64,000 nucleotides of DNA from Aneurinibacillus terranovensis DSM 18919 (GTDB taxonomy: Bacteria > Bacillota > Bacilli > Aneurinibacillales > Aneurinibacillaceae). Positions 1 to 64,000 of this stretch are shown piece by piece. The first letter of the stretch is position 1. The number at the start of each line of letters is the position of its first letter. The position numbers and the translations under genes are program-made. The notes beneath the pieces were generated by a model. The model made no database searches. It saw nothing but the letters and a program-made list of their open reading frames with translations, and had not been told where the DNA came from. Location: positions 1 through 64,000 of the forward strand of contig NZ_AUMJ01000034.1 in NCBI RefSeq assembly GCF_000430625.1. The letters run 5' to 3'.

Positions 1-149
1 TATCCCGAGCTTACAGGCAGGTTGCCCACGTGTTACTCACCCGTCCGCCGCTAACCTTTAAAAGCAAGCTTTTAAAAGTCCGCTCGACTTGCATGTATTA
101 GGCACGCCGCCAGCGTTCGTCCTGAGCCAGGATCAAACTCTCCAAAAAA
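1..149 (-). rRNA. 16S ribosomal RNA, 5' end only
   Basis: The complement carries the standard bacterial 16S 5' region: AGAGTTTGATCCTGGCTCAG, then the GACGAACGCTGGCGGC block, the variable V1 loop and the GCGGACGGGTGAGTAA block. The gene reads leftwards out of the window, so only about the first 150 nucleotides are present. The mature 5' end is placed near 149 by analogy with the usual distance from the AGAGTTTGATC motif. The V1 loop is a simple AAAAGCTTGCTTTTAAAA-type hairpin. This fits Bacillales but is not enough to name a genus. Confidence 0.97.
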
Positions 150-363
150 GTTTGACGCCCACGGATGGGCTAACGTCGACGTTGCAACACGATGTTGCGT
201 TCTTAGTCAACGTTCCTTAATACTCATTTAAAAAGCTGGTCTTACTTAAAATCCAGAATTGTATCTGGGTTATATCGCACATTTGGCATTTCACTGTTCA
301 GTTTTCAAGGAACTTCATGAGAAATCACTGTTTATCGAACCGCTTATCAGCGGCGACTTAAAC

Positions 364-392
364 AATATATCACAGAAAAAAATACTTAGCAA
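364..392 (-). promoter_or_regulatory. rRNA operon promoter and leader
   Basis: On the minus strand a -35 TTGCTA (387-392) and a -10 TATATT (364-369) are separated by exactly 17 bp, pointing at the 16S gene. The implied start near 357 leaves a leader of about 210 nt. The leader contains CTTGAAAACTGAACA, a sequence often seen in Bacillales rRNA spacers and leaders. Other promoters further upstream are possible. Confidence 0.6.
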
Positions 393-501
393 GCTTTTTA
401 AAGAAGGTTTATTCTGGAAACGGCCGACTCCCTGTTAAATTCTATCCGCTTCCTTTTACATGCCCGCCGTTCCTGTGTTCGGCGCAAACTGTTTTACAGA
501 T

Positions 502-553
502 CCTTAGTTGCCCTAATGCGTGTAGGGAAGTTTAAACTTCCCTACACGCTAAC
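502..553. repeat. dispersed intergenic repeat, copy A, with 32-bp palindrome
   Basis: The sequence CCTTAGTTGC...TAATGCGTGTAGG...CCTACACGCTAA matches part of copies at about 3106, 45493 and 61303. Its core (518-549) is a perfect 32-bp palindrome with half-site GCGTGTAGGGAAGTTT. It lies about 40 bp downstream of the cobalamin adenosyltransferase stop and could serve as its terminator, although no clear T-run follows. Confidence 0.7.
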
Positions 554-592
554 AAAGCATGCCGTATGTGCGCCAGAGCTCTTGGAGAAGCC

Positions 593-1144
593 TTAATTCT
601 GGTGCAACGTTGGTTCTGTTTTTCCGAGTTTATGGTTTACATACCGTGCGGCCACAAACAGAAAATCAGATAACCGATTCAAATAGCGTATCACAACCGG
701 ATTAACCTCCTCCTTCTCCAACAAAACGATCACACTTCTTTCTGCACGCCGGGAAACCGTACGTGCCAAATGTAAGGCTGCCCCGGGCTGCGAGCCGCCA
801 GGCAGCACAAAATTAGTGAGAGCAGGCAACGTTTCGTCCCATCTATCAATAGCATGCTCTAAAAATTCAACGTCGTCTTCTGCTATTTTCCACCCGACCT
901 CTTTGCCTTTAGGTGTGGCCAACTCTGCCCCAATATGAAATAGCTTTGTTTGCACAACATGGAACACTTCAAAGACTTCCTGCCATCCCTCTCCTCCCGG
1001 CAGGAAACTCAACGCGAATCCAATGGCCGAATTCACTTCATCGCATGTCCCATACGCTTCCACCCGAGCATCGTTTTTCGGTACACGCACCCCGTAAACA
1101 AGACTCGTTTCTCCTTTATCACCCGACTTTGTATAAATTTTCAT
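593..1144 (-). CDS. ATP:cob(I)alamin adenosyltransferase, PduO type
   Basis: This enzyme transfers the adenosyl group of ATP to reduced cobalamin to form coenzyme B12 in the cytoplasm. The 183-residue product has the family's N-terminal ATP-binding stretch YTKSGDKGETSLVYG, the AYGTCDEVNSAIG segment, and the C-terminal RRAERSVI and RYLNRLSDFLFVAARY helices, all in the usual order and at normal length. It starts at ATG with an AGAGGGG-type ribosome site. It is the last gene of the minus-strand group before the rRNA operon, and the palindromic repeat at 502-553 follows it. No other cobalamin gene is adjacent, so it probably serves salvage. Confidence 0.93.
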   Translation of the reverse strand: MKIYTKSGDKGETSLVYGVRVPKNDARVEAYGTCDEVNSAIGFALSFLPGGEGWQEVFEVFHVVQTKLFHIGAELATPKGKEVGWKIAEDDVEFLEHAIDRWDETLPALTNFVLPGGSQPGAALHLARTVSRRAERSVIVLLEKEEVNPVVIRYLNRLSDFLFVAARYVNHKLGKTEPTLHQN

Positions 1145-1300
1145 CGTTCATTCCCCTCTCATCTGACTATCAAATATTCTCCCCGTTACTTCATCACACA
1201 CTTCCACATACCTCAACACACTTCACATGCTTGAAGCAAACTTTTTCACCCTTTCATCCTCTTTTTGCATGCTGCAGGCATCTTTACATCCTAATACATC

Positions 1301-2254
1301 CTAATAGCCCTTGCTGCAATCAATCCGGTTGAGCAATTCGGTCTCCTGCCCTTTATCGAAGGCGTTTAGATTATGATGAAAAATCTCCAATGCGCGTTCC
1401 ATATAAAACGGTGAGCGGCCGGACAAATGAGGGGTAACAATGCAATTTTCCAATCCCCATAGAGGAGAAGACTCCGGCAGAGGCTCCTCGGAAAAAACAT
1501 CAAGTACGGCTGCCTTGATCTTTTTTTCCTGCAAATGCAGGGTAAGAGCCTCCTCGTCAACAACCTCGCCTCTGGCAATATTAATTAGCACCGCTGTTTG
1601 TTTCATCGCCAAAAGTTCGTTTCTTCCTATAAGGTGATGTGTTTCTCTTGTTAAAGGAACTACAACAACAATATAGTCACAGGCGGGGAGTACCGTTAAT
1701 ACATCGTCCTGCTTATACATTTCGTCACATCCGGGTTTCGATGTCCCGCTTCGGCTAATACCAATTACGTTCATTCCAAACGCCTTAGCACGAATAGCGA
1801 TTTCTTCCCCGATGGCACCTACTCCAATGATTCCGAGTGTTTTTCCGTATAACTCCTGAACGCGCAGCGTGCGGTTCCATTCCCGGTTTTTTTGCTTTTC
1901 ATAAAGCACATTCAATTCTCTGGCCACCTGGAGCATCACACCAATTGTATATTCCGCCATTGGAATTTTATGAATTCCCTTTGCGTTTGTTACGAGAATA
2001 CCCTTTTCTGCAAGAGATGGTAGCGGCATTTTATCCAGCCCGGCGCTTAACACCTGAATCCATGTAAGCCGCTGCATCGTTTCGATCAACTCACCAGTGA
2101 GGTCTTCTCCATATGTAACCACAATTTCAGCATCCGTAATATCATCTTTTGCCTCATGGATATTTTCATAGAAATAAAAGGTATGATGGGGAAACCTTTC
2201 CGTAAGAGTTTTCTGGTGGCGGCTGCTCATTTTAGCGGTTGAAACAATCTTCAT
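1301..2254 (-). CDS. D-isomer-specific 2-hydroxyacid dehydrogenase
   Basis: A 317-residue NAD(P)-dependent oxidoreductase of the D-2-hydroxyacid dehydrogenase family (phosphoglycerate/glyoxylate reductase relatives). The Rossmann motif GIIGVGAIG lies near residue 140. The catalytic triad of the family is visible as Arg in INIARGEVVDE, Glu in VFSEEPLPESSP and His in TPHLSG. The N-terminal substrate domain is short, as in the stand-alone branch, and there is no ACT domain, so it is not a standard SerA. The start is an ATG after GAGAGGAGCG. The substrate cannot be read from the sequence. It is 27 bp downstream of a methyltransferase gene on the same strand and may share its transcript. Confidence 0.88.
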   Translation of the reverse strand: MKIVSTAKMSSRHQKTLTERFPHHTFYFYENIHEAKDDITDAEIVVTYGEDLTGELIETMQRLTWIQVLSAGLDKMPLPSLAEKGILVTNAKGIHKIPMAEYTIGVMLQVARELNVLYEKQKNREWNRTLRVQELYGKTLGIIGVGAIGEEIAIRAKAFGMNVIGISRSGTSKPGCDEMYKQDDVLTVLPACDYIVVVVPLTRETHHLIGRNELLAMKQTAVLINIARGEVVDEEALTLHLQEKKIKAAVLDVFSEEPLPESSPLWGLENCIVTPHLSGRSPFYMERALEIFHHNLNAFDKGQETELLNRIDCSKGY

Positions 2255-2281
2255 ACGTATCGCTCCTCTCCCGAATCGGGC

Positions 2282-3061
2282 CTATCCTTCAAACCTCAGA
2301 TTTTTTGCAACGATAACAAGTTCCGTACTCTCCGGACCAAAGGTTCCCTTTTTAAAATCACCGTATCGGCCGACTATAGAAAAACCGACCAGGCGTAAAA
2401 GATGGTGGAGTTCAGCCGGATATATGTAGCGTATATGAAACGGCGCAACGACTCTTTGCAAAACGACACCCGAGCTGTCAACCCTTTCGTACTGCCTGAT
2501 AATCTCCGCAATTTGCTGAAAGTGGTCATATCGGGTATAATCCCATACAACCAGTCGGTCATCGCTTCCGGGAATCTCATAAATCCCGCGCGTGGAACTT
2601 TTTTCATCCTGTTCATACAAACTCCGAATCGTAGGCACAAATATGTTTAGCGCAAGCAAACCTTCCTCACTGAGATGTTTCCTGATTTGTCTCAGGGCGA
2701 TCATCTGGTCTTTAACCGTCAGCAAATGCAGGAAAGAACGGTACGGAATCATGGCCATTGAAAAAACTTGACGCAACTCGAACGTCCGCATGTCCCCTTC
2801 GACAAAGTTTATCTTGTCTTCCACCTTCATCAGCTTCGCTTTCATCCTGGCCTTCTCAAGCATGCGGCCGGATGAATCGACTCCAACCACATTCGTTCCG
2901 GTACGAGCAACCGGTATACTGATTCGACCTGTGCCGCAGCCAAGGTCAAGCACAGGTCCCCCGACGTTACCAGCTAATTCGGTATAAAACTCGATATCGT
3001 GTTCAAGCCCATTTGAAACAATGTCATAATAATCGGTCCAATCATAATGGGCAACTCCCAC
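2282..3061 (-). CDS. class I SAM-dependent methyltransferase
   Basis: A 259-residue soluble protein with methyltransferase motif I (VLDLGCGTGRI, about residues 38-48), an acidic motif II (NVVGVDSSGRM) and the post-I segment FVEGDMRTF. The fold is certain but the substrate is not. The start is GTG, preceded by a GGGGGTG ribosome site. It precedes the 2-hydroxyacid dehydrogenase on the same strand. A dispersed repeat separates it from bcp upstream. Confidence 0.88.
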   Translation of the reverse strand: MGVAHYDWTDYYDIVSNGLEHDIEFYTELAGNVGGPVLDLGCGTGRISIPVARTGTNVVGVDSSGRMLEKARMKAKLMKVEDKINFVEGDMRTFELRQVFSMAMIPYRSFLHLLTVKDQMIALRQIRKHLSEEGLLALNIFVPTIRSLYEQDEKSSTRGIYEIPGSDDRLVVWDYTRYDHFQQIAEIIRQYERVDSSGVVLQRVVAPFHIRYIYPAELHHLLRLVGFSIVGRYGDFKKGTFGPESTELVIVAKNLRFEG

Positions 3062-3105
3062 ACCGGCACCCCCTTACATACATGCATATGTTAGCTTAAA
3101 TTTTG

Positions 3106-3198
3106 TAAAGAAAACTTGGCTAGCGCCAAACCAAAGGCGCAGGCGATAGCCTTAGTTGCACTTATGCGTGTAGGAAAGTTATACTTTGCTATACGCTG
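3106..3198. repeat. dispersed intergenic repeat, copy B (full-length form)
   Basis: This is the most complete copy: AAGAAAACTTGGC, a GCGCC...GGCGC hairpin, GCGATAGCC, TTAGTTGCACTTAT, then a second imperfect hairpin GCGTGTAGGAAAGT...ACTTTGCTATACGC. It overlaps the last codons and stop of bcp, so part of the bcp C-terminus is encoded by the repeat. It is similar to 502-553, 45493-45626 and 61303-61341. Confidence 0.75.
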
Positions 3199-3655
3199 AA
3201 ATAAACGCAAGCGCTTCATCAACATGGCCGTCTACTTTTACTTTACGGTATTCTTTAACCAAGCGCCCTTCTTTATCAATAATAAATGTGGAACGCTCGA
3301 TCCCCATGTACTCTTTGCCGAAATTCTTTTTTAGTTTATATACGCCATACAGCTCACAAACTTTTGCTTCCGTATCACTGAGCAGGATAAAAGGGAGATT
3401 GAACTTTTTAATAAATTTATCGTGGGACGTTAAATCATCCGTGCTGACACCGAGGATCACCGTATCTTTTGCTTCAAAATCATTTACTTTATCGCGAAAA
3501 TCGCATGATTCCTTTGTACATCCCGGCGTGTTGTCTTTCGGATAAAAATAAAGCACCACATTTTTTCCGCGAAAATCGGATAAAGATACTTCGTCCCCGT
3601 TGCTTGCCGGAAGTGTAAAATCAGGAGCCGCCTGTCCAACTGTTACTGTAGCCAT
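3179..3655 (-). CDS. bcp: thiol peroxidase Bcp (peroxiredoxin Q)
   Basis: A thioredoxin-dependent peroxidase that reduces hydroperoxides in the cytoplasm. The 158-residue product carries the peroxidatic Cys46 in [12 protein letters not shown] and a resolving Cys51 five residues on, as in the 2-Cys BCP/PrxQ class. It ends at the usual length. The ATG follows AAAAGGAGGA. The gene equals B. subtilis ygaF, which also lies near gsaB. The final residues SAYSKV and the stop lie inside a dispersed repeat, a sign that the repeat landed at or replaced the original 3' end. Confidence 0.95.
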
Positions 3656-3733
3656 AAAAAAATCCTCCTTTTACATCATTTGTTTCCATCTTATCAAGTT
3701 TTCCCGTTGAAAACAAAAAGAGGAGCCGATTCT

Positions 3734-4519
3734 TTACGAACCGGCTCCGCGATAATTTTTGACTCCTATGTTCCAAACCGCAATGCCAATGATAAAAAAC
3801 ACGATGCCTATGACAGGCGTAAGCATGGTATAGACATAATACTCCTGCCTCCTTAAAAAATAGGCGGCCGGATATATGCCGACGAACGCAAACGGCAAAA
3901 TCCACGTAAGCAAAATACGAATCGCCTTATTATAGATATTAACAGGGTAGCGCCCATAGTTCTGGATATTCCAAATCATCGGGGAAATCCCGGTTTTCGA
4001 ATCAGAGAAAAAACCAAGGGCTGCAATCGCGACATATACTCCCCCGTAGACAAGAGCAGAAGAAAGGACAAGCAAGATAAAGATGATGGGATCATACCAT
4101 GCAATCGCCAACCCCATATGCAATGCCGCATATGCCATGATAAGAATGCCGGTTACCGCACCCACGAGCGATTGGGGATCCATCGTCTCCAGCATGACCT
4201 GAAACAGATTGTGGGCGGGGCGTGTCAATACACGGTCCATTTCCCCTTTAATGATATACTTCTCCTGGAACTGCCAGAGGTTAAAGAAAGTTGAAAAAAC
4301 AGCATAAGGCACGAGAAAAAAACCATATATAAAAATAATTTCGTCCCGTGACCAACCTTTTAAAAATGACGTATGCTGAAATACAACTAGAATAAACACC
4401 AGGTTTGTCACTTGAAAAATGAAATCGGAGAAAATCCCATTAATGAAGTCCATCCGGTAGGCAAACCGCGTTTTAAAATACTGTTTGAGATAATCCCAAA
4501 ACAACATCAAATAAAACAT
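3734..4519 (-). CDS. ABC-2 type exporter permease (second subunit)
   Basis: A 261-residue integral membrane protein with about six hydrophobic segments, similar in size and pattern to the ABC-2 permease family formerly DUF990. It is the third gene of an ATPase-permease-permease set and starts 3 bp after the previous permease stop, with GGGGGGATAATCC before the ATG. Both permeases are needed to form the membrane part of such exporters. The substrate is unknown. A convincing transcription end is not seen before bcp. Confidence 0.85.
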   Translation of the reverse strand: MFYLMLFWDYLKQYFKTRFAYRMDFINGIFSDFIFQVTNLVFILVVFQHTSFLKGWSRDEIIFIYGFFLVPYAVFSTFFNLWQFQEKYIIKGEMDRVLTRPAHNLFQVMLETMDPQSLVGAVTGILIMAYAALHMGLAIAWYDPIIFILLVLSSALVYGGVYVAIAALGFFSDSKTGISPMIWNIQNYGRYPVNIYNKAIRILLTWILPFAFVGIYPAAYFLRRQEYYVYTMLTPVIGIVFFIIGIAVWNIGVKNYRGAGS

Positions 4520-4522
4520 GGA

Positions 4523-5317
4523 TTATCCCCCCTGTACCACGATATTTTTGCGCGCTCTCCACCACAAGAACTGGAGCGGCACGATTAAGACAAGCAGCCA
4601 GATCACCTGAATGATGACAGCCGAATAGATGGCACTTCCTTTTAGCGCCCCGGTAAATATCATCCCGGGCAGGTAGCTGATCGCCTGGAATGGCAGAAAC
4701 TTTAGAATATCCTGCGCCCATACCGGATAAAAACTAAGAGGCAGGATGAGGCCGGAAAACAGGTCAACCACTACTCGCTTAGCTCGCATAATCCCTTCAT
4801 TATTATAGAAGAAAAAGGTAAGCAAACCAGTTAGAAGATTAATCTGCGTATTAATCGTAAAACTTATAAACAGACTTAACACATACCAGCCCCACATCCC
4901 GGGATTTGACGGGTAATGGATCGGAAAAATAAAACTGACAATGACCATGCCTGGCAGTGAGAAAAATACCAGGCGAAAAATTCCTTCACCCAATCCTTGC
5001 ATCATTTTGACCATTAAATAATTATAGGGACGAATCATCTCAATGGCGACTTTGCCTTCTGTAATATCAAGCGCCATTTCCTGATCAATGTTATTAAAAT
5101 AAAAAGCCCGCGCCATCCAGCTAACCGCCACATACGTCACCATCTGCATCGCGGTGAGACCGCCCATTTTCGAATGTCCGCCATAGATGGCATTCCAGAG
5201 GAAATAATACGCACCGATATTAATACTGTAAATGACAATCCCGCTATAGTAATTGACACGGTAAGCCAGCATAGTCAAAAAGCGGATGCGGATGATTTCC
5301 GCATACATTTTAAGCAT
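4523..5317 (-). CDS. ABC-2 type exporter permease (first subunit)
   Basis: A 264-residue membrane protein with about six transmembrane helices and an N-terminal amphipathic segment, of the same ABC-2 (DUF990-like) family as its neighbour. The start is set at the ATG inside TATGCTTAA, overlapping the ATPase stop by eight bases and preceded by GAAGAAGGG. Longer reading frames upstream lie inside the ATPase gene and are unlikely. The overlap implies translational coupling with the ATPase. Confidence 0.85.
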   Translation of the reverse strand: MLKMYAEIIRIRFLTMLAYRVNYYSGIVIYSINIGAYYFLWNAIYGGHSKMGGLTAMQMVTYVAVSWMARAFYFNNIDQEMALDITEGKVAIEMIRPYNYLMVKMMQGLGEGIFRLVFFSLPGMVIVSFIFPIHYPSNPGMWGWYVLSLFISFTINTQINLLTGLLTFFFYNNEGIMRAKRVVVDLFSGLILPLSFYPVWAQDILKFLPFQAISYLPGMIFTGALKGSAIYSAVIIQVIWLLVLIVPLQFLWWRARKNIVVQGG

Positions 5318-6317
5318 AGGCAAACCCTTCTTCATAAATTTTACGTACAATCTCCTCGGTGCTGATCGCCTCAATGGAAACGTCTTTTACCTCGTAACGG
5401 GCAATAATCCGCGAGAGCAAATCCGAAACAGACAGCGCTTCTTCCGCGAATACGGCCCGATAGCGCAAATCGTTCTCCTTATGCCAAACCAGGGATAAAT
5501 CCGCTGTTGCAGCCTGCAAATCCTCCAGGTAAACTGTGCTGCCGAATTCCACGTATACCGTCTTTTGATTGCCCCAGGTTGTACGCAGATTCGTCAGACC
5601 CCCGTCATAGATGATTTTTCCTTCGTCAAGCATTACGACCCGGGAGCACAGTGCTTCGATGTCGGACAAATCGTGTGTCGTGAGAAGAATCGTCGTCCCG
5701 TATTCCTGGTTGATTTCCTTCAGAAAATCGCGAATTTTTAATTTAACCAATACGTCGAGCCCGATGGTCGGTTCATCCAGAAAAAGGAGCGGCGGGTTGT
5801 GAATGAGGGCAGCGGCCAATTCACAGCGCATCCGCTGACCAAGGCTCAATTTACGCACCGGCCTTGTCAGAAGATCCCCGATATCCAGCACGTCAATTAC
5901 GTGGTTCATATGCTTGTTGTATTGTTCGTCAGATAACCGATACACTTTTTTTAACAGCGTAAATGATTCCTGAACGGCGATATCCCACCATAATTGACTT
6001 CGCTGTCCAAACACAACGCCGATCGTTTTAACGAATTTTTCCCGTTCACGGTGCGGGTCCATTCCATTTACCCGCAGATATCCCGACGTTGGCATAAGAA
6101 TACCAGTTAGCATTTTAATCGTCGTTGACTTACCGGCTCCATTCTCCCCGATATAGCCGACCATCTCACCCTCCCTTACCTTTAAATCGATATGGTCTAC
6201 CGCCCGCATCGTTTTATACTCGCGATTAAACAAATCCCGGAACGCACCCGACAGACCTGTTCGGCTGCGATGTGTTTTGAATTCTTTTGTTAGTCCTTTT
6301 GCCTCGATTCGCAGCAT
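5310..6317 (-). CDS. ABC exporter ATP-binding protein
   Basis: The 335-residue ATPase drives the two downstream ABC-2 permeases. Walker A is GENGAGKSTT, the signature is LSLGQRMR (a Leu-Ser-Leu-Gly form rather than LSGGQ, usual in this exporter branch), Walker B is LLFLDEPTIGLD and the H-loop is TTHDLSD. The segment FGQRSQLWWD follows the Q-loop position. The ATG is preceded by GGAGGGG. The gene is divergent from gsaB with about 160 bp between starts. The family includes drug, polysaccharide and lantibiotic exporters, so the substrate is open. Confidence 0.92.
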   Translation of the reverse strand: MLRIEAKGLTKEFKTHRSRTGLSGAFRDLFNREYKTMRAVDHIDLKVREGEMVGYIGENGAGKSTTIKMLTGILMPTSGYLRVNGMDPHREREKFVKTIGVVFGQRSQLWWDIAVQESFTLLKKVYRLSDEQYNKHMNHVIDVLDIGDLLTRPVRKLSLGQRMRCELAAALIHNPPLLFLDEPTIGLDVLVKLKIRDFLKEINQEYGTTILLTTHDLSDIEALCSRVVMLDEGKIIYDGGLTNLRTTWGNQKTVYVEFGSTVYLEDLQAATADLSLVWHKENDLRYRAVFAEEALSVSDLLSRIIARYEVKDVSIEAISTEEIVRKIYEEGFAYA

Positions 6318-6476
6318 GTGTAACCCCTCCTGTCGTTATCCATTTTACTATCATACCTCTTTTCTGTAATGATTTCATCTACCGTAAACAGGAAAAGAAT
6401 CGGCTCTTTGACAAATACTCTTTGGCAAATATATATGATAAAGTAATAACGACAGAAAGCATAGGAGGCATGAAAG

Positions 6477-7769
6477 GTGGACCATTTACGTTCAGAGCAA
6501 TTATACGAAGAAGCAAAAGATGTGATTTTAGGCGGAGTTAATAGCCCTTCACGCGCTTTTAAAGCGGTAGGGGGCGGCGCGCCTGTTACGATGGAAAAAG
6601 CCGAGGGAGCTTACTTCTGGGATGTGGACGGAAATAAGTACATAGATTATTTAGCAGCATACGGCCCTATCATTACCGGTCATGCTCACCCTCATGTTAC
6701 GGAAGCCATTATAAGGGCCGCTCACAACGGGACACTGTACGGAACCCCTACCCCGTGGGAAATTAAATTCGCCCGAAAAATTCGGGAAGCCATTCCTTCC
6801 ATGGAAAAAATCCGGTTTAACAATTCAGGAACAGAGGCCGTGATGACAACTATTCGCGTAGCGCGCGCTTATACCGGCCGCAATAAAATCATTAAATTTG
6901 CAGGATGCTATCACGGGCATTCCGACCTTGTACTTGTAGCCGCCGGTTCCGGCCCCTCCACACTTGGAATACCGGACAGTGCCGGCATTCCTCAGGCGAT
7001 TGCTAACGATGTTATTACCGTTCCTTATAACGACGTCGACGCGTATGCAGCCGCTTTGGACAAATGGGGAAATGAAATAGCGGGAGTTCTTGTCGAACCG
7101 ATCGTTGGCAACTTCGGTATTGTTACCCCGAAAAAAGGATTCTTAGAGGAAGTAAACCGTCTGACTCATGAAGCTGGCGGGCTTGTTATTTATGATGAAG
7201 TAATTACCGCTTTCCGGTTTATGTACGGGGGGGCGCAAAACCTTCTCGGTGTGACCCCGGATTTAACCGCTCTTGGCAAAATTATTGGCGGAGGCCTTCC
7301 GATCGGGGCATACGGCGGAAAAGCGGAAATCATGGAAAAGGTAGCACCGCTAGGACCCACCTACCAGGCCGGTACTCACGCCGGAAACCCCGCGTCTATC
7401 CAGGCTGGAATCGCATGTTTAGAAGTCCTGGGCCAAGAAGGCGTATACGACCAATTAGATAAGCTGGGAGCAATGCTCGAACAAGGACTCAGAGAAGGGG
7501 CTGAAGCTGCAGCGATTTCGGTCACAATTAATCGTGTCAAAGGCGCTCTTGCCATGTATTTTACCGATAAGCCGGTGACGAATTATGAGGAAGCACAGGC
7601 TACCGACGGAGAGGCATTCGCCCGGTTCTTCCGCTTTATTCTTGAAGAAGGGGTATGCCTGGCTCCATCCAAATATGAAGCCTGGTTTATTACAACCGCG
7701 CATACAGAAAACGACATTCAGGAAACGATAAATGCAGCACATCGCTCTTTCATTAAAATGCAGCGTTAA
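6477..7769 (+). CDS. gsaB: glutamate-1-semialdehyde 2,1-aminomutase (GsaB/HemL2 type)
   Basis: A PLP enzyme converting glutamate-1-semialdehyde to 5-aminolevulinate, the first committed tetrapyrrole precursor. The 430-residue protein shows the class III aminotransferase/HemL pattern: [11 protein letters not shown] at the N-terminus, NSGTEAVM for phosphate binding, and the PLP lysine in [18 protein letters not shown] near residue 267. The start is GTG at 6477 after AGGAGGCATGAAAG. It is not beside other hem genes but beside an ABC exporter and bcp, exactly the context of B. subtilis gsaB, so it is most likely the second paralogue rather than the hem-operon HemL. Confidence 0.93.
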
Positions 7770-7798
7770 TTATATTTATTCAATATTTATGCATTGCC

Positions 7799-7831
7799 AG
7801 AGGAATGAGACAGGAGTCTCGTTCCTCTTTT
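7799..7831 (+). terminator. rho-independent terminator after gsaB
   Basis: A 13-bp stem, AGAGGAATGAGAC pairing with GTCTCGTTCCTCT (one G-U pair), has a 4-nt loop and runs into TTTTAT. Confidence 0.85.
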
Positions 7832-8200
7832 ATAGGCAAATATTTAAAATCACTCACCTTTTTGTCACATAATATAACATTTATATTTCATCTGCCAAAA
7901 TATGAGCTTTTTATCCAAATGAAAGCATTACAATATCGAACTATAATAAAAAATTACCTTTTATTATTCGTGAAAATAATTGTAGATATTATATTCTGAC
8001 TATTGCACCGATGTGACAATTCACTAATAAAAACGCTTACATATGAATATTTAATCATCTCGCTATTGTACGCACAGCAAATCCGTGATATTCTATATTT
8101 ACTTTTCAGATAGTTATGTCTTATTGTTTTTTGTCGAAATCGTTTAAAAAACCTCATTAACATATAGAGATAACAAAATGAGAGATTTACACTACGCACT
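7832..8200. other. AT-rich intergenic region upstream of gltB
   Basis: About 370 bp of very AT-rich sequence without a convincing gene on either strand. The short open frames here have no ribosome site or recognisable composition. It must hold the gltB promoter, but no unambiguous -35/-10 pair or GltC-type site could be picked out by eye. Confidence 0.6.
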
Positions 8201-8227
8201 GGGAGGTGAAGGTCAGGTTAGCTGACC
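8201..8227 (+). promoter_or_regulatory. gltB ribosome site followed by small hairpin
   Basis: A strong GGGAGGTG (8201-8208) lies 25 nt before the gltB ATG, too far for normal initiation. Between them GGTCAG (8211-8216) pairs with CTGACC (8222-8227) around a GTTAG loop. Folding would loop out 17 nt and leave about 8 nt, the optimal spacing. An in-frame TAG at 8219-8221 excludes a longer reading frame. Confidence 0.55.
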
Positions 8228-8233
8228 GAAACG

Positions 8234-11200
8234 ATGAAAGTAGCTGATTTCGGGAATTTCCGCAACCATCTTGCGGAAGAACATGATAGCTGTGGCATCG
8301 TCGCAATCATTGAGAAAAATGGAAACCCACACCGGGATAATATCTCCAAAATTATAGATGCCCTCATTAAGATGGAACATCGTTCTGGTTTTATTGACGG
8401 CGAAGGGGATGGTTGCGGAATTTTAAGTGATATTCCGCGCGAGTTGTGGGCCAAGAAGTTAACCGATGCCGGTAAATCCGCTGAACTGGCCTATTCCCCT
8501 TCGTTTGCTGTCGCCCATATTTTTATTCCGACGCGCGACTTTAACGTCGGGCAGGTCATGGCAGATATTCGGAATATGTTTACAGGCAGCGGCCTTTCCA
8601 TTCAACTGGAACAGGAGAACGCTGTGAACAGCGAGGTGCTTGGAAAAAACGGACGGGCAGACGAGCCGCTGTTCTGGCAAATCGCTTCTAACTATGAAGG
8701 TTCGGAAAAAATCGAACAGGTTTTATTTGAATTGCTGATTGCCATTGAAGAAAAATATAACGTTCATGTAGCTTCACTGAGCAACTATTCGGCCTCCTAC
8801 AAAGTAATGGGCGCGGCCAACATCCTGCCGGAATACTTCCAGGATATTCAGGATCCGTTATTCGCCTCCTCTGTTACGGTAGGTCATAACCGTTATTCGA
8901 CAAACACACTTTCGAACTTTTTCCGTGTGCAGCCGTTTTCGATTCTGGGGCATAATGGTGAGATCAATACGATCCGCAAACTGGAAAACGAGGGGAAGAT
9001 GCTTGGTGTTGACCTTGTAAAAGGCGGCAGCGACTCGCAGAACCTCAATCGGGTGATCGAAACGTTCATTCACCGTTATGGGCTTTCTTTATTCGAGTCT
9101 ATGGAGATTATTTTCCCTCCTATCATTAACGAAATGAAAAACCTAAAGCCGGAACTGCAGGACTTGTACGTATATTTCCGCCAGACGTGGGGCCATTTCG
9201 CCCAGGGACCTGCGGGTATCGTGTCGCGCTATGGACATGAATGTATTTTTAGTGTTGATGCCCTCGGCCTGCGACCACTGTGGATGGTTGAAAGCGAAAC
9301 GTCCCTTTATTTTTCATCGGAACAGGGCGTTATCCCGGTTTACGAAATGGTGAGTGAACCGAAAGCTCTGGCTCCAGGTGAAAAAGTCGGCATTCAGCTA
9401 AATCCCGGTCAGCCGATTACGGTTGTTCCGCATCATGAGGTGCAGCGTCTAGTCCTTGCAAGGGCAAGTCAAAAAGCTGACTTTAAAGATTTTAACAAGC
9501 AGCTCCTTTTTGCTAAAGCGGCAGCCGCTAAAAATCCGTATGCGGACATTGACAATGTAACTAATCAACTGTATTCGGCATTCGGCTGGGAGAGGGAACA
9601 TATTCAACTGGCGGAGCAGATGTCGGCCAGCAGTGCGGAACCGATTCGTTCACTCGGCCATGACGCACCGCTAGCAGCTATTGCGAACGCACGGCAAAAC
9701 TTGCCTGATTATATAAAGGAAAGCGTAGCGGTAGTAACCAACCCGGCGATTGACCGCGAGCGTGAAATCGAGCATTTCTCGACACGGACGATACTTGGCG
9801 GACGTCCGGCTTTCTATCCGAATGTTAGACAGGTCACAGAAGGAATAGAGCTTCCTTCTCCCCTCCTGTTTGAAGGAAAAACCCTGCAGGCATTGGCTGA
9901 AAAACTGGGAACCCTGTCGTTGGAGCAGATTACTGAACACTTCTCACCCGCCTCCAGCATCATTTACACTCATTTTAATGAGGGAGAATCCATCGCCGAT
10001 GCGCTCGAACGCATTGCCGCGAACGCCGTAGCTGCTGCACAGGAAGGATCACGGATCATTCTGCTTGATGACGGACAATGCCATCAAAACAATAAATACT
10101 GGATCGATCCGCACCTCGCTATCTCCAAAGTGGATAGCGCGCTAAAAATGAATGGGGATAAACAAAGCCGGCTGCGCCGCCAAGTAAGCCTGGTTTTACG
10201 TTCGGGTGCGATTCGCAGCCTGCACGACCTGGCGCTTGCCTTTGGTCTTGGTGCAGATGCCGTCTCTCCTTATCTCCTTTTTGCCACTGTTTTTGCAAAA
10301 GAAGGGGAAGTTTCCGTACACAATCTTTATCAAGCATTGAATAAAGGATTGGAAAAAGTCATTTCAACGATTGGGATTCACGAACTGCGCGGCTATGACC
10401 GTCTTTTCTCCTCTATCGGATTGCACCAGGAAGTGGCGAATGTTCTGGATATCGTGAACTTCTGCGGCAGTGAGAAAGCCGGTTTATCGTTTGCAAACCT
10501 TGAAACAGACAGCAGAGCCCGCCATGACGACTTCACCAATGACGAAGCAAGGCCAGCGAAAATATTCCACTTGTGGCCGCGCATTTGGAAATCTATCGGT
10601 GAAGTGGCAGCCGGTAAACTGCCTTATCATGAATTCGCGGAGAAGCTGCGGGAGCAAGAAACAGAAAGTCCTACTTCCATCCGTCATCTTGCCGACTTGG
10701 ATAAATCAAAAGCGAAACAGACCGTGGAGCCCGCTTCGGTTGACATATCCATCGGGGACCACAGCCTGCCGTTCCTTATTTCTTCGATGTCCTTCGGATC
10801 ACAGAATGAAATCGCGTTCCGGGCGTATGCCGAAGCGGCGGACCAGCTTAACATGATCAGCCTGAACGGTGAGGGTGGCGAAATAAAGGATATGCTTGGC
10901 AAATACCGTCGAACCCGAGGACAGCAAATCGCTTCCGGCCGTTTCGGGGTGAATGTGGAACTCGCCAACTCGTCCAACCTGCTTGAAATTAAAATCGGAC
11001 AGGGCGCGAAACCCGGGGAAGGCGGCCACCTGCCCGGGAAAAAAGTAACCGCCAAAATTGCCGCCGCGCGTAACGCTACCATTGGTTCAGACCTGATTTC
11101 ACCGTCCAATAACCATGATATTTATTCCATTGAGGATTTGGCGCAGATGATAACCGAATTAAAGACGGCCAATAATGAAGCAAAAGTTTGCGTAAAAGTG

Positions 11201-12724
11201 CCGATCGTTCCTAATATCGGAACAATCTCGGTAGGAATTGCAAAAGCAGGCGCTGACTTCATTACCCTGAGCGGATTTGACGGCGGTACAGGAGCGGCAC
11301 GCGTGCATGCGCTGCAGCACGTTGGGCTTCCGGTTGAAATTGGTGTCAAAGCAGCTCATAACGCTCTTATCGAAGCGGGCCTGCGGGATAAAGTTGAAAT
11401 ATGGGCAGACGGCGGAGTAAAGAGCGGTCTCGACGTAGTCAAGCTCGTCCTGCTCGGAGCAAACCGCGTAGGTTTCGGCACACTTGCCATGCTTGCGGTA
11501 GGCTGCACCACCTGCCGCGGTTGTCACCTTGACACCTGCCATGTGGGGATCGCCACGCAAATTGAAACCGTTGAAGAAGCGAAAGAGCACGGGTTGCGCC
11601 GATTTGTACCTCGCGTTTACGACATCGCTGTGGAGAACCTGAAACGCCTCTTTACTGACATCGGTCAGGATGTAAAAAAACTTACGGCAGAACTGGGATT
11701 CACCCGTACCCAGGATATGGTCGGCCGTGCTGACCTGATGGTACAGGTGCGCTGTTTGGAAGAAATGGATTTATCCGCTCTGCTTTCAAGCGCATCCTAC
11801 CCACATTCCGAACCTGTTAAGGTAGAATCCAAAGTTTTAGTTGCGATCGGCGGAGAATCGTACGAAGCACCTGATAGCTATGCTTCTCCACACGCACCGA
11901 TCCAAGAGAGGTTCACGGATGTTTTGAGCGACCAGCGGGTGCTGGGAAGCCGCTATTCAGGCGCCCGGGTTAAACCGTATCTGGATGGTAGCTACGTTAA
12001 TCTTCCCGAAGTTTCACTTACTTTTGATAATGGATCGGTTCCCGGAAACGGACTCGCCGCTTTTAACGCTCAGGGCGTTTCCATCCGCGTGCGCGGCGGT
12101 GCGCAGGACGGCGTTGGTAAAACGGGCTTTGGCGGACGTGTTAGCATTATGAAATTCCCGAATGCCCGGCGCCAATTTATAAACGGGTCTGTAGGTAAAA
12201 GCTTCTGCTACGGCGCACAAAAGGGATTATATATCGTTCAGGGAAATGCTGATGCCCGCGCATGTATCCGTCTTTCCGGTGCGGACGTCATCATTGGTGG
12301 TGAAATTCAACAGCCTATCACGGATGAACTCGGAGGAATCGGAGCACGCGCCAATATTAAAGGATTTGCCTTTGAATATATGACGAATGGCCGCGCGGTC
12401 GTACTCGGTGACCCGGGACCGTGGATTTGCTCTGGCATGACGGGTGGTACCGTATATTTGCGTGTTCAACCTGAAATGGGGCTCGATGAAGCCGCTCTTA
12501 AACGCCGAATTGCAAAAGCCGCCAAGGTTACACTTCAGCCGTTAAGTCAAAACGGCAAAGAAGACTTAAACTACCTGCTTGGCGAGTATATTAAAGAACT
12601 GCAGGCCAGCAACCAGGCGGAAACAGCAGCTCGAATCCAAAGCTTACTCAATAGAGCGGAAGAGCATTTTATGATGGTGACTCCTGTAAAAGAACAGGCC
12701 GATCCCTCCATTGCTACTGAATAA
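8234..12724 (+). CDS. gltB: glutamate synthase large (alpha) subunit
   Basis: This subunit makes glutamate from glutamine and 2-oxoglutarate. The 1496-residue protein is laid out as in other alpha subunits: a class II glutaminase domain beginning at the catalytic Cys20 of CGIVA after a 19-residue propeptide (about 20-430), a central linker domain, the FMN synthase domain (about 800-1190) with SGFDGGTGAARVHALQH, the 3Fe-4S cysteines in GCTTCRGCHLDTCHVG (about 1090-1105), and a C-terminal GXGXG beta-helix with GGAQDGVGKTGFGG. The beta subunit, normally the next gene, is absent here. An aromatic-acid-exporter-like gene follows a terminator, so GltD must be encoded elsewhere. Confidence 0.97.
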   Translation: MKVADFGNFRNHLAEEHDSCGIVAIIEKNGNPHRDNISKIIDALIKMEHRSGFIDGEGDGCGILSDIPRELWAKKLTDAGKSAELAYSPSFAVAHIFIPTRDFNVGQVMADIRNMFTGSGLSIQLEQENAVNSEVLGKNGRADEPLFWQIASNYEGSEKIEQVLFELLIAIEEKYNVHVASLSNYSASYKVMGAANILPEYFQDIQDPLFASSVTVGHNRYSTNTLSNFFRVQPFSILGHNGEINTIRKLENEGKMLGVDLVKGGSDSQNLNRVIETFIHRYGLSLFESMEIIFPPIINEMKNLKPELQDLYVYFRQTWGHFAQGPAGIVSRYGHECIFSVDALGLRPLWMVESETSLYFSSEQGVIPVYEMVSEPKALAPGEKVGIQLNPGQPITVVPHHEVQRLVLARASQKADFKDFNKQLLFAKAAAAKNPYADIDNVTNQLYSAFGWEREHIQLAEQMSASSAEPIRSLGHDAPLAAIANARQNLPDYIKESVAVVTNPAIDREREIEHFSTRTILGGRPAFYPNVRQVTEGIELPSPLLFEGKTLQALAEKLGTLSLEQITEHFSPASSIIYTHFNEGESIADALERIAANAVAAAQEGSRIILLDDGQCHQNNKYWIDPHLAISKVDSALKMNGDKQSRLRRQVSLVLRSGAIRSLHDLALAFGLGADAVSPYLLFATVFAKEGEVSVHNLYQALNKGLEKVISTIGIHELRGYDRLFSSIGLHQEVANVLDIVNFCGSEKAGLSFANLETDSRARHDDFTNDEARPAKIFHLWPRIWKSIGEVAAGKLPYHEFAEKLREQETESPTSIRHLADLDKSKAKQTVEPASVDISIGDHSLPFLISSMSFGSQNEIAFRAYAEAADQLNMISLNGEGGEIKDMLGKYRRTRGQQIASGRFGVNVELANSSNLLEIKIGQGAKPGEGGHLPGKKVTAKIAAARNATIGSDLISPSNNHDIYSIEDLAQMITELKTANNEAKVCVKVPIVPNIGTISVGIAKAGADFITLSGFDGGTGAARVHALQHVGLPVEIGVKAAHNALIEAGLRDKVEIWADGGVKSGLDVVKLVLLGANRVGFGTLAMLAVGCTTCRGCHLDTCHVGIATQIETVEEAKEHGLRRFVPRVYDIAVENLKRLFTDIGQDVKKLTAELGFTRTQDMVGRADLMVQVRCLEEMDLSALLSSASYPHSEPVKVESKVLVAIGGESYEAPDSYASPHAPIQERFTDVLSDQRVLGSRYSGARVKPYLDGSYVNLPEVSLTFDNGSVPGNGLAAFNAQGVSIRVRGGAQDGVGKTGFGGRVSIMKFPNARRQFINGSVGKSFCYGAQKGLYIVQGNADARACIRLSGADVIIGGEIQQPITDELGGIGARANIKGFAFEYMTNGRAVVLGDPGPWICSGMTGGTVYLRVQPEMGLDEAALKRRIAKAAKVTLQPLSQNGKEDLNYLLGEYIKELQASNQAETAARIQSLLNRAEEHFMMVTPVKEQADPSIATE

Positions 12725-12785
12725 AACGTGTTTTATTTTTCACCTGCGGCTTCCCACTGCAGTGTGATTTACTACCTCATAACGA

Positions 12786-12826
12786 GCAACCGCTCTCTCC
12801 CATGGAGCGGTTGCTTTTTATTTTTT
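12786..12826 (+). terminator. terminator after gltB
   Basis: GCAACCGCTC pairs perfectly with GAGCGGTTGC over a 9-nt loop, followed by TTTTTATTTTTT. Confidence 0.9.
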
Positions 12827-12882
12827 CCGTGGTAATATACAGTAATACCGGGTGTTGTCTTTACGTTTTCTCAGGAGGTAAC

Positions 12883-13953
12883 ATGAAGATCGGAGCACGT
12901 ATCATAAAAACAGGGATTGCACTGATTTTATCCTTGCTGGTGTGCAGAATTCTCCATTTGAAGCCGCCGGTCATCGCCGCGGTCGCAGCGATGCTAAGCA
13001 TTCAACCCACAATTTATCGAACGCTCAAACAACTCCGTGAGCAGTTCGAGGCGAATGCCGTCGGAGCGGTACTGGGTATAGCAGCTACCTATTACCTTGG
13101 ATATCAGCCGATTATTGTCGGGCTTGTCGTCATGCTCGTTATCATCATTAACCTTCGCCTTAAACTCGAAGATAGCCTTGTCTTAAGCGCGATTACTGTG
13201 GTATCCGTGATGGAGGGAACCACAGGCAATTATCTGATGTTTGCCTGGAACCGTTTCTTCCTGACGGTGATCGGGATTCTTTCCGCGGCGGTTGTTAATG
13301 CTATTTTTGTTCCCCCTCATTATGAGAATCGGCTTTTTAATAAAATTAATGAAACAACGGAAAAGTTTTCCCTGCTTTTGCGCACATTATTGCAAAACCA
13401 GATGGAGGAAAAAGCATTCCGGGAAGAAAAAGAAAAAATTAAGTCGGGCATCAGAGCCATTGAAACCATATTTGACATGTATGTAGAGGAGAAGACACGC
13501 TTCCGTAAAGTTACTTATTCCCGCTCAAAAAAACTCGTTTTGTTCAAGCAAATGATTACGGTACTTCATAAAGAAATGGATGTGCTCCGCACGTGTGAGC
13601 GCCACATTTATTCTTCCTTTAAACCGGAGCATTATTTGTTTCCCATGATTCAACACCAGTTAACAGAACTGACTGATTACCATAAGAATATATTAATGAC
13701 GTATCAGGGCTTGTTAAAGACACGGGAAACGTGGCGTCTTCCCGAGCCAATTCTAAAAGACAACCATCATCTCCTTGATGAATTCGTCTCACTCTACCCC
13801 ACTGTGAAAAATACTTCCGATGAAGAAGATGACGGGCAGTGGCTCCACCTGTTTCCGATTATCGCGGAGATATTCGAATATTCGACCCAGCTCGAACATC
13901 TGGATAAGCTCGTCTACGCATTCCAAACTCATCAGGGAGAGGAAGAACCGTAG
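12883..13953 (+). CDS. aromatic acid exporter family membrane protein
   Basis: A 356-residue protein with four or five hydrophobic segments in the first 135 residues, then a long soluble, charged, helical C-terminal half. This is the architecture of the ArAE_1 (DUF939) family of Bacillales. The conserved start KIGARIIKTGIAL and KPPVIAAVAAMLSIQPT are typical. The ATG at 12883 is chosen because TCAGGAGGTAAC stands directly before it; the longer upstream frame runs through the gltB terminator. Transport of aromatic acids is inferred from distant relatives only. The gene is followed by a promoter and SAM riboswitch and so stands alone. Confidence 0.85.
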   Translation: MKIGARIIKTGIALILSLLVCRILHLKPPVIAAVAAMLSIQPTIYRTLKQLREQFEANAVGAVLGIAATYYLGYQPIIVGLVVMLVIIINLRLKLEDSLVLSAITVVSVMEGTTGNYLMFAWNRFFLTVIGILSAAVVNAIFVPPHYENRLFNKINETTEKFSLLLRTLLQNQMEEKAFREEKEKIKSGIRAIETIFDMYVEEKTRFRKVTYSRSKKLVLFKQMITVLHKEMDVLRTCERHIYSSFKPEHYLFPMIQHQLTELTDYHKNILMTYQGLLKTRETWRLPEPILKDNHHLLDEFVSLYPTVKNTSDEEDDGQWLHLFPIIAEIFEYSTQLEHLDKLVYAFQTHQGEEEP

Positions 13954-13970
13954 CAGTACTAAAAAAGGGT

Positions 13971-13999
13971 TTGACAATTAAACTTATTCAAATTATCAT
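13971..13999 (+). promoter_or_regulatory. sigma-A promoter of the mtn operon
   Basis: TTGACA (13971-13976), a 17-bp spacer and TATCAT (13994-13999). The expected start near 14006 lies 16 nt before the riboswitch P1 stem. Confidence 0.75.
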
Positions 14000-14021
14000 T
14001 AAATAATAATTTTATAGTACG

Positions 14022-14147
14022 CTTATCGCGAGAAGGCTGAGGGACTGGCCCGATGAAGCCCGGCAACCGACTTCCAATTCGAATATGTCGAATTCAAAAG
14101 CACGGTGCTAATTCCTGCAGAATGAACATTTCATTCTGGAAGATAAG
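14022..14147 (+). ncRNA. SAM-I (S-box) riboswitch
   Basis: The S-box consensus is clear: P1 strand CTTATC (14022-14027) pairing with GATAAG (14142-14147), then GAGAAGGCTGAGGGACTGGC, CCGATGAAGCCCGGCAACC, and GGTGCTAATTCCTGCAG. It binds S-adenosylmethionine. With the downstream terminator at 14169 it turns off the methionine-salvage operon when SAM is plentiful. Confidence 0.97.
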
Positions 14148-14168
14148 AACAGCTGCGATGTATATGAC

Positions 14169-14200
14169 AGCCCTCTTTCTTTCAGAAAGAGGGCTTTTTA
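14169..14200 (+). terminator. riboswitch-controlled terminator
   Basis: AGCCCTCTTTCT pairs with AGAAAGAGGGCT over a 3-nt loop, followed by TTTTTAT. It lies 21 nt after the aptamer and before mtnW, the expression platform position. Confidence 0.9.
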
Positions 14201-14223
14201 TGTTAAAGAAAGGCTGATGGTGA

Positions 14224-15417
14224 GTGAGCGAATTTATCAAGGTAACGTATAAAACAGTTGCGAAAGATTTACACAAAAAAGCGGAATCAATAGCAGTGGG
14301 GATGACTGTTGGCAGTTGGACTGATCTGCCTTTAGCCAAACAAGAACTGCTTGCCCCATACCTTGGCAAGGTCGAAAGTGTTCATATCCAACAAGAAAAA
14401 GACGGGCTGCAGTACGGCACCATTTCCATTAATTATCCATCAAATAACAGTACACCTGATATTCCGGCACTATTAACAACGGTATTCGGAAAACTTTCGA
14501 TGGACGGAAGAATAAAGCTGATTGATATTTCTTTTCCTCCTTCGTTTCTCCGGCAGTTTCCCGGACCAAAGTTCGGCATCGAAGGTGTCCGTTCCCTTCT
14601 CGGTGTCAACGGACGTCCTTTGCTGATGAGTATCTTTAAATCATGTCTCGGCCTTCCGCTTTCCGACCTCGAAACACAATTCGCCGCCCAAATTGAAGGG
14701 GGCGTGGATATGGTAAAAGACGATGAAATTTTCTTTGTGGATGATCGGGCTCCACTAAACGAACGTCTTCAAGCTTATAACAAAATTATTGTGGAGGCCG
14801 GACGGCCCATCCTGTATGCGGCTAACTTAACTGGACCAGTGCACCAACTCATTGACAAAGCAAAATATGCGATTGAGAACGGGGCAAACTGCCTGCTGCT
14901 AAACGTTCTCCCGTATGGATTTGATATTCTTCAACGGCTGGCGGCGGACCCGGACATTACCGTTCCACTCATGGCCCACCCTGCAATGGCCGGTGCCTAT
15001 TATTCAGCTGAAGACTACGGGATCGCCTCTCCCCTCCTGCTTGGCACCCTGATGCGGGCTGCGGGGGCAGATATCATACTTTATCCTTCTCCGTACGGTT
15101 CAGTCGCCCTTAATCGTGCGGACGCATTACATGTTGCGGAAAACATTCGTTCGGATAACGGAGTGCATAAGACAGCATTCCCGGTTCCATCGGCAGGTAT
15201 ACACCCCGGTCTTGTTCCCAATCTTTACAACGATTTCGGCACAGATGTTATCGTGAACGCCGGTGGCGGAATCCATGGACATCCAGGCGGAGCTGCAGAC
15301 GGCGGGCGGGCATTCCGGGCGGCCATTGATGCTGTTATCAGCGGAACATCTCTCGCTGAAGCTGCTCAAACGAATCAACCGCTGGCCAGAGCCCTTGAAA
15401 AATGGGGAGGTGCATAA
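14224..15417 (+). CDS. mtnW: 2,3-diketo-5-methylthiopentyl-1-phosphate enolase (RuBisCO-like protein)
   Basis: MtnW tautomerises diketo-methylthiopentyl phosphate in methionine salvage. The 397-residue protein has the RuBisCO fold sequence: GPKFGIEGVRSLLGV, the metal-binding GVDMVKDDE with the lysine that is carbamylated in the family, and glycine-rich NAGGGIHGHPGG near the C-terminus for phosphate binding. It is about the normal length for the YkrW class. The start is GTG with AAAGGCTGATGG before it. It heads the riboswitch-controlled operon mtnW-mtnX-mtnB-mtnD, with a 2-bp gap to mtnX. Confidence 0.96.
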   Translation: MSEFIKVTYKTVAKDLHKKAESIAVGMTVGSWTDLPLAKQELLAPYLGKVESVHIQQEKDGLQYGTISINYPSNNSTPDIPALLTTVFGKLSMDGRIKLIDISFPPSFLRQFPGPKFGIEGVRSLLGVNGRPLLMSIFKSCLGLPLSDLETQFAAQIEGGVDMVKDDEIFFVDDRAPLNERLQAYNKIIVEAGRPILYAANLTGPVHQLIDKAKYAIENGANCLLLNVLPYGFDILQRLAADPDITVPLMAHPAMAGAYYSAEDYGIASPLLLGTLMRAAGADIILYPSPYGSVALNRADALHVAENIRSDNGVHKTAFPVPSAGIHPGLVPNLYNDFGTDVIVNAGGGIHGHPGGAADGGRAFRAAIDAVISGTSLAEAAQTNQPLARALEKWGGA

Positions 15418-15419
15418 GG

Positions 15420-16085
15420 TTGACAAAAAGAATCGTGATTTTTTGCGACTTTGACGGCACCATTACTGAAAAAGACAATATCTTAGACATCATGAAGCAC
15501 TTTGCACCGCCGCAGTGGAAGAAGATTGTGGACGATATCTTCGCTAAGAAGAAAAGCCTGCGCGAGGGAGTAGGGGAACTATTCTCACTCATTCCGAGCG
15601 AAAAACAGCAGGAACTTACCGGTTATGTCGTACAAAACGCCCGCATCCGAGACGGATTTGGAGAATTTGTTACCTTTTGCAAAGAGCAGAACATTCATCT
15701 GCTCGTGACAAGTAACGGCATCGATTTTTTCATTCATCCCATTCTTGCCCCCTTTGAAGATATTGAAAAAATATACTGTAATGAAAGTGATTTTTCCGGC
15801 GATACGGTTCGAATTTTGTGGCCGCATCCATGCGATGAATACTGCGGTGTCGACTGCGGGATGTGCAAAACAACCGTCATTCGCTCGTATAAGAATGATG
15901 ATTTCAAAGTGGTTATCGGTGACAGCCTCACAGACCTTGAAGGAGCAAAAATTGCCGACGCCGTCATTGCCCGCTCCTACTTAAAGGAAAAGTGCGAGGA
16001 ACTCGGAATTGAACACGAGTCATTTACCGATTTTTATGATTGCATCCGCGCGCTGAAGACGATGAAAGAAAGGCTGGTGGGTTGA
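15420..16085 (+). CDS. mtnX: 2-hydroxy-3-keto-5-methylthiopentenyl-1-phosphate phosphatase
   Basis: A HAD-superfamily phosphatase that dephosphorylates the enolase product in methionine salvage. The 221-residue sequence has HAD motif I FCDFDGTITEKDN, motif II VTSNG and motif IV GDSLTDLEGAK. The YCGVDCGMCK cysteine cluster is typical of MtnX. The start is taken as TTG at 15420, because GGGAGGTG lies 8 nt before it and the family begins with TKRIVIFCDFDG. An upstream ATG would overlap mtnW and contain the ribosome site. Confidence 0.94.
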   Translation: MTKRIVIFCDFDGTITEKDNILDIMKHFAPPQWKKIVDDIFAKKKSLREGVGELFSLIPSEKQQELTGYVVQNARIRDGFGEFVTFCKEQNIHLLVTSNGIDFFIHPILAPFEDIEKIYCNESDFSGDTVRILWPHPCDEYCGVDCGMCKTTVIRSYKNDDFKVVIGDSLTDLEGAKIADAVIARSYLKEKCEELGIEHESFTDFYDCIRALKTMKERLVG

Positions 16086-16087
16086 AA

Positions 16088-16762
16088 ATGAGTTCACTTT
16101 CGCACGAACAAAGACAGCACGCGTTTCACCAGCTTGATGAAGTCAAGCGGTCGTTTGCGGCCCGCGGTTGGTTTCCCGGCACAAGCGGCAACCTGTCGAT
16201 TAAAGCTCATACAGAACCTCTCTTGATTGCGGTTACCGCAAGCGGTAAAGATAAAACAATCTCTACGCCGGAAGATTATCTCATTGTCGACGCCGAAAAT
16301 CAGCCATATGAAGCAACGAAGCTGAAACCTTCCGCTGAAACGGAAATTCATACTGCCATTTATCGCAATATTCCTCAAGCCGGGGCTGTTTTTCATATTC
16401 ATACGATTGATAATAACCTTATTTCGGAGCTGTATGGCGACACCGGTTTTGTATCATTGAAAAATCAGGAGCTGATCAAAGGCCTTGGCATTTGGGAAGA
16501 AGGAGCGGAAATTCGCATACCCATTGTAGAAAATTATGCGGACATCTCCCGCCTTGCGCGAGCGGTAGAGCAGGTGCTTGACTGCCATATTCCCGGCGTA
16601 CTGATTCGCAATCACGGGATATACGCATGGGGCAAAAACAGCTTTGAAGGAAAGCGGCACATTGAATCCTTTGAATTTTTGTTTGCCTACCATTTGCGTT
16701 GGCTCCAACTGCGTCACCTGACCGGATCCAACCCATCACCAGTGACAGTGCCGTCGCCGTGA
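16088..16762 (+). CDS. mtnB: methylthioribulose-1-phosphate dehydratase
   Basis: A class II aldolase-fold zinc enzyme that dehydrates methylthioribulose-1-phosphate. The 224-residue product has GWFPGTSGNLSIK at the N-terminus, zinc-ligand histidines in VFHIHTIDNN and a further one in RNHGIYAWG. The ATG at 16088 is two bases after the mtnX stop, with GGTGG 7 nt upstream; the TTG six bases earlier is too close to that site. In pathway order MtnB acts before MtnW, MtnX and MtnD. The kinase and isomerase genes mtnK and mtnA are not in the window. Confidence 0.94.
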   Translation: MSSLSHEQRQHAFHQLDEVKRSFAARGWFPGTSGNLSIKAHTEPLLIAVTASGKDKTISTPEDYLIVDAENQPYEATKLKPSAETEIHTAIYRNIPQAGAVFHIHTIDNNLISELYGDTGFVSLKNQELIKGLGIWEEGAEIRIPIVENYADISRLARAVEQVLDCHIPGVLIRNHGIYAWGKNSFEGKRHIESFEFLFAYHLRWLQLRHLTGSNPSPVTVPSP

Positions 16763-16846
16763 ATACAACTACTATTTTTAAATCGCATAAGTTTCTGCAC
16801 AACATAAGTGTATTTATTTATTTTTTAAATAGAGGAGGAAACGAAG

Positions 16847-17380
16847 ATGGCTTACATTCAGTTTCGTGACAATGGGGAAAAAATAGAAGGCACAGAAGAT
16901 CTGCTGCCCTTTCTAAACACGCAGGATGTTATTTATGAAAAATGGGGTGTTGAGCGTTTAAACGGCCACCTGAAGGAAAACTATGCGCTCACCGATGAAG
17001 AAAAAGCCGCCATCATTAACGCATTCCGCGAAGAAATTGATGAGCTCAGCGCGCGGCGTGGATATCAAACGGAAGATATCATCGTCCTGTCAGACCAAAC
17101 ACCGAACCTCGATGCCCTGCTGGACAAATTTAAAGAAGAACACCACCATACTGATGATGAGGTGCGCTTCTGTGTGGACGGCCACGGAATTTTCACGCTT
17201 AAAAGCAAGGATGGAAGATACTTTGATGTAGTAATGGAACCAGGCGATTTAATTTCCGTTCCGGCCTACACACGCCACTGGTTTACGCTGTGCGACGACC
17301 GAAAAATCAAATGCATCCGTATTTTCGTAACCCCCGCAGGCTGGGAAGCGATTTACGAAGAGAATACAGCCGCACAATAA
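16847..17380 (+). CDS. mtnD: acireductone dioxygenase
   Basis: A cupin metalloenzyme that oxidises acireductone to the 2-keto precursor of methionine (Fe form) or, with nickel, to an off-pathway product. The 177-residue protein carries the ARD metal motif EHHHTDDEVRFCVDG and the second ligand region PAYTRHWF. It follows mtnB by 84 bp with its own AGAGGAGGAAACG ribosome site. It completes the oxidative half of the salvage operon and is followed by a terminator. Confidence 0.96.
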   Translation: MAYIQFRDNGEKIEGTEDLLPFLNTQDVIYEKWGVERLNGHLKENYALTDEEKAAIINAFREEIDELSARRGYQTEDIIVLSDQTPNLDALLDKFKEEHHHTDDEVRFCVDGHGIFTLKSKDGRYFDVVMEPGDLISVPAYTRHWFTLCDDRKIKCIRIFVTPAGWEAIYEENTAAQ

Positions 17381-17434
17381 CGCGTAACAGCTGCATACAA
17401 AGCATGCGCGACAACAGCATAAAATTAATTCTAT

Positions 17435-17468
17435 AAAGGCTGGATTTTAATATCCGGCCTTTATTTTT
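17435..17468 (+). terminator. terminator of the mtn operon
   Basis: AAAGGCTGGA pairs with TCCGGCCTTT (one G-U) over an 8-nt loop, followed by ATTTTTCT. Confidence 0.85.
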
Positions 17469-17521
17469 CTATTCACATGCATAAAATCGAAACGTAATAC
17501 TTAAGTAGGCGAGCAATGGAA

Positions 17522-17600
17522 TGGAGCATTTTTATTTTTTACTTTTTTCCCGCTTCCTGAAAGGGAAAACCCCGAAAAAAGTAAAAAGGGGCCACTCCAT
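17522..17600. repeat. large stem-loop between convergent mtnD and ygaD
   Basis: A 14-bp perfect arm TTTTTACTTTTTTC (17536-17549) matches GAAAAAAGTAAAAA (17574-17587). It is enclosed by a TGGAG/CTCCA outer pair and holds an inner CCC/GGG pair. It sits just past the ygaD stop and probably ends ygaD transcription, but its A/T-only stem is unusual for a terminator. Confidence 0.55.
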
Positions 17601-17618
17601 TACATCGCATTCATCGGC

Positions 17619-19385
17619 TTAGGCTTTACCCTCCTCTCCCCCACCATCCAAATTCTGCACGGTAAAAAGCCGGTAATACGCGCCCTGGGCCTTCATTAAT
17701 TCTTCATGTGTACCCTCTTCTTTAATTTGTCCGTCTTCTATTAGGACAATTTTATCGGCATGCGTGATCGTAGACAGCCGATGTGCCACAATAATAGTCG
17801 TTCGATCCTGGGCCAGGCGTTCAAGCGATTGTTGAATGAGATGCTCCGATTCCAGGTCAAGTGCTGAGGTTGCCTCATCGAGAATAAGAATCTGAGGATT
17901 TTTAAGGAAAACCCGTGCAATGGCAACCCGCTGTTTTTGTCCTCCGGAAAGCTTCACTCCGCGCTCCCCTATTTCCGTATCATAGCCATTTGCCAATTCC
18001 ATAATAAAATCATGGGCATTTGCCGCTTTTGCTGCGGCAATCACTTCCTCTTCACTTGCCGCGGGGTTCCCCATTAAAATGTTTTCGCGAATCGAATCGC
18101 TGAACAAAATATTATCCTGCAGCACCATGCCAATCTGGCTGCGCAGGCTGCGCATAGTCACGGCACGCACATCATATCCGTCGATTCGAAGAGTTCCACC
18201 GGTTACATCATAAAAACGTGGAAGCAGGCTAATCAACGATGATTTCCCTCCCCCGCTCGCACCGACAAGAGCTACCGTTTTACCGGGTTGAATTTCCAAA
18301 TTAATATCATGAAGCACATTATCACCCTGGTCAGAATAACGGAAAAACACATGATCAAATTGGACGTGACCCTTTACTTTACTCAACTCCACAGCGCCCG
18401 CTTTATCCGTAATATCATACGAAGCATCAAAAAATTCAAACATTCGATCCATTGAGGCTAAGGCCTGTGTTAAGGTCGTAGATGAATTAACAAGGCGCCG
18501 TAAAGGAGCGTACAGGCGGTCCAGATACGCGTAAAAAGCAACCATTGAACCTACGGTCAACCTGCCGTGTAAAACCTGATAGCTTGCAAACACAATCACA
18601 AGTAAAGGAGCGATATCGGTAACCGTGTTAACTACCGCAAATGTCTGAGCATTCCAACTGGTCTGATCTAACGCCCGTTCGAGAAAAGTTTTGTTTCTTT
18701 TATCAAACTGCTTTTGTTCATGGTCTTCAAGCGCAAAACTTTTGATAACCGGAACCCCCTGTACCCGTTCATGCAAATGTGCCTGCAGATTCGCCAGCGC
18801 CTGGGAACGTACCCTCGTTAACTTACGAAGGCGGGAGTAAAAATATTTCACGGAGAATCCGTAAAACGGAAACATAGATATAGAAATAAGAGTAAGCCAT
18901 CCGTCCATCGAAACCATGATAGATAAAGCTAATAAAATCGTGGTTAAATCAAGCCAGATGTTCATTAGACCTGTATCGATAAAACTTTTTGTCTGTTCGA
19001 CATCGTTAATAACCCGGGAAATAATTTCACCGGCCTTATGATTGTGAAAATATTTCAGCGAAAGTCTCTGGATGTGGTGAAAAGCTTTATTCCGAATATC
19101 GTAAAGAACCTTGTTCGACACCTGCTGGGCAAAGTATTGCCGCCAGTATTCTACCGGTCCTCTGACCACGGTAAACAATATAAAAGACCCGACCATTATA
19201 TACCACAGCATTTTCATTTTCTGTCCGGCAGGAAGCTGAGCGAGGAGTATATTGTCTACTACATATTTCAGGATCATTGGGAGCACGAGCGGAATGCCGA
19301 ACTTCATAATCCCAATGACAATCGTTGCCGCAATTAATTTCCGGTAGGGTTTTACAAAGGCCATATAACGACGTATGCTGCCCAA
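17619..19385 (-). CDS. ygaD: ABC exporter, fused membrane and ATPase domains (YgaD-like)
   Basis: A 588-residue half-transporter of the multidrug/lipid exporter (MsbA-like) class that works as a dimer in the membrane. About six transmembrane helices fill residues 1-310. The ATPase domain follows with Walker A GASGGGKSS, signature LSGGQKQR, Walker B ILILDEATSALD and the switch AHRLSTI. It starts at TTG after AAGAGGTGATTGG. The position next to ygaC and ygaB matches B. subtilis ygaD. The substrate is unknown. Confidence 0.93.
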   Translation of the reverse strand: MGSIRRYMAFVKPYRKLIAATIVIGIMKFGIPLVLPMILKYVVDNILLAQLPAGQKMKMLWYIMVGSFILFTVVRGPVEYWRQYFAQQVSNKVLYDIRNKAFHHIQRLSLKYFHNHKAGEIISRVINDVEQTKSFIDTGLMNIWLDLTTILLALSIMVSMDGWLTLISISMFPFYGFSVKYFYSRLRKLTRVRSQALANLQAHLHERVQGVPVIKSFALEDHEQKQFDKRNKTFLERALDQTSWNAQTFAVVNTVTDIAPLLVIVFASYQVLHGRLTVGSMVAFYAYLDRLYAPLRRLVNSSTTLTQALASMDRMFEFFDASYDITDKAGAVELSKVKGHVQFDHVFFRYSDQGDNVLHDINLEIQPGKTVALVGASGGGKSSLISLLPRFYDVTGGTLRIDGYDVRAVTMRSLRSQIGMVLQDNILFSDSIRENILMGNPAASEEEVIAAAKAANAHDFIMELANGYDTEIGERGVKLSGGQKQRVAIARVFLKNPQILILDEATSALDLESEHLIQQSLERLAQDRTTIIVAHRLSTITHADKIVLIEDGQIKEEGTHEELMKAQGAYYRLFTVQNLDGGGEEGKA

Positions 19386-19442
19386 CCAATCACCTCTTTC
19401 TTACCCGGAATAAAAAATCTCCTTTCCAATTGAAAAGGAGTG

Positions 19443-19970
19443 TTACCGGTTCGGATATTGCAAATATCGCTCGTACCAGCGCTCGACAAAGCCCGGATGA
19501 AAAGGGCCTCGTTTATCATGTATCCAACTAATAACTTCCTGAACTCCCCTGTAAACCAATCGAATGACATCATCCGGGTACTTCATCATACGGCTGTGTA
19601 TAGCAAATTCTTCTTTATCCAGGATATTATAGCTCATATCCGGATATACCTTTACATCCAAGTCATAATCAATATATGTAAGTAAATTATTGTGAAAAGA
19701 AAATGGAGATCCGATATTACAATAATAATAAATTCCGTCTGGACGAATCATGGCAATTGTATTAAACCATTGTCCACGGCCAAACGTGCAAATAGCAGGC
19801 TCGCGCGTTCGCCACTCCCGTCCATCTGATTCCGTTACTCGGACATTGTCATTTCCCCCGATGAGTACAGCATCGCTAAGATGAAGCTGCAATGTCTTGT
19901 CCCACGAACGGTGAAAGGACTGGTCATGTTTATAGCTTTCGATGCGAAATGGGGTGCCGGGTGACGTCAT
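19443..19970 (-). CDS. ygaC: DUF402 family protein YgaC
   Basis: A 175-residue soluble protein of the DUF402 family, recognised by DGIYYYCNIGSPF, the TYIDYDLDVKVYPD segment and the DKEEF motif that contributes acidic metal ligands. Relatives include nucleoside tri/diphosphatases, so a phosphatase role is possible. The ATG at 19970 is chosen over the adjacent GTG because GGAGAG is better spaced from it. It lies 57 bp upstream of ygaD on the same strand, conserved with B. subtilis. Confidence 0.85.
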   Translation of the reverse strand: MTSPGTPFRIESYKHDQSFHRSWDKTLQLHLSDAVLIGGNDNVRVTESDGREWRTREPAICTFGRGQWFNTIAMIRPDGIYYYCNIGSPFSFHNNLLTYIDYDLDVKVYPDMSYNILDKEEFAIHSRMMKYPDDVIRLVYRGVQEVISWIHDKRGPFHPGFVERWYERYLQYPNR

Positions 19971-20034
19971 CACGCTCTCCTTTCTTTGTTACTCGTTTTT
20001 TCAAATGGTTTTTTTATCGTTTTTTGAATCGGTT

Positions 20035-20448
20035 TTATGAAGAAATTTTCTTAGACAAGGTGATGTATTCTTTTACCTCGTAACCAAGCGAATGATAAAA
20101 AGGGATCACTTTCTTATTATCCTGATTTACCATAATAAATACACGAGTAACTCCTTTTTCTTTAAACCGTTTTTCTAAAGCTTCCACTAATTTACGCCCG
20201 ATTCCAAGCCTCTGGTATGCAGGGTCAACGGCCAGTCGATAAAAATAACCACGCGCTCCATCAATAGTCCCTACAATAACGCCAACTACTTTCTCTTCGT
20301 ATTCCGCGATCATGACAAGCTCACTGTCCCAGGCCAACTGCTTTGCTAAAGCATCAAGTGTCTCAGTTTCCGTTTGTTCTAAACCGGTTTCTTCCCATAT
20401 AGTTGAAATATAAGCATAATCACCTAATCGAAACGAACGTATCAGCAC
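20035..20448 (-). CDS. GNAT family N-acetyltransferase
   Basis: A 137-residue acetyl-CoA-dependent acetyltransferase. Motif A for CoA binding is clear in VDPAYQRLGIGRKLVEAL, followed by the C-terminal strand and helix FIMVNQDNKKVIPFYHSLGYE. The organisation is like RimI-type small GNAT proteins, but the substrate is unknown. The start is GTG after CAGGGAGGATACAAAC. It sits between ygaC and ygaB, where B. subtilis has no such gene, so it looks like an insertion into the conserved block. Confidence 0.88.
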   Translation of the reverse strand: MLIRSFRLGDYAYISTIWEETGLEQTETETLDALAKQLAWDSELVMIAEYEEKVVGVIVGTIDGARGYFYRLAVDPAYQRLGIGRKLVEALEKRFKEKGVTRVFIMVNQDNKKVIPFYHSLGYEVKEYITLSKKISS

Positions 20449-20554
20449 GTTTGTATCCTCCCTGCTTTTCGTCTCTCCCTATTTTACACTACATGGTATG
20501 AAATGTCGCTATCCAAAGACTATGAAAAGTAAGACAAAGCGTCCAAAGCTGTAA

Positions 20555-20584
20555 ATAAAAAGAAAGAGCCTGCCGCAGCAAGCT
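20555..20584 (-). terminator. terminator after ygaB
   Basis: On the minus strand AGCTTGC pairs with GCAGGCT over a 4-nt loop and is followed by CTTTCTTTTTATTT. Confidence 0.8.
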
Positions 20585-20594
20585 TTAAGAGATG

Positions 20595-20891
20595 TTATAT
20601 ATTTTGGACGGCTGATTCACGCCATTCGCTGTAAAAATGTTCTACTTGTTCATGTTTATGTTGTATCGCAATCTGCTTCTTTTCAATAAGAATTTCAATA
20701 AAGGCAAGAGCTTCATCCAGTTCACGAAGGGCAGTCTCATCATGTTCCTCTTGCTGAAGAAATACATCGCGGCGCAGAAGCAAATCCCTCACCATTAATT
20801 TATACTTCAAAAGGGTTTGCTGCTCAGCACTAATCATATCTGCCATGGCCGCTTCCCAGGCAATCATTTCTTCTATAGGGTACATTCTCAT
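20595..20891 (-). CDS. ygaB: YgaB-like small coiled-coil protein
   Basis: A 98-residue acidic, strongly helical protein without membrane segments. Heptad-like spacing of leucine and isoleucine through QQTLLKYKLMVRDLLLRR and ALAFIEILIEKK suggests a coiled coil. The assignment to YgaB rests on size and on its place between fabL and ygaC as in B. subtilis; the function is unknown. The ATG follows AGGGAGGGCG. A terminator follows directly. Confidence 0.65.
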   Translation of the reverse strand: MRMYPIEEMIAWEAAMADMISAEQQTLLKYKLMVRDLLLRRDVFLQQEEHDETALRELDEALAFIEILIEKKQIAIQHKHEQVEHFYSEWRESAVQNI

Positions 20892-21016
20892 CGCCCTCCC
20901 TGTCTCTGAATTTCTTACTCATGTATATTCAGCAGAAACAAAGGAGAATCCTTTAAAAGTCATCCCTTAATGATGTCAATATTGTGTATATATTTATCAC
21001 AAAAATAGCCGTTTAG

Positions 21017-21808
<792 letters not shown>

Positions 21809-21877
21809 TCATACTGATGAATGAAAAGAAGAAAAAGCATGCAATTTATATAAGGAGGAAAGGGAAGGTGATAAGTC

Positions 21878-22102
21878 ATGTACATTGGCCGCAAGCTTGC
21901 GCAATTAGATGCGGTTCCATTAAAGGAATGGGAAATGAATGAACTATTGTATCACCATGATATTTTGAGCAACACCGCACAATTTTTAAATGTGGAAGGG
22001 GTAAGCCTCCATGCTCAGGTTATTAAAGAAATTGAAGCAAGAGGCGGAGTTCCCCATGGCAGGGGAGGCTGGGATCACAGCTCACGTGTTATTTACGACT
22101 AA
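21878..22102 (+). CDS. yfhS: YfhS-like small protein
   Basis: A 74-residue soluble protein of unknown function: MYIGRKLAQLD at the N-terminus, a helical middle, and a glycine-rich end ARGGVPHGRGGWDHSS. The size (74 residues) and adjacency to fabL agree with B. subtilis yfhS, which is the basis of the name. The ATG lies 24 bp after AAGGAGGAAAGGGAAGG, with a second GGTG closer, so the exact ribosome site is unclear. It is divergent from fabL. Confidence 0.65.
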   Translation: MYIGRKLAQLDAVPLKEWEMNELLYHHDILSNTAQFLNVEGVSLHAQVIKEIEARGGVPHGRGGWDHSSRVIYD

Positions 22103-22143
22103 ATGAATGTATCGCGTTTTTAAACTTTTTCATCTGTTTTATA

Positions 22144-22173
22144 TTGAATTCTTTTGCCAATAAGAGATATAAT
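22144..22173 (+). promoter_or_regulatory. probable sodA promoter
   Basis: TTGAAT (22144-22149), an 18-bp spacer, and a perfect TATAAT (22168-22173), 50 bp upstream of the sodA start. Confidence 0.6.
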
Positions 22174-22222
22174 AAATTCTGGGTAATATGTTAAAGGAAC
22201 GATAAAAGAGGAGGAGTTACAT

Positions 22223-22834
22223 ATGGCTAAATTCGAATTACCAGCTCTACCTTATTCTTTTGATGCATTAGAACCTCACATTGATGCACAAACAATGGAA
22301 ATTCACCACGATCGACATCATGCAACGTATGTGAATAATTTGAACGCTGCTCTTGAGGGACACGATGATCTGGCAAGCAAAAGCATCGAGGACTTAATGA
22401 AAGGCATTAACAACGTTCCTGAAAACATTCGCACGGCGGTTCGCAACAATGGAGGCGGCCACTACAATCACAGCATGTTCTGGCAAATCATGGCCCCTAA
22501 CGGCGGCGGCCAACCTACGGGCGACATTGCGCAGGCTATCAATGATTCATTCGGAAGTTTTGACAAAATGAAAGAAGAATTCGCTAAGGCAGCTGCTGGA
22601 CGCTTTGGCAGCGGATGGGCATGGGTTGTTGTTGACGGCGGTAAACTTGCTATTACAAGCACACCAAATCAGGATAATCCTCTTATGGAAGGAAAAACTC
22701 CTGTACTCGGCCTTGATGTTTGGGAGCATGCCTACTACTTGAAATACCAAAACAAACGTCCCGATTATATTTCAGCATGGTGGAATACAATCAACTGGGA
22801 TGAAGTGAATAAGCGCTACAACGCAGCGAAGTAA
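22223..22834 (+). CDS. sodA: superoxide dismutase, Mn (or cambialistic) type
   Basis: SodA dismutates superoxide in the cytoplasm. The 203-residue sequence has the four metal ligands in the expected places: His28 in EIHHDRHH, His in HYNHSMFW near 82, and Asp and His in DVWEHAYY near 165-169. The segment [11 protein letters not shown] and Gly-Gly-Gln placement favour manganese. The ATG follows GAGGAGGAG. It faces the ABC importer/FTR1-like operon tail to tail across a hairpin. Confidence 0.96.
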
Positions 22835-22852
22835 TTTCAGCTTTGCAGTTAT

Positions 22853-22903
22853 GAAGAGGTTGTCACCTTGGTTATTTTTATGACCTAAGGTGACAGCCTC
22901 TTC
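22853..22903. terminator. long hairpin between convergent sodA and the importer operon
   Basis: A 17-bp stem GAAGAGGTTGTCACCTT / AAGGTGACAGCCTCTTC with one G-U and a 17-nt loop. No strong T-run follows in either direction, but it sits between convergent stops and probably terminates both. Confidence 0.65.
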
Positions 22904-22906
22904 TGC

Positions 22907-23107
22907 TTACTTGCTTAATTTGGATTGGAGCTGATACATGATAGAAACCCATAATGAGACCATGAGTCCCAACCAGATTACAATCGCTGCCATAAACGAT
23001 TGGTGGGCCAAAGACAATCCCCCTGCGATTAACAGAGAAAGGAGAAGGATGAAAGCCAGGCGTCCATCATCAACGAGTAATCCCCACAGCGTCGATAACA
23101 CTTTCAC
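22907..23107 (-). CDS. small two-helix membrane protein
   Basis: A 66-residue protein with two hydrophobic helices, around LAFILLLSLLIAGGL and MAAIVIWLGLMVSLW, and a short basic tail; no named family is recognised. The GTG start lies 38 bp inside the end of the upstream membrane-protein gene, with AGGAGTGAAACAGA as ribosome site. Translation is therefore probably coupled. It is the last gene of the operon lipoprotein-permease-ATPase-membrane protein. A role as accessory subunit of the FTR1-like protein is a guess from position. Confidence 0.65.
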   Translation of the reverse strand: MKVLSTLWGLLVDDGRLAFILLLSLLIAGGLSLAHQSFMAAIVIWLGLMVSLWVSIMYQLQSKLSK

Positions 23108-23861
23108 TCTGTTTCACTCCTTTCGCGTATAGTTTATTTTTGCAATATTGTACTGTTATCCAAGAGAAGATTAATAAACTAAACGACATATATACAATCG
23201 ACATGTCTTCCTGCAGCCACGACACATGCAATGCTTCTCCAACCCAGAAAGCCCCGAAACTCGTCAGCATAATTCCTACAATAAATTTCATCGTATTCTC
23301 AGGCACCTTAATTAGCGGTTTGCGCAGCACAATACCCGCTAATAAGACAACCCCTACCGCAGCCAGTGCGCCTAAAATTGTATTGTACATAAGGTTGGAA
23401 TGGGTTGAACTGGAGCCTAAGGTAATCACAATAAAAATGGCTTCCAATCCTTCTAGAAAAGTAATGCTAAGTGTTGTCATAAATCCGAACTTATCAAATT
23501 CGCCGCGGCTTTCTCCCGCTTTACGCTGGCGTTCTAATTCTTTTTGATAGCTCTCTGATTCATCATGTAATGCTTTTAACCCGGCATAGCGCATAATCGC
23601 CTTTCGTAACCATCGAATACCAAATAAAAGCATAAACAATCCTACGACCAATTGGACCCAAAAAATATGCACGATTTGAACGAGTGGGGTGCCGATTCCG
23701 ATTACCAGTGCGACCAGGATAACAATCGCAGCCGTTGCTCCGGATAAAGAGCTTTTCCATCCCCGAACTGTGCCTACCGCTAAAATAATCGTTAACGCTT
23801 CAACAAATTCTACGCTGGTCCCTAAAAAGCTTGCTAACATCGCGTAATACTCAAAAATCAA
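23070..23861 (-). CDS. FTR1-like integral membrane protein (COG4280-like)
   Basis: A 263-residue protein with about seven transmembrane helices and an internal duplication. Each half carries an E-x-x-E-A motif in a membrane segment, SVEFVEALTIIL near residue 17 and FLEGLEAIFIVI near 135. The second resembles the REGLEA motif of FTR1 iron permeases with the arginine replaced. A charged cytoplasmic loop rich in Glu and Arg joins the halves. It starts 16 bp after the ATPase stop in the same operon as an iron-type ABC importer, so metal transport is a reasonable inference. The substrate and direction are not known. Confidence 0.7.
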   Translation of the reverse strand: MIFEYYAMLASFLGTSVEFVEALTIILAVGTVRGWKSSLSGATAAIVILVALVIGIGTPLVQIVHIFWVQLVVGLFMLLFGIRWLRKAIMRYAGLKALHDESESYQKELERQRKAGESRGEFDKFGFMTTLSITFLEGLEAIFIVITLGSSSTHSNLMYNTILGALAAVGVVLLAGIVLRKPLIKVPENTMKFIVGIMLTSFGAFWVGEALHVSWLQEDMSIVYMSFSLLIFSWITVQYCKNKLYAKGVKQSESVIDAVGITR

Positions 23862-23877
23862 TGTAAACCCTCCCTAT

Positions 23878-24855
23878 TTAAACAGACTGTAACTCTCGGC
23901 ATTTTTCCGCAGGAATAAAAATTCGGACATGCTCTCCCACTTTGATTTTTTCCGGATGAGTGACTTCAATCAGATCATCATATTCAGGAACTTTCACGAA
24001 ATATCGATAGCGATGCCCGAGATAAGAACGAATTTGGATCGTCCCCATTACGGCTTGAGAATCCTGTGAGAATAATTGAATGTCATCCGGCCGAATGAAC
24101 CGTGGCACCGGTTCACCTTGTTTACGAAGAATATTCGCTGGCCCCATAAACTTAGCCACATACTCGGATACCGGTTCCTTATACAAAGTTTCCGGCGCTC
24201 CGACTTGTTCACACTTTCCTTGTTTTAATAGTAAAATTTCATCCGCCATACTCATGGCTTCCGCTTGATCATGGGTCACATAGATCACAGTCATGTTCAA
24301 CTGTTTAAAGATACGAACCAATTCAACACGCATTTCATCCCTTAGTCCCGCATCAAGAGCAGATAACGGTTCATCCATCAAGATTAATCGCGGTTCAGGG
24401 GCTATGGCGCGCGCCATGGCAATTCGTTGTTTTTGTCCACCCGATAGTTCATGGGGATACCTCGTCAAATACTCTTCCATATGAAAGATTGCTAAAGTAT
24501 CAACGACCCGCTTTTTGAGTTCGTGGCCTCTCATTCCGCGAAGCTTCAAACCAAACGACACAATTTCGAATACATTCATATGGGGCCATAAGGCAAAATC
24601 CTGAAAAACCATGCCGATATGGCGTTTTTCAATCGGAATTTCCCGGCCTGGTTCTGAAACCACCACATTATCAATGAGGATTTGACCTTGATCGATTGAT
24701 GTTAATCCGGCGATTGATTGCAGAAGGGTCGTTTTGCCGCATCCTGAAGGGCCAAGCAACGCCAAAAATGTTCCTTCTTCAATGAACAGGTCGATACCAC
24801 GCAAAACCTGTTTTTCTCCAAATTGTTTGTGAACAGATAAAAGTTGAAGGCTCAC
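23878..24855 (-). CDS. ABC importer ATP-binding protein (iron/phosphonate/polyamine class)
   Basis: A 325-residue ATPase of the CysA/FbpC/PotA class: Walker A GPSGCGKTT, Q-loop MVFQDFALWPHMNVFE, signature LSGGQKQR, Walker B LILMDEPLSALD and H-loop VTHDQAEA. A C-terminal TOBE-type regulatory domain (about 245-325) includes RFIRPDDIQLF. The GTG start overlaps the permease stop as GTGA, so the two are translationally coupled. It powers import of whatever the upstream lipoprotein binds. Confidence 0.93.
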   Translation of the reverse strand: MSLQLLSVHKQFGEKQVLRGIDLFIEEGTFLALLGPSGCGKTTLLQSIAGLTSIDQGQILIDNVVVSEPGREIPIEKRHIGMVFQDFALWPHMNVFEIVSFGLKLRGMRGHELKKRVVDTLAIFHMEEYLTRYPHELSGGQKQRIAMARAIAPEPRLILMDEPLSALDAGLRDEMRVELVRIFKQLNMTVIYVTHDQAEAMSMADEILLLKQGKCEQVGAPETLYKEPVSEYVAKFMGPANILRKQGEPVPRFIRPDDIQLFSQDSQAVMGTIQIRSYLGHRYRYFVKVPEYDDLIEVTHPEKIKVGEHVRIFIPAEKCRELQSV

Positions 24856-26633
24856 GAGATAACCTCACTTTCCGGTTGCATGGGATACGTAATCGGCGAT
24901 GTATGCTTTACCTGAATGGCTCGCATAGAAAGTGTTTGGCTGAGCTTTCGCTGGCCGTATATCAACAGTTGCCCGAACCCGTATACAACCAATACCAGCC
25001 CAATGGATAACACCGTGACAGCCGCGCCGTCCTCAACATTAAGTTCTTTATAGAACTTGGCAATCACTACAGGCAATACTGATTGGTCGGGTGGATACAA
25101 AAGTTCAGATGCCGGCAATTCGAACATGATATGACTGAAAATCAAAAACAATGTTGAAATCGTCGTACTGGAGACTAAAGGCAGCAATATTTTGCGAAAA
25201 AGTGAAAATGTGCCTGCTCCATGAACCTGCCCTGCCTGTAATAATGTTGGGCTAATTTGGGTAATGGCAGCCAATTGCAGACGAATGGAATGGGGCAAAG
25301 AACCTGCGACATACGCCAAATACAGGCAAAATAGAGTTCCGTATAAATTCAAATTGAAGGAACTTAAATATGGTGCATTCCAGGCAAAAACATAACCGGC
25401 AGCGAGCACAATGCCCGGAATGGCAAGGGTTGACATCGTCAAAATATACAAAATTTTGGTTGGAATGCCTAACTTCCTATGAATAACAAAAGCTAAACCT
25501 ATTCCAAGAACTGTCGCAGTAACGGCGGTGACAAAGGAAAGTCCCACAGAACGGATAATCGCTGATAATGATTCACTTCCGCTTTGTACGGCATGGTAGT
25601 AATGATTCAGCGTCCAATTCGATAGGATGAACCCGTCATTTGTATTATTCAGAAGCGAAGTAATAACCTCTCCACTCATTGGGACAGCATAGACAAGAAA
25701 CAGGAGCGCATAACCCAGCATCGACCATCCAATCGACGGAGCGTGTTCTGTACGATACGGTCGAATTTGGTTTTGAATAATGCTGTAGGAACCTTTTCCA
25801 AGAATCCATTTTTGGCTCCAGACTGCTACCGCGATCACTCCAATTAAAACCACAGACAGAGCACCTACCTGTGAGTAATTCACCGGCATTTGACTCAGAG
25901 CAGTAAATATGGAATACGTTAGCATCGGAATATGTGACTGCGGAACGAGAGCGGACGCAAAACCAAAGTCACTGACAGATTCAGCAAAAGTTAAGGTGGC
26001 GCCGGCCAGGATTGCAGGGAAAAGAAGTGGGATAATAATTTTTCTCCATACGCGAAACGAAGAGGCGCCCTGGATTCTTGCAGCTTCTTCAAACTCTGAA
26101 CCTAATCCCCGCAGTCCGGACCGAACGGACAAATACACTACGGGAAAGAGGCGAAAGGACATAGCGGCAATCAGTCCCCCAGGTGTAAAAAACCAGCTGA
26201 GTTTTCCGTCCGGGAGATGAAAAAGTTCACTTATGATCCCTTTGTCCTGCATCATTAAAACCCATCCTTCGGCTACCAAATAGGACGGTGTAAAAAAGAT
26301 CAGCCAGATAATTACGTTCATTGCCTTTTCCCCATAAATCCATTTCCGATGGACGATGACCGCGAAAAACGAACCTAATATGGCCGAAAGAAGTGCCGTT
26401 CCTCCGCCGAATAAGAAGGCGTTGACGATTGCCTGATAGGTATAGCTGTCTTTGCCTATCGTTGCGAATGTCTGAAATGAAAATTCCTGAAAGCCCTGAT
26501 CAAACAGTTGCGGAAACACACTTTGCAAAAGAACTGTTCCCAGGGGGTATGCGACCAGGCCAAGCAGCACGAGTATACCAGGCCAGGTCAGCAAAGAGCG
26601 TTGAAGGGCTTTCCTTTGCTTATTTCTGAACAA
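24852..26633 (-). CDS. ABC importer permease, two fused membrane domains (FbpB/ThiP-like)
   Basis: The 593-residue product contains two copies of the binding-protein-dependent permease domain, each with about six helices and an EAA-type loop: EEAARIQGASSFRVW near residue 190 and LLQAGQVHGAGTFSLF near 475. This fused form is typical of ferric iron, thiamine and 2-aminoethylphosphonate importers. The start is uncertain. The reading frame is open much further upstream into the lipoprotein gene. TTG at 26633, 14 bp before the lipoprotein stop, is preferred because the hydrophobic region begins shortly after it. Confidence 0.88.
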   Translation of the reverse strand: MFRNKQRKALQRSLLTWPGILVLLGLVAYPLGTVLLQSVFPQLFDQGFQEFSFQTFATIGKDSYTYQAIVNAFLFGGGTALLSAILGSFFAVIVHRKWIYGEKAMNVIIWLIFFTPSYLVAEGWVLMMQDKGIISELFHLPDGKLSWFFTPGGLIAAMSFRLFPVVYLSVRSGLRGLGSEFEEAARIQGASSFRVWRKIIIPLLFPAILAGATLTFAESVSDFGFASALVPQSHIPMLTYSIFTALSQMPVNYSQVGALSVVLIGVIAVAVWSQKWILGKGSYSIIQNQIRPYRTEHAPSIGWSMLGYALLFLVYAVPMSGEVITSLLNNTNDGFILSNWTLNHYYHAVQSGSESLSAIIRSVGLSFVTAVTATVLGIGLAFVIHRKLGIPTKILYILTMSTLAIPGIVLAAGYVFAWNAPYLSSFNLNLYGTLFCLYLAYVAGSLPHSIRLQLAAITQISPTLLQAGQVHGAGTFSLFRKILLPLVSSTTISTLFLIFSHIMFELPASELLYPPDQSVLPVVIAKFYKELNVEDGAAVTVLSIGLVLVVYGFGQLLIYGQRKLSQTLSMRAIQVKHTSPITYPMQPESEVIS

Positions 26634-27687
26634 TGTTTTGTGTAAACCACTGCTTGATTTCGTTCTCGTGCTGTGCACCAAAGACCGGATCTTCTGTATT
26701 CCACTTAATTCCGTCCGGACGAATTCCCTGCTTTCCAGGCGCGCCTTGAATGATTGATTCAAAGTTGGCATCACCGTCGTCAATAGAGGAAGCCACTTTT
26801 TGTCCTTCGGCGCTTAAAGCAAAATCAACAAATTTCTTGGCTGCTTCCAGGTGAGGAGCTTTGGCGTCGATCGCGATATTGCTGCTTAACGTGGTAACGC
26901 CGGATTTTGGATAAATAATTTTAACCGGGGCATTCTTCTTGATTTTATCGATAATAGCGGAATCCTGAGCAATTGCAAATTTCACATTTCCTTTAATTAA
27001 ATTGGTTAATGTCGGTCCGTTTGAATCGTACACACGAAGCCCGTTGGCTTTTAATTTAGTGAAGAAGTCTTGACCTTGAGGAATCCCGCCTTGTAATTCC
27101 ATCAGTCCTAATACCGTGGTATACGTTGGGCCGGAAATACTGGGATTATTCATGGCGAAAGAGCCTTTGTACTCAGGCTTTAGCAAATCAGACCAATCCT
27201 TAGGAGCCTCTGAATCTTTAACGAATTTGGTGTTGTAAGCAATCGCGCCGGCAGCGGTAACGGACGCAGGAAAGTACGCATGATCTTTTGGCATCATTTT
27301 TTTACCCAGTTCTGAATAGTTCGAGGAATTAGAAGGGATGTAGTCTTTGTAAAGCATGTTCTGGTTATCCAACCCTTGCATGGAAGAAGGTCCGTCAAAC
27401 CAGGCTACATCCCATTGCGGATTTGATTTTTCAGCCTGCATACGCGCTAACAGTGGTCCGGTGGAATCATCGACTAATTTCACTTTAATTCCTGTTTTCT
27501 TTTCAAAGGCTTGAGCAATGTCTTTATCAAACGCTTCAGCGGAATAAAAAACCAGCTCTTTATCCCCTTTAGAAGAACTGTCGTTTGTTGCTGCTTTACC
27601 ATTGGCCGAGGCGCTACAGCCGGTTGCCAGCATAGCAACCATAGTAGTAATAGAACCTATTTGAACTAGTCGATTCATTTTTCTCAC
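26620..27687 (-). CDS. ABC importer substrate-binding lipoprotein (FbpA/AfuA-like)
   Basis: A 355-residue extracellular solute-binding protein anchored by lipid: basic N-terminus, hydrophobic stretch, and lipobox LATGC at about residues 20-24. The mature part follows the ferric-type binding protein pattern, with ELVFYSAEAFDKDIAQAFEKKTGIKV, WDVAWFDGPSS, DWSDLLKPEYKGSFAM, and GAIAYNTKFV. The adjacent tyrosine pair that binds Fe3+ in classical FbpA is missing, so the ligand may be an organophosphonate, a chelate or another oxyanion. The GTG at 27687 is chosen because AGGAGG stands 8 nt before it. The gene heads the operon and is divergent from the split chrB pair. Confidence 0.9.
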   Translation of the reverse strand: MRKMNRLVQIGSITTMVAMLATGCSASANGKAATNDSSSKGDKELVFYSAEAFDKDIAQAFEKKTGIKVKLVDDSTGPLLARMQAEKSNPQWDVAWFDGPSSMQGLDNQNMLYKDYIPSNSSNYSELGKKMMPKDHAYFPASVTAAGAIAYNTKFVKDSEAPKDWSDLLKPEYKGSFAMNNPSISGPTYTTVLGLMELQGGIPQGQDFFTKLKANGLRVYDSNGPTLTNLIKGNVKFAIAQDSAIIDKIKKNAPVKIIYPKSGVTTLSSNIAIDAKAPHLEAAKKFVDFALSAEGQKVASSIDDGDANFESIIQGAPGKQGIRPDGIKWNTEDPVFGAQHENEIKQWFTQNIVQK

Positions 27688-27816
27688 AGCACATTCCTCC
27701 TGGATTAGATGTCTTTTCACATCCCTAAGTATAGGAGGAAAATATAATGTATTTGTTGTACATATGTAAATTTACTGTAAAATTGACAATAATGTAAATA
27801 TTAGTAAATACAAATA

Positions 27817-27842
27817 CACCACACTCATTGCAAGTTGTGGTG
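27817..27842. repeat. inverted repeat in the divergent control region
   Basis: CACCACA (27817-27823) and TGTGGTG (27836-27842) form a perfect 7-bp inverted repeat with a 12-bp centre. It is midway between the importer lipoprotein gene and chrB. No T-run follows and no gene ends here, so a protein-binding site is more likely than a terminator. Confidence 0.5.
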
Positions 27843-27913
27843 AAGTTTGCGAATTTGTCTAAAATACACGTATTGTTTCTACTTTAAATATAATATACTT
27901 GATTTAAAAAAAT

Positions 27914-27948
27914 ATAACAATTGTTATTTTATAACCATGGTTATAAAA
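27914..27948. promoter_or_regulatory. tandem palindromic operators upstream of split chrB
   Basis: Two perfect palindromes share the format ATAAC-N4-GTTAT: ATAACAATTGTTAT at 27914-27927, and ATAACCATGGTTAT at 27931-27944, which extends to a perfect 22-bp palindrome (27927-27948). Their centres are 17 bp apart, about 1.6 helical turns, and the pair ends 15 bp before the chrB start. The repeated half-site ATAAC strongly suggests a dimeric regulator binding twice. The ChrB N-terminal-domain protein made from this gene is a candidate regulator. Confidence 0.75.
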
Positions 27949-27963
27949 CGAAGGTGTGAAAAC

Positions 27964-28461
27964 ATGAATTGGGTTGTATTTATTTATAAAGTCCCTTCTA
28001 CCCCAACGAAATATCGCGCTTATCTTTGGCGAGAAATTAAAAAGCTGGGTGCCATTTACTTGCAAGACGGGGTATGCGTTGTTCCAGATTCAGATGATAC
28101 GCACTTATTCATAGGGTCTTTAGCTGAAAAGGTAAATGAATTTGGCGGGCAAGAGTATACTTTTCTCTCCACTACATTTTCTAAAGAAAAGAATGAGGAA
28201 ATGATACGGCAATTTAATATTGCCAGAAATCAAGAATATCAGGAATTGATTCCTCGGGTTCATCGCATTCAGGAATATTTTCAGGAAGAGGAGGACTGGG
28301 AGTTTAGCGAGTCACAGGCCCGAAAAATAAGAGAGGAATTCCAAAAACTATTGCGTCAATTTCAAGCCATAGAAACCCGGGATTATTTTGAAGCGGATGC
28401 AGGACGAAAGTTACAGTTAATGATCAACGAATGCAGGAAACAATTAATTCGACATTTCTAA
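27964..28461 (+). CDS. ChrB N-terminal-domain protein (chromate-resistance regulator-like)
   Basis: The 165-residue product matches the N-terminal half of ChrB: WVVFIYKVPSTPTKYRAYLWREIKKLGAIYLQDGVCVVP at the start (a PaaX/ChrB-type opening), then a helical, highly charged C-terminal half. In proteobacteria ChrB is one protein and is needed for chromate-induced expression. Here the C-terminal half is a separate gene 79 bp on. The ATG at 27964 has AAGGTGTG before it. Upstream frames run through the palindromes and are not supported. It may autoregulate through them. No chrA transporter is present. Confidence 0.8.
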   Translation: MNWVVFIYKVPSTPTKYRAYLWREIKKLGAIYLQDGVCVVPDSDDTHLFIGSLAEKVNEFGGQEYTFLSTTFSKEKNEEMIRQFNIARNQEYQELIPRVHRIQEYFQEEEDWEFSESQARKIREEFQKLLRQFQAIETRDYFEADAGRKLQLMINECRKQLIRHF

Positions 28462-28540
28462 AGAACGCTTGGTAAATTTCAAATGTTCACTGGACGTAAA
28501 AACAATCACACAATTTATATGGTAAGGAGTGGTTCATCAG

Positions 28541-28975
28541 ATGAAGTGGGTTACCAGAGAACATGCTAATGTTGAACGGGTTGCTTGTCCCTGGTTAATT
28601 AAACGGTTTATAGATAAAGAAGCTATATTTGACTTTGTTCCTAACAATACCAATCCGGAAACGATTACCGACGGAATTCCTTTCGATATGAAAGGGGTTG
28701 AGCTTGGTCATCACAATGGCAGATGCAGCTTTGAATCGTTTCTCTTAAAATATAAACTGGATAACGACCCTGCGTTAGTTTTAATGGGATCGATCATACA
28801 TGGTGCCGATATTCCGATTGATATTGATATCACTCGTGAATCAGCCGGACTGAGAGCTATTGCTTTTGGGTTCCATTATCTAGGGATTACTGACCATGAA
28901 AAAATCGAATTGCAGATCCCTATGTATGATGCATTATATGCCTGGTGCCAGCGGAAGGTAGGGGATTATACATAG
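28541..28975 (+). CDS. ChrB C-terminal-domain protein
   Basis: A 144-residue protein matching the C-terminal ChrB domain. It opens with the family hallmark MKWVTREHANVERVACPWL, followed by KRFIDKEA, the histidine- and cysteine-bearing GVELGHHNGRCSFESF, and GSIIHGADIPID. The conserved Arg, Cys, His and Glu residues look like a catalytic or metal site. No biochemical role for the separate domain is known to me. The ATG is preceded by TAAGGAG at a slightly long spacing; a GTG four codons earlier is the alternative. It is cotranscribed with the N-domain gene and ends at a terminator. Confidence 0.83.
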   Translation: MKWVTREHANVERVACPWLIKRFIDKEAIFDFVPNNTNPETITDGIPFDMKGVELGHHNGRCSFESFLLKYKLDNDPALVLMGSIIHGADIPIDIDITRESAGLRAIAFGFHYLGITDHEKIELQIPMYDALYAWCQRKVGDYT

Positions 28976-28980
28976 AGGAA

Positions 28981-29022
28981 GAAGCTGACTCATACGCTGC
29001 GTGTGGGTTGGCTTCTTTTTTT
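28981..29022 (+). terminator. terminator of the split chrB operon
   Basis: A 15-bp stem, beginning GAAGC and ending GCTTC with several G-U pairs, is followed by TTTTTTTG. Confidence 0.85.
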
Positions 29023-29102
29023 GTCCGATTTTTTCTTACATGGAAAGGGTAACGTAAAGTATACTATAGAGAGAAATATATTTTTGAATGGAGGTATTTA
29101 TC

Positions 29103-29786
29103 GTGAATATTGCAACGCTTGTCCGCACGCAGCAGCGGTATATCCAGCGCGTTTTTTCCTGGATGTTTGTTGGGCTTCTCATGACGGGGATTGTTGCTTT
29201 TCTCTTAGGTCGAAATGACAATGTCATCACATACTTTCAGGCGAATCCATCCGTAATGTTTGGAATTCTTATCGCGGAGCTCGTGATGGTCTTCTTCTTA
29301 TCCGCCCGCGTCAGTAAAATTTCATCGACGACGGCCACTCTCCTTTTCTTTATATATGCGGCTTTAAACGGTGTTACGTTTTCACTTCTGTTTTCCGTTT
29401 ACAGTATAGGATCGATAGCCACGACCTTCTTTGTAACCGCAGGTATGTTCGGAGCGCTCGCTGTCTACGGGTATGTAACGAAGCGTGATTTATCGAAAAT
29501 GGGCTCCATTCTTTTTATGGCGCTTATCGGGCTTATTCTCGCCACGGTGGTTAATATGTTCGTTACCAGCAGCGGTTTTACGCTGGTCATTACGTATTTG
29601 GGCGTTATTATATTCGCCGGACTTACCGCGTATGATATGCAAACGATTAAACAATACCACACGTTTACGAAAGACGCTGACGATGATGTAATCACCCGTT
29701 CCGCCATTATGGGCGCGCTCGTCCTGTACCTTGATTTTATTAACCTGTTCCTTTATCTTCTGCGGATTTTCGGAAACCGCGATTAA
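29103..29786 (+). CDS. Bax inhibitor-1/YccA family membrane protein
   Basis: A 227-residue protein with seven hydrophobic helices ending in the family's C-terminal signature GLTAYDMQTIK and ALVLYLDFINLFLYLLRIFG. Bacterial members such as B. subtilis YetJ act as pH-sensitive calcium leak channels. The GTG at 29103 is chosen, since ATGGAGG at 29088 is its ribosome site rather than a start. It is a single gene between the chrB operon and a small LSM-like gene. Confidence 0.92.
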   Translation: MNIATLVRTQQRYIQRVFSWMFVGLLMTGIVAFLLGRNDNVITYFQANPSVMFGILIAELVMVFFLSARVSKISSTTATLLFFIYAALNGVTFSLLFSVYSIGSIATTFFVTAGMFGALAVYGYVTKRDLSKMGSILFMALIGLILATVVNMFVTSSGFTLVITYLGVIIFAGLTAYDMQTIKQYHTFTKDADDDVITRSAIMGALVLYLDFINLFLYLLRIFGNRD

Positions 29787-29877
29787 TTTAGGTTTTCAGG
29801 TAAGATAAATAACTACAGCATGTCTCCCTTTTTTCCATACCATATAAGTATAGGTTACGGGAGAGGAGGCATAAAGT

Positions 29878-30150
29878 ATGGCTGATGAGAACCAAACAAA
29901 CCAGGTTGAACAAGCTGACCAAATCGACCAGGTCAATCAGGCGAACCTTGTGGATACGACGGGGCAGGCAAGCTTTATCGGACGGCTGCTTCGGAATCGG
30001 GCAAACATCTTAGTAACCACAACTATTGTTCGCAGAGACAACACGACCATTACCGGAACCGTTGCTTTTGTAAACGATAGTGCCGTGGGGATTGCACGCG
30101 GTGCCACTGTTGCTGTCATACCGTTCCGCAGTATCGTTGAAGTGCGCTAA
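29878..30150 (+). CDS. small LSM-like protein with Asn/Gln-rich N-terminus
   Basis: A 90-residue protein. The first 30 residues are low-complexity and polar with a repeating NQ/DQ pattern (QVEQADQIDQVNQANLVD). The rest, RANILVTTTIVRRDN, GTVAFVNDSAVGI and AVIPFRSIVEVR, has the five-strand pattern of LSM/DUF2642-like spore-coat-associated proteins. The family call is tentative. The ATG follows GGGAGAGGAGGC. It converges on a similar small gene across a perfect palindrome. Confidence 0.6.
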   Translation: MADENQTNQVEQADQIDQVNQANLVDTTGQASFIGRLLRNRANILVTTTIVRRDNTTITGTVAFVNDSAVGIARGATVAVIPFRSIVEVR

Positions 30151-30160
30151 CGTCCCTTAT

Positions 30161-30496
30161 TCATGGCGGCGAAGAACATGTTCTTCGCCGCCTTTTCTGT
30201 TGTGGCGTTATTTTTCCATTCCTTTTTTTACTTGCGTTCCCTATATTCCGTGCTTTTTTGCCTTCTCCTGTTACGTTGGAACCGGTCGGTTTGGGTTCAT
30301 CTGAAGGCTGGTAAGGTGAAATCGCCATAATTGACCGCAGAAAAATATCCATCACTCGGGAAGTGGTTGTGCTTACCGTAATAAAATCTTCATGGACTTT
30401 CATAAGGGTACCAGTCACATGACTTCCATCTATCAGATAAACAACAACCTGCTGTAAAATTCTTTCATACATAATCAGTCGATCAAGTAAACGCAT
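30161..30496 (-). CDS. DUF2642-like small protein with basic tail
   Basis: A 111-residue protein. Residues 8-60 (RILQQVVVYLIDGSHVTGT, then a strand EDFITVSTTTSRVMDIFLRSIMAISPY in parts) have the short beta-barrel pattern of DUF2642/LSM-like spore-coat proteins. The C-terminus is low-complexity and very basic (KKRNGKITPQQKRRRR). The ATG at 30496 follows GGAGAAGGAAG; an upstream ATG lies in the mutY terminator and is rejected. The last ten codons read through the plus-strand terminator palindrome, so the tail may be a late extension. Confidence 0.6.
   Translation of the reverse strand: MRLLDRLIMYERILQQVVVYLIDGSHVTGTLMKVHEDFITVSTTTSRVMDIFLRSIMAISPYQPSDEPKPTGSNVTGEGKKARNIGNASKKRNGKITPQQKRRRRTCSSPP
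30165..30196. terminator. perfect 28-bp palindrome terminator between two LSM-like genes
   Basis: The half-site GGCGGCGAAGAACA continues into its exact complement (30165-30192), followed on the plus strand by TTTTCTG. It terminates the plus-strand gene. On the minus strand the same palindrome lies inside the coding region of the opposing gene. Confidence 0.8.
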
Positions 30497-30550
30497 TTTC
30501 AACTTCCTTCTCCCCTTTGTATTTATGTATGTACGCGCCTGTTCTTTGGT

Positions 30551-30590
30551 TAAAAAAGGAGGCGATTCACTCATATGAGTGGATCGCCTC
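30551..30590 (-). terminator. terminator after mutY
   Basis: On the minus strand GAGGCGATCCACTCAT pairs with ATGAGTGAATCGCCTC (one mismatch or G-U) and runs into CTTTTTTA, two bases after the mutY stop. Confidence 0.9.
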
Positions 30591-30591
30591 T

Positions 30592-31755
30592 CTAAAATAA
30601 GCTTGTTTGAAACCCTTTTGATAGTGCTTCTGCAATCTTCTTATGGGAAACGGAAAATGGATAATTCTCCATATCATCGAGCGATACCCATACGGCACGC
30701 TTCTGCTCCACCTGCTCCCTTACTTTTTCAGCAGAACCGGCAAACTTGCATACGTACACGTGCAAATTCCACTGCAGATGCGAAAAAACGTGAGTATGCT
30801 GCATAACTTTCTCATAAGGAATCGCCCGCACTCCGTCCGTTTCATATAAATACCGGCTTAGCTGCTCGATGGCCGCATTGGATAGGCCCTCCCCGGCTTT
30901 TATGCCGTCCGCTATTTCTATATTGGGAAACTCCCACAGATTGGCAAGCAGTCCCGTTTCCGGCCGTTTGTGTAAAAGCCATTTGTCGTCCGGCAACTGT
31001 ACGAGACCGACTGCCATCTCCTGTACCCTAACCTGTTTCGCTTTTGTCTTTATTGGCAGTTTTTCCGGATTTCCCGTTTCCCGGGCACGGCAGTGCTGCA
31101 TGACCGGGCACTCATGACAGCGCGGGGAACGCGGTACACAGATGAGCGCCCCTAATTCCATGAGAGCCTGATTGAAGAAAGAAGGGTTATGGAAGGCTAT
31201 AATGCGGCGGATCACCGCTTCAAACAGCTTCCGTGTTTTTGCCTTGGCGATATCGTCCTCGATATAAAGAATACGGGAAAGAACGCGCATTACATTTCCG
31301 TCTACCGCCGGTTCCGGCAACCCGTATGCAATGCTTAGAATGGCCCCGGCCGTATACGGGCCGATTCCTTTAAGCTTGTATACGTCCTCGGGCGTATTCG
31401 GCACGGTGCCCCCGTAGCTTTCCTGTACTTCTCTAACCGCCGAATGTAAATTGCGTGCACGCGAATAGTAACCAAGCCCTTCCCAAAGTTTATAGACTTC
31501 CTCCAGGTCCGCTTCCGCCAGGTCTTTTAACGTTGGAAAACGGGCCATAAACCGTTCGTAATAAGGGATGACCGTCTCTACGCGCGTCTGCTGCAGCATA
31601 ATCTCTGATACCCACACGCGGTAAGCATCGCGGTTTTCTCTCCAGGGAAGTACGCGCTGCTGCCGTTCAAACCAGTATAAAAGGTCTTCCTGAAAGGCTT
31701 CGATTTCAAAGGATGAAAGGATCGAGTCAAGCTGAACTTCTTGCTGTTTGGCCAT
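30592..31755 (-). CDS. mutY: A/G-specific adenine DNA glycosylase
   Basis: MutY removes adenine mispaired with 8-oxoguanine. The 387-residue protein has the helix-hairpin-helix LKGIGPYTAGAILS, the catalytic Asp in PAVDGNVMRVLSR, and the 4Fe-4S cysteine loop ICVPRSPRCHECPVMQHC (about residues 205-222). A C-terminal NUDIX-like 8-oxoG recognition domain follows (about 240-375). The start is ATG, although its ribosome site is weak. It equals B. subtilis yfhQ and lies beside yfhP as there. Confidence 0.95.
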   Translation of the reverse strand: MAKQQEVQLDSILSSFEIEAFQEDLLYWFERQQRVLPWRENRDAYRVWVSEIMLQQTRVETVIPYYERFMARFPTLKDLAEADLEEVYKLWEGLGYYSRARNLHSAVREVQESYGGTVPNTPEDVYKLKGIGPYTAGAILSIAYGLPEPAVDGNVMRVLSRILYIEDDIAKAKTRKLFEAVIRRIIAFHNPSFFNQALMELGALICVPRSPRCHECPVMQHCRARETGNPEKLPIKTKAKQVRVQEMAVGLVQLPDDKWLLHKRPETGLLANLWEFPNIEIADGIKAGEGLSNAAIEQLSRYLYETDGVRAIPYEKVMQHTHVFSHLQWNLHVYVCKFAGSAEKVREQVEQKRAVWVSLDDMENYPFSVSHKKIAEALSKGFQTSLF

Positions 31756-31765
31756 TTTTTGCTGT

Positions 31766-32113
31766 TCACTCCTGAATTACCGGGGCAAATGCCCACATAT
31801 GTATCTTTTCGGTTCCACCTGAAACATAAGGATTAATCATCTGCCAGAAACCGCTCTTCCCGGGTGGTTCCTCACAGCGTTTGCGTTTAAGCTTACGGTA
31901 CGACTCTACTGTCGGGACATGAAACATTTCAACGAAAAGTCCCGGCTGGTCCACCCCCTCATACACTTGAAAATCGTCCACGCCGATTTTTTCCATGGCG
32001 TGTCTAAGACTTTCCATTTGTTCCATATATTCTGTCCGTTTCTCTTCTAAAACCTTGTACTCCACAAAAACCTGAATGCCGCTCACTGTTTTGATCACCT
32101 GCTTTTTGTCCAA
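31766..32113 (-). CDS. hypothetical protein, monooxygenase-like fold suspected
   Basis: A 115-residue soluble protein upstream of mutY by 10 bp, probably in one transcript. The pattern VFVEYKVLEEKRTEYMEQM, a central FQVYEGVDQPGLFVEMF strand pair and YRKLKRKR resembles the dimeric ferredoxin-like fold of ABM-type small proteins, but no family is firmly recognised. It ends in KIHMWAFAPV. The start is ATG without a strong ribosome site nearby. It is divergent from yfhP. Confidence 0.55.
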   Translation of the reverse strand: MDKKQVIKTVSGIQVFVEYKVLEEKRTEYMEQMESLRHAMEKIGVDDFQVYEGVDQPGLFVEMFHVPTVESYRKLKRKRCEEPPGKSGFWQMINPYVSGGTEKIHMWAFAPVIQE

Positions 32114-32251
32114 AATGTAAACCCGAATGTCCCAAAGAACGATTTTATGTTAATATAGGTAAACTTTTTTCCATTCTTGCTTTATAATAAGGATAACAAA
32201 AATTAAAAGCGCCGTCAGGTTCTTTTTCAGTTAGAATTGGGGGATTATCGA

Positions 32252-33232
32252 TTGGATACAGGTACCCACGTTGCGATGGGATTTGGGCTCGCAGGTCTTG
32301 CGTATTTAGATCCGGCCGTTTCGGCAAATCCTGAATTAGCGGGAGCGGTTCTACTTGGTACAATGATTGGTTCTCAGGCGCCTGATTTTGATACCGTGTT
32401 AAAATTTGCAGGCAATGCCCGCTATATTCGAAACCACCGCGGATGGTCGCATTCCATCCCGGCTGTTCTTGTGTGGACCGGTTTAATTAGTGGAGGCATT
32501 CATCTTTTTCATCCGAGTGCATCCTTCTTGCATCTGTTTTTATGGACACTGCTTGCTGTAGCGGTCCATGTATCGATTGACCTGTTTAACGCTTATGGAA
32601 CCCAGGCTGCCCGTCCTTTTTCCAAGCGTTGGATTTCTTTTAATGTGATTAACATTTTCGATCCCTTTATTATGGGCATTCATGTAATTGGCTTTATCCT
32701 TTGGAAATCCGGGTATAACCCGGGGGCTGTTTTTTCGGGTGTTTATGCCATTATGCTTGCGTATGTGATGCAGCGTGTATGGATATACCGCCACCTCCTC
32801 AAAAAGGTTAAAAGCCAGTTTGGCAAAGAAGGGCATTATATTCTGCTCCCTACCCTATCATGGTTTCGCTGGGGAATTGTTGTGCAGACGAAAGAGGCCT
32901 CCCACGTCGGGGAAATCAATCGGGGTCACATCATCTGGTATGATACATTTGTCGGGCAAGAAGACAACGTATGGATTCGCATAGCGAGACAGGATAAAAA
33001 CGCACAGGCGTTTCTCTCCTTTACCCGCTATCCGTATGTTACATCCGTAAAACGTGAGTTCGGACATGAAGTTCGCTGGGTTGATTTACGTTATCGGACA
33101 AAGACCCATTACGCTTTTATGGCCATTGTCCACCTCGACGAAGAGTTAAACATTATTGACTCATACACAGGCTGGGTATACCGTGAACATAAAATAGAAG
33201 AGAAACTTGTTTTAGCTTTTGAAAAATCATAA
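32252..33232 (+). CDS. yfhP: YfhP-like membrane-bound metal-dependent hydrolase
   Basis: A 326-residue member of the YdjM/YfhP family: LDTGTHVAMGFGLAGLA at the N-terminus (usually MDT-THxxxG), RNHRGWSHSIPA with the likely metal histidines, four or five membrane helices to about residue 175, and a soluble C-terminal half. In B. subtilis the same family member has about the same length and lies next to mutY, where it was described as affecting the neighbouring gene's expression. The start is TTG at 32252, with GGGGGATT upstream, rather than the TTG 15 bp earlier. Confidence 0.88.
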   Translation: MDTGTHVAMGFGLAGLAYLDPAVSANPELAGAVLLGTMIGSQAPDFDTVLKFAGNARYIRNHRGWSHSIPAVLVWTGLISGGIHLFHPSASFLHLFLWTLLAVAVHVSIDLFNAYGTQAARPFSKRWISFNVINIFDPFIMGIHVIGFILWKSGYNPGAVFSGVYAIMLAYVMQRVWIYRHLLKKVKSQFGKEGHYILLPTLSWFRWGIVVQTKEASHVGEINRGHIIWYDTFVGQEDNVWIRIARQDKNAQAFLSFTRYPYVTSVKREFGHEVRWVDLRYRTKTHYAFMAIVHLDEELNIIDSYTGWVYREHKIEEKLVLAFEKS

Positions 33233-33251
33233 CGGCACTGCTAAAGGAAAA

Positions 33252-33283
33252 AGAGAAGCCGGTACACGGCTTCTCTTTTTCTT
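33252..33283 (+). terminator. terminator after yfhP
   Basis: AGAGAAGCCG pairs perfectly with CGGCTTCTCT over a 5-nt loop, followed by TTTTCTTG. Confidence 0.9.
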
Positions 33284-33335
33284 GTGTTATATTACCGCCT
33301 CATGTTACGACTGGCGTAAATAAAGTACGGGGTTA

Positions 33336-33566
33336 TTAAGACTTTTTCTTTTTCTTATCGGTAAGTTTTACATTTTGCATTCTGCGGCTCATCTGATTAA
33401 GCTGCTTTTGATTTAAATTCATTCCCATTGAACGGGCAATTTGCTGAAGCTGTTTTTCATCCATTTGCATATTAGACATCTGGCGTCTTAAATACCAGAC
33501 TCCAATCGCAAACCCCCCGGCTAATCCTATAAGCAAAGTGAGGATCGGTAAAATTATCGTCCACAT
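33336..33566 (-). CDS. yneF: YneF-like small membrane protein (UPF0154)
   Basis: A 76-residue protein with one N-terminal transmembrane helix (WTIILPILTLLIGLAGGFAI), then a conserved cytoplasmic domain with MDEKQLQQIARSMGMN and a lysine-rich end. This is the UPF0154/YneF pattern. The function is not established. The ATG is preceded by AGAAGGGACGAG. It stands alone between yfhP and azoR. Confidence 0.85.
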   Translation of the reverse strand: MWTIILPILTLLIGLAGGFAIGVWYLRRQMSNMQMDEKQLQQIARSMGMNLNQKQLNQMSRRMQNVKLTDKKKKKS

Positions 33567-33665
33567 ACAACTCGTCCCTTCTGTACAGTAATTTTAGGGC
33601 AATCAAGTGTAATTTTACTTTGCTTATACCCGCTTGTCAAAGAGGAATTTCATTATCCGACATTG

Positions 33666-34301
33666 TTACTTTTGTGCAAATGCAAATGCGACATCTTCCG
33701 CATTTCTCTTGGCAGCGGCAAGAATTTCATTCGCTTTGTCCGGTGTCGCATTCATCCCTTCAACATACAGGTGCGTATAATCGGTAATACCGATAAACGC
33801 CATAATCTGTTTTAGATAAGGATTTGTAAATTCAAGTGCAACGGCCGGTCCTTCTGAATAAAATCCTCCACGTGCCTGAATATGAAGAACGCTTTTCCCT
33901 TTTAGAAGGCCTTCGGAACCTGCTTCTGTATATTTAAACGTTTTTCCTGCCATTAAAATGTTGTCAATGTAAGCTTTCAACATTGGAGGGTAACTTAGGT
34001 TCCATAACGGTGTGACGAAAATATATTTGTCGGCTGAAAGAAATTGGTTAAGAATTTCATCCATACGATTGATGACCCGTGTTTCTTCACCGGTTAATTC
34101 CTGGCCATGTGCAAGCTTGCCCCATGCTCCGAGTACAAGACCATCGATAAAAGGAACATCTACTTTATACAAATCGACGTGTTCAATGGTATCATTTGGA
34201 TTGTGTTTTCGGTATTCAGCGAGAAAGTGATCGCCAAGCTGAAGACTGTACGACAGGTCAATCGGTTTAGGATTTGCTGTAATATATAAAACTTTTGCCA
34301 T
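33666..34301 (-). CDS. azoR: FMN-dependent NADH-azoreductase
   Basis: A 211-residue flavodoxin-fold quinone and azo-dye reductase of the AzoR/AcpD family, which protects against quinone and thiol stress. Recognisable parts are ITANPKPIDLSYSLQLG at the FMN site, FVTPLWNLSYPPMLKAYIDN, and LHIQARGGFYSEG. It is of normal length, with ATG after GGAAGGGAAGG. The promoter upstream has a palindrome over the -10, which fits control by a redox- or quinone-sensing repressor. Confidence 0.93.
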   Translation of the reverse strand: MAKVLYITANPKPIDLSYSLQLGDHFLAEYRKHNPNDTIEHVDLYKVDVPFIDGLVLGAWGKLAHGQELTGEETRVINRMDEILNQFLSADKYIFVTPLWNLSYPPMLKAYIDNILMAGKTFKYTEAGSEGLLKGKSVLHIQARGGFYSEGPAVALEFTNPYLKQIMAFIGITDYTHLYVEGMNATPDKANEILAAAKRNAEDVAFAFAQK

Positions 34302-34358
34302 AAAAATTCCTTCCCTTCATGTTTTATTCTAAGTATGTTATTTTTTGCTCTATTAACT

Positions 34359-34393
34359 TACTTAAGTATATATTATTATTTATTGTAAGTAAA
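34359..34393 (-). promoter_or_regulatory. azoR promoter with palindrome over the -10 element
   Basis: On the minus strand TTTACT (34388-34393), a 17-bp spacer and TATACT (34365-34370) form the promoter. The perfect palindrome TACTTAAGTA (34359-34368) overlaps the -10, a position suited to a repressor. Which repressor (MarR or HxlR type) is not determinable. Confidence 0.55.
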
Positions 34394-34513
34394 CTACTTT
34401 TTACGATAATTTTTGAATCTCAATAGTATCTTCCCCGTTTTTTGGGTATACATAATCGCAAATAGAAAAAGATTTGGAATGTGAATGTGGAGTTGATAAA
34501 GGAAAAAGGCACC

Positions 34514-34554
34514 AAAAAGACAGCCGGTAATCACTGTACAAGCCGGCTGTCTTT
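34514..34554 (-). terminator. terminator of the sulfate assimilation operon
   Basis: AAAGACAGCCGG pairs perfectly with CCGGCTGTCTTT over a 15-nt loop; on the minus strand it runs into TTGGTGCC with a TTTTT just inside. It lies about 35 bp after the cysC stop. Confidence 0.75.
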
Positions 34555-34590
34555 GATGGTATTTACATTCTACAACTGTAAATTGTCAGG

Positions 34591-35190
34591 TTATTGCTGA
34601 ATAATCCCTTTTTTCACGAGATATTGAATCACCTGTTCAACGGATTGTTCTAATGATTGTTTGTCTGTCTCTACGATGAGTTCCGGATGATCTGGTTCTT
34701 CATACGGAGAAGAAATTCCCGTGAATTGAGGAATCTCTCCGGTTTTTGCTTTTTTATAAAGTCCCTTCGGGTCGCGCTTTTCGCATTCTTCCAGTGAACA
34801 CTTGACATAAATCTCAATAAATTCACCGTCATTTACAAGGCTGCGCGCCAGATTGCGGTCCTCTTTGTAAGGGGAAATAAAAGCCGTGAGAACAATAATA
34901 CCTGCATCCACAAATAACTTCGCTACTTCTCCGATACGGCGAATATTCTCCGTGCGGTCCTCCGGGCTGAAGCCTAAATCTTTGTTGATACCGTGCCGGA
35001 TATTGTCGCCGTCTAATAGATACGTTCTCAACCCTCTATCGTACAGTCGTTTTTCAAGTTCATTGGCAAGTGTTGATTTACCGGAAGCCGAAAGTCCGGT
35101 AAACCAGAGAATACCGCTCTTATGCTTGTTTAGTGACTGGCGGTCTTCTTTGGATATGGTTGTTTGATGCCAGACAATATTGTGTGCCAT
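34591..35190 (-). CDS. cysC: adenylyl-sulfate kinase
   Basis: CysC phosphorylates APS to PAPS. The 199-residue product has Walker [10 protein letters not shown], the [15 protein letters not shown] loop that binds APS, and the FISPYKEDR and [19 protein letters not shown] lid segments. It is the last gene of the riboswitch-led operon, 60 bp after sat. The ATG is preceded by AGGAGGGTGAAACC. Confidence 0.96.
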
Positions 35191-35250
35191 GGTTTCACCC
35201 TCCTACTTTTCACTGAATGCGTCTTTTCTCTAACGTCCATTTCACACGTA

Positions 35251-36393
35251 TTAATGTGTGACTACATTCATTCCTTTAATCAGCACTTCTACGACTTCTT
35301 TGCGGCTGAATTCAGGTGGCGGAGCGATACCATTGCTCAGCATCTCCCTAACCTTTGTACCGGACAGAATCACCCGATCTTCCGTGCTGTGCGGGCATGT
35401 TTTCGTAGAGGCCATATTTCCACACTTCTTGCAGAAGAAACTATGTTCAAAAAACAGCGGGGTAATTCCCAACTCTTCGGCCGTGAAATTCTGGAAAATA
35501 AGCTGTGCATCGTATGTTCCATAATAATTTCCTACACCGGCATGGTCGCGTCCGACAATAAAGTGCGTGCAGCCAAAATTTTTGCGCACCATGGCATGAA
35601 AAATAGCTTCTCGCGGACCTGCATACCTCATCGCAGCAGGGAAAACGGCAAGAAAAACCCGATCCTGCGGATAATAGTTTTTCAACAGCGCTTGATAGCT
35701 CTCCATACGGATATCAGCCGGAATATCGTCCGATTTGGTTTCCCCGACAAGCGGGTTAAGGAAGAGGCCGTCGACAATTTCAAGCGCTGATTTTTGAATG
35801 TACTCGTGGGCTCTATGTACCGGATTCCGTGTTTGAAATCCGACCACAGTTTTCCAGCCGCGTTCGGCAAATACTTTGCGTGTTTCAACAGGGTCCAAAT
35901 GGAATTCAGCAAACTTATCTTTTTTCGGGCGATTGACTACCGTGATTGGCCCCGCCAGGTAAACTTCCGGTCTTTCCCATAATTTTTTTACACCCGGGTG
36001 GGCAAGGTCATTGGTGCGGAACACGTTTTCCGCTTCTACCTGCTTATCGGGGGCGTACTTCTCCTGCAGTTCCAGAACTCCGTACACCACACCGTTATGG
36101 ACTAATTTAACCCTCTCACCGATTTCCAGTTCACTGGCTTTTGCTTCCGTTACCGGCAGCGTAATGGGAATACTCCACACGTGTCCGCTAACAAGCTTCA
36201 TATTATGGACGACTCCGTTATAGTCCTCACTGCCAAGAAAACCCGTTATCGGGCTGTATGCTCCGATAGCAATTAACTCCAAATCAGATAAGGCCATTTT
36301 ATCCAATTCAACCTCTTTGTAGATGCCTGCAAGATTATAAGAATAATCAATACGATTAATCAATTGGCCGCCATGCGGTTGACTCTTACTCAT
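35251..36393 (-). CDS. sat: sulfate adenylyltransferase (dissimilatory-type single subunit)
   Basis: Sat activates sulfate with ATP to APS. The 380-residue single-chain enzyme has [12 protein letters not shown] (the HXXH-like ATP site), [13 protein letters not shown], and a zinc-type cluster [17 protein letters not shown] found in the Bacillus enzymes. The ATG at 36393 is chosen because GGGTGGAG is directly upstream; the frame is open 13 codons further but without support. It follows cysH by 20 bp. Confidence 0.96.
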
Positions 36394-36413
36394 ATTCTCC
36401 ACCCTTTCTTTTT

Positions 36414-37124
36414 CTACAGATGCAGCCCGCATTCTGTTTTGCCTGTTCCGGCCCAGCGTCCGGCGCGGGAATCACTGCCTTCCTCAACGGGCTGCGTACA
36501 GTATTCACACCCTATGCTCGGGTATCCCTGATCATGGAGGGGATTGTAGGGAAGATTATAGAACCGGATATAATTCCAAACGTCTTCCCATGTCCAGTGA
36601 ATAAGCGGACAAATTTTAATGGATTTAAATTTATCGTCCTGGTTCACATATTGTGTATTAGCGCGGGTAGGAGATTGTTCACGCCGCAAACCCGACAACC
36701 ATGCTGCAGCCCCTGAAAGCGCAGCGTGTAAAGGCTGAATTTTTCGCAGATTGCAGCAGCTGTTCGGCTCTCTTTTCCACAATTCATCCCCGTATTCTGC
36801 AGCCTGCTGTGCAAGCGTAAGTTCGGGCTGCTTCATTTCAATAGTCAATTCAGGGTATTTTTCTTTCATCCGTGCAATCAGTTCATACGTTTCCTTAAAG
36901 TGAACATTCGTATCAAGAAAAACGATTCGCGCATTCTTCCGTACTTTGCTGATTAAATCAATGAGAACGATCCCTTCAGCCCCAAAACTGCAAGCATAAA
37001 CCAGGTCATCGCCAAACTCCTGATACGCCCACTTAAGGATATCCAGTGTATCTTTTCCGGATAACTGTTCATTTAATTGCGCATAGTCGTTCTCCGTTAA
37101 CCGTTCATAAGATAATCGGTGCAA
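36414..37124 (-). CDS. cysH: assimilatory APS/PAPS reductase
   Basis: CysH reduces activated sulfate to sulfite. The 236-residue protein has the PP-loop-like [15 protein letters not shown], the Cys-Cys pair in [11 protein letters not shown], and a CEYC pair in [13 protein letters not shown]. The four cysteines bind a 4Fe-4S cluster and favour an APS-using enzyme. The C-terminal catalytic Cys in KTECGLH is intact. The start is ATG or a near-upstream alternative with weak spacing, two bases after the cysP stop. Confidence 0.95.
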
Positions 37125-37126
37125 AA

Positions 37127-38209
37127 CTAGATTCCTCCCCCTTGGTCATGAATTGTGCTTTTCTCTCTTCGAATCGCCTGTGACAGACTCATCGATCCAA
37201 TTGTTGCAATAAACACACTTATAATCACTATCACAATGTATGGGTTAGGCTCCAAAAGTGTGTTAACCATCAAGAATGAGACAACCAGCGATGACACCGG
37301 CGAGACAATCCAAACTTTAACAATTTGCTTTATGACACCTTTCTGCCACAGATGAAATCCATTCTCCGCCGTGCCGATCCCCAGAATGGCACACGTCGTT
37401 GCCTGAGTAAGCGGAACCGGTATTCCGAAAATCGACGAAAGAATAACCAGGCTCCCACTTGTTAATGAAACAGCACTTCCCTGCAGGAGTGACAGCCGCG
37501 TGATTTTTTTCCCGTTTGTTTCAAGAACCTTCCCCCCGAGAAAAACAGCTCCAATGGAAACGAAAAGTGCCCCCAGCCAGATTCCGTTTGTAACAGAAAG
37601 AATCTTTGCACCAACAAGCGAGCCTACAGCATTAGCTACATTATTCATCCCCGCGGAAAATGCTTCCACTAACCCTGCGAAAATCAGCAGATAACTTAGC
37701 CATCGCTGCCACTTTCCGCCTTTGCTGCTTACATGCCAGCGATGTTCCACTATTGTAATCCCTTTTCCAAGTAAATACGCAATAAAGAACGCAACAATCG
37801 GGATAAGTATCCAGAAAAACACGATCATTTCCACACTTTTCACATATACAGATTGGTAAGCAAGGCCGACACCGACAATGGATCCGACCGTTACTTCACT
37901 CGTCGATAAGGGGATGCCCATCATATTAGAAATAAACAGCGTTACGGTAGCTGATGCAAGAATGGTTATAACAATCTTAACATTTAGTATGGAAGAGGGA
38001 ATGATTCCCCCGCTGATTGTTTTAACTACCTCACCTCCGCCAATGACTGCACCCAGAAAGGCGGCCATGGCTACCAGCACCATGGCCAACCGCTTGTTGC
38101 GGATTGCCCCGCTGCCGTATGCCGCTCCCATAGATGCGGCCGTGCCGCTGGCTCCAATATTCATCGCAAAGAAAAGAGCGATCACGATGGCTAAATATGT
38201 CCATATCAT
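37127..38209 (-). CDS. cysP: sulfate permease of the PiT family
   Basis: A 360-residue inner-membrane protein with about eleven hydrophobic helices in two homologous halves. It carries the PiT signatures [18 protein letters not shown] near the start and [16 protein letters not shown] near residue 190. Its place in a sulfur operon, as for B. subtilis CysP, makes sulfate rather than phosphate the likely substrate. The ATG overlaps the DUF3906 stop by four bases (ATGA). Confidence 0.92.
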
Positions 38210-38409
38210 ATATCAATCACATACCCTCTCCCTGCACCTGCAGGTTTTTTTTCAACAATGACGAGTTCCTCTACCTTTTTAGGCGGAAGATAGTGACGAT
38301 CGATTTGACTCTGGGCGGTTTGAAAGACCTTTTCTTCGTCTTCGTGGAGAATTACCAGTTCCGTCCTGGTATTATCGGTATACCTCACTTCCAATCTGTA
38401 CAGAAACAT
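38206..38409 (-). CDS. DUF3906-like small protein in the sulfate operon
   Basis: A 67-residue soluble protein: MFLYRLEVRYTDNTRTELV, then HEDEEKVFQTAQSQIDRHYL and a basic end [10 protein letters not shown]. It resembles DUF3906, known from Bacillales. Position between sulfite reductase and permease, overlapping the permease start, suggests a role with one of these, but none is established. The ATG follows AGAGAAGG. Confidence 0.7.
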   Translation of the reverse strand: MFLYRLEVRYTDNTRTELVILHEDEEKVFQTAQSQIDRHYLPPKKVEELVIVEKKPAGAGRGYVIDI

Positions 38410-38451
38410 ACGAATCCGACCTTCTCTCTTTTACAAGTTCCCTTGTTTTAA

Positions 38452-40071
38452 TTACGCATTTAATTGCTTAAGCAGTTCATCAAGCCTTGTTTGAAACGGC
38501 GCTGTCCCTACTCTGTTAACAAAATCGAAGAAGCTTTCATTTTCCAGGCGTTCTTCTTTAAAGAACGCGACAAGATGAAGCACGACCCGATTTAAGTCAT
38601 CTGCAAGAACACGGCCTTTTAATTTTTCATTGAATTTAGCATTCTCCCCTAATTTTCCGCCTACGAAAATATCAAATGCATCTTTCATACCCGCCTCGGT
38701 TTTTACGAGCGCCCCCTGGAAGCCAATGTCCGCAATCTGGCGTTGTCCGCACGAGTTAGGACAGCCAACCATATGCAGGCGTAGCGGCTCGTCAAGTTCA
38801 ATATGTTCGTCAAGGAAAGCTGCCAATTGACGCATGCGTTCTTTTGTTTCCACTAACGCAAGGTTACAGAATTCGTCTCCTGTACAGGAAACGGCATAAG
38901 CAGTAAAGTGACGGGGATTTGGCGTCAAGCGTTCCAGCAGTTTTTCCTGCAGAAGCGCATGAATTTTCTCGTTCGGAATATTCGCGATGACGATATTTTG
39001 CGAGTTACACGTCCGAAGAGAACCATCTCCGTATTCCTCTGACAGGCGCGCTAATTCTTCGAGTTCGGCACCCGAGAGGCGGCCAACCGGAACGGATAAC
39101 CCGACATAGCTTAATCCTTCTTGTTTTTGCTCGTGTACGCCTGTGAAATATCCTGCATTCCAGCCAATTGTTTTATCTTCACCTCTTGTAGGCAGCTCGC
39201 CGACAAGCTCGATTAATTTTTCCTTGAATTTCTCAGGCCCCCAATCAGCCATCAAAAATTTGAGTCGGGCGTGGTGGCGTTTTTCACGATATCCGCAATC
39301 ACGGAAGATGGTCGTTACACCGATCGCCACCTTCACGACGTCTTCCGGCTTTACAAATACATCAAGCTGCTTGGCAAGGAATGGCTTCGCCGATAACCCT
39401 CCACCTACCCAGACATGAAAGCCAATGACTTCCTGACCATCGATAACTTTCACAGCTGGCACAAAGGCAAGGTCGTTAATTTCCGCGTGACCTGGATTGT
39501 AAGGGTTCGCCGAAATAGAAATTTTGTATTTACGTGGCAGGTTTGAGAAATCCCGATTCAATAAAAAGGTATCCGAAATTTGCTGGACAAGCGGGGTAGT
39601 ATCAATTAATTCATCCGGATCAATTCCTGCCAACGGATTTCCGACAATGGTACGCGGGCAGTCGCCGCATGCTTCAAAAGAAGACAGTCCGACTTCCGCA
39701 AGGCGGGCAAAAATATCCGGTATGTTTTCAATCGTTAACCAGTGAAACTGTACAGCCTGGCGAGTAGTGACATCGACGAGGTCCTTTCCGTAATCTCTCG
39801 AAATGCCGGCGAGAGTTTTTGCCTGCTTTGCACTTAAGATCCCTGATGGAATCCTTACCCGCATCATGAAATACCCATCTTCCTTCGGACGCTGCTGGTA
39901 TACGCCGGCCCATTTAAACAGGTCGAAATCGCTGGCGGTGATGGAAGCAAAACCGGTTTCTGCGTAGCGATAGACATCCTGAATGATATCGAGCCCGTCT
40001 TTTTCAAGTTTCATGAATTCATTTTTGTTTAACTTCTCCGGGTTCTCAGCCCAAATCGGTGTATAGCTCAT
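38452..40071 (-). CDS. sir: ferredoxin-type sulfite (or nitrite) reductase
   Basis: A 539-residue siroheme/4Fe-4S enzyme that reduces sulfite to sulfide with six electrons. The cluster-binding cysteines are in VSCTGDEFC and GCPNSCGQ (about residues 393-440). Two copies of the ferredoxin-like NiR/SiR half-domain flank them. In this operon sulfite is the natural substrate. The single-chain ferredoxin-dependent form replaces the CysJI pair of B. subtilis. Nitrite cannot be excluded from sequence alone. The ATG is preceded by GAGAGGGG. Confidence 0.9.
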   Translation of the reverse strand: MSYTPIWAENPEKLNKNEFMKLEKDGLDIIQDVYRYAETGFASITASDFDLFKWAGVYQQRPKEDGYFMMRVRIPSGILSAKQAKTLAGISRDYGKDLVDVTTRQAVQFHWLTIENIPDIFARLAEVGLSSFEACGDCPRTIVGNPLAGIDPDELIDTTPLVQQISDTFLLNRDFSNLPRKYKISISANPYNPGHAEINDLAFVPAVKVIDGQEVIGFHVWVGGGLSAKPFLAKQLDVFVKPEDVVKVAIGVTTIFRDCGYREKRHHARLKFLMADWGPEKFKEKLIELVGELPTRGEDKTIGWNAGYFTGVHEQKQEGLSYVGLSVPVGRLSGAELEELARLSEEYGDGSLRTCNSQNIVIANIPNEKIHALLQEKLLERLTPNPRHFTAYAVSCTGDEFCNLALVETKERMRQLAAFLDEHIELDEPLRLHMVGCPNSCGQRQIADIGFQGALVKTEAGMKDAFDIFVGGKLGENAKFNEKLKGRVLADDLNRVVLHLVAFFKEERLENESFFDFVNRVGTAPFQTRLDELLKQLNA

Positions 40072-40097
40072 TATTTAAATCCCCTCTCAGTATGTTT

Positions 40098-41576
40098 TTA
40101 AGCTGTAATGGACAACTGTGAAGTATATTCCATTACCGATTCACCCTGTAAAATGTAGTCCGGCTTAATGCTAAAATTAACCAGTGTGGCAGCCGTCTCC
40201 CCGTCAGCACATAGAATATCGATGGAAGCAAGCCGCACGCCTTTCTCTTTGCTGCCCGATGCCAAGATGAATGCTTCAACGGCTTCCGCTGAAGAGAAAG
40301 CAAGCATGTCAATCGTTTTGTTTTTCACCGCTTCAAACACATCGTCCACCGCACTGCCGGAGACTTCTTCCCGTGCGGCAGCCCATTCATTCACAACGGC
40401 TCCTTTTGCCGTCAATCCACTGGCAAATTCTTTGCCCCCATGTTTGTGTTCGAGAAGTACCCGCTGTCCTCCTTGAATCTTGTGGACGATTTTACCGGAA
40501 AACAGTTCTGCCTGTAATCCGCACTCCCGCAGCCGTTCAGCCACTTCCTCTGTTCGGGCATAAAAGCTGCCGGAAATCGAGCGAATATCCTTTTTTAAGT
40601 CACGAAGAGAACGGAAGAATTCACGTACCCCGTGCAGGGTAGAAAAAACGATATGGTCGGCTGTCTCCGCCTCAAGGACTGGTGAAAGATTTCTTTCGTT
40701 GGATGGCGTGTTGGTTGCAACCAGAGAAAACTCTGTCGTATCTGCTGCTAGTTCGTCAAGTTTGTCTATAAAAACGGATGATGGCTCCGTCGTATGAAGA
40801 ATGCCAACTTTCCTGCCAAACAGCGGTTTCTGCTCATGCCAGTTCAATTTTTCCCGCAGTTTCACAACTTCACCTACAATAATAATCGCCGGGGATCTAA
40901 AACGGGCTTGCTGTACCTTCTCCACAATATTGTCGAGTGTTCCGGTTAACGTCTTTTGCTCTGAGCACGTTCCCCAGCGAACGAGAGCAACAGGAGTCTC
41001 CCCGGCTTTGCCGTGAGCAATCAGATTGCGGACAATGTCAGGCAGGTTGCTTACCCCCATATACAAAAGAATGGTGTCGACGGCTTTAGCGAGATTAGCC
41101 CAGTTGATATCAATTTCTTCATTGCCACGGCACTTATGCCCGGTGATTACAATGAAAGAAGAGGTGAAGTCCCTGTGTGTGATCGGAATCCCTGCGTAAG
41201 CGGGCGCTGCAATTCCGGATGTGATACCCGGGATTACTTCAAAAGGGATACCAGCATCGACGCACTCCTCCGCTTCTTCACCGCCGCGGCCAAAAACGAA
41301 AGGATCGCCGCCTTTTAAGCGAACCACCTTCTTTCCTTCCCGTGCCCGGCCAATAATGAGCTGATTAATCTCTTCCTGCCGCAGGGTGTGATTGCTTGAT
41401 TGCTTTCCGCAGTAGATAAACTCCGCCCCTTCTCTCGCATACTTTAGAAGTTTCGGGCTGGCCAGTCTGTCGTACACGATGACATCCGCTTTTTCGATAG
41501 CTTCACGTCCCCGCAGCGTAATTAATTTAGGGTCGCCTGGCCCTGCCCCCACAAGGTAGACCCTTCCTTTCTCCAT
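40098..41576 (-). CDS. cobA-hemD: fused uroporphyrinogen-III C-methyltransferase / uroporphyrinogen-III synthase
   Basis: A 492-residue two-domain enzyme. Residues 1-240 are SUMT, with VYLVGAGPGDPKLITLRG, YDRLASPKLL, GKQSSNHTLRQEEIN, KGGDPFVFGRGGEE and the GHKCR turn. Residues 255-490 match uroporphyrinogen-III synthase in length and pattern, with DHIVFSTLHGVREFF and MLAFSSAEAVEAF. Together they make uroporphyrinogen III and methylate it to precorrin-2 for siroheme, the cofactor of the sulfite reductase encoded next. The dehydrogenase/chelatase to finish siroheme is absent here. First gene after the riboswitch. Confidence 0.92.
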   Translation of the reverse strand: MEKGRVYLVGAGPGDPKLITLRGREAIEKADVIVYDRLASPKLLKYAREGAEFIYCGKQSSNHTLRQEEINQLIIGRAREGKKVVRLKGGDPFVFGRGGEEAEECVDAGIPFEVIPGITSGIAAPAYAGIPITHRDFTSSFIVITGHKCRGNEEIDINWANLAKAVDTILLYMGVSNLPDIVRNLIAHGKAGETPVALVRWGTCSEQKTLTGTLDNIVEKVQQARFRSPAIIIVGEVVKLREKLNWHEQKPLFGRKVGILHTTEPSSVFIDKLDELAADTTEFSLVATNTPSNERNLSPVLEAETADHIVFSTLHGVREFFRSLRDLKKDIRSISGSFYARTEEVAERLRECGLQAELFSGKIVHKIQGGQRVLLEHKHGGKEFASGLTAKGAVVNEWAAAREEVSGSAVDDVFEAVKNKTIDMLAFSSAEAVEAFILASGSKEKGVRLASIDILCADGETAATLVNFSIKPDYILQGESVMEYTSQLSITA

Positions 41577-41633
41577 CTTTCCACCCCTCTCTATTTAAAT
41601 ATAGTAATCATATAAGTCATATAGACATTATCG

Positions 41634-41676
41634 ATAAAAAAAACTACCCTTCTTCAAGAAGAGAAGAAGGGTAGTT
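41634..41676 (-). terminator. riboswitch-controlled terminator before cobA-hemD
   Basis: On the minus strand AACTACCCTTCTTC pairs perfectly with GAAGAAGGGTAGTT over a 7-nt loop and is followed by TTTTTTT, immediately after the SAM-I aptamer. Confidence 0.92.
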
Positions 41677-41689
41677 AAACCGCCCCTCT

Positions 41690-41790
41690 TCCTCATCTTC
41701 AAGCCTTGCGCTTTCTGGAATTGGCACCTAACCGGATTAGGTTGCCGAGGCATCAAAGGGCCAGTCCCTCCACCTCTCTAGATAAGAAAG
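41690..41790 (-). ncRNA. SAM-I (S-box) riboswitch for the sulfate operon
   Basis: Read on the minus strand it shows the S-box consensus: CTTATC, AGAGAGGTGGAGGGACTGGC, TTTGATGCCTCGGCAACC, GGTGCCAATTCC and the closing GATGAGG. With the terminator at 41634 it represses cobA-hemD to cysC when SAM is abundant. It is the second SAM riboswitch in the window. Confidence 0.96.
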
Positions 41791-41891
41791 AGTTATTCAC
41801 ATTATTTTAATTGGTATTATTGGTTTTGCTTCGTTATTCCTGATTATAAGAGCAATTCATACAAATAGCAATACTTTTTTTGAGAAATGAT

Positions 41892-42755
41892 TCATTTGGT
41901 AAGCCGATCAATTTTAGCAGCGATTTCATCCGACGTCCACCGCTCCTCTTTACTAAACGTATAGATTGGATGCGGACGCTCCCATATCGACCACCTCGTC
42001 CCATTCATCGAGAAGATGCTGCCTGTTACTGTGGAGGGCGGTTCCGCTAAATATAAGAATAACGGAATTAAATCTTCCGGATCGCCTACTTTCCAGTAGT
42101 CAGGGAGGTCTTCGCCTTTCATTCGCGCCTTCTCCTCCGCTATCTGAATAAAAGGTGCTGTCATATCAGTCAGCGCTGCAGGTGCCACCGCATTGACCCT
42201 AATCGAAAATCTCAATAATTCCTGTGCAAGAGTATACGTTAAGCCAACCAGCCCCGCTTTGGCGGTGGAGTAATTCGCCTGCCCGGGGCATCCTTCGAGG
42301 CCCGCCGTCGAAATCATATTGATAATGGAGCCGCTCCCCGCCTCTTTCATATAAGGCAGACAGGCATAAACACAGTAAAAAGCACCGTGTAAATGCACAT
42401 CGATCACCTGCCGCCATTCCTCGATGCTCATCTTATAACTAATCCGGTCCCGTACAATTCCGGCGTTGTTGACAAGCACGTCGACCCGGCCAAATTCTTC
42501 TATGGCCGTATCCACCATAGCTTGTACAGCCTCATGACTGCCGACATCCGCGGCAATTCCGATCACCTTACCAGCCGTACCACTCCGCCTCTCAATCTCC
42601 CGCACTGTGCGTTCCACTCCTGTTTCAGTCGTGCCGTTTATGACCACGCTGTAACCAGCCGCGGCCATGCCGAAAGCGAGCGACTTTCCGATTCCCCTGG
42701 TTGAACCTGTGATCAACGCGACTTTACCTACTGTTCTTCCCGCTTCTCCTCCCAT
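41892..42755 (-). CDS. short-chain dehydrogenase/reductase (FabG-like)
   Basis: A 287-residue NAD(P)-dependent oxidoreductase. The Rossmann motif is TGSTRGIGKSLAFG, NNAGIVRD marks strand 4, and the catalytic Tyr-Lys is in QANYSTAKAGL. The C-terminus is longer than FabG and includes a WERPHPIYTF segment. It follows a CoA ligase and a thiolase on the same strand, so it probably oxidises or reduces a hydroxyacyl- or ketoacyl-CoA of one small pathway. The ATG lies after GGAGGGAAG. Confidence 0.88.
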   Translation of the reverse strand: MGGEAGRTVGKVALITGSTRGIGKSLAFGMAAAGYSVVINGTTETGVERTVREIERRSGTAGKVIGIAADVGSHEAVQAMVDTAIEEFGRVDVLVNNAGIVRDRISYKMSIEEWRQVIDVHLHGAFYCVYACLPYMKEAGSGSIINMISTAGLEGCPGQANYSTAKAGLVGLTYTLAQELLRFSIRVNAVAPAALTDMTAPFIQIAEEKARMKGEDLPDYWKVGDPEDLIPLFLYLAEPPSTVTGSIFSMNGTRWSIWERPHPIYTFSKEERWTSDEIAAKIDRLTK

Positions 42756-42769
42756 TTTTCTTCCCTCCT

Positions 42770-44281
42770 TTATCCCTGGCTTTTTTCCGTTATTTCGCTG
42801 CGAAGTTTTGCTTTATCCGGCTTTCCGGCCTGGTTAACCGGTAACTCAGCATAGAGGTAAAAGTCTTTTGGTATTTTGTGCGGGGTGAGCCGTTCACGAA
42901 GATAATCCTGCAGCGCATCCTCCCAGCCAGGTGGGGTTTCCGATAGAACAAGCGCCGCGGCTACCCGCTCGCCCCAGTATGAATCAGGAATGCCTACGAC
43001 GCCCGCATCCTTTGTATACAACCACTGTTTGAGTGTATTTTCAATTTCAGTAGGAAAAATATTAATTCCGCCGCTAATGATCATCTCTTTTTTTCTGCCG
43101 GACAGATGGAGCACACCATCGTCATCGAGCAATCCAACATCGCCGGCGCTTTTCCATATATTCGTGGATGAGCCGGATGGATAAAATCCGTCCAGCGGAA
43201 TTTCGCCATAATATCCGGCTGCCATCATATTACTTTTGACATAGATCTCTCCCGTCTGCCCCCTGGGAAGAGAGGCCCCCTTTTCATCGCGAATATCAAT
43301 TTCCACCCCGTGAAACACCCGTCCAACCGCGTTTCCACTGCCAATTCCAATCTGCACGGATACAAAACCTATTTCCGCGGCCCCATAATATTCATAGAGG
43401 GTAGAGGTAGGAAAAAACCGGGTCACCTTTTCTTTTAACGATATATCCATCTTTGCGCCGGCGGTAATAAACGTTCGCATAGCCCCGTCTGCCTTGGTTA
43501 CGGCCCTCCCCTTCCCTTGTCTCCCCACCTGTTCCATTTCATTAATAACGGAACGGTACATCGTAGGCACCATAAAGCAGCACGTGGTTCCATCCATTTG
43601 CCGCAGCGTTTCCTTCGCATCGAAACGTTCCGTAAGCTTGACCGTACCGCCTATGTACAAAAGGTGGAGCAAGCATATCAGGGTGGCAGAATAATAAAGA
43701 GGCCCGGGTAAAAGCATAACGTCGCTGCTGTCGATACCAAATTCGATGCTCATCGCATGAAAGCTGTCGATCCACGAATCGTGAGTACGCAGTATTCCCT
43801 TCGGCCCCCCTGTCGTTCCGGACGACAGGGCCAGATAAAAAAGATTGCCGCCATCCAATATCGTTCTCTGATAGCTGGATACGTCCGTCTTTATCGATAC
43901 ACCTGCTTCCAGAATGTTTGCCGTATGTAATGACATTAGGTGAGGCTTGTTATGTTCATCCGCGATAACAAGCATAGGTTGAATCTGTTGCACCAATATG
44001 CCCCACTCTGCTGCCGACTGTAAAGGATTAACCGGAGCAGCAATCGCTCCCACCTCGCAAATGGCGAGAAACCATTCCACAAATAGGTGACTGTTATTCA
44101 TCGCAAGCATGATAATGTCACCTTTATTGCATCCAGCTACTTCACGCAGATAAATGGCGCGGGCAGCCACCTGTCCCGCGAGTTCCTGATATGTAAGGGC
44201 AACCTGTGACGTACACAGCGCTGTTTTTTCGGGATATGCGCGGGCATTTTCAAACAATCCATCTGTAATCACATGACTCAT
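42770..44281 (-). CDS. acyl-CoA synthetase (AMP-forming)
   Basis: A 503-residue adenylate-forming ligase that activates an organic acid to its CoA thioester. The P-loop-like LSSGTTGGPKGILRTH is near residue 150. YEYYGAAEIG, GDVGLLDDDGVLHLSGRKKEMIISGG and a C-terminal Lys in NQAGKPDK complete the family motifs. The substrate is not apparent. The ATG overlaps the thiolase stop as ATGA, so translation is coupled. Confidence 0.9.
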   Translation of the reverse strand: MSHVITDGLFENARAYPEKTALCTSQVALTYQELAGQVAARAIYLREVAGCNKGDIIMLAMNNSHLFVEWFLAICEVGAIAAPVNPLQSAAEWGILVQQIQPMLVIADEHNKPHLMSLHTANILEAGVSIKTDVSSYQRTILDGGNLFYLALSSGTTGGPKGILRTHDSWIDSFHAMSIEFGIDSSDVMLLPGPLYYSATLICLLHLLYIGGTVKLTERFDAKETLRQMDGTTCCFMVPTMYRSVINEMEQVGRQGKGRAVTKADGAMRTFITAGAKMDISLKEKVTRFFPTSTLYEYYGAAEIGFVSVQIGIGSGNAVGRVFHGVEIDIRDEKGASLPRGQTGEIYVKSNMMAAGYYGEIPLDGFYPSGSSTNIWKSAGDVGLLDDDGVLHLSGRKKEMIISGGINIFPTEIENTLKQWLYTKDAGVVGIPDSYWGERVAAALVLSETPPGWEDALQDYLRERLTPHKIPKDFYLYAELPVNQAGKPDKAKLRSEITEKSQG

Positions 44282-45465
44282 AGCGGATGTGCCTCCCATC
44301 TTTCAAACAGAGCTGCGATGCCAAGGCCCCCGCCAATCCCCATCGTCGTGAGGCCGAGACGCGCATCGGGTTCGGATTTCATTCCGTGCAGCAATCTCGT
44401 GACGAGAATCGCACCCGATGCTCCATACGGATGCCCTAAAGCAATGGCGCCACCGTCCCTGTTTACCCGTTCCTCTTCGATGTGCAGCTCCCGAATGCTG
44501 GCCAGTACCTGAGAGGCAAACGCCTCATTGAATTCCACCCTGTCTATATCCTCCACCGACAAACTGTTTCGGGCAAGAAGTTGTGTCACAGCGGGAACCG
44601 GCCCAATGCCAAGCACATTCGGGTCAACACCTGTTACAACGGCGTCGATAAAGGTTAAAGACGGGTGCAGCCCAAGTTCGAGCGCTTTCGTCTCGGACAT
44701 GAGAAGCACGGCAGCCGCTCCGTCATTTATACCGCAGGCATTTCCTGCCGTCACCGTACCTCCGTGTTGAAAAACAGGAGGCAGGGAAGCCAGCTTTTCT
44801 ATTGTCGTGTCAGGGCGGGGACCTTCATCGTACAGGATGATGCGCTCGGGGTCTTTCTTTGCCGGAGCCGCAATGTGAACCATTTCTGCGGTGAACGTCC
44901 CCCTTTTTACGGCGTCCACCGCTTTCACATGGCTTCGGTAAGCAAACGCATCCTGATCCTCGCGTGTGACACGGTATCGCCGGGCGACGTTTTCGGCCGC
45001 GATACCCATGTCGGGGTCTCCAAGCTCTTCGGGCGCAAAGCGGGCCCGATTATATAATTTCGGCATGTCCATTCCGTACAGACTCTGTGGCTTCATCATT
45101 TTCCACGGGGCAAGGCTGGAGCTTTCCACTCCGCCAGCGATGATGATATTTGCCGCTCCCGCTTGGATCATGTGAGCGGCAATGCGAATGGCCTCCAATC
45201 CCGAACCGCACTGCAGGTCGACAGTGACTCCCGGCGTTTCAATAGGCAGGCCTGCCGTTAGCGCACTCAAACGTCCGAGATTGCCGCCTGGACCGACAAC
45301 GTTTCCGAGTATCACTTGTTGAACATCTGCCGCGCAAACACCAGTCTCTTTCAGAAGAGCCTGGATAGTTGCCGCCGCGAGTTGTTCCGGCGGAATATCC
45401 TTCAGCCACCCGCCTGCTTTTCCAATCGGGGTGCGCTTGGCATGTATAATGACTGCTTTATTCAT
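44278..45465 (-). CDS. thiolase (acetyl-CoA acyltransferase) lacking the C-terminal cysteine
   Basis: A 395-residue thiolase. The acylated nucleophile is present in LQCGSGLEAI (about residue 87) and the histidine site in ALGHPYGASGA. The usual C-terminal CIGGG motif reads MGIGGGLGIA instead, so the second catalytic cysteine is replaced by glycine. The usual VNVNGGAI is VNRDGGAI. Beta-ketoacyl cleavage or condensation activity may be impaired or altered. The ATG at 45465 follows TTGGGAGGAG. It begins the thiolase-ligase-reductase operon. Confidence 0.88.
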   Translation of the reverse strand: MNKAVIIHAKRTPIGKAGGWLKDIPPEQLAAATIQALLKETGVCAADVQQVILGNVVGPGGNLGRLSALTAGLPIETPGVTVDLQCGSGLEAIRIAAHMIQAGAANIIIAGGVESSSLAPWKMMKPQSLYGMDMPKLYNRARFAPEELGDPDMGIAAENVARRYRVTREDQDAFAYRSHVKAVDAVKRGTFTAEMVHIAAPAKKDPERIILYDEGPRPDTTIEKLASLPPVFQHGGTVTAGNACGINDGAAAVLLMSETKALELGLHPSLTFIDAVVTGVDPNVLGIGPVPAVTQLLARNSLSVEDIDRVEFNEAFASQVLASIRELHIEEERVNRDGGAIALGHPYGASGAILVTRLLHGMKSEPDARLGLTTMGIGGGLGIAALFERWEAHPL

Positions 45466-45492
45466 TGTGCCGACTCCTCCCAATGTTTATAT

Positions 45493-45626
45493 GTAAAGAA
45501 GACTTGGCCAGCGCCAGCCAAAGGCGAAGCGATAGCCAAGCGAACATTAGGTAGAAAACCCCATCACACTGAGGGAGTTTTCTTTATCGGCTATATGTGT
45601 AGGAAAGGGAAGGCTTTGCTTTACGC
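45493..45626. repeat. dispersed intergenic repeat, copy C (split by an insertion)
   Basis: AAAGAAGACTTGGCCAGCGCC, AAAGGCG and GCGATAGCC at 45493-45537 match copy B. The second hairpin module, ATGTGTAGGAAAGG...CTTTGCTTTACGCA, lies at 45594-45626 inside the bioY 3' end. In between is a bioY terminator, with GAAAACTCC pairing to GGGGTTTTC on the minus strand. Confidence 0.65.
45551..45583 (-). terminator. terminator after bioY
   Basis: On the minus strand GAAAACTCC pairs with GGGGTTTTC around an 11-nt loop immediately after the bioY stop. The T-run is weak. Confidence 0.6.
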
Positions 45627-46150
45627 ATCGCCACAGCTACAACGGAAGCCACTACCGCTTTGATTAAATCACCCGGGATAAATGGAAGTGCTCCTCCTGC
45701 AATCGCTTTTCCTAACGAAATATGTGTAGCAGCCATTAACCATGGTACGCCAATCACGTAAACAAACAGGATCCCAAATAAAAAAATGGGAACGAAAGCC
45801 TTCACAAAATTCAGCTTTCCCTGCCCTTCTGTAAACTTTCCAATAAAATACGCGGCAAAAGGCCAGCTTACAATGTATCCACCACTTGGGCCCATAATCG
45901 CGCCGATGCCGCCCCGGCCTCCCGAGAGAATAGGCATTCCAACAGCGACAAGCAGAATGAATAAGACCAGGCTCAATCCCCCGCGCCGCGCTCCAAGGAC
46001 AGCCCCCGCCAGCATAACTCCAAGGGTCTGGCCGGTAATTGGGACAGGTGTAAATGGCAGAGGAATGGAAACGAAACCAAGTACGGCAACCATAGCCGCA
46101 ATCAGTGCCATATATGTCAGATCAAGTACGGAAAATTTGCTTTTTTTCAA
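45584..46150 (-). CDS. bioY: biotin transporter BioY (ECF S component)
   Basis: A 188-residue membrane protein with six helices that binds biotin for uptake, alone or with a shared ECF module. Family marks are IPLPFTPVPITGQTLGVMLAGAVLGARRG and GPSGGYIVSWPFAAYFIG in parts. It starts at TTG after TGGGGGTTAACAA, where the ribosome site merges with one half of a BirA-like operator. The last residues MRKAKPSLSYTYSR lie in a dispersed repeat. Confidence 0.94.
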   Translation of the reverse strand: MKKSKFSVLDLTYMALIAAMVAVLGFVSIPLPFTPVPITGQTLGVMLAGAVLGARRGGLSLVLFILLVAVGMPILSGGRGGIGAIMGPSGGYIVSWPFAAYFIGKFTEGQGKLNFVKAFVPIFLFGILFVYVIGVPWLMAATHISLGKAIAGGALPFIPGDLIKAVVASVVAVAMRKAKPSLSYTYSR

Positions 46151-46215
46151 TTGTTAACCCCCAAAAAAACGTAAGTTTACATTACTAGAATAAGGAGGAA
46201 TCGTATAATTGTCAA
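46151..46215 (-). promoter_or_regulatory. bioY promoter with BirA-like operator
   Basis: On the minus strand TTGACA (46210-46215), a 17-bp spacer and TATTCT (46187-46192) form a good sigma-A promoter. Just downstream, ATGTAAAC and GTTAACAA (46151-46158 and 46175-46182) are inverted with a 16-bp gap, as in Bacillales BirA sites. Biotinyl-AMP-loaded BirA would block bioY. Confidence 0.75.
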
Positions 46216-46248
46216 TAGAAGCACAAGTAATCAAGCGTTATCCTTCCT

Positions 46249-46288
46249 TAAGTCAAAAATGAATTAGAATAAATTCATTTTTGACTTA
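46249..46288. promoter_or_regulatory. 17-bp-arm inverted repeat upstream of the gab operon
   Basis: TAAGTCAAAAATGAATT (46249-46265) and its exact complement (46272-46288) flank a 6-bp AGAATA centre. It lies about 118 bp before the -24 element, between divergent genes where no terminator is needed. It is a likely upstream activator site for the sigma-54 activator at 49351. Confidence 0.65.
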
Positions 46289-46405
46289 TTCACGACCTTA
46301 CTGCTGTTTCCACCGAACCCGCGTTTTCCCCTGTACGTGTTATTTCTCTTTCATTTCATTGCTTTTTTCGTTCATTCCAGCAGATGAAGGGGTACGCATG
46401 CTATA

Positions 46406-46421
46406 TGGCACGCGTTTTGCA
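46406..46421 (+). promoter_or_regulatory. sigma-54 (SigL) promoter of the gab operon
   Basis: TGGCACGCGTTTTGCA matches the -24/-12 consensus. GG (46407-46408) and GC (46419-46420) are exactly 10 bp apart. Transcription would start near 46432, 47 bp before gabT. Confidence 0.9.
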
Positions 46422-46478
46422 TTGGTAAAACGGTAACAACACAATCATTCATACTATTGAATAGAGGAGGCTTTTCTA

Positions 46479-47834
46479 ATGAGTTATAAATTTGCCAACG
46501 TAAAAACAGAACTGCCAGGTCCAAAAGCCAAAGCGCTGCTGGAAAAACGCAAACAGTATGTTCCAAAAGGGGTAAGCAACGGAATTCCAACGTTTATTGA
46601 CCATGCGGAAGGCGCGCTGCTGACAGATGTGGATGGAAACACCTATATCGACTTCGCCGGTGCAATCGGCACGATCAATGTCGGCCACTGCAACCCTGAA
46701 GTAGTGGCGGCCCTGCATGACCAGGTTGATAAGTACATTCACCCCGGCTTTAATGTGATGATGTACGAACCATATATCGAATTAGCGGAACGCCTGTCTA
46801 AACTTGCTCCCGGAAGCGACGAAAAACAGGTCCTGTTTCTCAACAGCGGCGCGGAAGCGGTTGAAAACGCGGTTAAAATTGCCCGGAAATATACAAAGCG
46901 CCAGGGTATCGTGACGTTTTCCCGCGGCTTTCACGGCCGGACATTGATGACGATGACAATGACAAGCAAAGTCCGCCCTTATAAATTCGAATTCGGGCCG
47001 TTTGCGCCTGAAGTGTATAAAGCACCGTATCCGTATGTATTCCGCCGTCCGACAGGAATGAGTGAAGAGGCGTATGACGATTTTATTCTGAATGAATTCA
47101 AGAATTTCCTCGTTGGTGATGTAGCTCCTGAAACGGTCGCAGCGGTGGTCATGGAACCGGTACAGGGGGAAGGCGGTTTTATCGTGCCAACTCCTAAATT
47201 TGTCCGCGGTGTAGCAGAACTTTGCAAGCAATACGGCATCCTGTTCGTTGCCGACGAAATTCAAACCGGATTTGGCCGGACAGGCAAATATTTCGCGATC
47301 GACCATTTTGGTGTGATTCCTGACCTGATTACCGTTTCCAAATCGCTGGGTGCCGGCGTTCCGATCAGCGGTGTCATTGGCCGCCGTGAAATTATGGATA
47401 CCGCAAATCCCGGTGAACTCGGGGGGACGTATGCGGGAAGCCCGCTCGGGTGCCGTGCTGCTCTTACTGTACTCGATGTCATTGAGAAGGAAAAACTGAA
47501 TGAGCGCGGGGAATCGATTGGCAAAAAGGTGATCGAGCGCTTTACACAGTTTGCCGCTAAATACGATATAATTGGAGATGTACGCGGGCTTGGCGCCATG
47601 TGCGCGATGGAATTCATCAAGAATAAGGAAACGCTTGAACCAAATAAAGAAGTGGTCACGTCGATTGTCAACGAAGCAAACAAGCGCGGACTGATTACGT
47701 TAAGTGCAGGTTTATACGGCAATGTTATGCGTGTCTTGATGCCCCTCGTTATTACCGATGAGCAGTTAGAAGAAGGACTCAACATTTTAGAAGAATCGAT
47801 TGAGGCAGCCGTGTCTGTTCTCCAAGTTCAGTAA
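46479..47834 (+). CDS. gabT: 4-aminobutyrate (GABA) aminotransferase
   Basis: A class III PLP aminotransferase that converts GABA and 2-oxoglutarate to succinic semialdehyde and glutamate. The 451-residue protein has FLNSGAEAVENAVKIAR, VFADEIQ-type VADEIQTGFGRTG, and the PLP lysine in TVSKSLGAGVP near residue 288. Motifs fit GabT better than ornithine aminotransferase, but a related omega-amino acid is possible. The ATG follows AGAGGAGGC. It is first in gabT-aldehyde dehydrogenase-activator, downstream of a sigma-54 promoter. Confidence 0.92.
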   Translation: MSYKFANVKTELPGPKAKALLEKRKQYVPKGVSNGIPTFIDHAEGALLTDVDGNTYIDFAGAIGTINVGHCNPEVVAALHDQVDKYIHPGFNVMMYEPYIELAERLSKLAPGSDEKQVLFLNSGAEAVENAVKIARKYTKRQGIVTFSRGFHGRTLMTMTMTSKVRPYKFEFGPFAPEVYKAPYPYVFRRPTGMSEEAYDDFILNEFKNFLVGDVAPETVAAVVMEPVQGEGGFIVPTPKFVRGVAELCKQYGILFVADEIQTGFGRTGKYFAIDHFGVIPDLITVSKSLGAGVPISGVIGRREIMDTANPGELGGTYAGSPLGCRAALTVLDVIEKEKLNERGESIGKKVIERFTQFAAKYDIIGDVRGLGAMCAMEFIKNKETLEPNKEVVTSIVNEANKRGLITLSAGLYGNVMRVLMPLVITDEQLEEGLNILEESIEAAVSVLQVQ

Positions 47835-47842
47835 GGGGGAAA

Positions 47843-49285
47843 ATGGAAATGAATAAAACTATTCTTAAAAAGTCGCTTTATATTGGCGGCAGCTATGTAG
47901 AAGGGTCGTCTTATAAGTCTCTGCGTTCTCCTCATTCCGGAGAGGTCATTGCTGAAATTCCCGTGGGCACGCGGGAAGATATGCGCCGTGCGATTGACCA
48001 CGCGGCCGAAGCAGCCAAAGTTATGGCGAAAACACCGGCTCACCAACGCGCCGCTATTCTGCAAAATGTGTCTCTTCTATTAAAAGAAAGGAAAGAAGAA
48101 GCGGCTCGTATCCTCACGCTCGAAGCCGCCAAGCCCCTTTCGGTGGCAAGAGGCGAAATTGCCCGGACGATTGAAACGTACCAGTTCGCGGCCGATGAAG
48201 CCCGGCGATTGCACGGTGAGACCATCCCAATGGACGCATCTGCCATGGGTGAAAACCGAATTGCCTATACTGTTCGCCGTCCTGTAGGAATTGTAGGTGC
48301 AATTACGCCGTTCAACTTCCCGTTCAATCTGGTTGCCCATAAGCTTGGCCCCGCCTTTGCCGCGGGAAACCCGGTTATCCTCAAGCCGGCTGACCAAACA
48401 CCGCTATCGGCTTTCTTCATAGCTGAGCTGTTTGAACAAGCCGGGCTGCCTGCAGGCGCTCTGCAGGTAGTAACCGGACGCGGAAGTGAAGTGGGAGATG
48501 AGCTGGTGTGCGATGAGCGGGTAAAAGTCATTACGTTTACCGGCAGCCCTGAGGTTGGCAAAAGTATTCGCGAGAAAGCCGGACTCAAGCGGGTCGTCCT
48601 GGAACTCGGTTCGAACTCGGGCCTCATTATTGATGAAGGGTTTGATATCGATCCGATCATTAAGCGTACCGTTACCGGCGCGTTCACCTATATGGGGCAG
48701 GTGTGTATCTCACTGCAGCGGATTTTTGTTCACCGGTCCTTATACGATACATTCGTGGATAAATTCGTAGCTGAAACGAAAAACCTGCGAATTGGTGACC
48801 CGGGTGATGAAACAACGGATATTGCAGCCCTTATCTCACAAAAAGACGTAGAGCGAATCGCGTCATGGGTGAAAGAGGCGGAGGAATCGGGGGCCCGGGT
48901 ACTGACCGGCGGTGTCGAGAATAATGTAGTAAAGCCGACGGTCATTGTCGATGCCGCCCCCGAAGCAAAAGTATGCGCCAAAGAAACGTTCGCACCTGTC
49001 GTTGTCATCACACCGTTCGATACATTCGAAGAGGCCATTGATGCTGTCAATGATTCCACATACGGCCTTCAGGCAGGGGTCTATACAAACAGTATGGAAC
49101 ACGCCTTCCAGGCAGCGGAGCTTCTTGACGTAGGCGGCGTCATGATCAATGACTTCCCTACTTTCCGCGTAGACCAAATGCCTTACGGCGGTGTAAAAGA
49201 AAGCGGCGTCGGGCGGGAAGGTATTAAATACGCCACAGAGGAAATGACAGAGCTCAAACTCGTCTGCTTCAATCGCAATCGGTAA
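47843..49285 (+). CDS. gabD: aldehyde dehydrogenase (probable succinate-semialdehyde dehydrogenase)
   Basis: A 480-residue NAD(P)-dependent aldehyde dehydrogenase that would oxidise the semialdehyde made by GabT. NAD-binding ITPFNFPFN and VITFTGSPEVGK, general-base Glu in VLELGSNSG, and catalytic Cys in MGQVCISLQR near residue 287 are all present. The sequence belongs to the broad lactaldehyde/semialdehyde branch, so the name rests on context. It starts 8 bp after gabT. Confidence 0.87.
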   Translation: MEMNKTILKKSLYIGGSYVEGSSYKSLRSPHSGEVIAEIPVGTREDMRRAIDHAAEAAKVMAKTPAHQRAAILQNVSLLLKERKEEAARILTLEAAKPLSVARGEIARTIETYQFAADEARRLHGETIPMDASAMGENRIAYTVRRPVGIVGAITPFNFPFNLVAHKLGPAFAAGNPVILKPADQTPLSAFFIAELFEQAGLPAGALQVVTGRGSEVGDELVCDERVKVITFTGSPEVGKSIREKAGLKRVVLELGSNSGLIIDEGFDIDPIIKRTVTGAFTYMGQVCISLQRIFVHRSLYDTFVDKFVAETKNLRIGDPGDETTDIAALISQKDVERIASWVKEAEESGARVLTGGVENNVVKPTVIVDAAPEAKVCAKETFAPVVVITPFDTFEEAIDAVNDSTYGLQAGVYTNSMEHAFQAAELLDVGGVMINDFPTFRVDQMPYGGVKESGVGREGIKYATEEMTELKLVCFNRNR

Positions 49286-49350
49286 CCCAATCGGTACGTA
49301 GTGAAACGGGACATTCAGGCACGCCTTTTTATACAGAGGAGGCGTAAATC

Positions 49351-50763
49351 ATGCAAGATAGTCTTTATGAAGAATTATATGCCGAGTTAATCAGCGTATT
49401 TGCTGCCTCGTATGATGAGATTTTTGTCACGGATGGAAACGGGTATACCGTCCGAGTCAATAATGCATGTGAGCGCAACTATGGCCTTACCGCTGAAAAA
49501 ATGGTAGGCAAACATGTAACGGAGTTAGTAGCGGAAGGAATTTTCTCCCCTTCCGCTACCCTTGATGTGATTAAGCACCGGAAACAGATTAATCTTGTGC
49601 AGCAGACGCAAAACGGGCGCAAACTGCTTGTTACGGCAACGCCTGTGTTTAATCAAGATGGCGAGCTGATTCGCGTCGTCAGCAACTCGCGTGATATTAC
49701 CGAACTGCTGAATCTGCGAGAACAGCTCGACATGCTGCAGGAGAAGGTTATAAGCTATGAGGAAGCGTTTAAGCAGCGTGAAGAAGAGTCCGGCATTCTA
49801 TCCTCCCGCAGCCCTTCCATGATAAGTGTGCTTGAAAAAGTAGCAAAAGTGGCACGCGTGGATAGTACCGTTCTGCTTCTCGGTGAATCAGGTGTCGGGA
49901 AAACGCACATCGCCCGCTATCTCCACGAAGCAAGCCGGCGGAAATCGGCGCCCTTCCTTTCGATTAACTGCAGTGCTTTGCCGGAATCGCTAATTGAATC
50001 CGAGCTGTTCGGCTATGAGCCTGGCGCTTTTTCAGGCGCGCACGAGAAAGGAAAGAATGGGCTGTTTGAAGCCGCCCATCATGGTACCCTGTTCCTTGAT
50101 GAAATTGGGGAACTCCCTCTTTCCGTTCAGGCCAAGCTGCTCAGCGTGCTGCAGGATCGGCAATTTCTCCGGATTGGCGGCACGAAGCCAGTGAAGGTGG
50201 ATGTCCGAATTATCGCAGCAACCAACCAGGATTTACGGCAGAAGGTAGAGGAGAAGACTTTTCGCAATGACCTGTACTACCGGCTTAATGTCATTCCTAT
50301 CGTCATTCCGCCCCTCCGCGAGCGAAAGGAAGATATCGTTCCGCTAGCCATCCGCTTTCTTGATGAATATAAAGAAGCGTATGGGATTGAGAAAAAGATA
50401 AGCTACAGTGCATCGGAAGAGCTTCGCAGGGCCGATTGGCCGGGCAATATTCGCGAATTGCGCAATTTTCTTGAACGGCTTGTCATTACTCTGGACGACG
50501 ATGTCATTAACGCGGAACATATTAAAGCCGCCCTGTATAATGAAAATCATCCCGAATCACCGGGATTGCCAGCTTCTATGAAAGATCAATCATTAAAAGA
50601 ACAATTAGACTATTATGAGGGACATATTATACGCGAGGCATATACCCGGTATAAAAACACATATGCGTTGGCTGATGCGCTTGGGATCAGCCAATCGAGT
50701 GCCGCCCGAAAAGTTAAGAAATATGTGAGGGATTCGTATGCGCGTAACGATAGCAGGGTCTGA
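49351..50763 (+). CDS. gabR: sigma-54-dependent transcriptional activator (GabR-like)
   Basis: A 470-residue enhancer-binding protein: PAS domain (about 10-125), coiled linker, AAA+ domain (about 160-400), and a Fis/TyrR-type HTH at the end (ALADALGISQSSAARKVKKY). Walker A is GESGVGKTH, Walker B LFLDEIGEL, and the sigma-54 contact loop reads GAFSGA rather than GAFTGA. The role as activator of the upstream sigma-54 promoter is inferred from position and from the known SigL/GabR control of gab genes in Bacillus thuringiensis. The ATG follows AGAGGAGGCG. Confidence 0.92.
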   Translation: MQDSLYEELYAELISVFAASYDEIFVTDGNGYTVRVNNACERNYGLTAEKMVGKHVTELVAEGIFSPSATLDVIKHRKQINLVQQTQNGRKLLVTATPVFNQDGELIRVVSNSRDITELLNLREQLDMLQEKVISYEEAFKQREEESGILSSRSPSMISVLEKVAKVARVDSTVLLLGESGVGKTHIARYLHEASRRKSAPFLSINCSALPESLIESELFGYEPGAFSGAHEKGKNGLFEAAHHGTLFLDEIGELPLSVQAKLLSVLQDRQFLRIGGTKPVKVDVRIIAATNQDLRQKVEEKTFRNDLYYRLNVIPIVIPPLRERKEDIVPLAIRFLDEYKEAYGIEKKISYSASEELRRADWPGNIRELRNFLERLVITLDDDVINAEHIKAALYNENHPESPGLPASMKDQSLKEQLDYYEGHIIREAYTRYKNTYALADALGISQSSAARKVKKYVRDSYARNDSRV

Positions 50764-50989
50764 AGCTTCAGAAACAATCGATATTCAATTCGACCAACCT
50801 CAGAAAGTGGGAACCGTTATCGAAATACTCCTGCATGTCCACCCCTGGCTTATGCAAGGCCTTCCACTGGAACGAGATCCTGAAAGTATTGAAAGACGTA
50901 TCAGTGTTTATACAACCAACCACACCTCTCTCGCCCTTGAGGACATGGTAGCGAATGAAACCAATCTGGAAATTCAATTTCATAAATAG
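50738..50989 (+). CDS. hypothetical protein overlapping gabR
   Basis: An 83-residue protein starting 26 bp before the gabR stop with GTGAGGG as ribosome site. It has beta strands with MRVTIAGSEASETIDIQFD and a helix VGTVIEILLHVHPWL, no membrane segment and no family I can name. The overlap implies cotranslation with the activator, so a regulatory or GABA-related role is conceivable but unproven. Confidence 0.6.
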   Translation: MRVTIAGSEASETIDIQFDQPQKVGTVIEILLHVHPWLMQGLPLERDPESIERRISVYTTNHTSLALEDMVANETNLEIQFHK

Positions 50990-51026
50990 CGTATAGAAAA
51001 TGTAACAAAATACTGACTTTTTATAA

Positions 51027-51057
51027 AAACCCTCTGTTATTTCAAAACAGGGGGTTT
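51027..51057 (+). terminator. hairpin after the gab operon
   Basis: AAACCCTCTGTT pairs with AACAGGGGGTTT (one G-U) over a 7-nt loop. The following T-run is short (TTTGCC), so it is a weak terminator call. Confidence 0.65.
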
Positions 51058-51131
51058 GCCTGTTAAATCTTGTGCATGATATATTTTAATCATTATGAAC
51101 TATATTTAACAGTGAAGAGGCGATCGCTTTT

Positions 51132-51800
51132 ATGAATTTAGTATTATGGTGTTTTGCCACAGTGCTGTCCGGTTATTTTGCTTTCCGTATTTTGCGCCAG
51201 TGGCTCGCAAAACGTAAGCCCAGTCACCTCGCATGGTTTATCGGATTTTTCTTTTATTTTTTCAGCGCGTTTGGCAGTACGCTTTCTTATCTCATTGGCT
51301 GGGATGCCGCCATATACCGGTTATGGTATGTGACCGCTGCCGCTCTGGTCGCTTTCCTTGGTGCCGGGCAGCTATACTTTACCGTTAAACCCAGATGGGC
51401 CCATCTCTTCCTCGTCTTCATTTCACTTTTAACGGTAGCTATGTTTATTAAGGTGTTTGGTTCGGCGCTTGACGTGAGCAAACTATCTTTACATGGGGAG
51501 GAAATCGGAGGAACCGCTCTGCCCCATGCAGCACGCGCGTATTCCCCACTCCTGACCGCTCCAGGAAGCCTGGCCCTTATCATCGGTGCTTTTTACACCG
51601 CCATACGTCGCCATTCCAAATCCGGCCTCTGGATCGGCATCGGCTCTCTCATTATTGCAATGGGCGGAGTGTTTACCCGCTTCGGTGTAACCGAGTTTCT
51701 TCCCATTGCCAACAGCATTGGTATCACCCTTATTTTTTACGGATATTCCCTTTCGGCGAAACCGCGAACGATTCAGGTTGGAGCGCCGCAAAAGGTTTAG
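51132..51800 (+). CDS. hypothetical membrane protein
   Basis: A 222-residue protein with six or seven hydrophobic helices and short loops, beginning MNLVLWCFATVLSGYFAFR and ending in a basic tail after ITLIFYGYSLSAKPR. Positive residues follow the first helix (RQWLAKRKP), placing the N-terminus outside. No family is recognised with confidence. The ATG follows GAAGAGGCG. It is monocistronic. Confidence 0.6.
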   Translation: MNLVLWCFATVLSGYFAFRILRQWLAKRKPSHLAWFIGFFFYFFSAFGSTLSYLIGWDAAIYRLWYVTAAALVAFLGAGQLYFTVKPRWAHLFLVFISLLTVAMFIKVFGSALDVSKLSLHGEEIGGTALPHAARAYSPLLTAPGSLALIIGAFYTAIRRHSKSGLWIGIGSLIIAMGGVFTRFGVTEFLPIANSIGITLIFYGYSLSAKPRTIQVGAPQKV

Positions 51801-51974
51801 TAAGACCTGCAACCAGTACAATCGGTATTGAAAGCATGATGGAAACAAAAGGGCCTAGAGAAACAGGTTGGGCAGCAAAAGGCCCTTGAAAGCAGAAGAC
51901 TTGGCAGCGGGAAAAGGTTGATACGGAAAAACCTCTTTTAACAAATGGGTTCTTTTTTTCATCCGATCGCCTGT

Positions 51975-52580
51975 TCAGACTAATCTGCGAAGAGTATGTA
52001 TGGTATATGTAAGGAGGCTCGATAAATCTCCGATATTATCCTCGTTGATTTTCCTGCCAAAATCGAGCGTGATCGTATTTTCATACCTTTTCTTCTTTTT
52101 TTTCTGCGGCTCATAGAAAAAGGAGATTTTCTGCGTAATAAGCGGCCGATAGGACCAAATTTCGTTCAACCATTCATCAATTTGTTCACACTGCTCCACT
52201 GTATCGATTTCCTTAATAAATCGAATCGTTACGGTACAGCCAAACCCTTCTTTCCCTTTTGTCGAAAGTTCAAGAATTTCACCGGATAAATCCTTAGCAG
52301 TCGCATATAGAATCATCTCGGCTTTCGTTCGATGTGGAACGGTATCGACTGCATCCAGCATATCCGCCGTATCCACCATATCGGCAATATCGGCCCCTTC
52401 TTTCAACTCATCGTGAAGTTGTTCCTTGAGCCGAAAACCGATACGGTATTCCCGTGACATCAACGCCAGATCGACCCGATCATGGCGTGATGTAACAAGA
52501 ATATCCCCAGAAAAATCAAAATCATAAACCGCGCCTTCGAGCGCGACTTTAACATTTTCAAAAATCGTCGGATCAAACAT
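51975..52580 (-). CDS. hypothetical protein with acidic repeat
   Basis: A 201-residue soluble protein, FDPTIFENVKVALEGAVYD at the N-terminus. It has a central low-complexity acidic stretch IADMVDTADMLDAVDTV in which Asp-Met/Ala-Val-Asp recurs every 5-6 residues, and a basic PQKKKKKRYEN segment near the end. No family is recognised. The ATG is preceded by TAGGAGATGT. It borders the poorly conserved island around the Rpn gene and may belong to it. Confidence 0.5.
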   Translation of the reverse strand: MFDPTIFENVKVALEGAVYDFDFSGDILVTSRHDRVDLALMSREYRIGFRLKEQLHDELKEGADIADMVDTADMLDAVDTVPHRTKAEMILYATAKDLSGEILELSTKGKEGFGCTVTIRFIKEIDTVEQCEQIDEWLNEIWSYRPLITQKISFFYEPQKKKKKRYENTITLDFGRKINEDNIGDLSSLLTYTIHTLRRLV

Positions 52581-52679
52581 AACGACATCTCCTAGGTACG
52601 ATTGATCATCTTTTTCCTGTTGGCCTCATCTTCACGGGCATTCTGCGCCGCAATCGCATACTATAGATTATAGCTTTTT

Positions 52680-52844
52680 TTAAGGGCGTACATAACAGTT
52701 TGTTGATGAAAAAGAAGCCGAGCCTATCCGGCTGAAAAAGGATCCAAGCGCCAGTGTGCTTATCCCATTCCAGGCCCAATCAACAACGTTCACCGTAGAG
52801 TTCCATATTCCCTGCAGCCACTCCCACGGATTCAGACCGGATGC
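52680..52844 (-). pseudogene. short coding remnant without a start
   Basis: A 54-codon open stretch between stops. It encodes NPWEWLQGIWNSTVNVVDWA and SFFSRIGSASFSS-like sequence with protein-like, hydrophobic-rich composition but no start codon or ribosome site. It looks like the tail of a larger, lost gene. The family is not identified. The rest of 52581-53021 holds no gene. Confidence 0.35.
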
Positions 52845-52886
52845 TTAGGTGGCTAGCCCTTACCACATGACCTTCCGAATGGTATA

Positions 52887-52905
52887 TATAAACTGGCACG
52901 TTACC
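52887..52905. repeat. 19-bp direct repeat, left copy
   Basis: TATAAACTGGCACGTTACC is repeated exactly at 54156-54174. The two copies enclose 1250 bp containing the Rpn-family gene. It looks like a target duplication or a recombination scar. Confidence 0.8.
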
Positions 52906-53021
52906 CCTTTCCTGCTTTGTACTAAGTAATCAATATAGTCGAAGCCTGGATGTTTCTCGGATATTTGTCTTTGGAAAAGCATGATATAATGAAACAAAAT
53001 CGTACCTATGGAGGAATTCTG

Positions 53022-54035
53022 ATGTCAAACGACGAAGGCCTCTCTGATAGTCAAAACCGCATAGATCATGACCGTTTGTTTAAGGAACTGATTTCAACAT
53101 TTTTTGAAGAGTTTATGGCGCTCTTCTTTCCTGATGCGTATGAAGCCATTGATTTTGAACATACCTCTTTCTTATCCGAAGAGCTGTTTACGGATATTCT
53201 GAAGGGAGAGAAACGGCGCGTAGATCTTCTCGTGGAAACGCACCTGAAGGGAGAAGAAAGTCTCATCATTATTCATGTCGAGCCACAATCGTACGAACAG
53301 ACAGCCTTCCACGACCGGATGTTCATTTATTTCAGCCGTCTGTATGAAAAATATCGCAGACGTATCTTGCCTATCGCCATCTTCAGCTACGACAAAGTCA
53401 AAGAAGAACCCGATAAGCTGAAAATCTCCTTCCCTTTCTTCAATGTGATGACATTTCAGTTCTTAAAAGTTGAACTGAAACGCAAGAACTGGCGTGACTA
53501 CATTCAGCAGGACAATCCGATAGCGGCTGCCCTGCTGAGCAAAATGGGGTACACACCCGAAGAAAGAGTAGAAGTCAAAAAAGAATTTCTCCGCATGCTG
53601 GTGCGGCTCGAACAAGACTCGGCTCGGATGACACTGCTTACCGGCTTTTTTGAAACCTACCTGCAATTGAATGAGGAAGAAGAACAACACTTACGCATGG
53701 AGCTGCAAAAGCTTGATCCTGACGAGGAGGTACGAATTATGGAACTGACAACGTCCTGGCATGAAAAGGGAAGACAAGAGGGAAGATTGGAAGGGAGACA
53801 GGAAGGAAGGCAGGAAGGAAGGCAGGAAGGAAAACGAGAAGCAATCCATGTGCTTTTGCAGGCTAAGTTTGGGGAAGCTGCCAAAGCCGTGCAGGAAGAT
53901 GTACAGAAACTGGTCAAGGATGAACATATCAACGAATTATTGCTGAAAGTCACGGTAGCCCAATCGTTACAGGAAGTAAAAGGCTTTATACAAGAAACGC
54001 TTTCTAAACAAGCAGAAGATAAACGGCTGCAGTAA
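53022..54035 (+). CDS. Rpn family recombination-promoting nuclease
   Basis: A 337-residue PD-(D/E)XK endonuclease-like protein. The N-terminal DHDRLFKELISTFF, the active-site Asp in RRVDLLVETH and the motif IIIHVEPQS are characteristic of Rpn/PDDEXK-family putative transposases. Residues about 249-270 are a four-fold GRQEG-type repeat, encoded by 12-bp tandem repeats (about 53770-53835). The rest is a helical C-terminal domain. The ATG at 53022 follows TATGGAGGAATTCTG. Rpn proteins cut DNA and have been tied to phage defence. 19-bp direct repeats flank the gene. Confidence 0.88.
   Translation: MSNDEGLSDSQNRIDHDRLFKELISTFFEEFMALFFPDAYEAIDFEHTSFLSEELFTDILKGEKRRVDLLVETHLKGEESLIIIHVEPQSYEQTAFHDRMFIYFSRLYEKYRRRILPIAIFSYDKVKEEPDKLKISFPFFNVMTFQFLKVELKRKNWRDYIQQDNPIAAALLSKMGYTPEERVEVKKEFLRMLVRLEQDSARMTLLTGFFETYLQLNEEEEQHLRMELQKLDPDEEVRIMELTTSWHEKGRQEGRLEGRQEGRQEGRQEGKREAIHVLLQAKFGEAAKAVQEDVQKLVKDEHINELLLKVTVAQSLQEVKGFIQETLSKQAEDKRLQ
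53739..54035 (+). CDS. probable internal small Rpn product (RpnS-like)
   Basis: Inside the Rpn gene, GAGGAGG (53724-53730) stands exactly 8 nt before an in-frame ATG (53739). Initiation there would give a 98-residue protein made of MELTTSWHEKGRQEG, the repeat and the C-terminal domain. In Escherichia coli small intragenic Rpn proteins of this sort block the toxic full-length nuclease. The ribosome site here is as strong as that of the full-length gene. Production is inferred, not shown. Confidence 0.6.
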   Translation: MELTTSWHEKGRQEGRLEGRQEGRQEGRQEGKREAIHVLLQAKFGEAAKAVQEDVQKLVKDEHINELLLKVTVAQSLQEVKGFIQETLSKQAEDKRLQ

Positions 54036-54143
54036 CAAAAGAAGTAAATCGCCCGGTGGTAGGGTGATTTTTCTTTTCTATTCCTGGTTTCTAAAGAGAT
54101 TCGGGCAATGGAAACGTAGAAAGTCTCCCCTTTTGTTTTTTGT

Positions 54144-54611
54144 TCAAACAACCTCTATAAACTGGCACGTTACCACCAGTGACTGGGGGGACGCTTCGAT
54201 TCGCAAGGTATGTTTTTGTGCCTTTGGAGAAAAAGCCAACTTGTAGGAAATGTGCAGTAAGCGCTTTCCTGTATTGATGATATGATAGACGAATCCCTTC
54301 TCCCTCGTGTACATTCTCACTCCGTAGAAGTGGCATATCTGGGGCATGAAGGAATTGAAGAACTTCCAATACGCTCCAGTAAAATCAATGGCAATACGGT
54401 CGATGGGTAACCTAACGATTTTTGTCAACCATAAACTTTGTATTCCGGTAGACTTTAACAAACAGTTGGAATTTATGTTCATAGGGGAAAATAAATTCAG
54501 AAAGCGCCTCTGTTCTTTTGCCTGATACAAAATCCAGAGGTTCGGTGAAACAAAGCCCAGCATCGGCATAACGGCAAGCAAAACGATTCCAAAAGGCATT
54601 CCCACGATCAT
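54144..54611 (-). pseudogene. decayed coding debris right of the Rpn gene
   Basis: Two minus-strand frames in this stretch each have protein-like pieces: one reads YDRGNAFWNRFACRYADAG and continues until a stop near 54410, another is open through 54144-54611. Neither has a ribosome site and no family is recognised. It is best read as a frame-shifted remnant. It overlaps the right copy of the 19-bp repeat. Confidence 0.35.
54156..54174. repeat. 19-bp direct repeat, right copy
   Basis: Exact copy of the sequence at 52887-52905, 120 bp after the Rpn stop. Confidence 0.8.
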
Positions 54612-54944
54612 ATACAGCTAGAAAATAAAAAGCATACTGAATCCAAGGACCTGTTATTTCACAACTACAAGCCTAGTTCTTTAAAACTATTACATTTAAG
54701 TTATAATTTTCCTTAAAAGTACTAAAAATCATATCAGATATTTTTTCCCATATAAATTATTTTCAAAGAAAATACTGAATCATTCATGAAATATTAACAA
54801 TTAACTTATTCTCGTTTTTTTGGTGTGTAGTGCTTTTCCCGTTTGTTTATAGGAAACAAAAAAAGCCCTTCGATTAGAAGAGCTGGGGACAAAAACATGA
54901 TTCCCATTCTATAGTAAACGCATACGAGTATTGTCTTTTAAGAA
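54612..54944. other. AT-rich intergenic stretch
   Basis: No gene seen. On the minus strand AGCTCTTC pairs with GAAGGGCT (54864-54884, one G-U) and runs into TTTTTTTG, a terminator for minus-strand transcription from the kinase operon or the methyltransferase remnant. Confidence 0.65.
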
Positions 54945-55080
54945 TTAGTTATCGGTTTTTTTCGCTACCATCAGCCAGACATACCTGTTTAGTGGTTGGC
55001 TTGTCATTCCATCCTTTTCGAAGCAGCCGCTCCGTTAGATTCCCAGTGCCTACTCCAATTTCCAGCACATGCTTTATTCT
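54945..55080 (-). pseudogene. internally deleted SAM methyltransferase remnant
   Basis: The minus strand reads RIKHVLEIGVGTGNLTERLL, a clear methyltransferase motif I of the YrrT-like type. A shifted frame then reads MTSQPLNRYVWLMVAKK and a stop, a typical methyltransferase C-terminus. The middle of the domain (well over 100 codons) is missing and no start is present. A dead gene. Confidence 0.7.
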
Positions 55081-55142
55081 TACTCCCATTATAAACGATG
55101 TTCGATAAATAGCCAACTATTTCAACCAACTTACTGCGATTA

Positions 55143-55946
55143 CTATTTATCGCTTCCGTACTCTTTTGTTCCTTTATAAGCAAGCCAACGCCTGATAATG
55201 GTGCGCAGCCGTTTCTGCCGGTAAAAAAGAAGCCGTTTAATAAACGCTCTTTCTTTTTTCCGAAGAGATCCCGGGGGTACACTATTTAACGCTTCGTCAA
55301 TCTCGCACGGCGTAATTGATTCGATTTTTTTAATCTCTTCATATAATATCGGCCACGAGGACTGCAGACGCTGCAATCCTTTTGGGACATGGTAATATTT
55401 CCAAAGTTGCAACCAGATCCGGGCCCCCATTTTTCCCCTCTTCCATTTTCGTGGAGACCCGTACAGTGTGTGGCCGTGATCGATGAGATACCACTTATAT
55501 TTTTCCTTAGCATCGTTGCGAAAGAGGATGAGATTTTTCCCAAGGGCACGGTCTATATTGGCAATCCAGGCATCAAATACGACGAGCGTGCGTAATTTAT
55601 CGATTTGCTCCACAAAACGTTCCGGTTGGGAATGCAGTTCTTCACCGGCCTCACGCCAGGTGATAATTTCCTTCGCCGGTTTCTCTAACGAAACGATTCC
55701 GGTTTGTTTCTTCCCGTCCGGTCCCCTTACAGTAGCCTGCACAAGTTCGGCCGCAGGAAACCCCAGTTTTTTGGCCAGTGCCAGAGCAATATATTCATTG
55801 GCAATCATTGGCCCCGAGTAATACCATTGCTTTGCGGTGGCAAATTTAAAGTAGCCCCGCTGGCCGTTCTCGTTTTCAACGACCCATACCTGCCCCTGCC
55901 GTTTCGCTTTCCAGGCTTTTTTAAGCATCCATTTACTTCGTATCAC
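55143..55946 (-). CDS. HipA-like kinase domain protein
   Basis: A 267-residue protein of the HipA_2-type kinase family. It has GYFKF with the likely ATP lysine, NEYIALALAKKLGFPAAE, the catalytic-loop-like WIANIDRALGKNLIL and the metal Asp in LIDHGHTLYG. The C-terminal 60 residues are helical and highly basic. The GTG at 55946 is preferred, since ATGGAGG twelve bases earlier is its ribosome site; ATG 55958 and ATG 55928 are alternatives. It overlaps the end of a glycosyltransferase gene. The target is unknown, and no HipB-like antitoxin is present. Confidence 0.75.
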   Translation of the reverse strand: MIRSKWMLKKAWKAKRQGQVWVVENENGQRGYFKFATAKQWYYSGPMIANEYIALALAKKLGFPAAELVQATVRGPDGKKQTGIVSLEKPAKEIITWREAGEELHSQPERFVEQIDKLRTLVVFDAWIANIDRALGKNLILFRNDAKEKYKWYLIDHGHTLYGSPRKWKRGKMGARIWLQLWKYYHVPKGLQRLQSSWPILYEEIKKIESITPCEIDEALNSVPPGSLRKKERAFIKRLLFYRQKRLRTIIRRWLAYKGTKEYGSDK

Positions 55947-57081
55947 CTTTTCCTCCATCTCCCGTATTCAATCTCACCGATAGAAAGAGATCGTGATAAC
56001 GGGCAGCGATATTTGCCCAATCGTAACGTATGGCTACCCTTCGCCCTTCTTCTATTCGCTTTTGTGTAATCTTCTTTTTTGTCCACATGTTTCTCACTGC
56101 TTTCGCAATATCGGTGCTTTTTACCCTGGGAATAATCTCGGCGACCCGGCCTGAAACAAATTGGGATAGCCCCCCGAACCGGGTTGAAACAAGGGGAGTT
56201 CCGTTAGCCAGCGCTTCCATGGCTACCATACCGAAAGACTCCCGGTGGCTCGGCACAATAACAGCCCCATGGGACACATAGAAGCTTTCGATTCTCTCCA
56301 TAGGCTGAAAACCGAGCCAGCAGACGTTGGAGTCGATGCCAAGGTGCTGAGCCAGGATTTTCAAGTGTGCAACATACTTCTTTGAACCTGTTCCCACAAT
56401 GCTCACTTTTACAGATGGTACCTTGCGGGCGAGAATAGCGGTAGCTTTCAGAAGTTCTTCAATCCCTTTGTGCCTTACTAACCGTCCAATAAACAATAGC
56501 CGGCGGCGTGACGCGGTGTTACCCGGTTCTTTTACCTTTACACCGTTTTCGATAATCTCTACTTTACCAATACAGTAAGGATAAAATTCCTCCAGCTTTT
56601 TTTGCTGCCACACACTTGGAACGACAATTTTATCCGAAATTCGCAACAGTTTTTCCTGCCGTTTTTGCACCAATTCCCGCAATCGGGACTTTTTTTCGAG
56701 CATCACCAGCGAATGGCAGGTATAAATGAGAGGAACACCATATTTTTCTCTATAATAAAAAGCTACATCCGCGAATTGTACACTGTGTATATGAATGACA
56801 TCCGGAATCGACTCCCCCGTATTTCGCAGCCATCTTACAACAGGAAGGAAAAGAAAAAACTGTTTCTTATTTGAATAATAGGTTAAGTTTTTAGGAAGCC
56901 GGATTATTTTGATTCCACGGCTATGTTCGATTTTTACACCAGAATCCGTACCTGCGGCTACCACTATGATGTTAGATCTGTATTTACCCAATGCATATGC
57001 CAGATGAGTAGCTACAACTCCAAGACCGCCAATAATGTATGGTTTGAATTCATTTGTTAATACCCATAGATTAAGATTCAC
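55933..57081 (-). CDS. family 4 glycosyltransferase
   Basis: A 382-residue GT-B fold retaining glycosyltransferase. The N-terminal GGLGVVATHLAYALGK acceptor-domain loop, LLFIGRLVRHKGIEELLKA at the linker and the donor-site HRESFGMVAMEALANGTPLV (E-X7-E) are typical of GT4. No membrane segment. The sugar and acceptor are unknown; spore-surface or cell-wall polymers are usual in Bacillales. GTG start; its ribosome site may be GGGGGAGG 12 nt upstream. It is translationally linked to the HipA-like kinase. Confidence 0.88.
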   Translation of the reverse strand: MNLNLWVLTNEFKPYIIGGLGVVATHLAYALGKYRSNIIVVAAGTDSGVKIEHSRGIKIIRLPKNLTYYSNKKQFFLFLPVVRWLRNTGESIPDVIHIHSVQFADVAFYYREKYGVPLIYTCHSLVMLEKKSRLRELVQKRQEKLLRISDKIVVPSVWQQKKLEEFYPYCIGKVEIIENGVKVKEPGNTASRRRLLFIGRLVRHKGIEELLKATAILARKVPSVKVSIVGTGSKKYVAHLKILAQHLGIDSNVCWLGFQPMERIESFYVSHGAVIVPSHRESFGMVAMEALANGTPLVSTRFGGLSQFVSGRVAEIIPRVKSTDIAKAVRNMWTKKKITQKRIEEGRRVAIRYDWANIAARYHDLFLSVRLNTGDGGKGDTK

Positions 57082-57264
57082 TCTCCTGCTCTACCTCCCC
57101 CAACCTCCCTAAATTTGTCAAGGGGTTGCCGCGTACTTTTGTATATAAGTTTATTCTGTGGGAAATTAGTTGGTGAACGAAAGACGTAGCAGCGTGGGAG
57201 CCGCAGATTCTTGGATTGAAATAGAGGCAGTCTGCCGCACGAAACCGTCCCGGTATAGAACACT

Positions 57265-57312
57265 TTACTGTTCCGCTTTGGAACAGTACCCCGTCTCAAT
57301 GCGGAACAGTAA
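57265..57312. promoter_or_regulatory. upstream activator sites for a sigma-54 promoter
   Basis: The half-site TGTTCC/GGAACA occurs three times. TACTGTTCC-N5-GGAACAGTA is a perfect palindrome (57266-57288), and TTACTGTTCCGC (57265-57276) is mirrored exactly by GCGGAACAGTAA (57301-57312). It lies 49-96 bp before the -24 box, the usual place for an enhancer-binding protein. The activator is not in the window. Confidence 0.75.
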
Positions 57313-57360
57313 CAACTCTTACATAAATAAAACCCCCTGTCTTCTTTGCCTTTTCCTATT

Positions 57361-57376
57361 TGGCATGCGATTTGCT
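57361..57376 (+). promoter_or_regulatory. sigma-54 promoter of the aldehyde dehydrogenase gene
   Basis: TGGCATGCGATTTGCT has GG and GC exactly 10 bp apart, with start expected near 57387. Confidence 0.88.
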
Positions 57377-57434
57377 TATTGAATTAGAGTAAAAAATGTT
57401 TTGCTATTTAAAATTTAGCGAGGGAGGTTTTACA

Positions 57435-58955
57435 ATGATTTACGCACAACCCGGGCAAGCTGACGCAAAAGTATCGTTCAAAAAACGCTATGACAATTTT
57501 ATCGGTGGCAAATGGGTGCCGCCGGTAAAAGGAGAGTACTTTGAAAACATTACCCCGGTGACTGGCAAACCTTTCTGCGAGGTAGCCCGCTCGACTTCGG
57601 ACGATATAGAACTTGCACTTGATGCAGCTCACGCGGCAAAGGACTCGTGGGGACGCACGTCCGCAATCGAACGCGCCTCCTTGCTGAATAAAATTGCCGA
57701 CCGAATGGAAGCAAATTTGGAAGCGCTTGCCGTAGCCGAAACTTGGGACAATGGCAAACCCGTGCGGGAAACACTGGCTGCTGACATTCCATTAGCGATC
57801 GATCATTTCCGCTATTTTGCCGGTTGCATCCGTGTTCAGGAAGGATCGATTGGCCAAATTGATAACGACACGGTTGCATATCATTTCCATGAACCGCTAG
57901 GGGTAGTCGGACAAATCATTCCGTGGAACTTCCCAATTTTAATGGCTGTTTGGAAGCTGGCCCCCGCTCTTGCCGCAGGGAATTGTATCGTGCTCAAGCC
58001 GGCGGAACAAACACCGGCCTCCGTTCTTGTCTTGATGGAGCTTATCCAGGATTTGCTTCCGCCTGGTGTAGTCAATATTGTAAACGGATTCGGTCTGGAA
58101 GCCGGGAAACCACTTGCCTCAAGTAACCGGATTGCCAAAATCGCTTTCACGGGCGAAACCACTACTGGCCGTTTGATCATGCAGTATGCGTCACAGAACA
58201 TTATCCCGGTTACTTTGGAACTCGGCGGTAAATCGCCGAATATCTTCTTTGAGAATGTATTTAATAAAGACGATGCGTTTCTTAATAAGGCTATCGAGGG
58301 CTTCGTCCTCTTCGCACTAAACCAGGGTGAAGTTTGCACATGCCCGTCCCGTGCCTTAATCCAGGAATCTATCTACGATCGTTTCATGGAAAGAGCGCTT
58401 AAACGAGTTGCCGACATTAAGCAGGGAAATCCACTAGATACAGAAACGATGATTGGAGCGCAGGCTTCTTCCGAACAGGTTGAGAAAATTCTTTCTTATA
58501 TGGATATCGGTAAACAGGAAGGCGCCCAATGCTTGATTGGTGGGGAAAGAAATACGTTAGAAGGTGACCTGCAAGACGGGTATTATATTAAACCTACCGT
58601 ATTTAAAGGGCACAATAAAATGCGAATTTTCCAGGAAGAGATTTTTGGTCCGGTCGTCTCTGTGACAACGTTTAAAGATTTCGATGAGGCATTGGAAATC
58701 GCCAATGATACGCTGTACGGATTAGGTTCCGGCGTTTGGACGCGGGATATCAACGATGCCTACCGAATGGGAAGAGAAATTCAAGCCGGACGTGTGTGGA
58801 CCAACTGCTACCACTCTTACCCTGCTCATGCCGCATTCGGTGGATATAAAGGATCCGGAATTGGCCGTGAAACGCACAAAATGATGCTTGAACATTACCA
58901 GCAAACGAAAAACCTGCTCGTCAGTTACAGCCCGGATGCGCTCGGATTTTTCTAA
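57435..58955 (+). CDS. NAD-dependent aldehyde dehydrogenase (AcoD/ExaC type)
   Basis: A 506-residue enzyme oxidising acetaldehyde or similar short aldehydes. It has the AcoD/ExaC hallmarks: length 506, opening [41 protein letters not shown], general-base Glu in [13 protein letters not shown], and catalytic Cys in [12 protein letters not shown] (about residues 300-302). The ATG at 57435 follows AGGGAGG. Sigma-54 control with TGTTCC-type upstream sites fits induction by acetoin, ethanol or aldehyde. A DUF779 gene follows, as in many genomes. Confidence 0.94.
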
Positions 58956-58990
58956 AAGTGACCGCCTCCTGCCGTGCCATTGAAAATGCA

Positions 58991-59020
58991 AAAAATCCGG
59001 ACCCTATGTCCGGATTTTTT
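58991..59020 (+). terminator. hairpin between the aldehyde dehydrogenase and DUF779 genes
   Basis: AAAAATCCGGAC pairs perfectly with GTCCGGATTTTT over a 5-nt loop, followed by another T and at once by GGAGGTG, the DUF779 ribosome site. It can end transcription in part, or expose and mask that site. Confidence 0.8.
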
Positions 59021-59032
59021 GGAGGTGTTCTT

Positions 59033-59410
59033 GTGAAAACAGTAAATAAAGTTGTGGCCACTGAGAAGGCCTTAGAATTAATTCAACGGTTACAAGAAAA
59101 ATACGGGCCTCTCATGTTTCATCAGTCGGGAGGTTGCTGTGACGGCAGCTCCCCGATGTGCTATCCGCGGGGAGAATTCATGATCGGAGAGCAGGATGTT
59201 TTGCTGGGGGAAATTGCTGAATGTCCTTTCTATATGAGCGCCGCCCAGTATGAATACTGGAAGCATACCCAGCTTATCATCGATGTTGTTCCCGGAAGAG
59301 GGGGCATGTTTTCTCTGGAAGGGCCGGAAGGTGTAAGATTTTTAACACGTTCCCGGTTATTTACCGATGAGGAGCGCGAAATAATAAACTGTCACATCAA
59401 CCCGCAGTGA
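59033..59410 (+). CDS. DUF779 family protein
   Basis: A 125-residue soluble protein with the conserved cysteine-rich FHQSGGCCDGSSPMC and YMSAAQYEYWKHTQLIIDVVPGRGG. The cysteines could bind metal or be redox active. DUF779 genes regularly follow AcoD/ExaC-type aldehyde dehydrogenases, but the role is unproven. The GTG at 59033 is chosen with GGAGGTG 7 nt before it. A longer frame would run through the hairpin. Confidence 0.88.
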   Translation: MKTVNKVVATEKALELIQRLQEKYGPLMFHQSGGCCDGSSPMCYPRGEFMIGEQDVLLGEIAECPFYMSAAQYEYWKHTQLIIDVVPGRGGMFSLEGPEGVRFLTRSRLFTDEEREIINCHINPQ

Positions 59411-59434
59411 TTATAAGAAAACAAGAAAGGTAAA

Positions 59435-59462
59435 TTGACATATCGAAAAAAATCGATATAAT
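59435..59462 (+). promoter_or_regulatory. arsR-type promoter with embedded operator
   Basis: TTGACA (59435-59440), a 16-bp spacer and a perfect TATAAT (59457-59462). The inverted repeat ATATCGA-N6-TCGATAT (59440-59459) fills the spacer, so a bound repressor would block polymerase. The ATG of the next gene begins 7 bp after the -10 element. Confidence 0.85.
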
Positions 59463-59468
59463 AAAATC

Positions 59469-59771
59469 ATGAAACTCACCGACTTATTTAAAGTATTATC
59501 TAACGAAACAAGACTGCAAATATTGCTATGGTTAAAAGAACCTGAAAAATATTTCCCCCCACAGCATAGTAGTGATTCCTATGAAAACGGGGTATGTGTA
59601 AGTCATATTCAAAAGAAAGCAGGATTAACGCAATCAACCGTTTCCCAATATCTCTCAATGCTTGAACGGGTAGGATTAGTAAATGCTAAACGAGCAGGGC
59701 AATGGACATATTATAAAAGGAATGAAGAAAAAATACGCGAAATTGTCGATTTGATTCGGAAGGAAATTTAA
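59469..59771 (+). CDS. ArsR family winged-helix repressor
   Basis: A 100-residue DNA-binding protein: KVLSNETRLQILLWL as first helix pair, then the recognition helix in LTQSTVSQYLSMLERVGLV and the wing AKRAGQWTYYKRNEEK. A 15-residue insertion EKYFPPQHSSDSYENGVCV sits between helices, with one cysteine, and no classical CXC metal motif is present, so the signal is probably not arsenic. No ribosome site precedes the ATG, and the -10 box is 7 bp upstream, so the transcript is probably leaderless. It is likely autoregulated; a target could be namA, 118 bp on. Confidence 0.88.
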   Translation: MKLTDLFKVLSNETRLQILLWLKEPEKYFPPQHSSDSYENGVCVSHIQKKAGLTQSTVSQYLSMLERVGLVNAKRAGQWTYYKRNEEKIREIVDLIRKEI

Positions 59772-59889
59772 TTAATCAGCCAGGATCTTACATAAATTTC
59801 AATATCCCTGCTCCCGTGTTATCTCTACCTTTACACATCGATAAAACTAAATATGTATATATACAAATATTAATGTTAGGAGTGGTTTT

Positions 59890-60909
59890 ATGAACGCGAA
59901 ACTTTTTTCTCCCCTCACTATTAAAGATGTGACATTTAAAAACCGAATCGTTATGTCTCCCATGTGTATGTATTCCTGTACCGCACAGGACGGCAAAGTT
60001 ACGAACTGGCATCTTACGCATTACACAAGCCGCGCGGTAGGGCAGGTCGGTCTGATTATAACGGAAGCAACCGCCGTTACCCCACAGGGTCGTATTTCTT
60101 ACGGAGACTTGGGAATCTGGAACGATGAACAAATGGAAGGTTTAAAAAAACTTGTAAACGTCATTCATGAACATGGAGCAAAGGCAGGTATCCAACTTGC
60201 GCATGCCGGACGAAAGGCTGAACTCGAGGGAACGATCTTAGCGCCATCCGCTGTTCCCTTTGACGATAAATCAAAGACGCCGAAGGAAGCCAGCAAATCC
60301 GATATCCAAGAGGTAATAGCCGCCTTTACAGAGGGAGCACGCCGGGCAAAAGAAGCCGGTTTTGATGTAATCGAATTGCATGCCGCCCACGGCTACTTAA
60401 TTCATGAGTTTCTCTCCCCCCTATCTAACCACCGTGAGGACGAATACGGCGGAAACGCTGCAAATCGCTATCGTTTACTCGGGGAAGTCATCGATGCGGT
60501 AAAAACCGAATGGCAAGGGCCTCTTTTTGTTCGCATTTCAGCACATGATTATCATGAGGAAGGGTATACTCCTGATGATTACGTACCGTATGCAAAAAAG
60601 ATGAAAGAACAAGGGGTAGACTTAATCGACTGCAGTTCCGGAGCGGTTGTTCCCGCAAAAATAGATGTGTACCCGGGATATCAGGTTCCTTATTCTGACC
60701 AGATTCGTAATCAGGCAAATATTGCCACAGGAGCTGTAGGGTTAATTACATCCGGAATTCAGGCCGAAGAAATTCTGAAAAATAATCGTGCGGATCTTGT
60801 TTTTCTGGCGCGGGAATTGCTTCGCAACCCATATTGGCCCCGTGCGGCGGCAAAGGAATTAGGCGTGTCCATTGAGTCTCCAAAACAATATGAACGTGCC
60901 TGGAAGTAA
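59890..60909 (+). CDS. namA: NADPH dehydrogenase NamA (old yellow enzyme, YqjM type)
   Basis: An FMN enzyme of 339 residues that reduces activated alkenes and quinones. Cys26 and Tyr28 in MSPMCMYSC are the YqjM-class redox residues, and the histidine pair is in [16 protein letters not shown] near 164-167. Length and motifs equal B. subtilis YqjM. The ATG follows TAGGAGTGG. It may be under the upstream ArsR repressor. Confidence 0.95.
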
Positions 60910-61022
60910 GGTTTCGCTCGCCATAAAAATGGGTAATAACATAGAAATTCAGCAAAATGCATATTGAAAAATTCTGTTAATTTATGTAGAATTATTTTTA
61001 TACTATCCAAAAGGAGGGTTGT

Positions 61023-61214
61023 ATGATGATGTATGTATGTATATCCTGCTACCAACTCAAGCATGGTGACCTCGAACGAATCGATATGAACATCTGTGAA
61101 AACTGTGCCGAAGAACTGGAGGATGATAAACGCACACCATTACTGTCCACTATCGTACCCCCTTATAGGATAACCGAGAACGATGACCATGAAAGGTTAT
61201 ACCCCCTTACCTGA
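61023..61214 (+). CDS. small zinc-ribbon protein (possibly Gin/CsfB-like)
   Basis: A 63-residue protein with two CXXC knuckles, CISC at residues 6-9 and CENC at about 25-28, then an acidic linker and VPPYRI near the end. The Cys spacing and length recall the anti-sigma-G factor Gin (CsfB), but identity is too weak to name it. The ATG follows AAAGGAGGG, an excellent ribosome site. Confidence 0.6.
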   Translation: MMMYVCISCYQLKHGDLERIDMNICENCAEELEDDKRTPLLSTIVPPYRITENDDHERLYPLT

Positions 61215-61302
61215 AAATAGGCCGCCTTTCTTCCCTAAAATGATGCACATGGGTGAAAGGCGTTATTTTTGTTTTATGCATTTATATGGTACAATTCTCT
61301 CA

Positions 61303-61341
61303 AGAAAACTTGGCAATAGCCTTGCACTTATACGCTAATAA
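61303..61341. repeat. dispersed intergenic repeat, copy D (hairpins deleted)
   Basis: AGAAAACTTGGC-AATAGCC-TTGCACTTAT-ACGCTAA is copy B with both internal hairpins neatly missing. It lies between the zinc-ribbon gene and pssA. Confidence 0.65.
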
Positions 61342-61382
61342 AGGCAGGTAGGGCATAACCTATTCGTAAACTGAGGTGGATC

Positions 61383-61871
61383 ATGGCTTCTATTCTTCGT
61401 TCGATCCCTAACGTCTTCACACTTGGCAATCTTGTGTGTGGGATATTCTCGATAACTTTTGCAATGAATGGCTTTTTTAAAGTGTCAGCTCTTTTGATTT
61501 TTCTGGCAGCCCTGTGTGATGTCTTCGACGGCAAACTCGCCCGTATGCTGAAAGTGGATAGTCCAATGGGAGTGGAATTAGATTCCCTTGCCGATATTGT
61601 AAGCTTCGGAGTCGCCCCGTCCATTCTCGTTCACTCGATGCATGCCCATTCCGCTTTATTAACTCTTGCCTTCGTAGCATTTCCAATTGCGGGTGCTTGG
61701 AGACTTGGCCGTTTTAACGTGAGCCCTACAAAAGGTTATTATAAGGGAGTACCCATTACACTCGCAGGCCTGATTACTGCTGCTCTTGCTTTTTTCTCGT
61801 TTTCCAGCCCCATTCTGCTTATTATCTTGGCAGTACTTATGGTCAGCCCAATTCGTATCCCAAAACTATAA
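61383..61871 (+). CDS. pssA: CDP-diacylglycerol-serine O-phosphatidyltransferase
   Basis: A 162-residue membrane enzyme making phosphatidylserine, the precursor of phosphatidylethanolamine. The CDP-alcohol phosphotransferase motif is complete: DVFDGKLARMLKVDSPMGVELDSLAD. Four or five further helices follow. It is slightly shorter than B. subtilis PssA. The usual partner psd does not follow; a terminator does. ATG after TGAGGTGG. Confidence 0.9.
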   Translation: MASILRSIPNVFTLGNLVCGIFSITFAMNGFFKVSALLIFLAALCDVFDGKLARMLKVDSPMGVELDSLADIVSFGVAPSILVHSMHAHSALLTLAFVAFPIAGAWRLGRFNVSPTKGYYKGVPITLAGLITAALAFFSFSSPILLIILAVLMVSPIRIPKL

Positions 61872-61890
61872 CAGGATGTATTTTTATCTA

Positions 61891-61921
61891 AAGGACTCGA
61901 TCCCAGGGATTGAGTCTTTTA
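61891..61921 (+). terminator. terminator after pssA
   Basis: AAGGACTCGATC pairs with GATTGAGTCTTT (two G-U) around CCAGG, then TTAG. A weak to moderate terminator. Confidence 0.7.
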
Positions 61922-62121
61922 GTTTGTTTATATATCAATTTGTTTTGTGCATAATTACAAACAGTTATAAATTATTTTATTATTATTGACAAACCAGTAT
62001 AAAAGAAATTACTATTATACTGTTAAAAAAGAAAGTTATTTTAGTTAACTATTCTTTTTTAACAATTGAAAGCGTTTTATTAATAAAATATTATAAAGAA
62101 TAAAAATAAAGGGGGATTTCT

Positions 62122-63543
62122 ATGAGCAATAAACATGAAACAAGCACTGAACTTCATCGCGGGCTTGAAGAAAGACATATTACGTTAATGTCTCTCGGAG
62201 CTGCCATCGGTGTCGGTCTGTTTCTCGGGTCGGCTTCAGCTATTAAATTAGCCGGGCCTGCGATTCTGCTTGCCTATGCAATCGGAGGAGCCGCCATGTT
62301 TATCATTATGCGCGCTCTTGGGGAAATGGCGATTGAAAATCCGGTTGCCGGTTCATTTAGCCGCTATGCCCGTGAATATTTAGGACCGCTTGCCGGCTAT
62401 CTCACCGGATGGAACTACTGGTTTCTATGGGTAGTAACATGTATGGCTGAAATCACTGCCGTCGGTATATACATGGATTTCTGGATTCCCGGCGTGCCGC
62501 ACTGGATCTGGGCTCTGGCAGCACTTGTCGTGATGAGTATTGTTAATTTGATTGCCGTTAAAGCGTATGGGGAACTTGAATTCTGGTTCGCTTTAGTAAA
62601 AATTGTTACAATTATCGCTATGATCATTCTTGGTGCCTGCATGGTTTTCTTCGGGCTTGGCAACGGTGGGATCGCAACAGGAATTAGCAACCTGTGGAGC
62701 CACGGCGGATTTTTTGCCCATGGGATTACCGGTGTTCTCATGTCGATGCAGATGGTTATGTTTGCTTACCTTGGGATTGAAATGATTGGTGTTACGGCTG
62801 GAGAAGTAAAAAATCCGCAGAAAAATCTTTCGAGAGCAATTGATAGTGTTTTCTGGAGAATTCTGATTTTCTATGTTGGCGCTTTATTCGTCATTATGTC
62901 TATTTATCCGTGGGATCAAATCAGCCCGCAGAGCGGCAGTCCGTTCGTTATGACCTTTAATAAAATCGGTATTCCGTATGCCGCTGGCATTATTAACTTT
63001 GTTGTATTGACTGCTGCCCTATCTTCTTGCAACAGCGGTATTTTTAGTACGGGCCGCATGCTGTTTAACCTTGCACAGCAGGGCGAAGCTCCAGCTAAAT
63101 TAGGTATGTTATCCAAGTCAGGCGTACCAAGTAGTGCGATTCTTGTATCAGCAGGTGCTCTGCTAATCGGCGTTCTGCTTAACTATGTAGTACCGGCCAA
63201 AGTATTTACATGGGTAACCAGCATCGGTACCTTCGGAGCGATCTGGACGTGGGCGGTTATTCTCCTGTCACAGATTAAATACCGTAAGAGTCTGTCCAAA
63301 AAAGCTGCGCAAAACTTGAAATATAAAATGCCGATGTTCCCGTTCAGTTCCTATGTGACTCTCGCTTTCCTGGTGCTTGTAGTAGTCCTGATGGCGTATT
63401 TCCCTGATACACGGATCGCCCTTTATATTGGCCCGCTGTGGTTTGTTCTTTTAATCGTATTCTACTATGTCAAAGGGCTAAATAAAAAAAATGAAAGCGC
63501 GGCAGCGTTGGAACAATCCAGTACAGTAGAAATTGTAAAATAG
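62122..63543 (+). CDS. amino acid permease (APC superfamily)
   Basis: A 473-residue membrane transporter with twelve helices. The APC family start RHITLMSLGAAIGVGLFLGSASAI is present, with the conserved glycine-rich helix 1 and EVKNPQKNLSRAI after helix 6. The closest types are AapA/RocE/ProY/GabP, so an amino acid or GABA is a likely substrate, but the sequence does not decide. AGGGGGATTTCT precedes the ATG. About 200 bp of AT-rich sequence upstream hold the promoter, not resolved by eye. Confidence 0.9.
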   Translation: MSNKHETSTELHRGLEERHITLMSLGAAIGVGLFLGSASAIKLAGPAILLAYAIGGAAMFIIMRALGEMAIENPVAGSFSRYAREYLGPLAGYLTGWNYWFLWVVTCMAEITAVGIYMDFWIPGVPHWIWALAALVVMSIVNLIAVKAYGELEFWFALVKIVTIIAMIILGACMVFFGLGNGGIATGISNLWSHGGFFAHGITGVLMSMQMVMFAYLGIEMIGVTAGEVKNPQKNLSRAIDSVFWRILIFYVGALFVIMSIYPWDQISPQSGSPFVMTFNKIGIPYAAGIINFVVLTAALSSCNSGIFSTGRMLFNLAQQGEAPAKLGMLSKSGVPSSAILVSAGALLIGVLLNYVVPAKVFTWVTSIGTFGAIWTWAVILLSQIKYRKSLSKKAAQNLKYKMPMFPFSSYVTLAFLVLVVVLMAYFPDTRIALYIGPLWFVLLIVFYYVKGLNKKNESAAALEQSSTVEIVK

Positions 63544-63573
63544 AAGGTATAAAACAAGCAAAGCTTGGTGATC

Positions 63574-63620
63574 GGCTTATTGCTCTGGTGAAGCCAGAGC
63601 AATAAGCCTTTTTATTTTCT
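63574..63620 (+). terminator. terminator after the amino acid permease
   Basis: A perfect 15-bp stem GGCTTATTGCTCTGG / CCAGAGCAATAAGCC with a 5-nt loop, then TTTTTATTTTCTTTT. Confidence 0.95.
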
Positions 63621-63763
63621 TTTATAATCGGACAAAGAATGCTCTTATTTTAAGAACGTATGCTTTACACAGATGAGTCGATCAGAGATGATATTAATAG
63701 TAGAATGATAGCCGCTAAAAATGGCAGGAACTTTTAAAAGAAAATAAAGAGAGGATAGAAGGA

Positions 63764-64000
63764 ATGGGTACAAAGAGTGTGGACAGAAGGTACGGAACGG
63801 TTAAATTTTTTTTTGTTGTTGGCTTTCTTCATCTCATCGGTATTACGGGCATTCTTTCAGTGAGACATGGTCATCCGCTTTTTTTAGGAATGGCCTTTTT
63901 AGCTTATACGCTTGGTTTACGGCATGCTTTTGATATCGATCATATCGCTGCGATTGACAACACCGTGCGAAAACTCGTTCAGCAGAACCGAAATCCAGCA
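63764..64000 (+). CDS. nickel/cobalt transporter, NiCoT family (truncated by window end)
   Basis: The 79 residues visible begin MGTKSVDRRYGTVKFFFVVG, pass through one hydrophobic helix, and then show the NiCoT signature LRHAFDIDHIAAIDNTVRKL (H-X4-DH in helix 2), which binds Ni2+ or Co2+. The reading frame runs out of the window at 64000. The ATG at 63764 follows GAGAGGATAGAAGG. The metal is not decided by the part seen. Confidence 0.92.
   Translation, partial: MGTKSVDRRYGTVKFFFVVGFLHLIGITGILSVRHGHPLFLGMAFLAYTLGLRHAFDIDHIAAIDNTVRKLVQQNRNPA

Follow-up and report, generated by a model that had tools for sequence, protein, structure and literature searches.

Why do genes for the two domains of ChrB, which to our knowledge is known solely as a regulator of chromate resistance, lie beside a transport operon in Aneurinibacillus terranovensis DSM 18919? 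We analysed the first 64 000 nucleotides of contig NZ_AUMJ01000034.1 (referred to as the window). A preliminary description made from the letters alone had seen ChrB_N and ChrB_C as separate plus-strand genes with a tight five-gene operon running away from them. Both observations were confirmed by Pfam matches for the two ChrB genes and for the first four operon genes (Table 1). The operon is read on the minus strand in the order substrate-binding protein (SBP), fused permease, ATPase, FTR1-like protein and 66-residue two-helix protein (2TM). The permease and ATPase genes share 4 bp, the FTR1-like and 66-residue genes share about 37 bp, and 16 bp separate the ATPase gene from the FTR1-like gene. 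Read from the sequence, the likely starts are GTG for the SBP (27684, after AGGAGG, in an ORF reaching 27720), TTG for the permease (near 26594) and TTG for the FTR1-like protein (23861, with GGAGGG ahead). The genome contains a single ChrB_N and a single ChrB_C.

Table 1. Features of the split chrB locus and the divergent operon (positions within the window).
Feature	Position	Strand	Size and basis
2TM, 66-aa two-helix membrane protein	22907-23107	-	no family match; conservation
FTR1-like (OFeT_1/GDT1-like) membrane protein	23070-23861	-	PF16955 OFeT_1, E=1.9e-9
ABC ATPase with TOBE domain	23878-24855	-	PF00005, PF08402
Fused two-domain ABC permease	24852-26594	-	PF00528 twice
Substrate-binding lipoprotein (SBP), AfuA/P5PA/PhnS2 group	26620-27684	-	domain and structure-database matches
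Predicted tandem operator, ATAACAATTGTTAT + TTTTATAACCATGGTTATAAAA	27914-27948	no strand	two TAAC-N4-GTTA dyads, 17 bp apart
ChrB_N gene	27964-28461	+	165 aa; Pfam PF20229, E=4.5e-17; also PF20803
ChrB_C gene	28541-28975	+	144 aa; Pfam PF09828, E=7.7e-43

All seven genes were found together once more, in a genome from another Bacilli family (G095, locus L011), where the chrB pair is convergent to the operon. Identities between the two loci are 84% for ChrB_C, 70% for ChrB_N, 64% for the FTR1-like protein, 55% for the SBP, 45% for the ATPase and about 40% for the permease. The 66-residue ORF, conserved at about 55–56% and again placed after the FTR1-like gene, is thus genuine. As the arrangement is divergent in the window and convergent in L011, the block has been rearranged, yet kept together. 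The complete set was present in these two genomes only, and ChrB_C in five of 300 Bacilli genomes sampled, G095 among them.

A profile search with the FTR1-like protein gave strong relatives at eight other Bacillota loci. Further searches added Desulfosporosinus-like genomes, plasmids of Rhizobiales and Rhodobacterales, an Arthrobacter plasmid and Chloroflexi, resulting in a set of 37 loci from Bacillota, Alphaproteobacteria, one actinobacterium and Chloroflexi; a search of viral contigs found no relative. The two-helix gene lies directly downstream of the FTR1-like gene in all 37. Its product has mostly 58–90 residues, with a longer frame from the first start codon in a few loci. Fourteen of the 37 loci have a ChrB_N gene no more than about 8 kb away, in most cases as a direct neighbour. 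ChrB_C accompanies it in just two of these 14, the window and L011, and is therefore not essential to the wider association. The five-gene order from SBP to 2TM is shared by the window, L011 and seven further Bacillota loci (L110, L114, L141, L144, L150, L151, L152), four of which have ChrB_N nearby. Between the ATPase and FTR1-like genes, L150 carries a ChrB_C (52%) and L144 a degraded copy. We rejected ChrB_C as a marker of the system: its ‘MKWVTRE’ subfamily is common as a gene standing by itself, and at the 80 loci listed, from which closer relatives may be missing, neither an FTR1-like protein nor the importer was found.

The palindromes between the divergent genes, already noticed in the preliminary description, go beyond chance. 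Positions 27927–27948 form a perfect palindrome of 22 bp and positions 27914–27927 one of 14 bp, both centred on TAAC-N4-GTTA; the tandem dyads lie 16–50 bp ahead of the chrB_N start and about 200–230 bp ahead of the SBP start. Each of the two genomes, the 4.25-Mb one of the window and G095, has the exact tandem pair only once, and in each it lies at promoters of the system. Exact dyads were found ahead of both the SBP operon and chrB_N in L011, ahead of chrB_N in L109 and L124, between divergent genes in L120, and ahead of the FTR1-like gene in L110, L114, L151 and L152. Desulfosporosinus-type loci have the dyad inside the operon ahead of the FTR1-like gene, not ahead of the SBP, while alphaproteobacterial loci contain TTAC-N4-GTAA forms. 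The promoter of chrB_N, the FTR1-like gene or the SBP gene carries the pattern TWAC-N4-GTWA in 13 of the 14 loci with ChrB_N versus two of the 23 without it (Fisher p=3.8e-7, in a test that ignores relatedness; four of the 14 loci belong to near relatives of one genus). When the loci were collapsed to genera, a small sample, the site was kept in every ChrB_N lineage. One of the two site-bearing loci without ChrB_N, L153, is on a contig so short that a ChrB_N gene may lie beyond its end.

Because this pattern had been found on FTR1-like loci, it was tested on an independent sample of ChrB_N, a family encoded by 49 of the 398 Bacillota genomes sampled. Half of 40 independently sampled Bacillota ChrB_N genes have an exact TAAC-N4-GTTA within 260 bp upstream, typically 27–60 bp from the start, and half have no exact dyad within that distance; in 1000 shuffled-sequence controls for the 40 regions the count averaged 0.22 and never exceeded 3. 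Flanking bases outside the search pattern are also kept (G/C at ±7 in 83%), so that the fuller form reads ATGTAAC-N4-GTTACAT. Among chromate-type ChrB_N genes, four of 16 have the dyad, and the chr promoter repeat of Ochrobactrum tritici contains an imperfect match (TTAT-TGTA-GTAA, 7/8; PMC3817168). We interpret the intergenic palindromes as a predicted operator. With L011, the 14 of 37 loci and this operator, ChrB proteins and transport operon form a recurrent unit with shared regulation, as had been suggested; the adjacency is neither limited to one strain nor without a common regulatory site.

The resemblance to chromate clusters is limited. Neither ChrA nor ChrF was found at the locus. The preliminary description had noted the absence of ChrA, which is true of the locus, whereas elsewhere the genome has a short ChrA pair (G000:C22), at which no operator dyad was found. 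Its analogy between the neighbouring SodA gene and chrBACF clusters did not hold: SodA faces the operon in convergent orientation and is missing from L011. We therefore dismissed SodA as a member of the system and consider its adjacency incidental.

The ChrB of O. tritici represses its own operon; mutants in R18 and R23 are constitutive, both residues being needed for repression, and mutants in R180, R187 and H229 do not respond to chromate (PMC3817168). R18, W22 and R23 are invariant, with unchanged numbering, in 23 ChrB_N proteins including that of the window. R180, R187 and H229 align to R6, R13 and H57 of ChrB_C; among 41 sequences R13 and H57 are invariant and R6 is conserved in at least 90%. 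The O. tritici numbering was deduced from residue spacing in the classical ChrB L087, not from the O. tritici sequence, and the published spacing (R175, 180, 182, 187, 195, 196, C213, H229) fits L087 exactly. The N-terminal region of ChrB_N is Cas2-like/PaaX_M-like. FTR1-associated ChrB_N proteins contain a longer helical stretch than the chrA-associated ones and cluster together, barring one long-branch sequence. On these alignments ChrB_C is a candidate effector-sensing domain. Of the two roles previously offered for the ChrB proteins, sensing or processing a substrate, we prefer the former, given that the residues mapped for DNA binding and for the response to chromate are retained.

We think it probable, judging from sequence, that a split ChrB repressor under effector control governs the importer and FTR1-like/2TM operon; the regulatory part of this explanation is strong. 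ChrB_N and ChrB_C would be two halves of one ChrB-type repressor, presumably paired physically. ChrB_N may bind both dyads in the shared intergenic region and would thus repress its own expression and probably that of the divergent operon, repression rather than activation being the presumed mode. ChrB_C would bind an effector via the conserved Arg/Arg/His and lift repression; a tetrahedral oxyanion, or a compound bearing an oxyanion, is the likeliest putative effector. The derepressed operon would then provide an AfuABC/PhnSTU-like importer, whose cargo we infer to bear a phosphate-like group, together with an FTR1/GDT1-like permease and its two-helix subunit, which may handle a divalent cation.

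The FTR1-like protein matches OFeT_1 (PF16955), the iron-lead transporter family, with 38 bits against a gathering threshold of 26.9, and GDT1 (PF01169), a family of divalent cation/proton antiporters, with 17.8 bits, below the cut-off of 27. Within the FTR1-like family, 26 of 26 members match OFeT_1 and 21 match GDT1 weakly; the GDT1 motif E-x-G-D-[KR] was not found. The family can be aligned by profile with FTR1 as well as with GDT1, and its two E-x-x-E motifs (V-E-x-V-E and L-E-G-x-E) match the position of REGLE. The Arg of REGLE, part of the two R-E-x-x-E motifs of FTR1/EfeU iron permeases, is missing from both in all 26 members. The family thus stands between FTR1/OFeT and GDT1, and its pair of E-x-x-E motifs, from which the FTR1 arginine is missing, suggests a divalent cation as substrate. 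A single-sequence structure model was poor (pLDDT 60, pTM 0.28).

These matches would also suit a role in metal tolerance, with the FTR1-like/2TM pair exporting a divalent cation such as Mn, Ca, Fe or Pb, or acting as a PbrT-like carrier for it, ChrB sensing the metal or metal-induced stress, and the ABC importer as a secondary, Bacillota-only addition. On alphaproteobacterial plasmids the pair lies near heavy-metal P-type ATPases, CDF/RND efflux systems, lspA and PAP2 phosphatases, surroundings that recall pbr operons, and genes for Ca-type P-type ATPases and for a Na/Ca exchanger follow other ChrB_N genes. However, in Bacillota the pair shares its operon with an importer whose SBP does not look metal-binding, and the sequence cannot reveal the direction of transport. 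We regard this role as unlikely.

The best PDB matches of the SBP are AfuA-like 8x1a, AfuA 4r72, P5PA 6wce and the AEP-binding 4r6y, with ferric binders ranking after them. AfuA binds hexose phosphate and P5PA pyridoxal phosphate, in a phosphate site which includes Thr-Gly and Ser-Gly (PMC4546632, PMC8427247). Both pairs are retained in the SBP. Elsewhere in the AfuA sites (phosphate; His205/Asp206 for the sugar), Thr150 is replaced by Pro and His205 by Gln. The motifs STG, SGPT and QDSA do not vary among nine members of the family. The best NCBIfam matches of the importer include PhnS2/T2/U2, all under cut-off, with PhnU2 ranking first for the permease. Our best guess is a ligand with a phosphate-like group, with free oxyanions as an alternative. 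The FbpA-type Tyr pair is absent, TYY of 1y4t being aligned to non-Tyr residues of the window SBP. The term iron-type importer, used in the preliminary description, is therefore not supported: the iron-binding tyrosines are lacking and the pocket looks to be of the phosphate type.

This bears on the view that the genes form an operon for uptake of ferric or ferrous iron (FbpABC plus FTR1) under iron regulators, with ChrB as an incidental neighbour. The iron-type transporter annotation, the FbpB-like fused permease and the OFeT_1 match point that way. It is nevertheless very improbable, as the ChrB association recurs with its operator across phyla, the FbpA ligand tyrosines are replaced, the REGLE Arg is missing from both FTR1-like motifs, and EfeO/EfeB are not in the locus; for want of the tyrosines and the Arg we rejected a simple iron-uptake operon.

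The structure model of ChrB_C is confident (pLDDT 94), and a fold search with it against the PDB gave nothing under E=1. That the ChrB proteins enzymatically process an imported substrate in resistance to chromate or another toxic oxyanion is scarcely credible: lone ChrB_C genes without nearby ChrB_N in many genomes make a non-regulatory activity possible and the ChrB_C fold very weakly resembles PggH/NrN phosphodiesterases, but ChrA is absent from the locus, DNA-binding residues and operator are conserved, and the fold search matched no enzyme significantly.

Elsewhere in Bacillota, sampled ChrB_N genes lie mostly directly ahead of transporter genes; 36 neighbours scanned included 27 MFS transporters, three Ca-type P-type ATPases, one Na/Ca exchanger and four acyltransferases. 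ChrB_N therefore seems to regulate transport genes in general, with chromate efflux as one case and the window operon as another. One DNA site ties ChrB_N of Bacillota, Alphaproteobacteria and an actinobacterium to transporters mostly other than ChrA, so that the label ‘chromate resistance protein ChrB’ is probably wrong for most of the family. More tentatively, and with somewhat more doubt than belief, we suggest that ChrB_N proteins are widespread regulators built on a Cas2-like domain without a recognised helix-turn-helix, which read ATGTAAC-N4-GTTACAT at many kinds of transporter genes, and that a split oxyanion sensor here links the import of a phosphate-bearing ligand to movement of a divalent cation. 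If so, the locus would encode a previously undescribed transport system in which an FTR1/GDT1-like permease works with a constant two-helix subunit. The locus also gives a first functional handle on the unnamed FTR1/GDT1-like family and its partner. We found no paper in the open literature accessible to us that joins ChrB with FTR1-like or GDT1-named proteins or describes the system. The operator makes direct tests easy.

The FTR1-like family resembles OFeT_1/PbrT-type proteins, FTR1 and GDT1/TMEM165 in its OFeT_1 and weak GDT1 matches and in the E-x-x-E pair at REGLE, but it lacks the REGLE Arg and the E-x-G-D-[KR] of GDT1 and has the constant two-helix partner. The importer resembles AfuABC, P5PAB and PhnSTU2 in its SBP matches and in having the phosphate-site TG and SG, but scores under the NCBIfam cut-offs, has not kept AfuA His205 and is operon-linked to FTR1-like/2TM. 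A split ChrB also occurs in ordinary Bacillota chrA clusters (L008, L009), contrary to the distinction from one-chain ChrB drawn previously; there too the domains are encoded by neighbouring genes, but the pairs adjoin ChrA and their ChrB_N proteins are without the longer helical region. Compared with ChrB of O. tritici TnOtChr (chrBACF), the locus has equivalents of R18/R23 in the N-terminal region and of R180/R187/H229 in the C-terminal domain, but distributes them over two proteins, beside an importer and FTR1-like/2TM operon and without ChrA at the locus. The O. tritici binding site lies directly ahead of chrB (PMC3817168), as does the predicted operator described here, which differs from that site and is better defined.

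Among other Bacillota (loci L252–L291), ChrB_N is encoded by a solitary gene, without ChrB_C in most loci, immediately 5′ of transporter genes. MFS transporters account for 27 of the 36 scanned neighbours; Ca-type P-type ATPases follow ChrB_N directly in L280, L281 and L284, as does a Na/Ca exchanger in L252. The TAAC-N4-GTTA dyad, the predicted operator, frequently lies immediately 5′ of ChrB_N in these loci. An operator dyad is absent near both the true FTR1 gene and the short ChrA pair, which lie elsewhere in the A. terranovensis genome.

The structure of the window ChrB_C was predicted with confidence (pLDDT 94). A PDB search with this model gave no significant match; the best hits, all weak, include the PggH and NrN phosphodiesterases. 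The MKWVTRE subfamily of ChrB_C is common as a solitary gene in bacteria and some archaea (L012–L091, among the matches listed).

Features at the compared loci and elsewhere in the A. terranovensis genome
Feature	Position	Context
ChrB_C	window:28541-28975 (+)	
True FTR1 gene (PF03239)	C14:58316-59194	same genome, away from window locus
Short ChrA pair	C22:9892-10973	same genome, away from window locus
Zinc-dependent phospholipase C gene	L114:16163-16858	between chrB_N and SBP operon
Intact ChrB_C	L150:9133-9579	within SBP-permease-ATPase-FTR1-like operon
ChrB_C fragment only	L144:9314-9448 (Acididesulfobacillus acetoxydans)	within SBP-permease-ATPase-FTR1-like operon

A small Alicyclobacillus fastidiosus plasmid (L116) carries the FTR1-like gene with the two-helix protein gene directly downstream (62% identity to the window pair); neither importer nor ChrB is present in the stretch read. 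The pair also occurs on alphaproteobacterial plasmids (L117, L122, L123, L155, L157, L158), annotated as TMEM165/GDT1 family protein, in the vicinity of PAP2 or tyrosine phosphatases, of lspA, or of heavy-metal P-type ATPases, surroundings which we take to be reminiscent of lead-resistance (pbr) operons.
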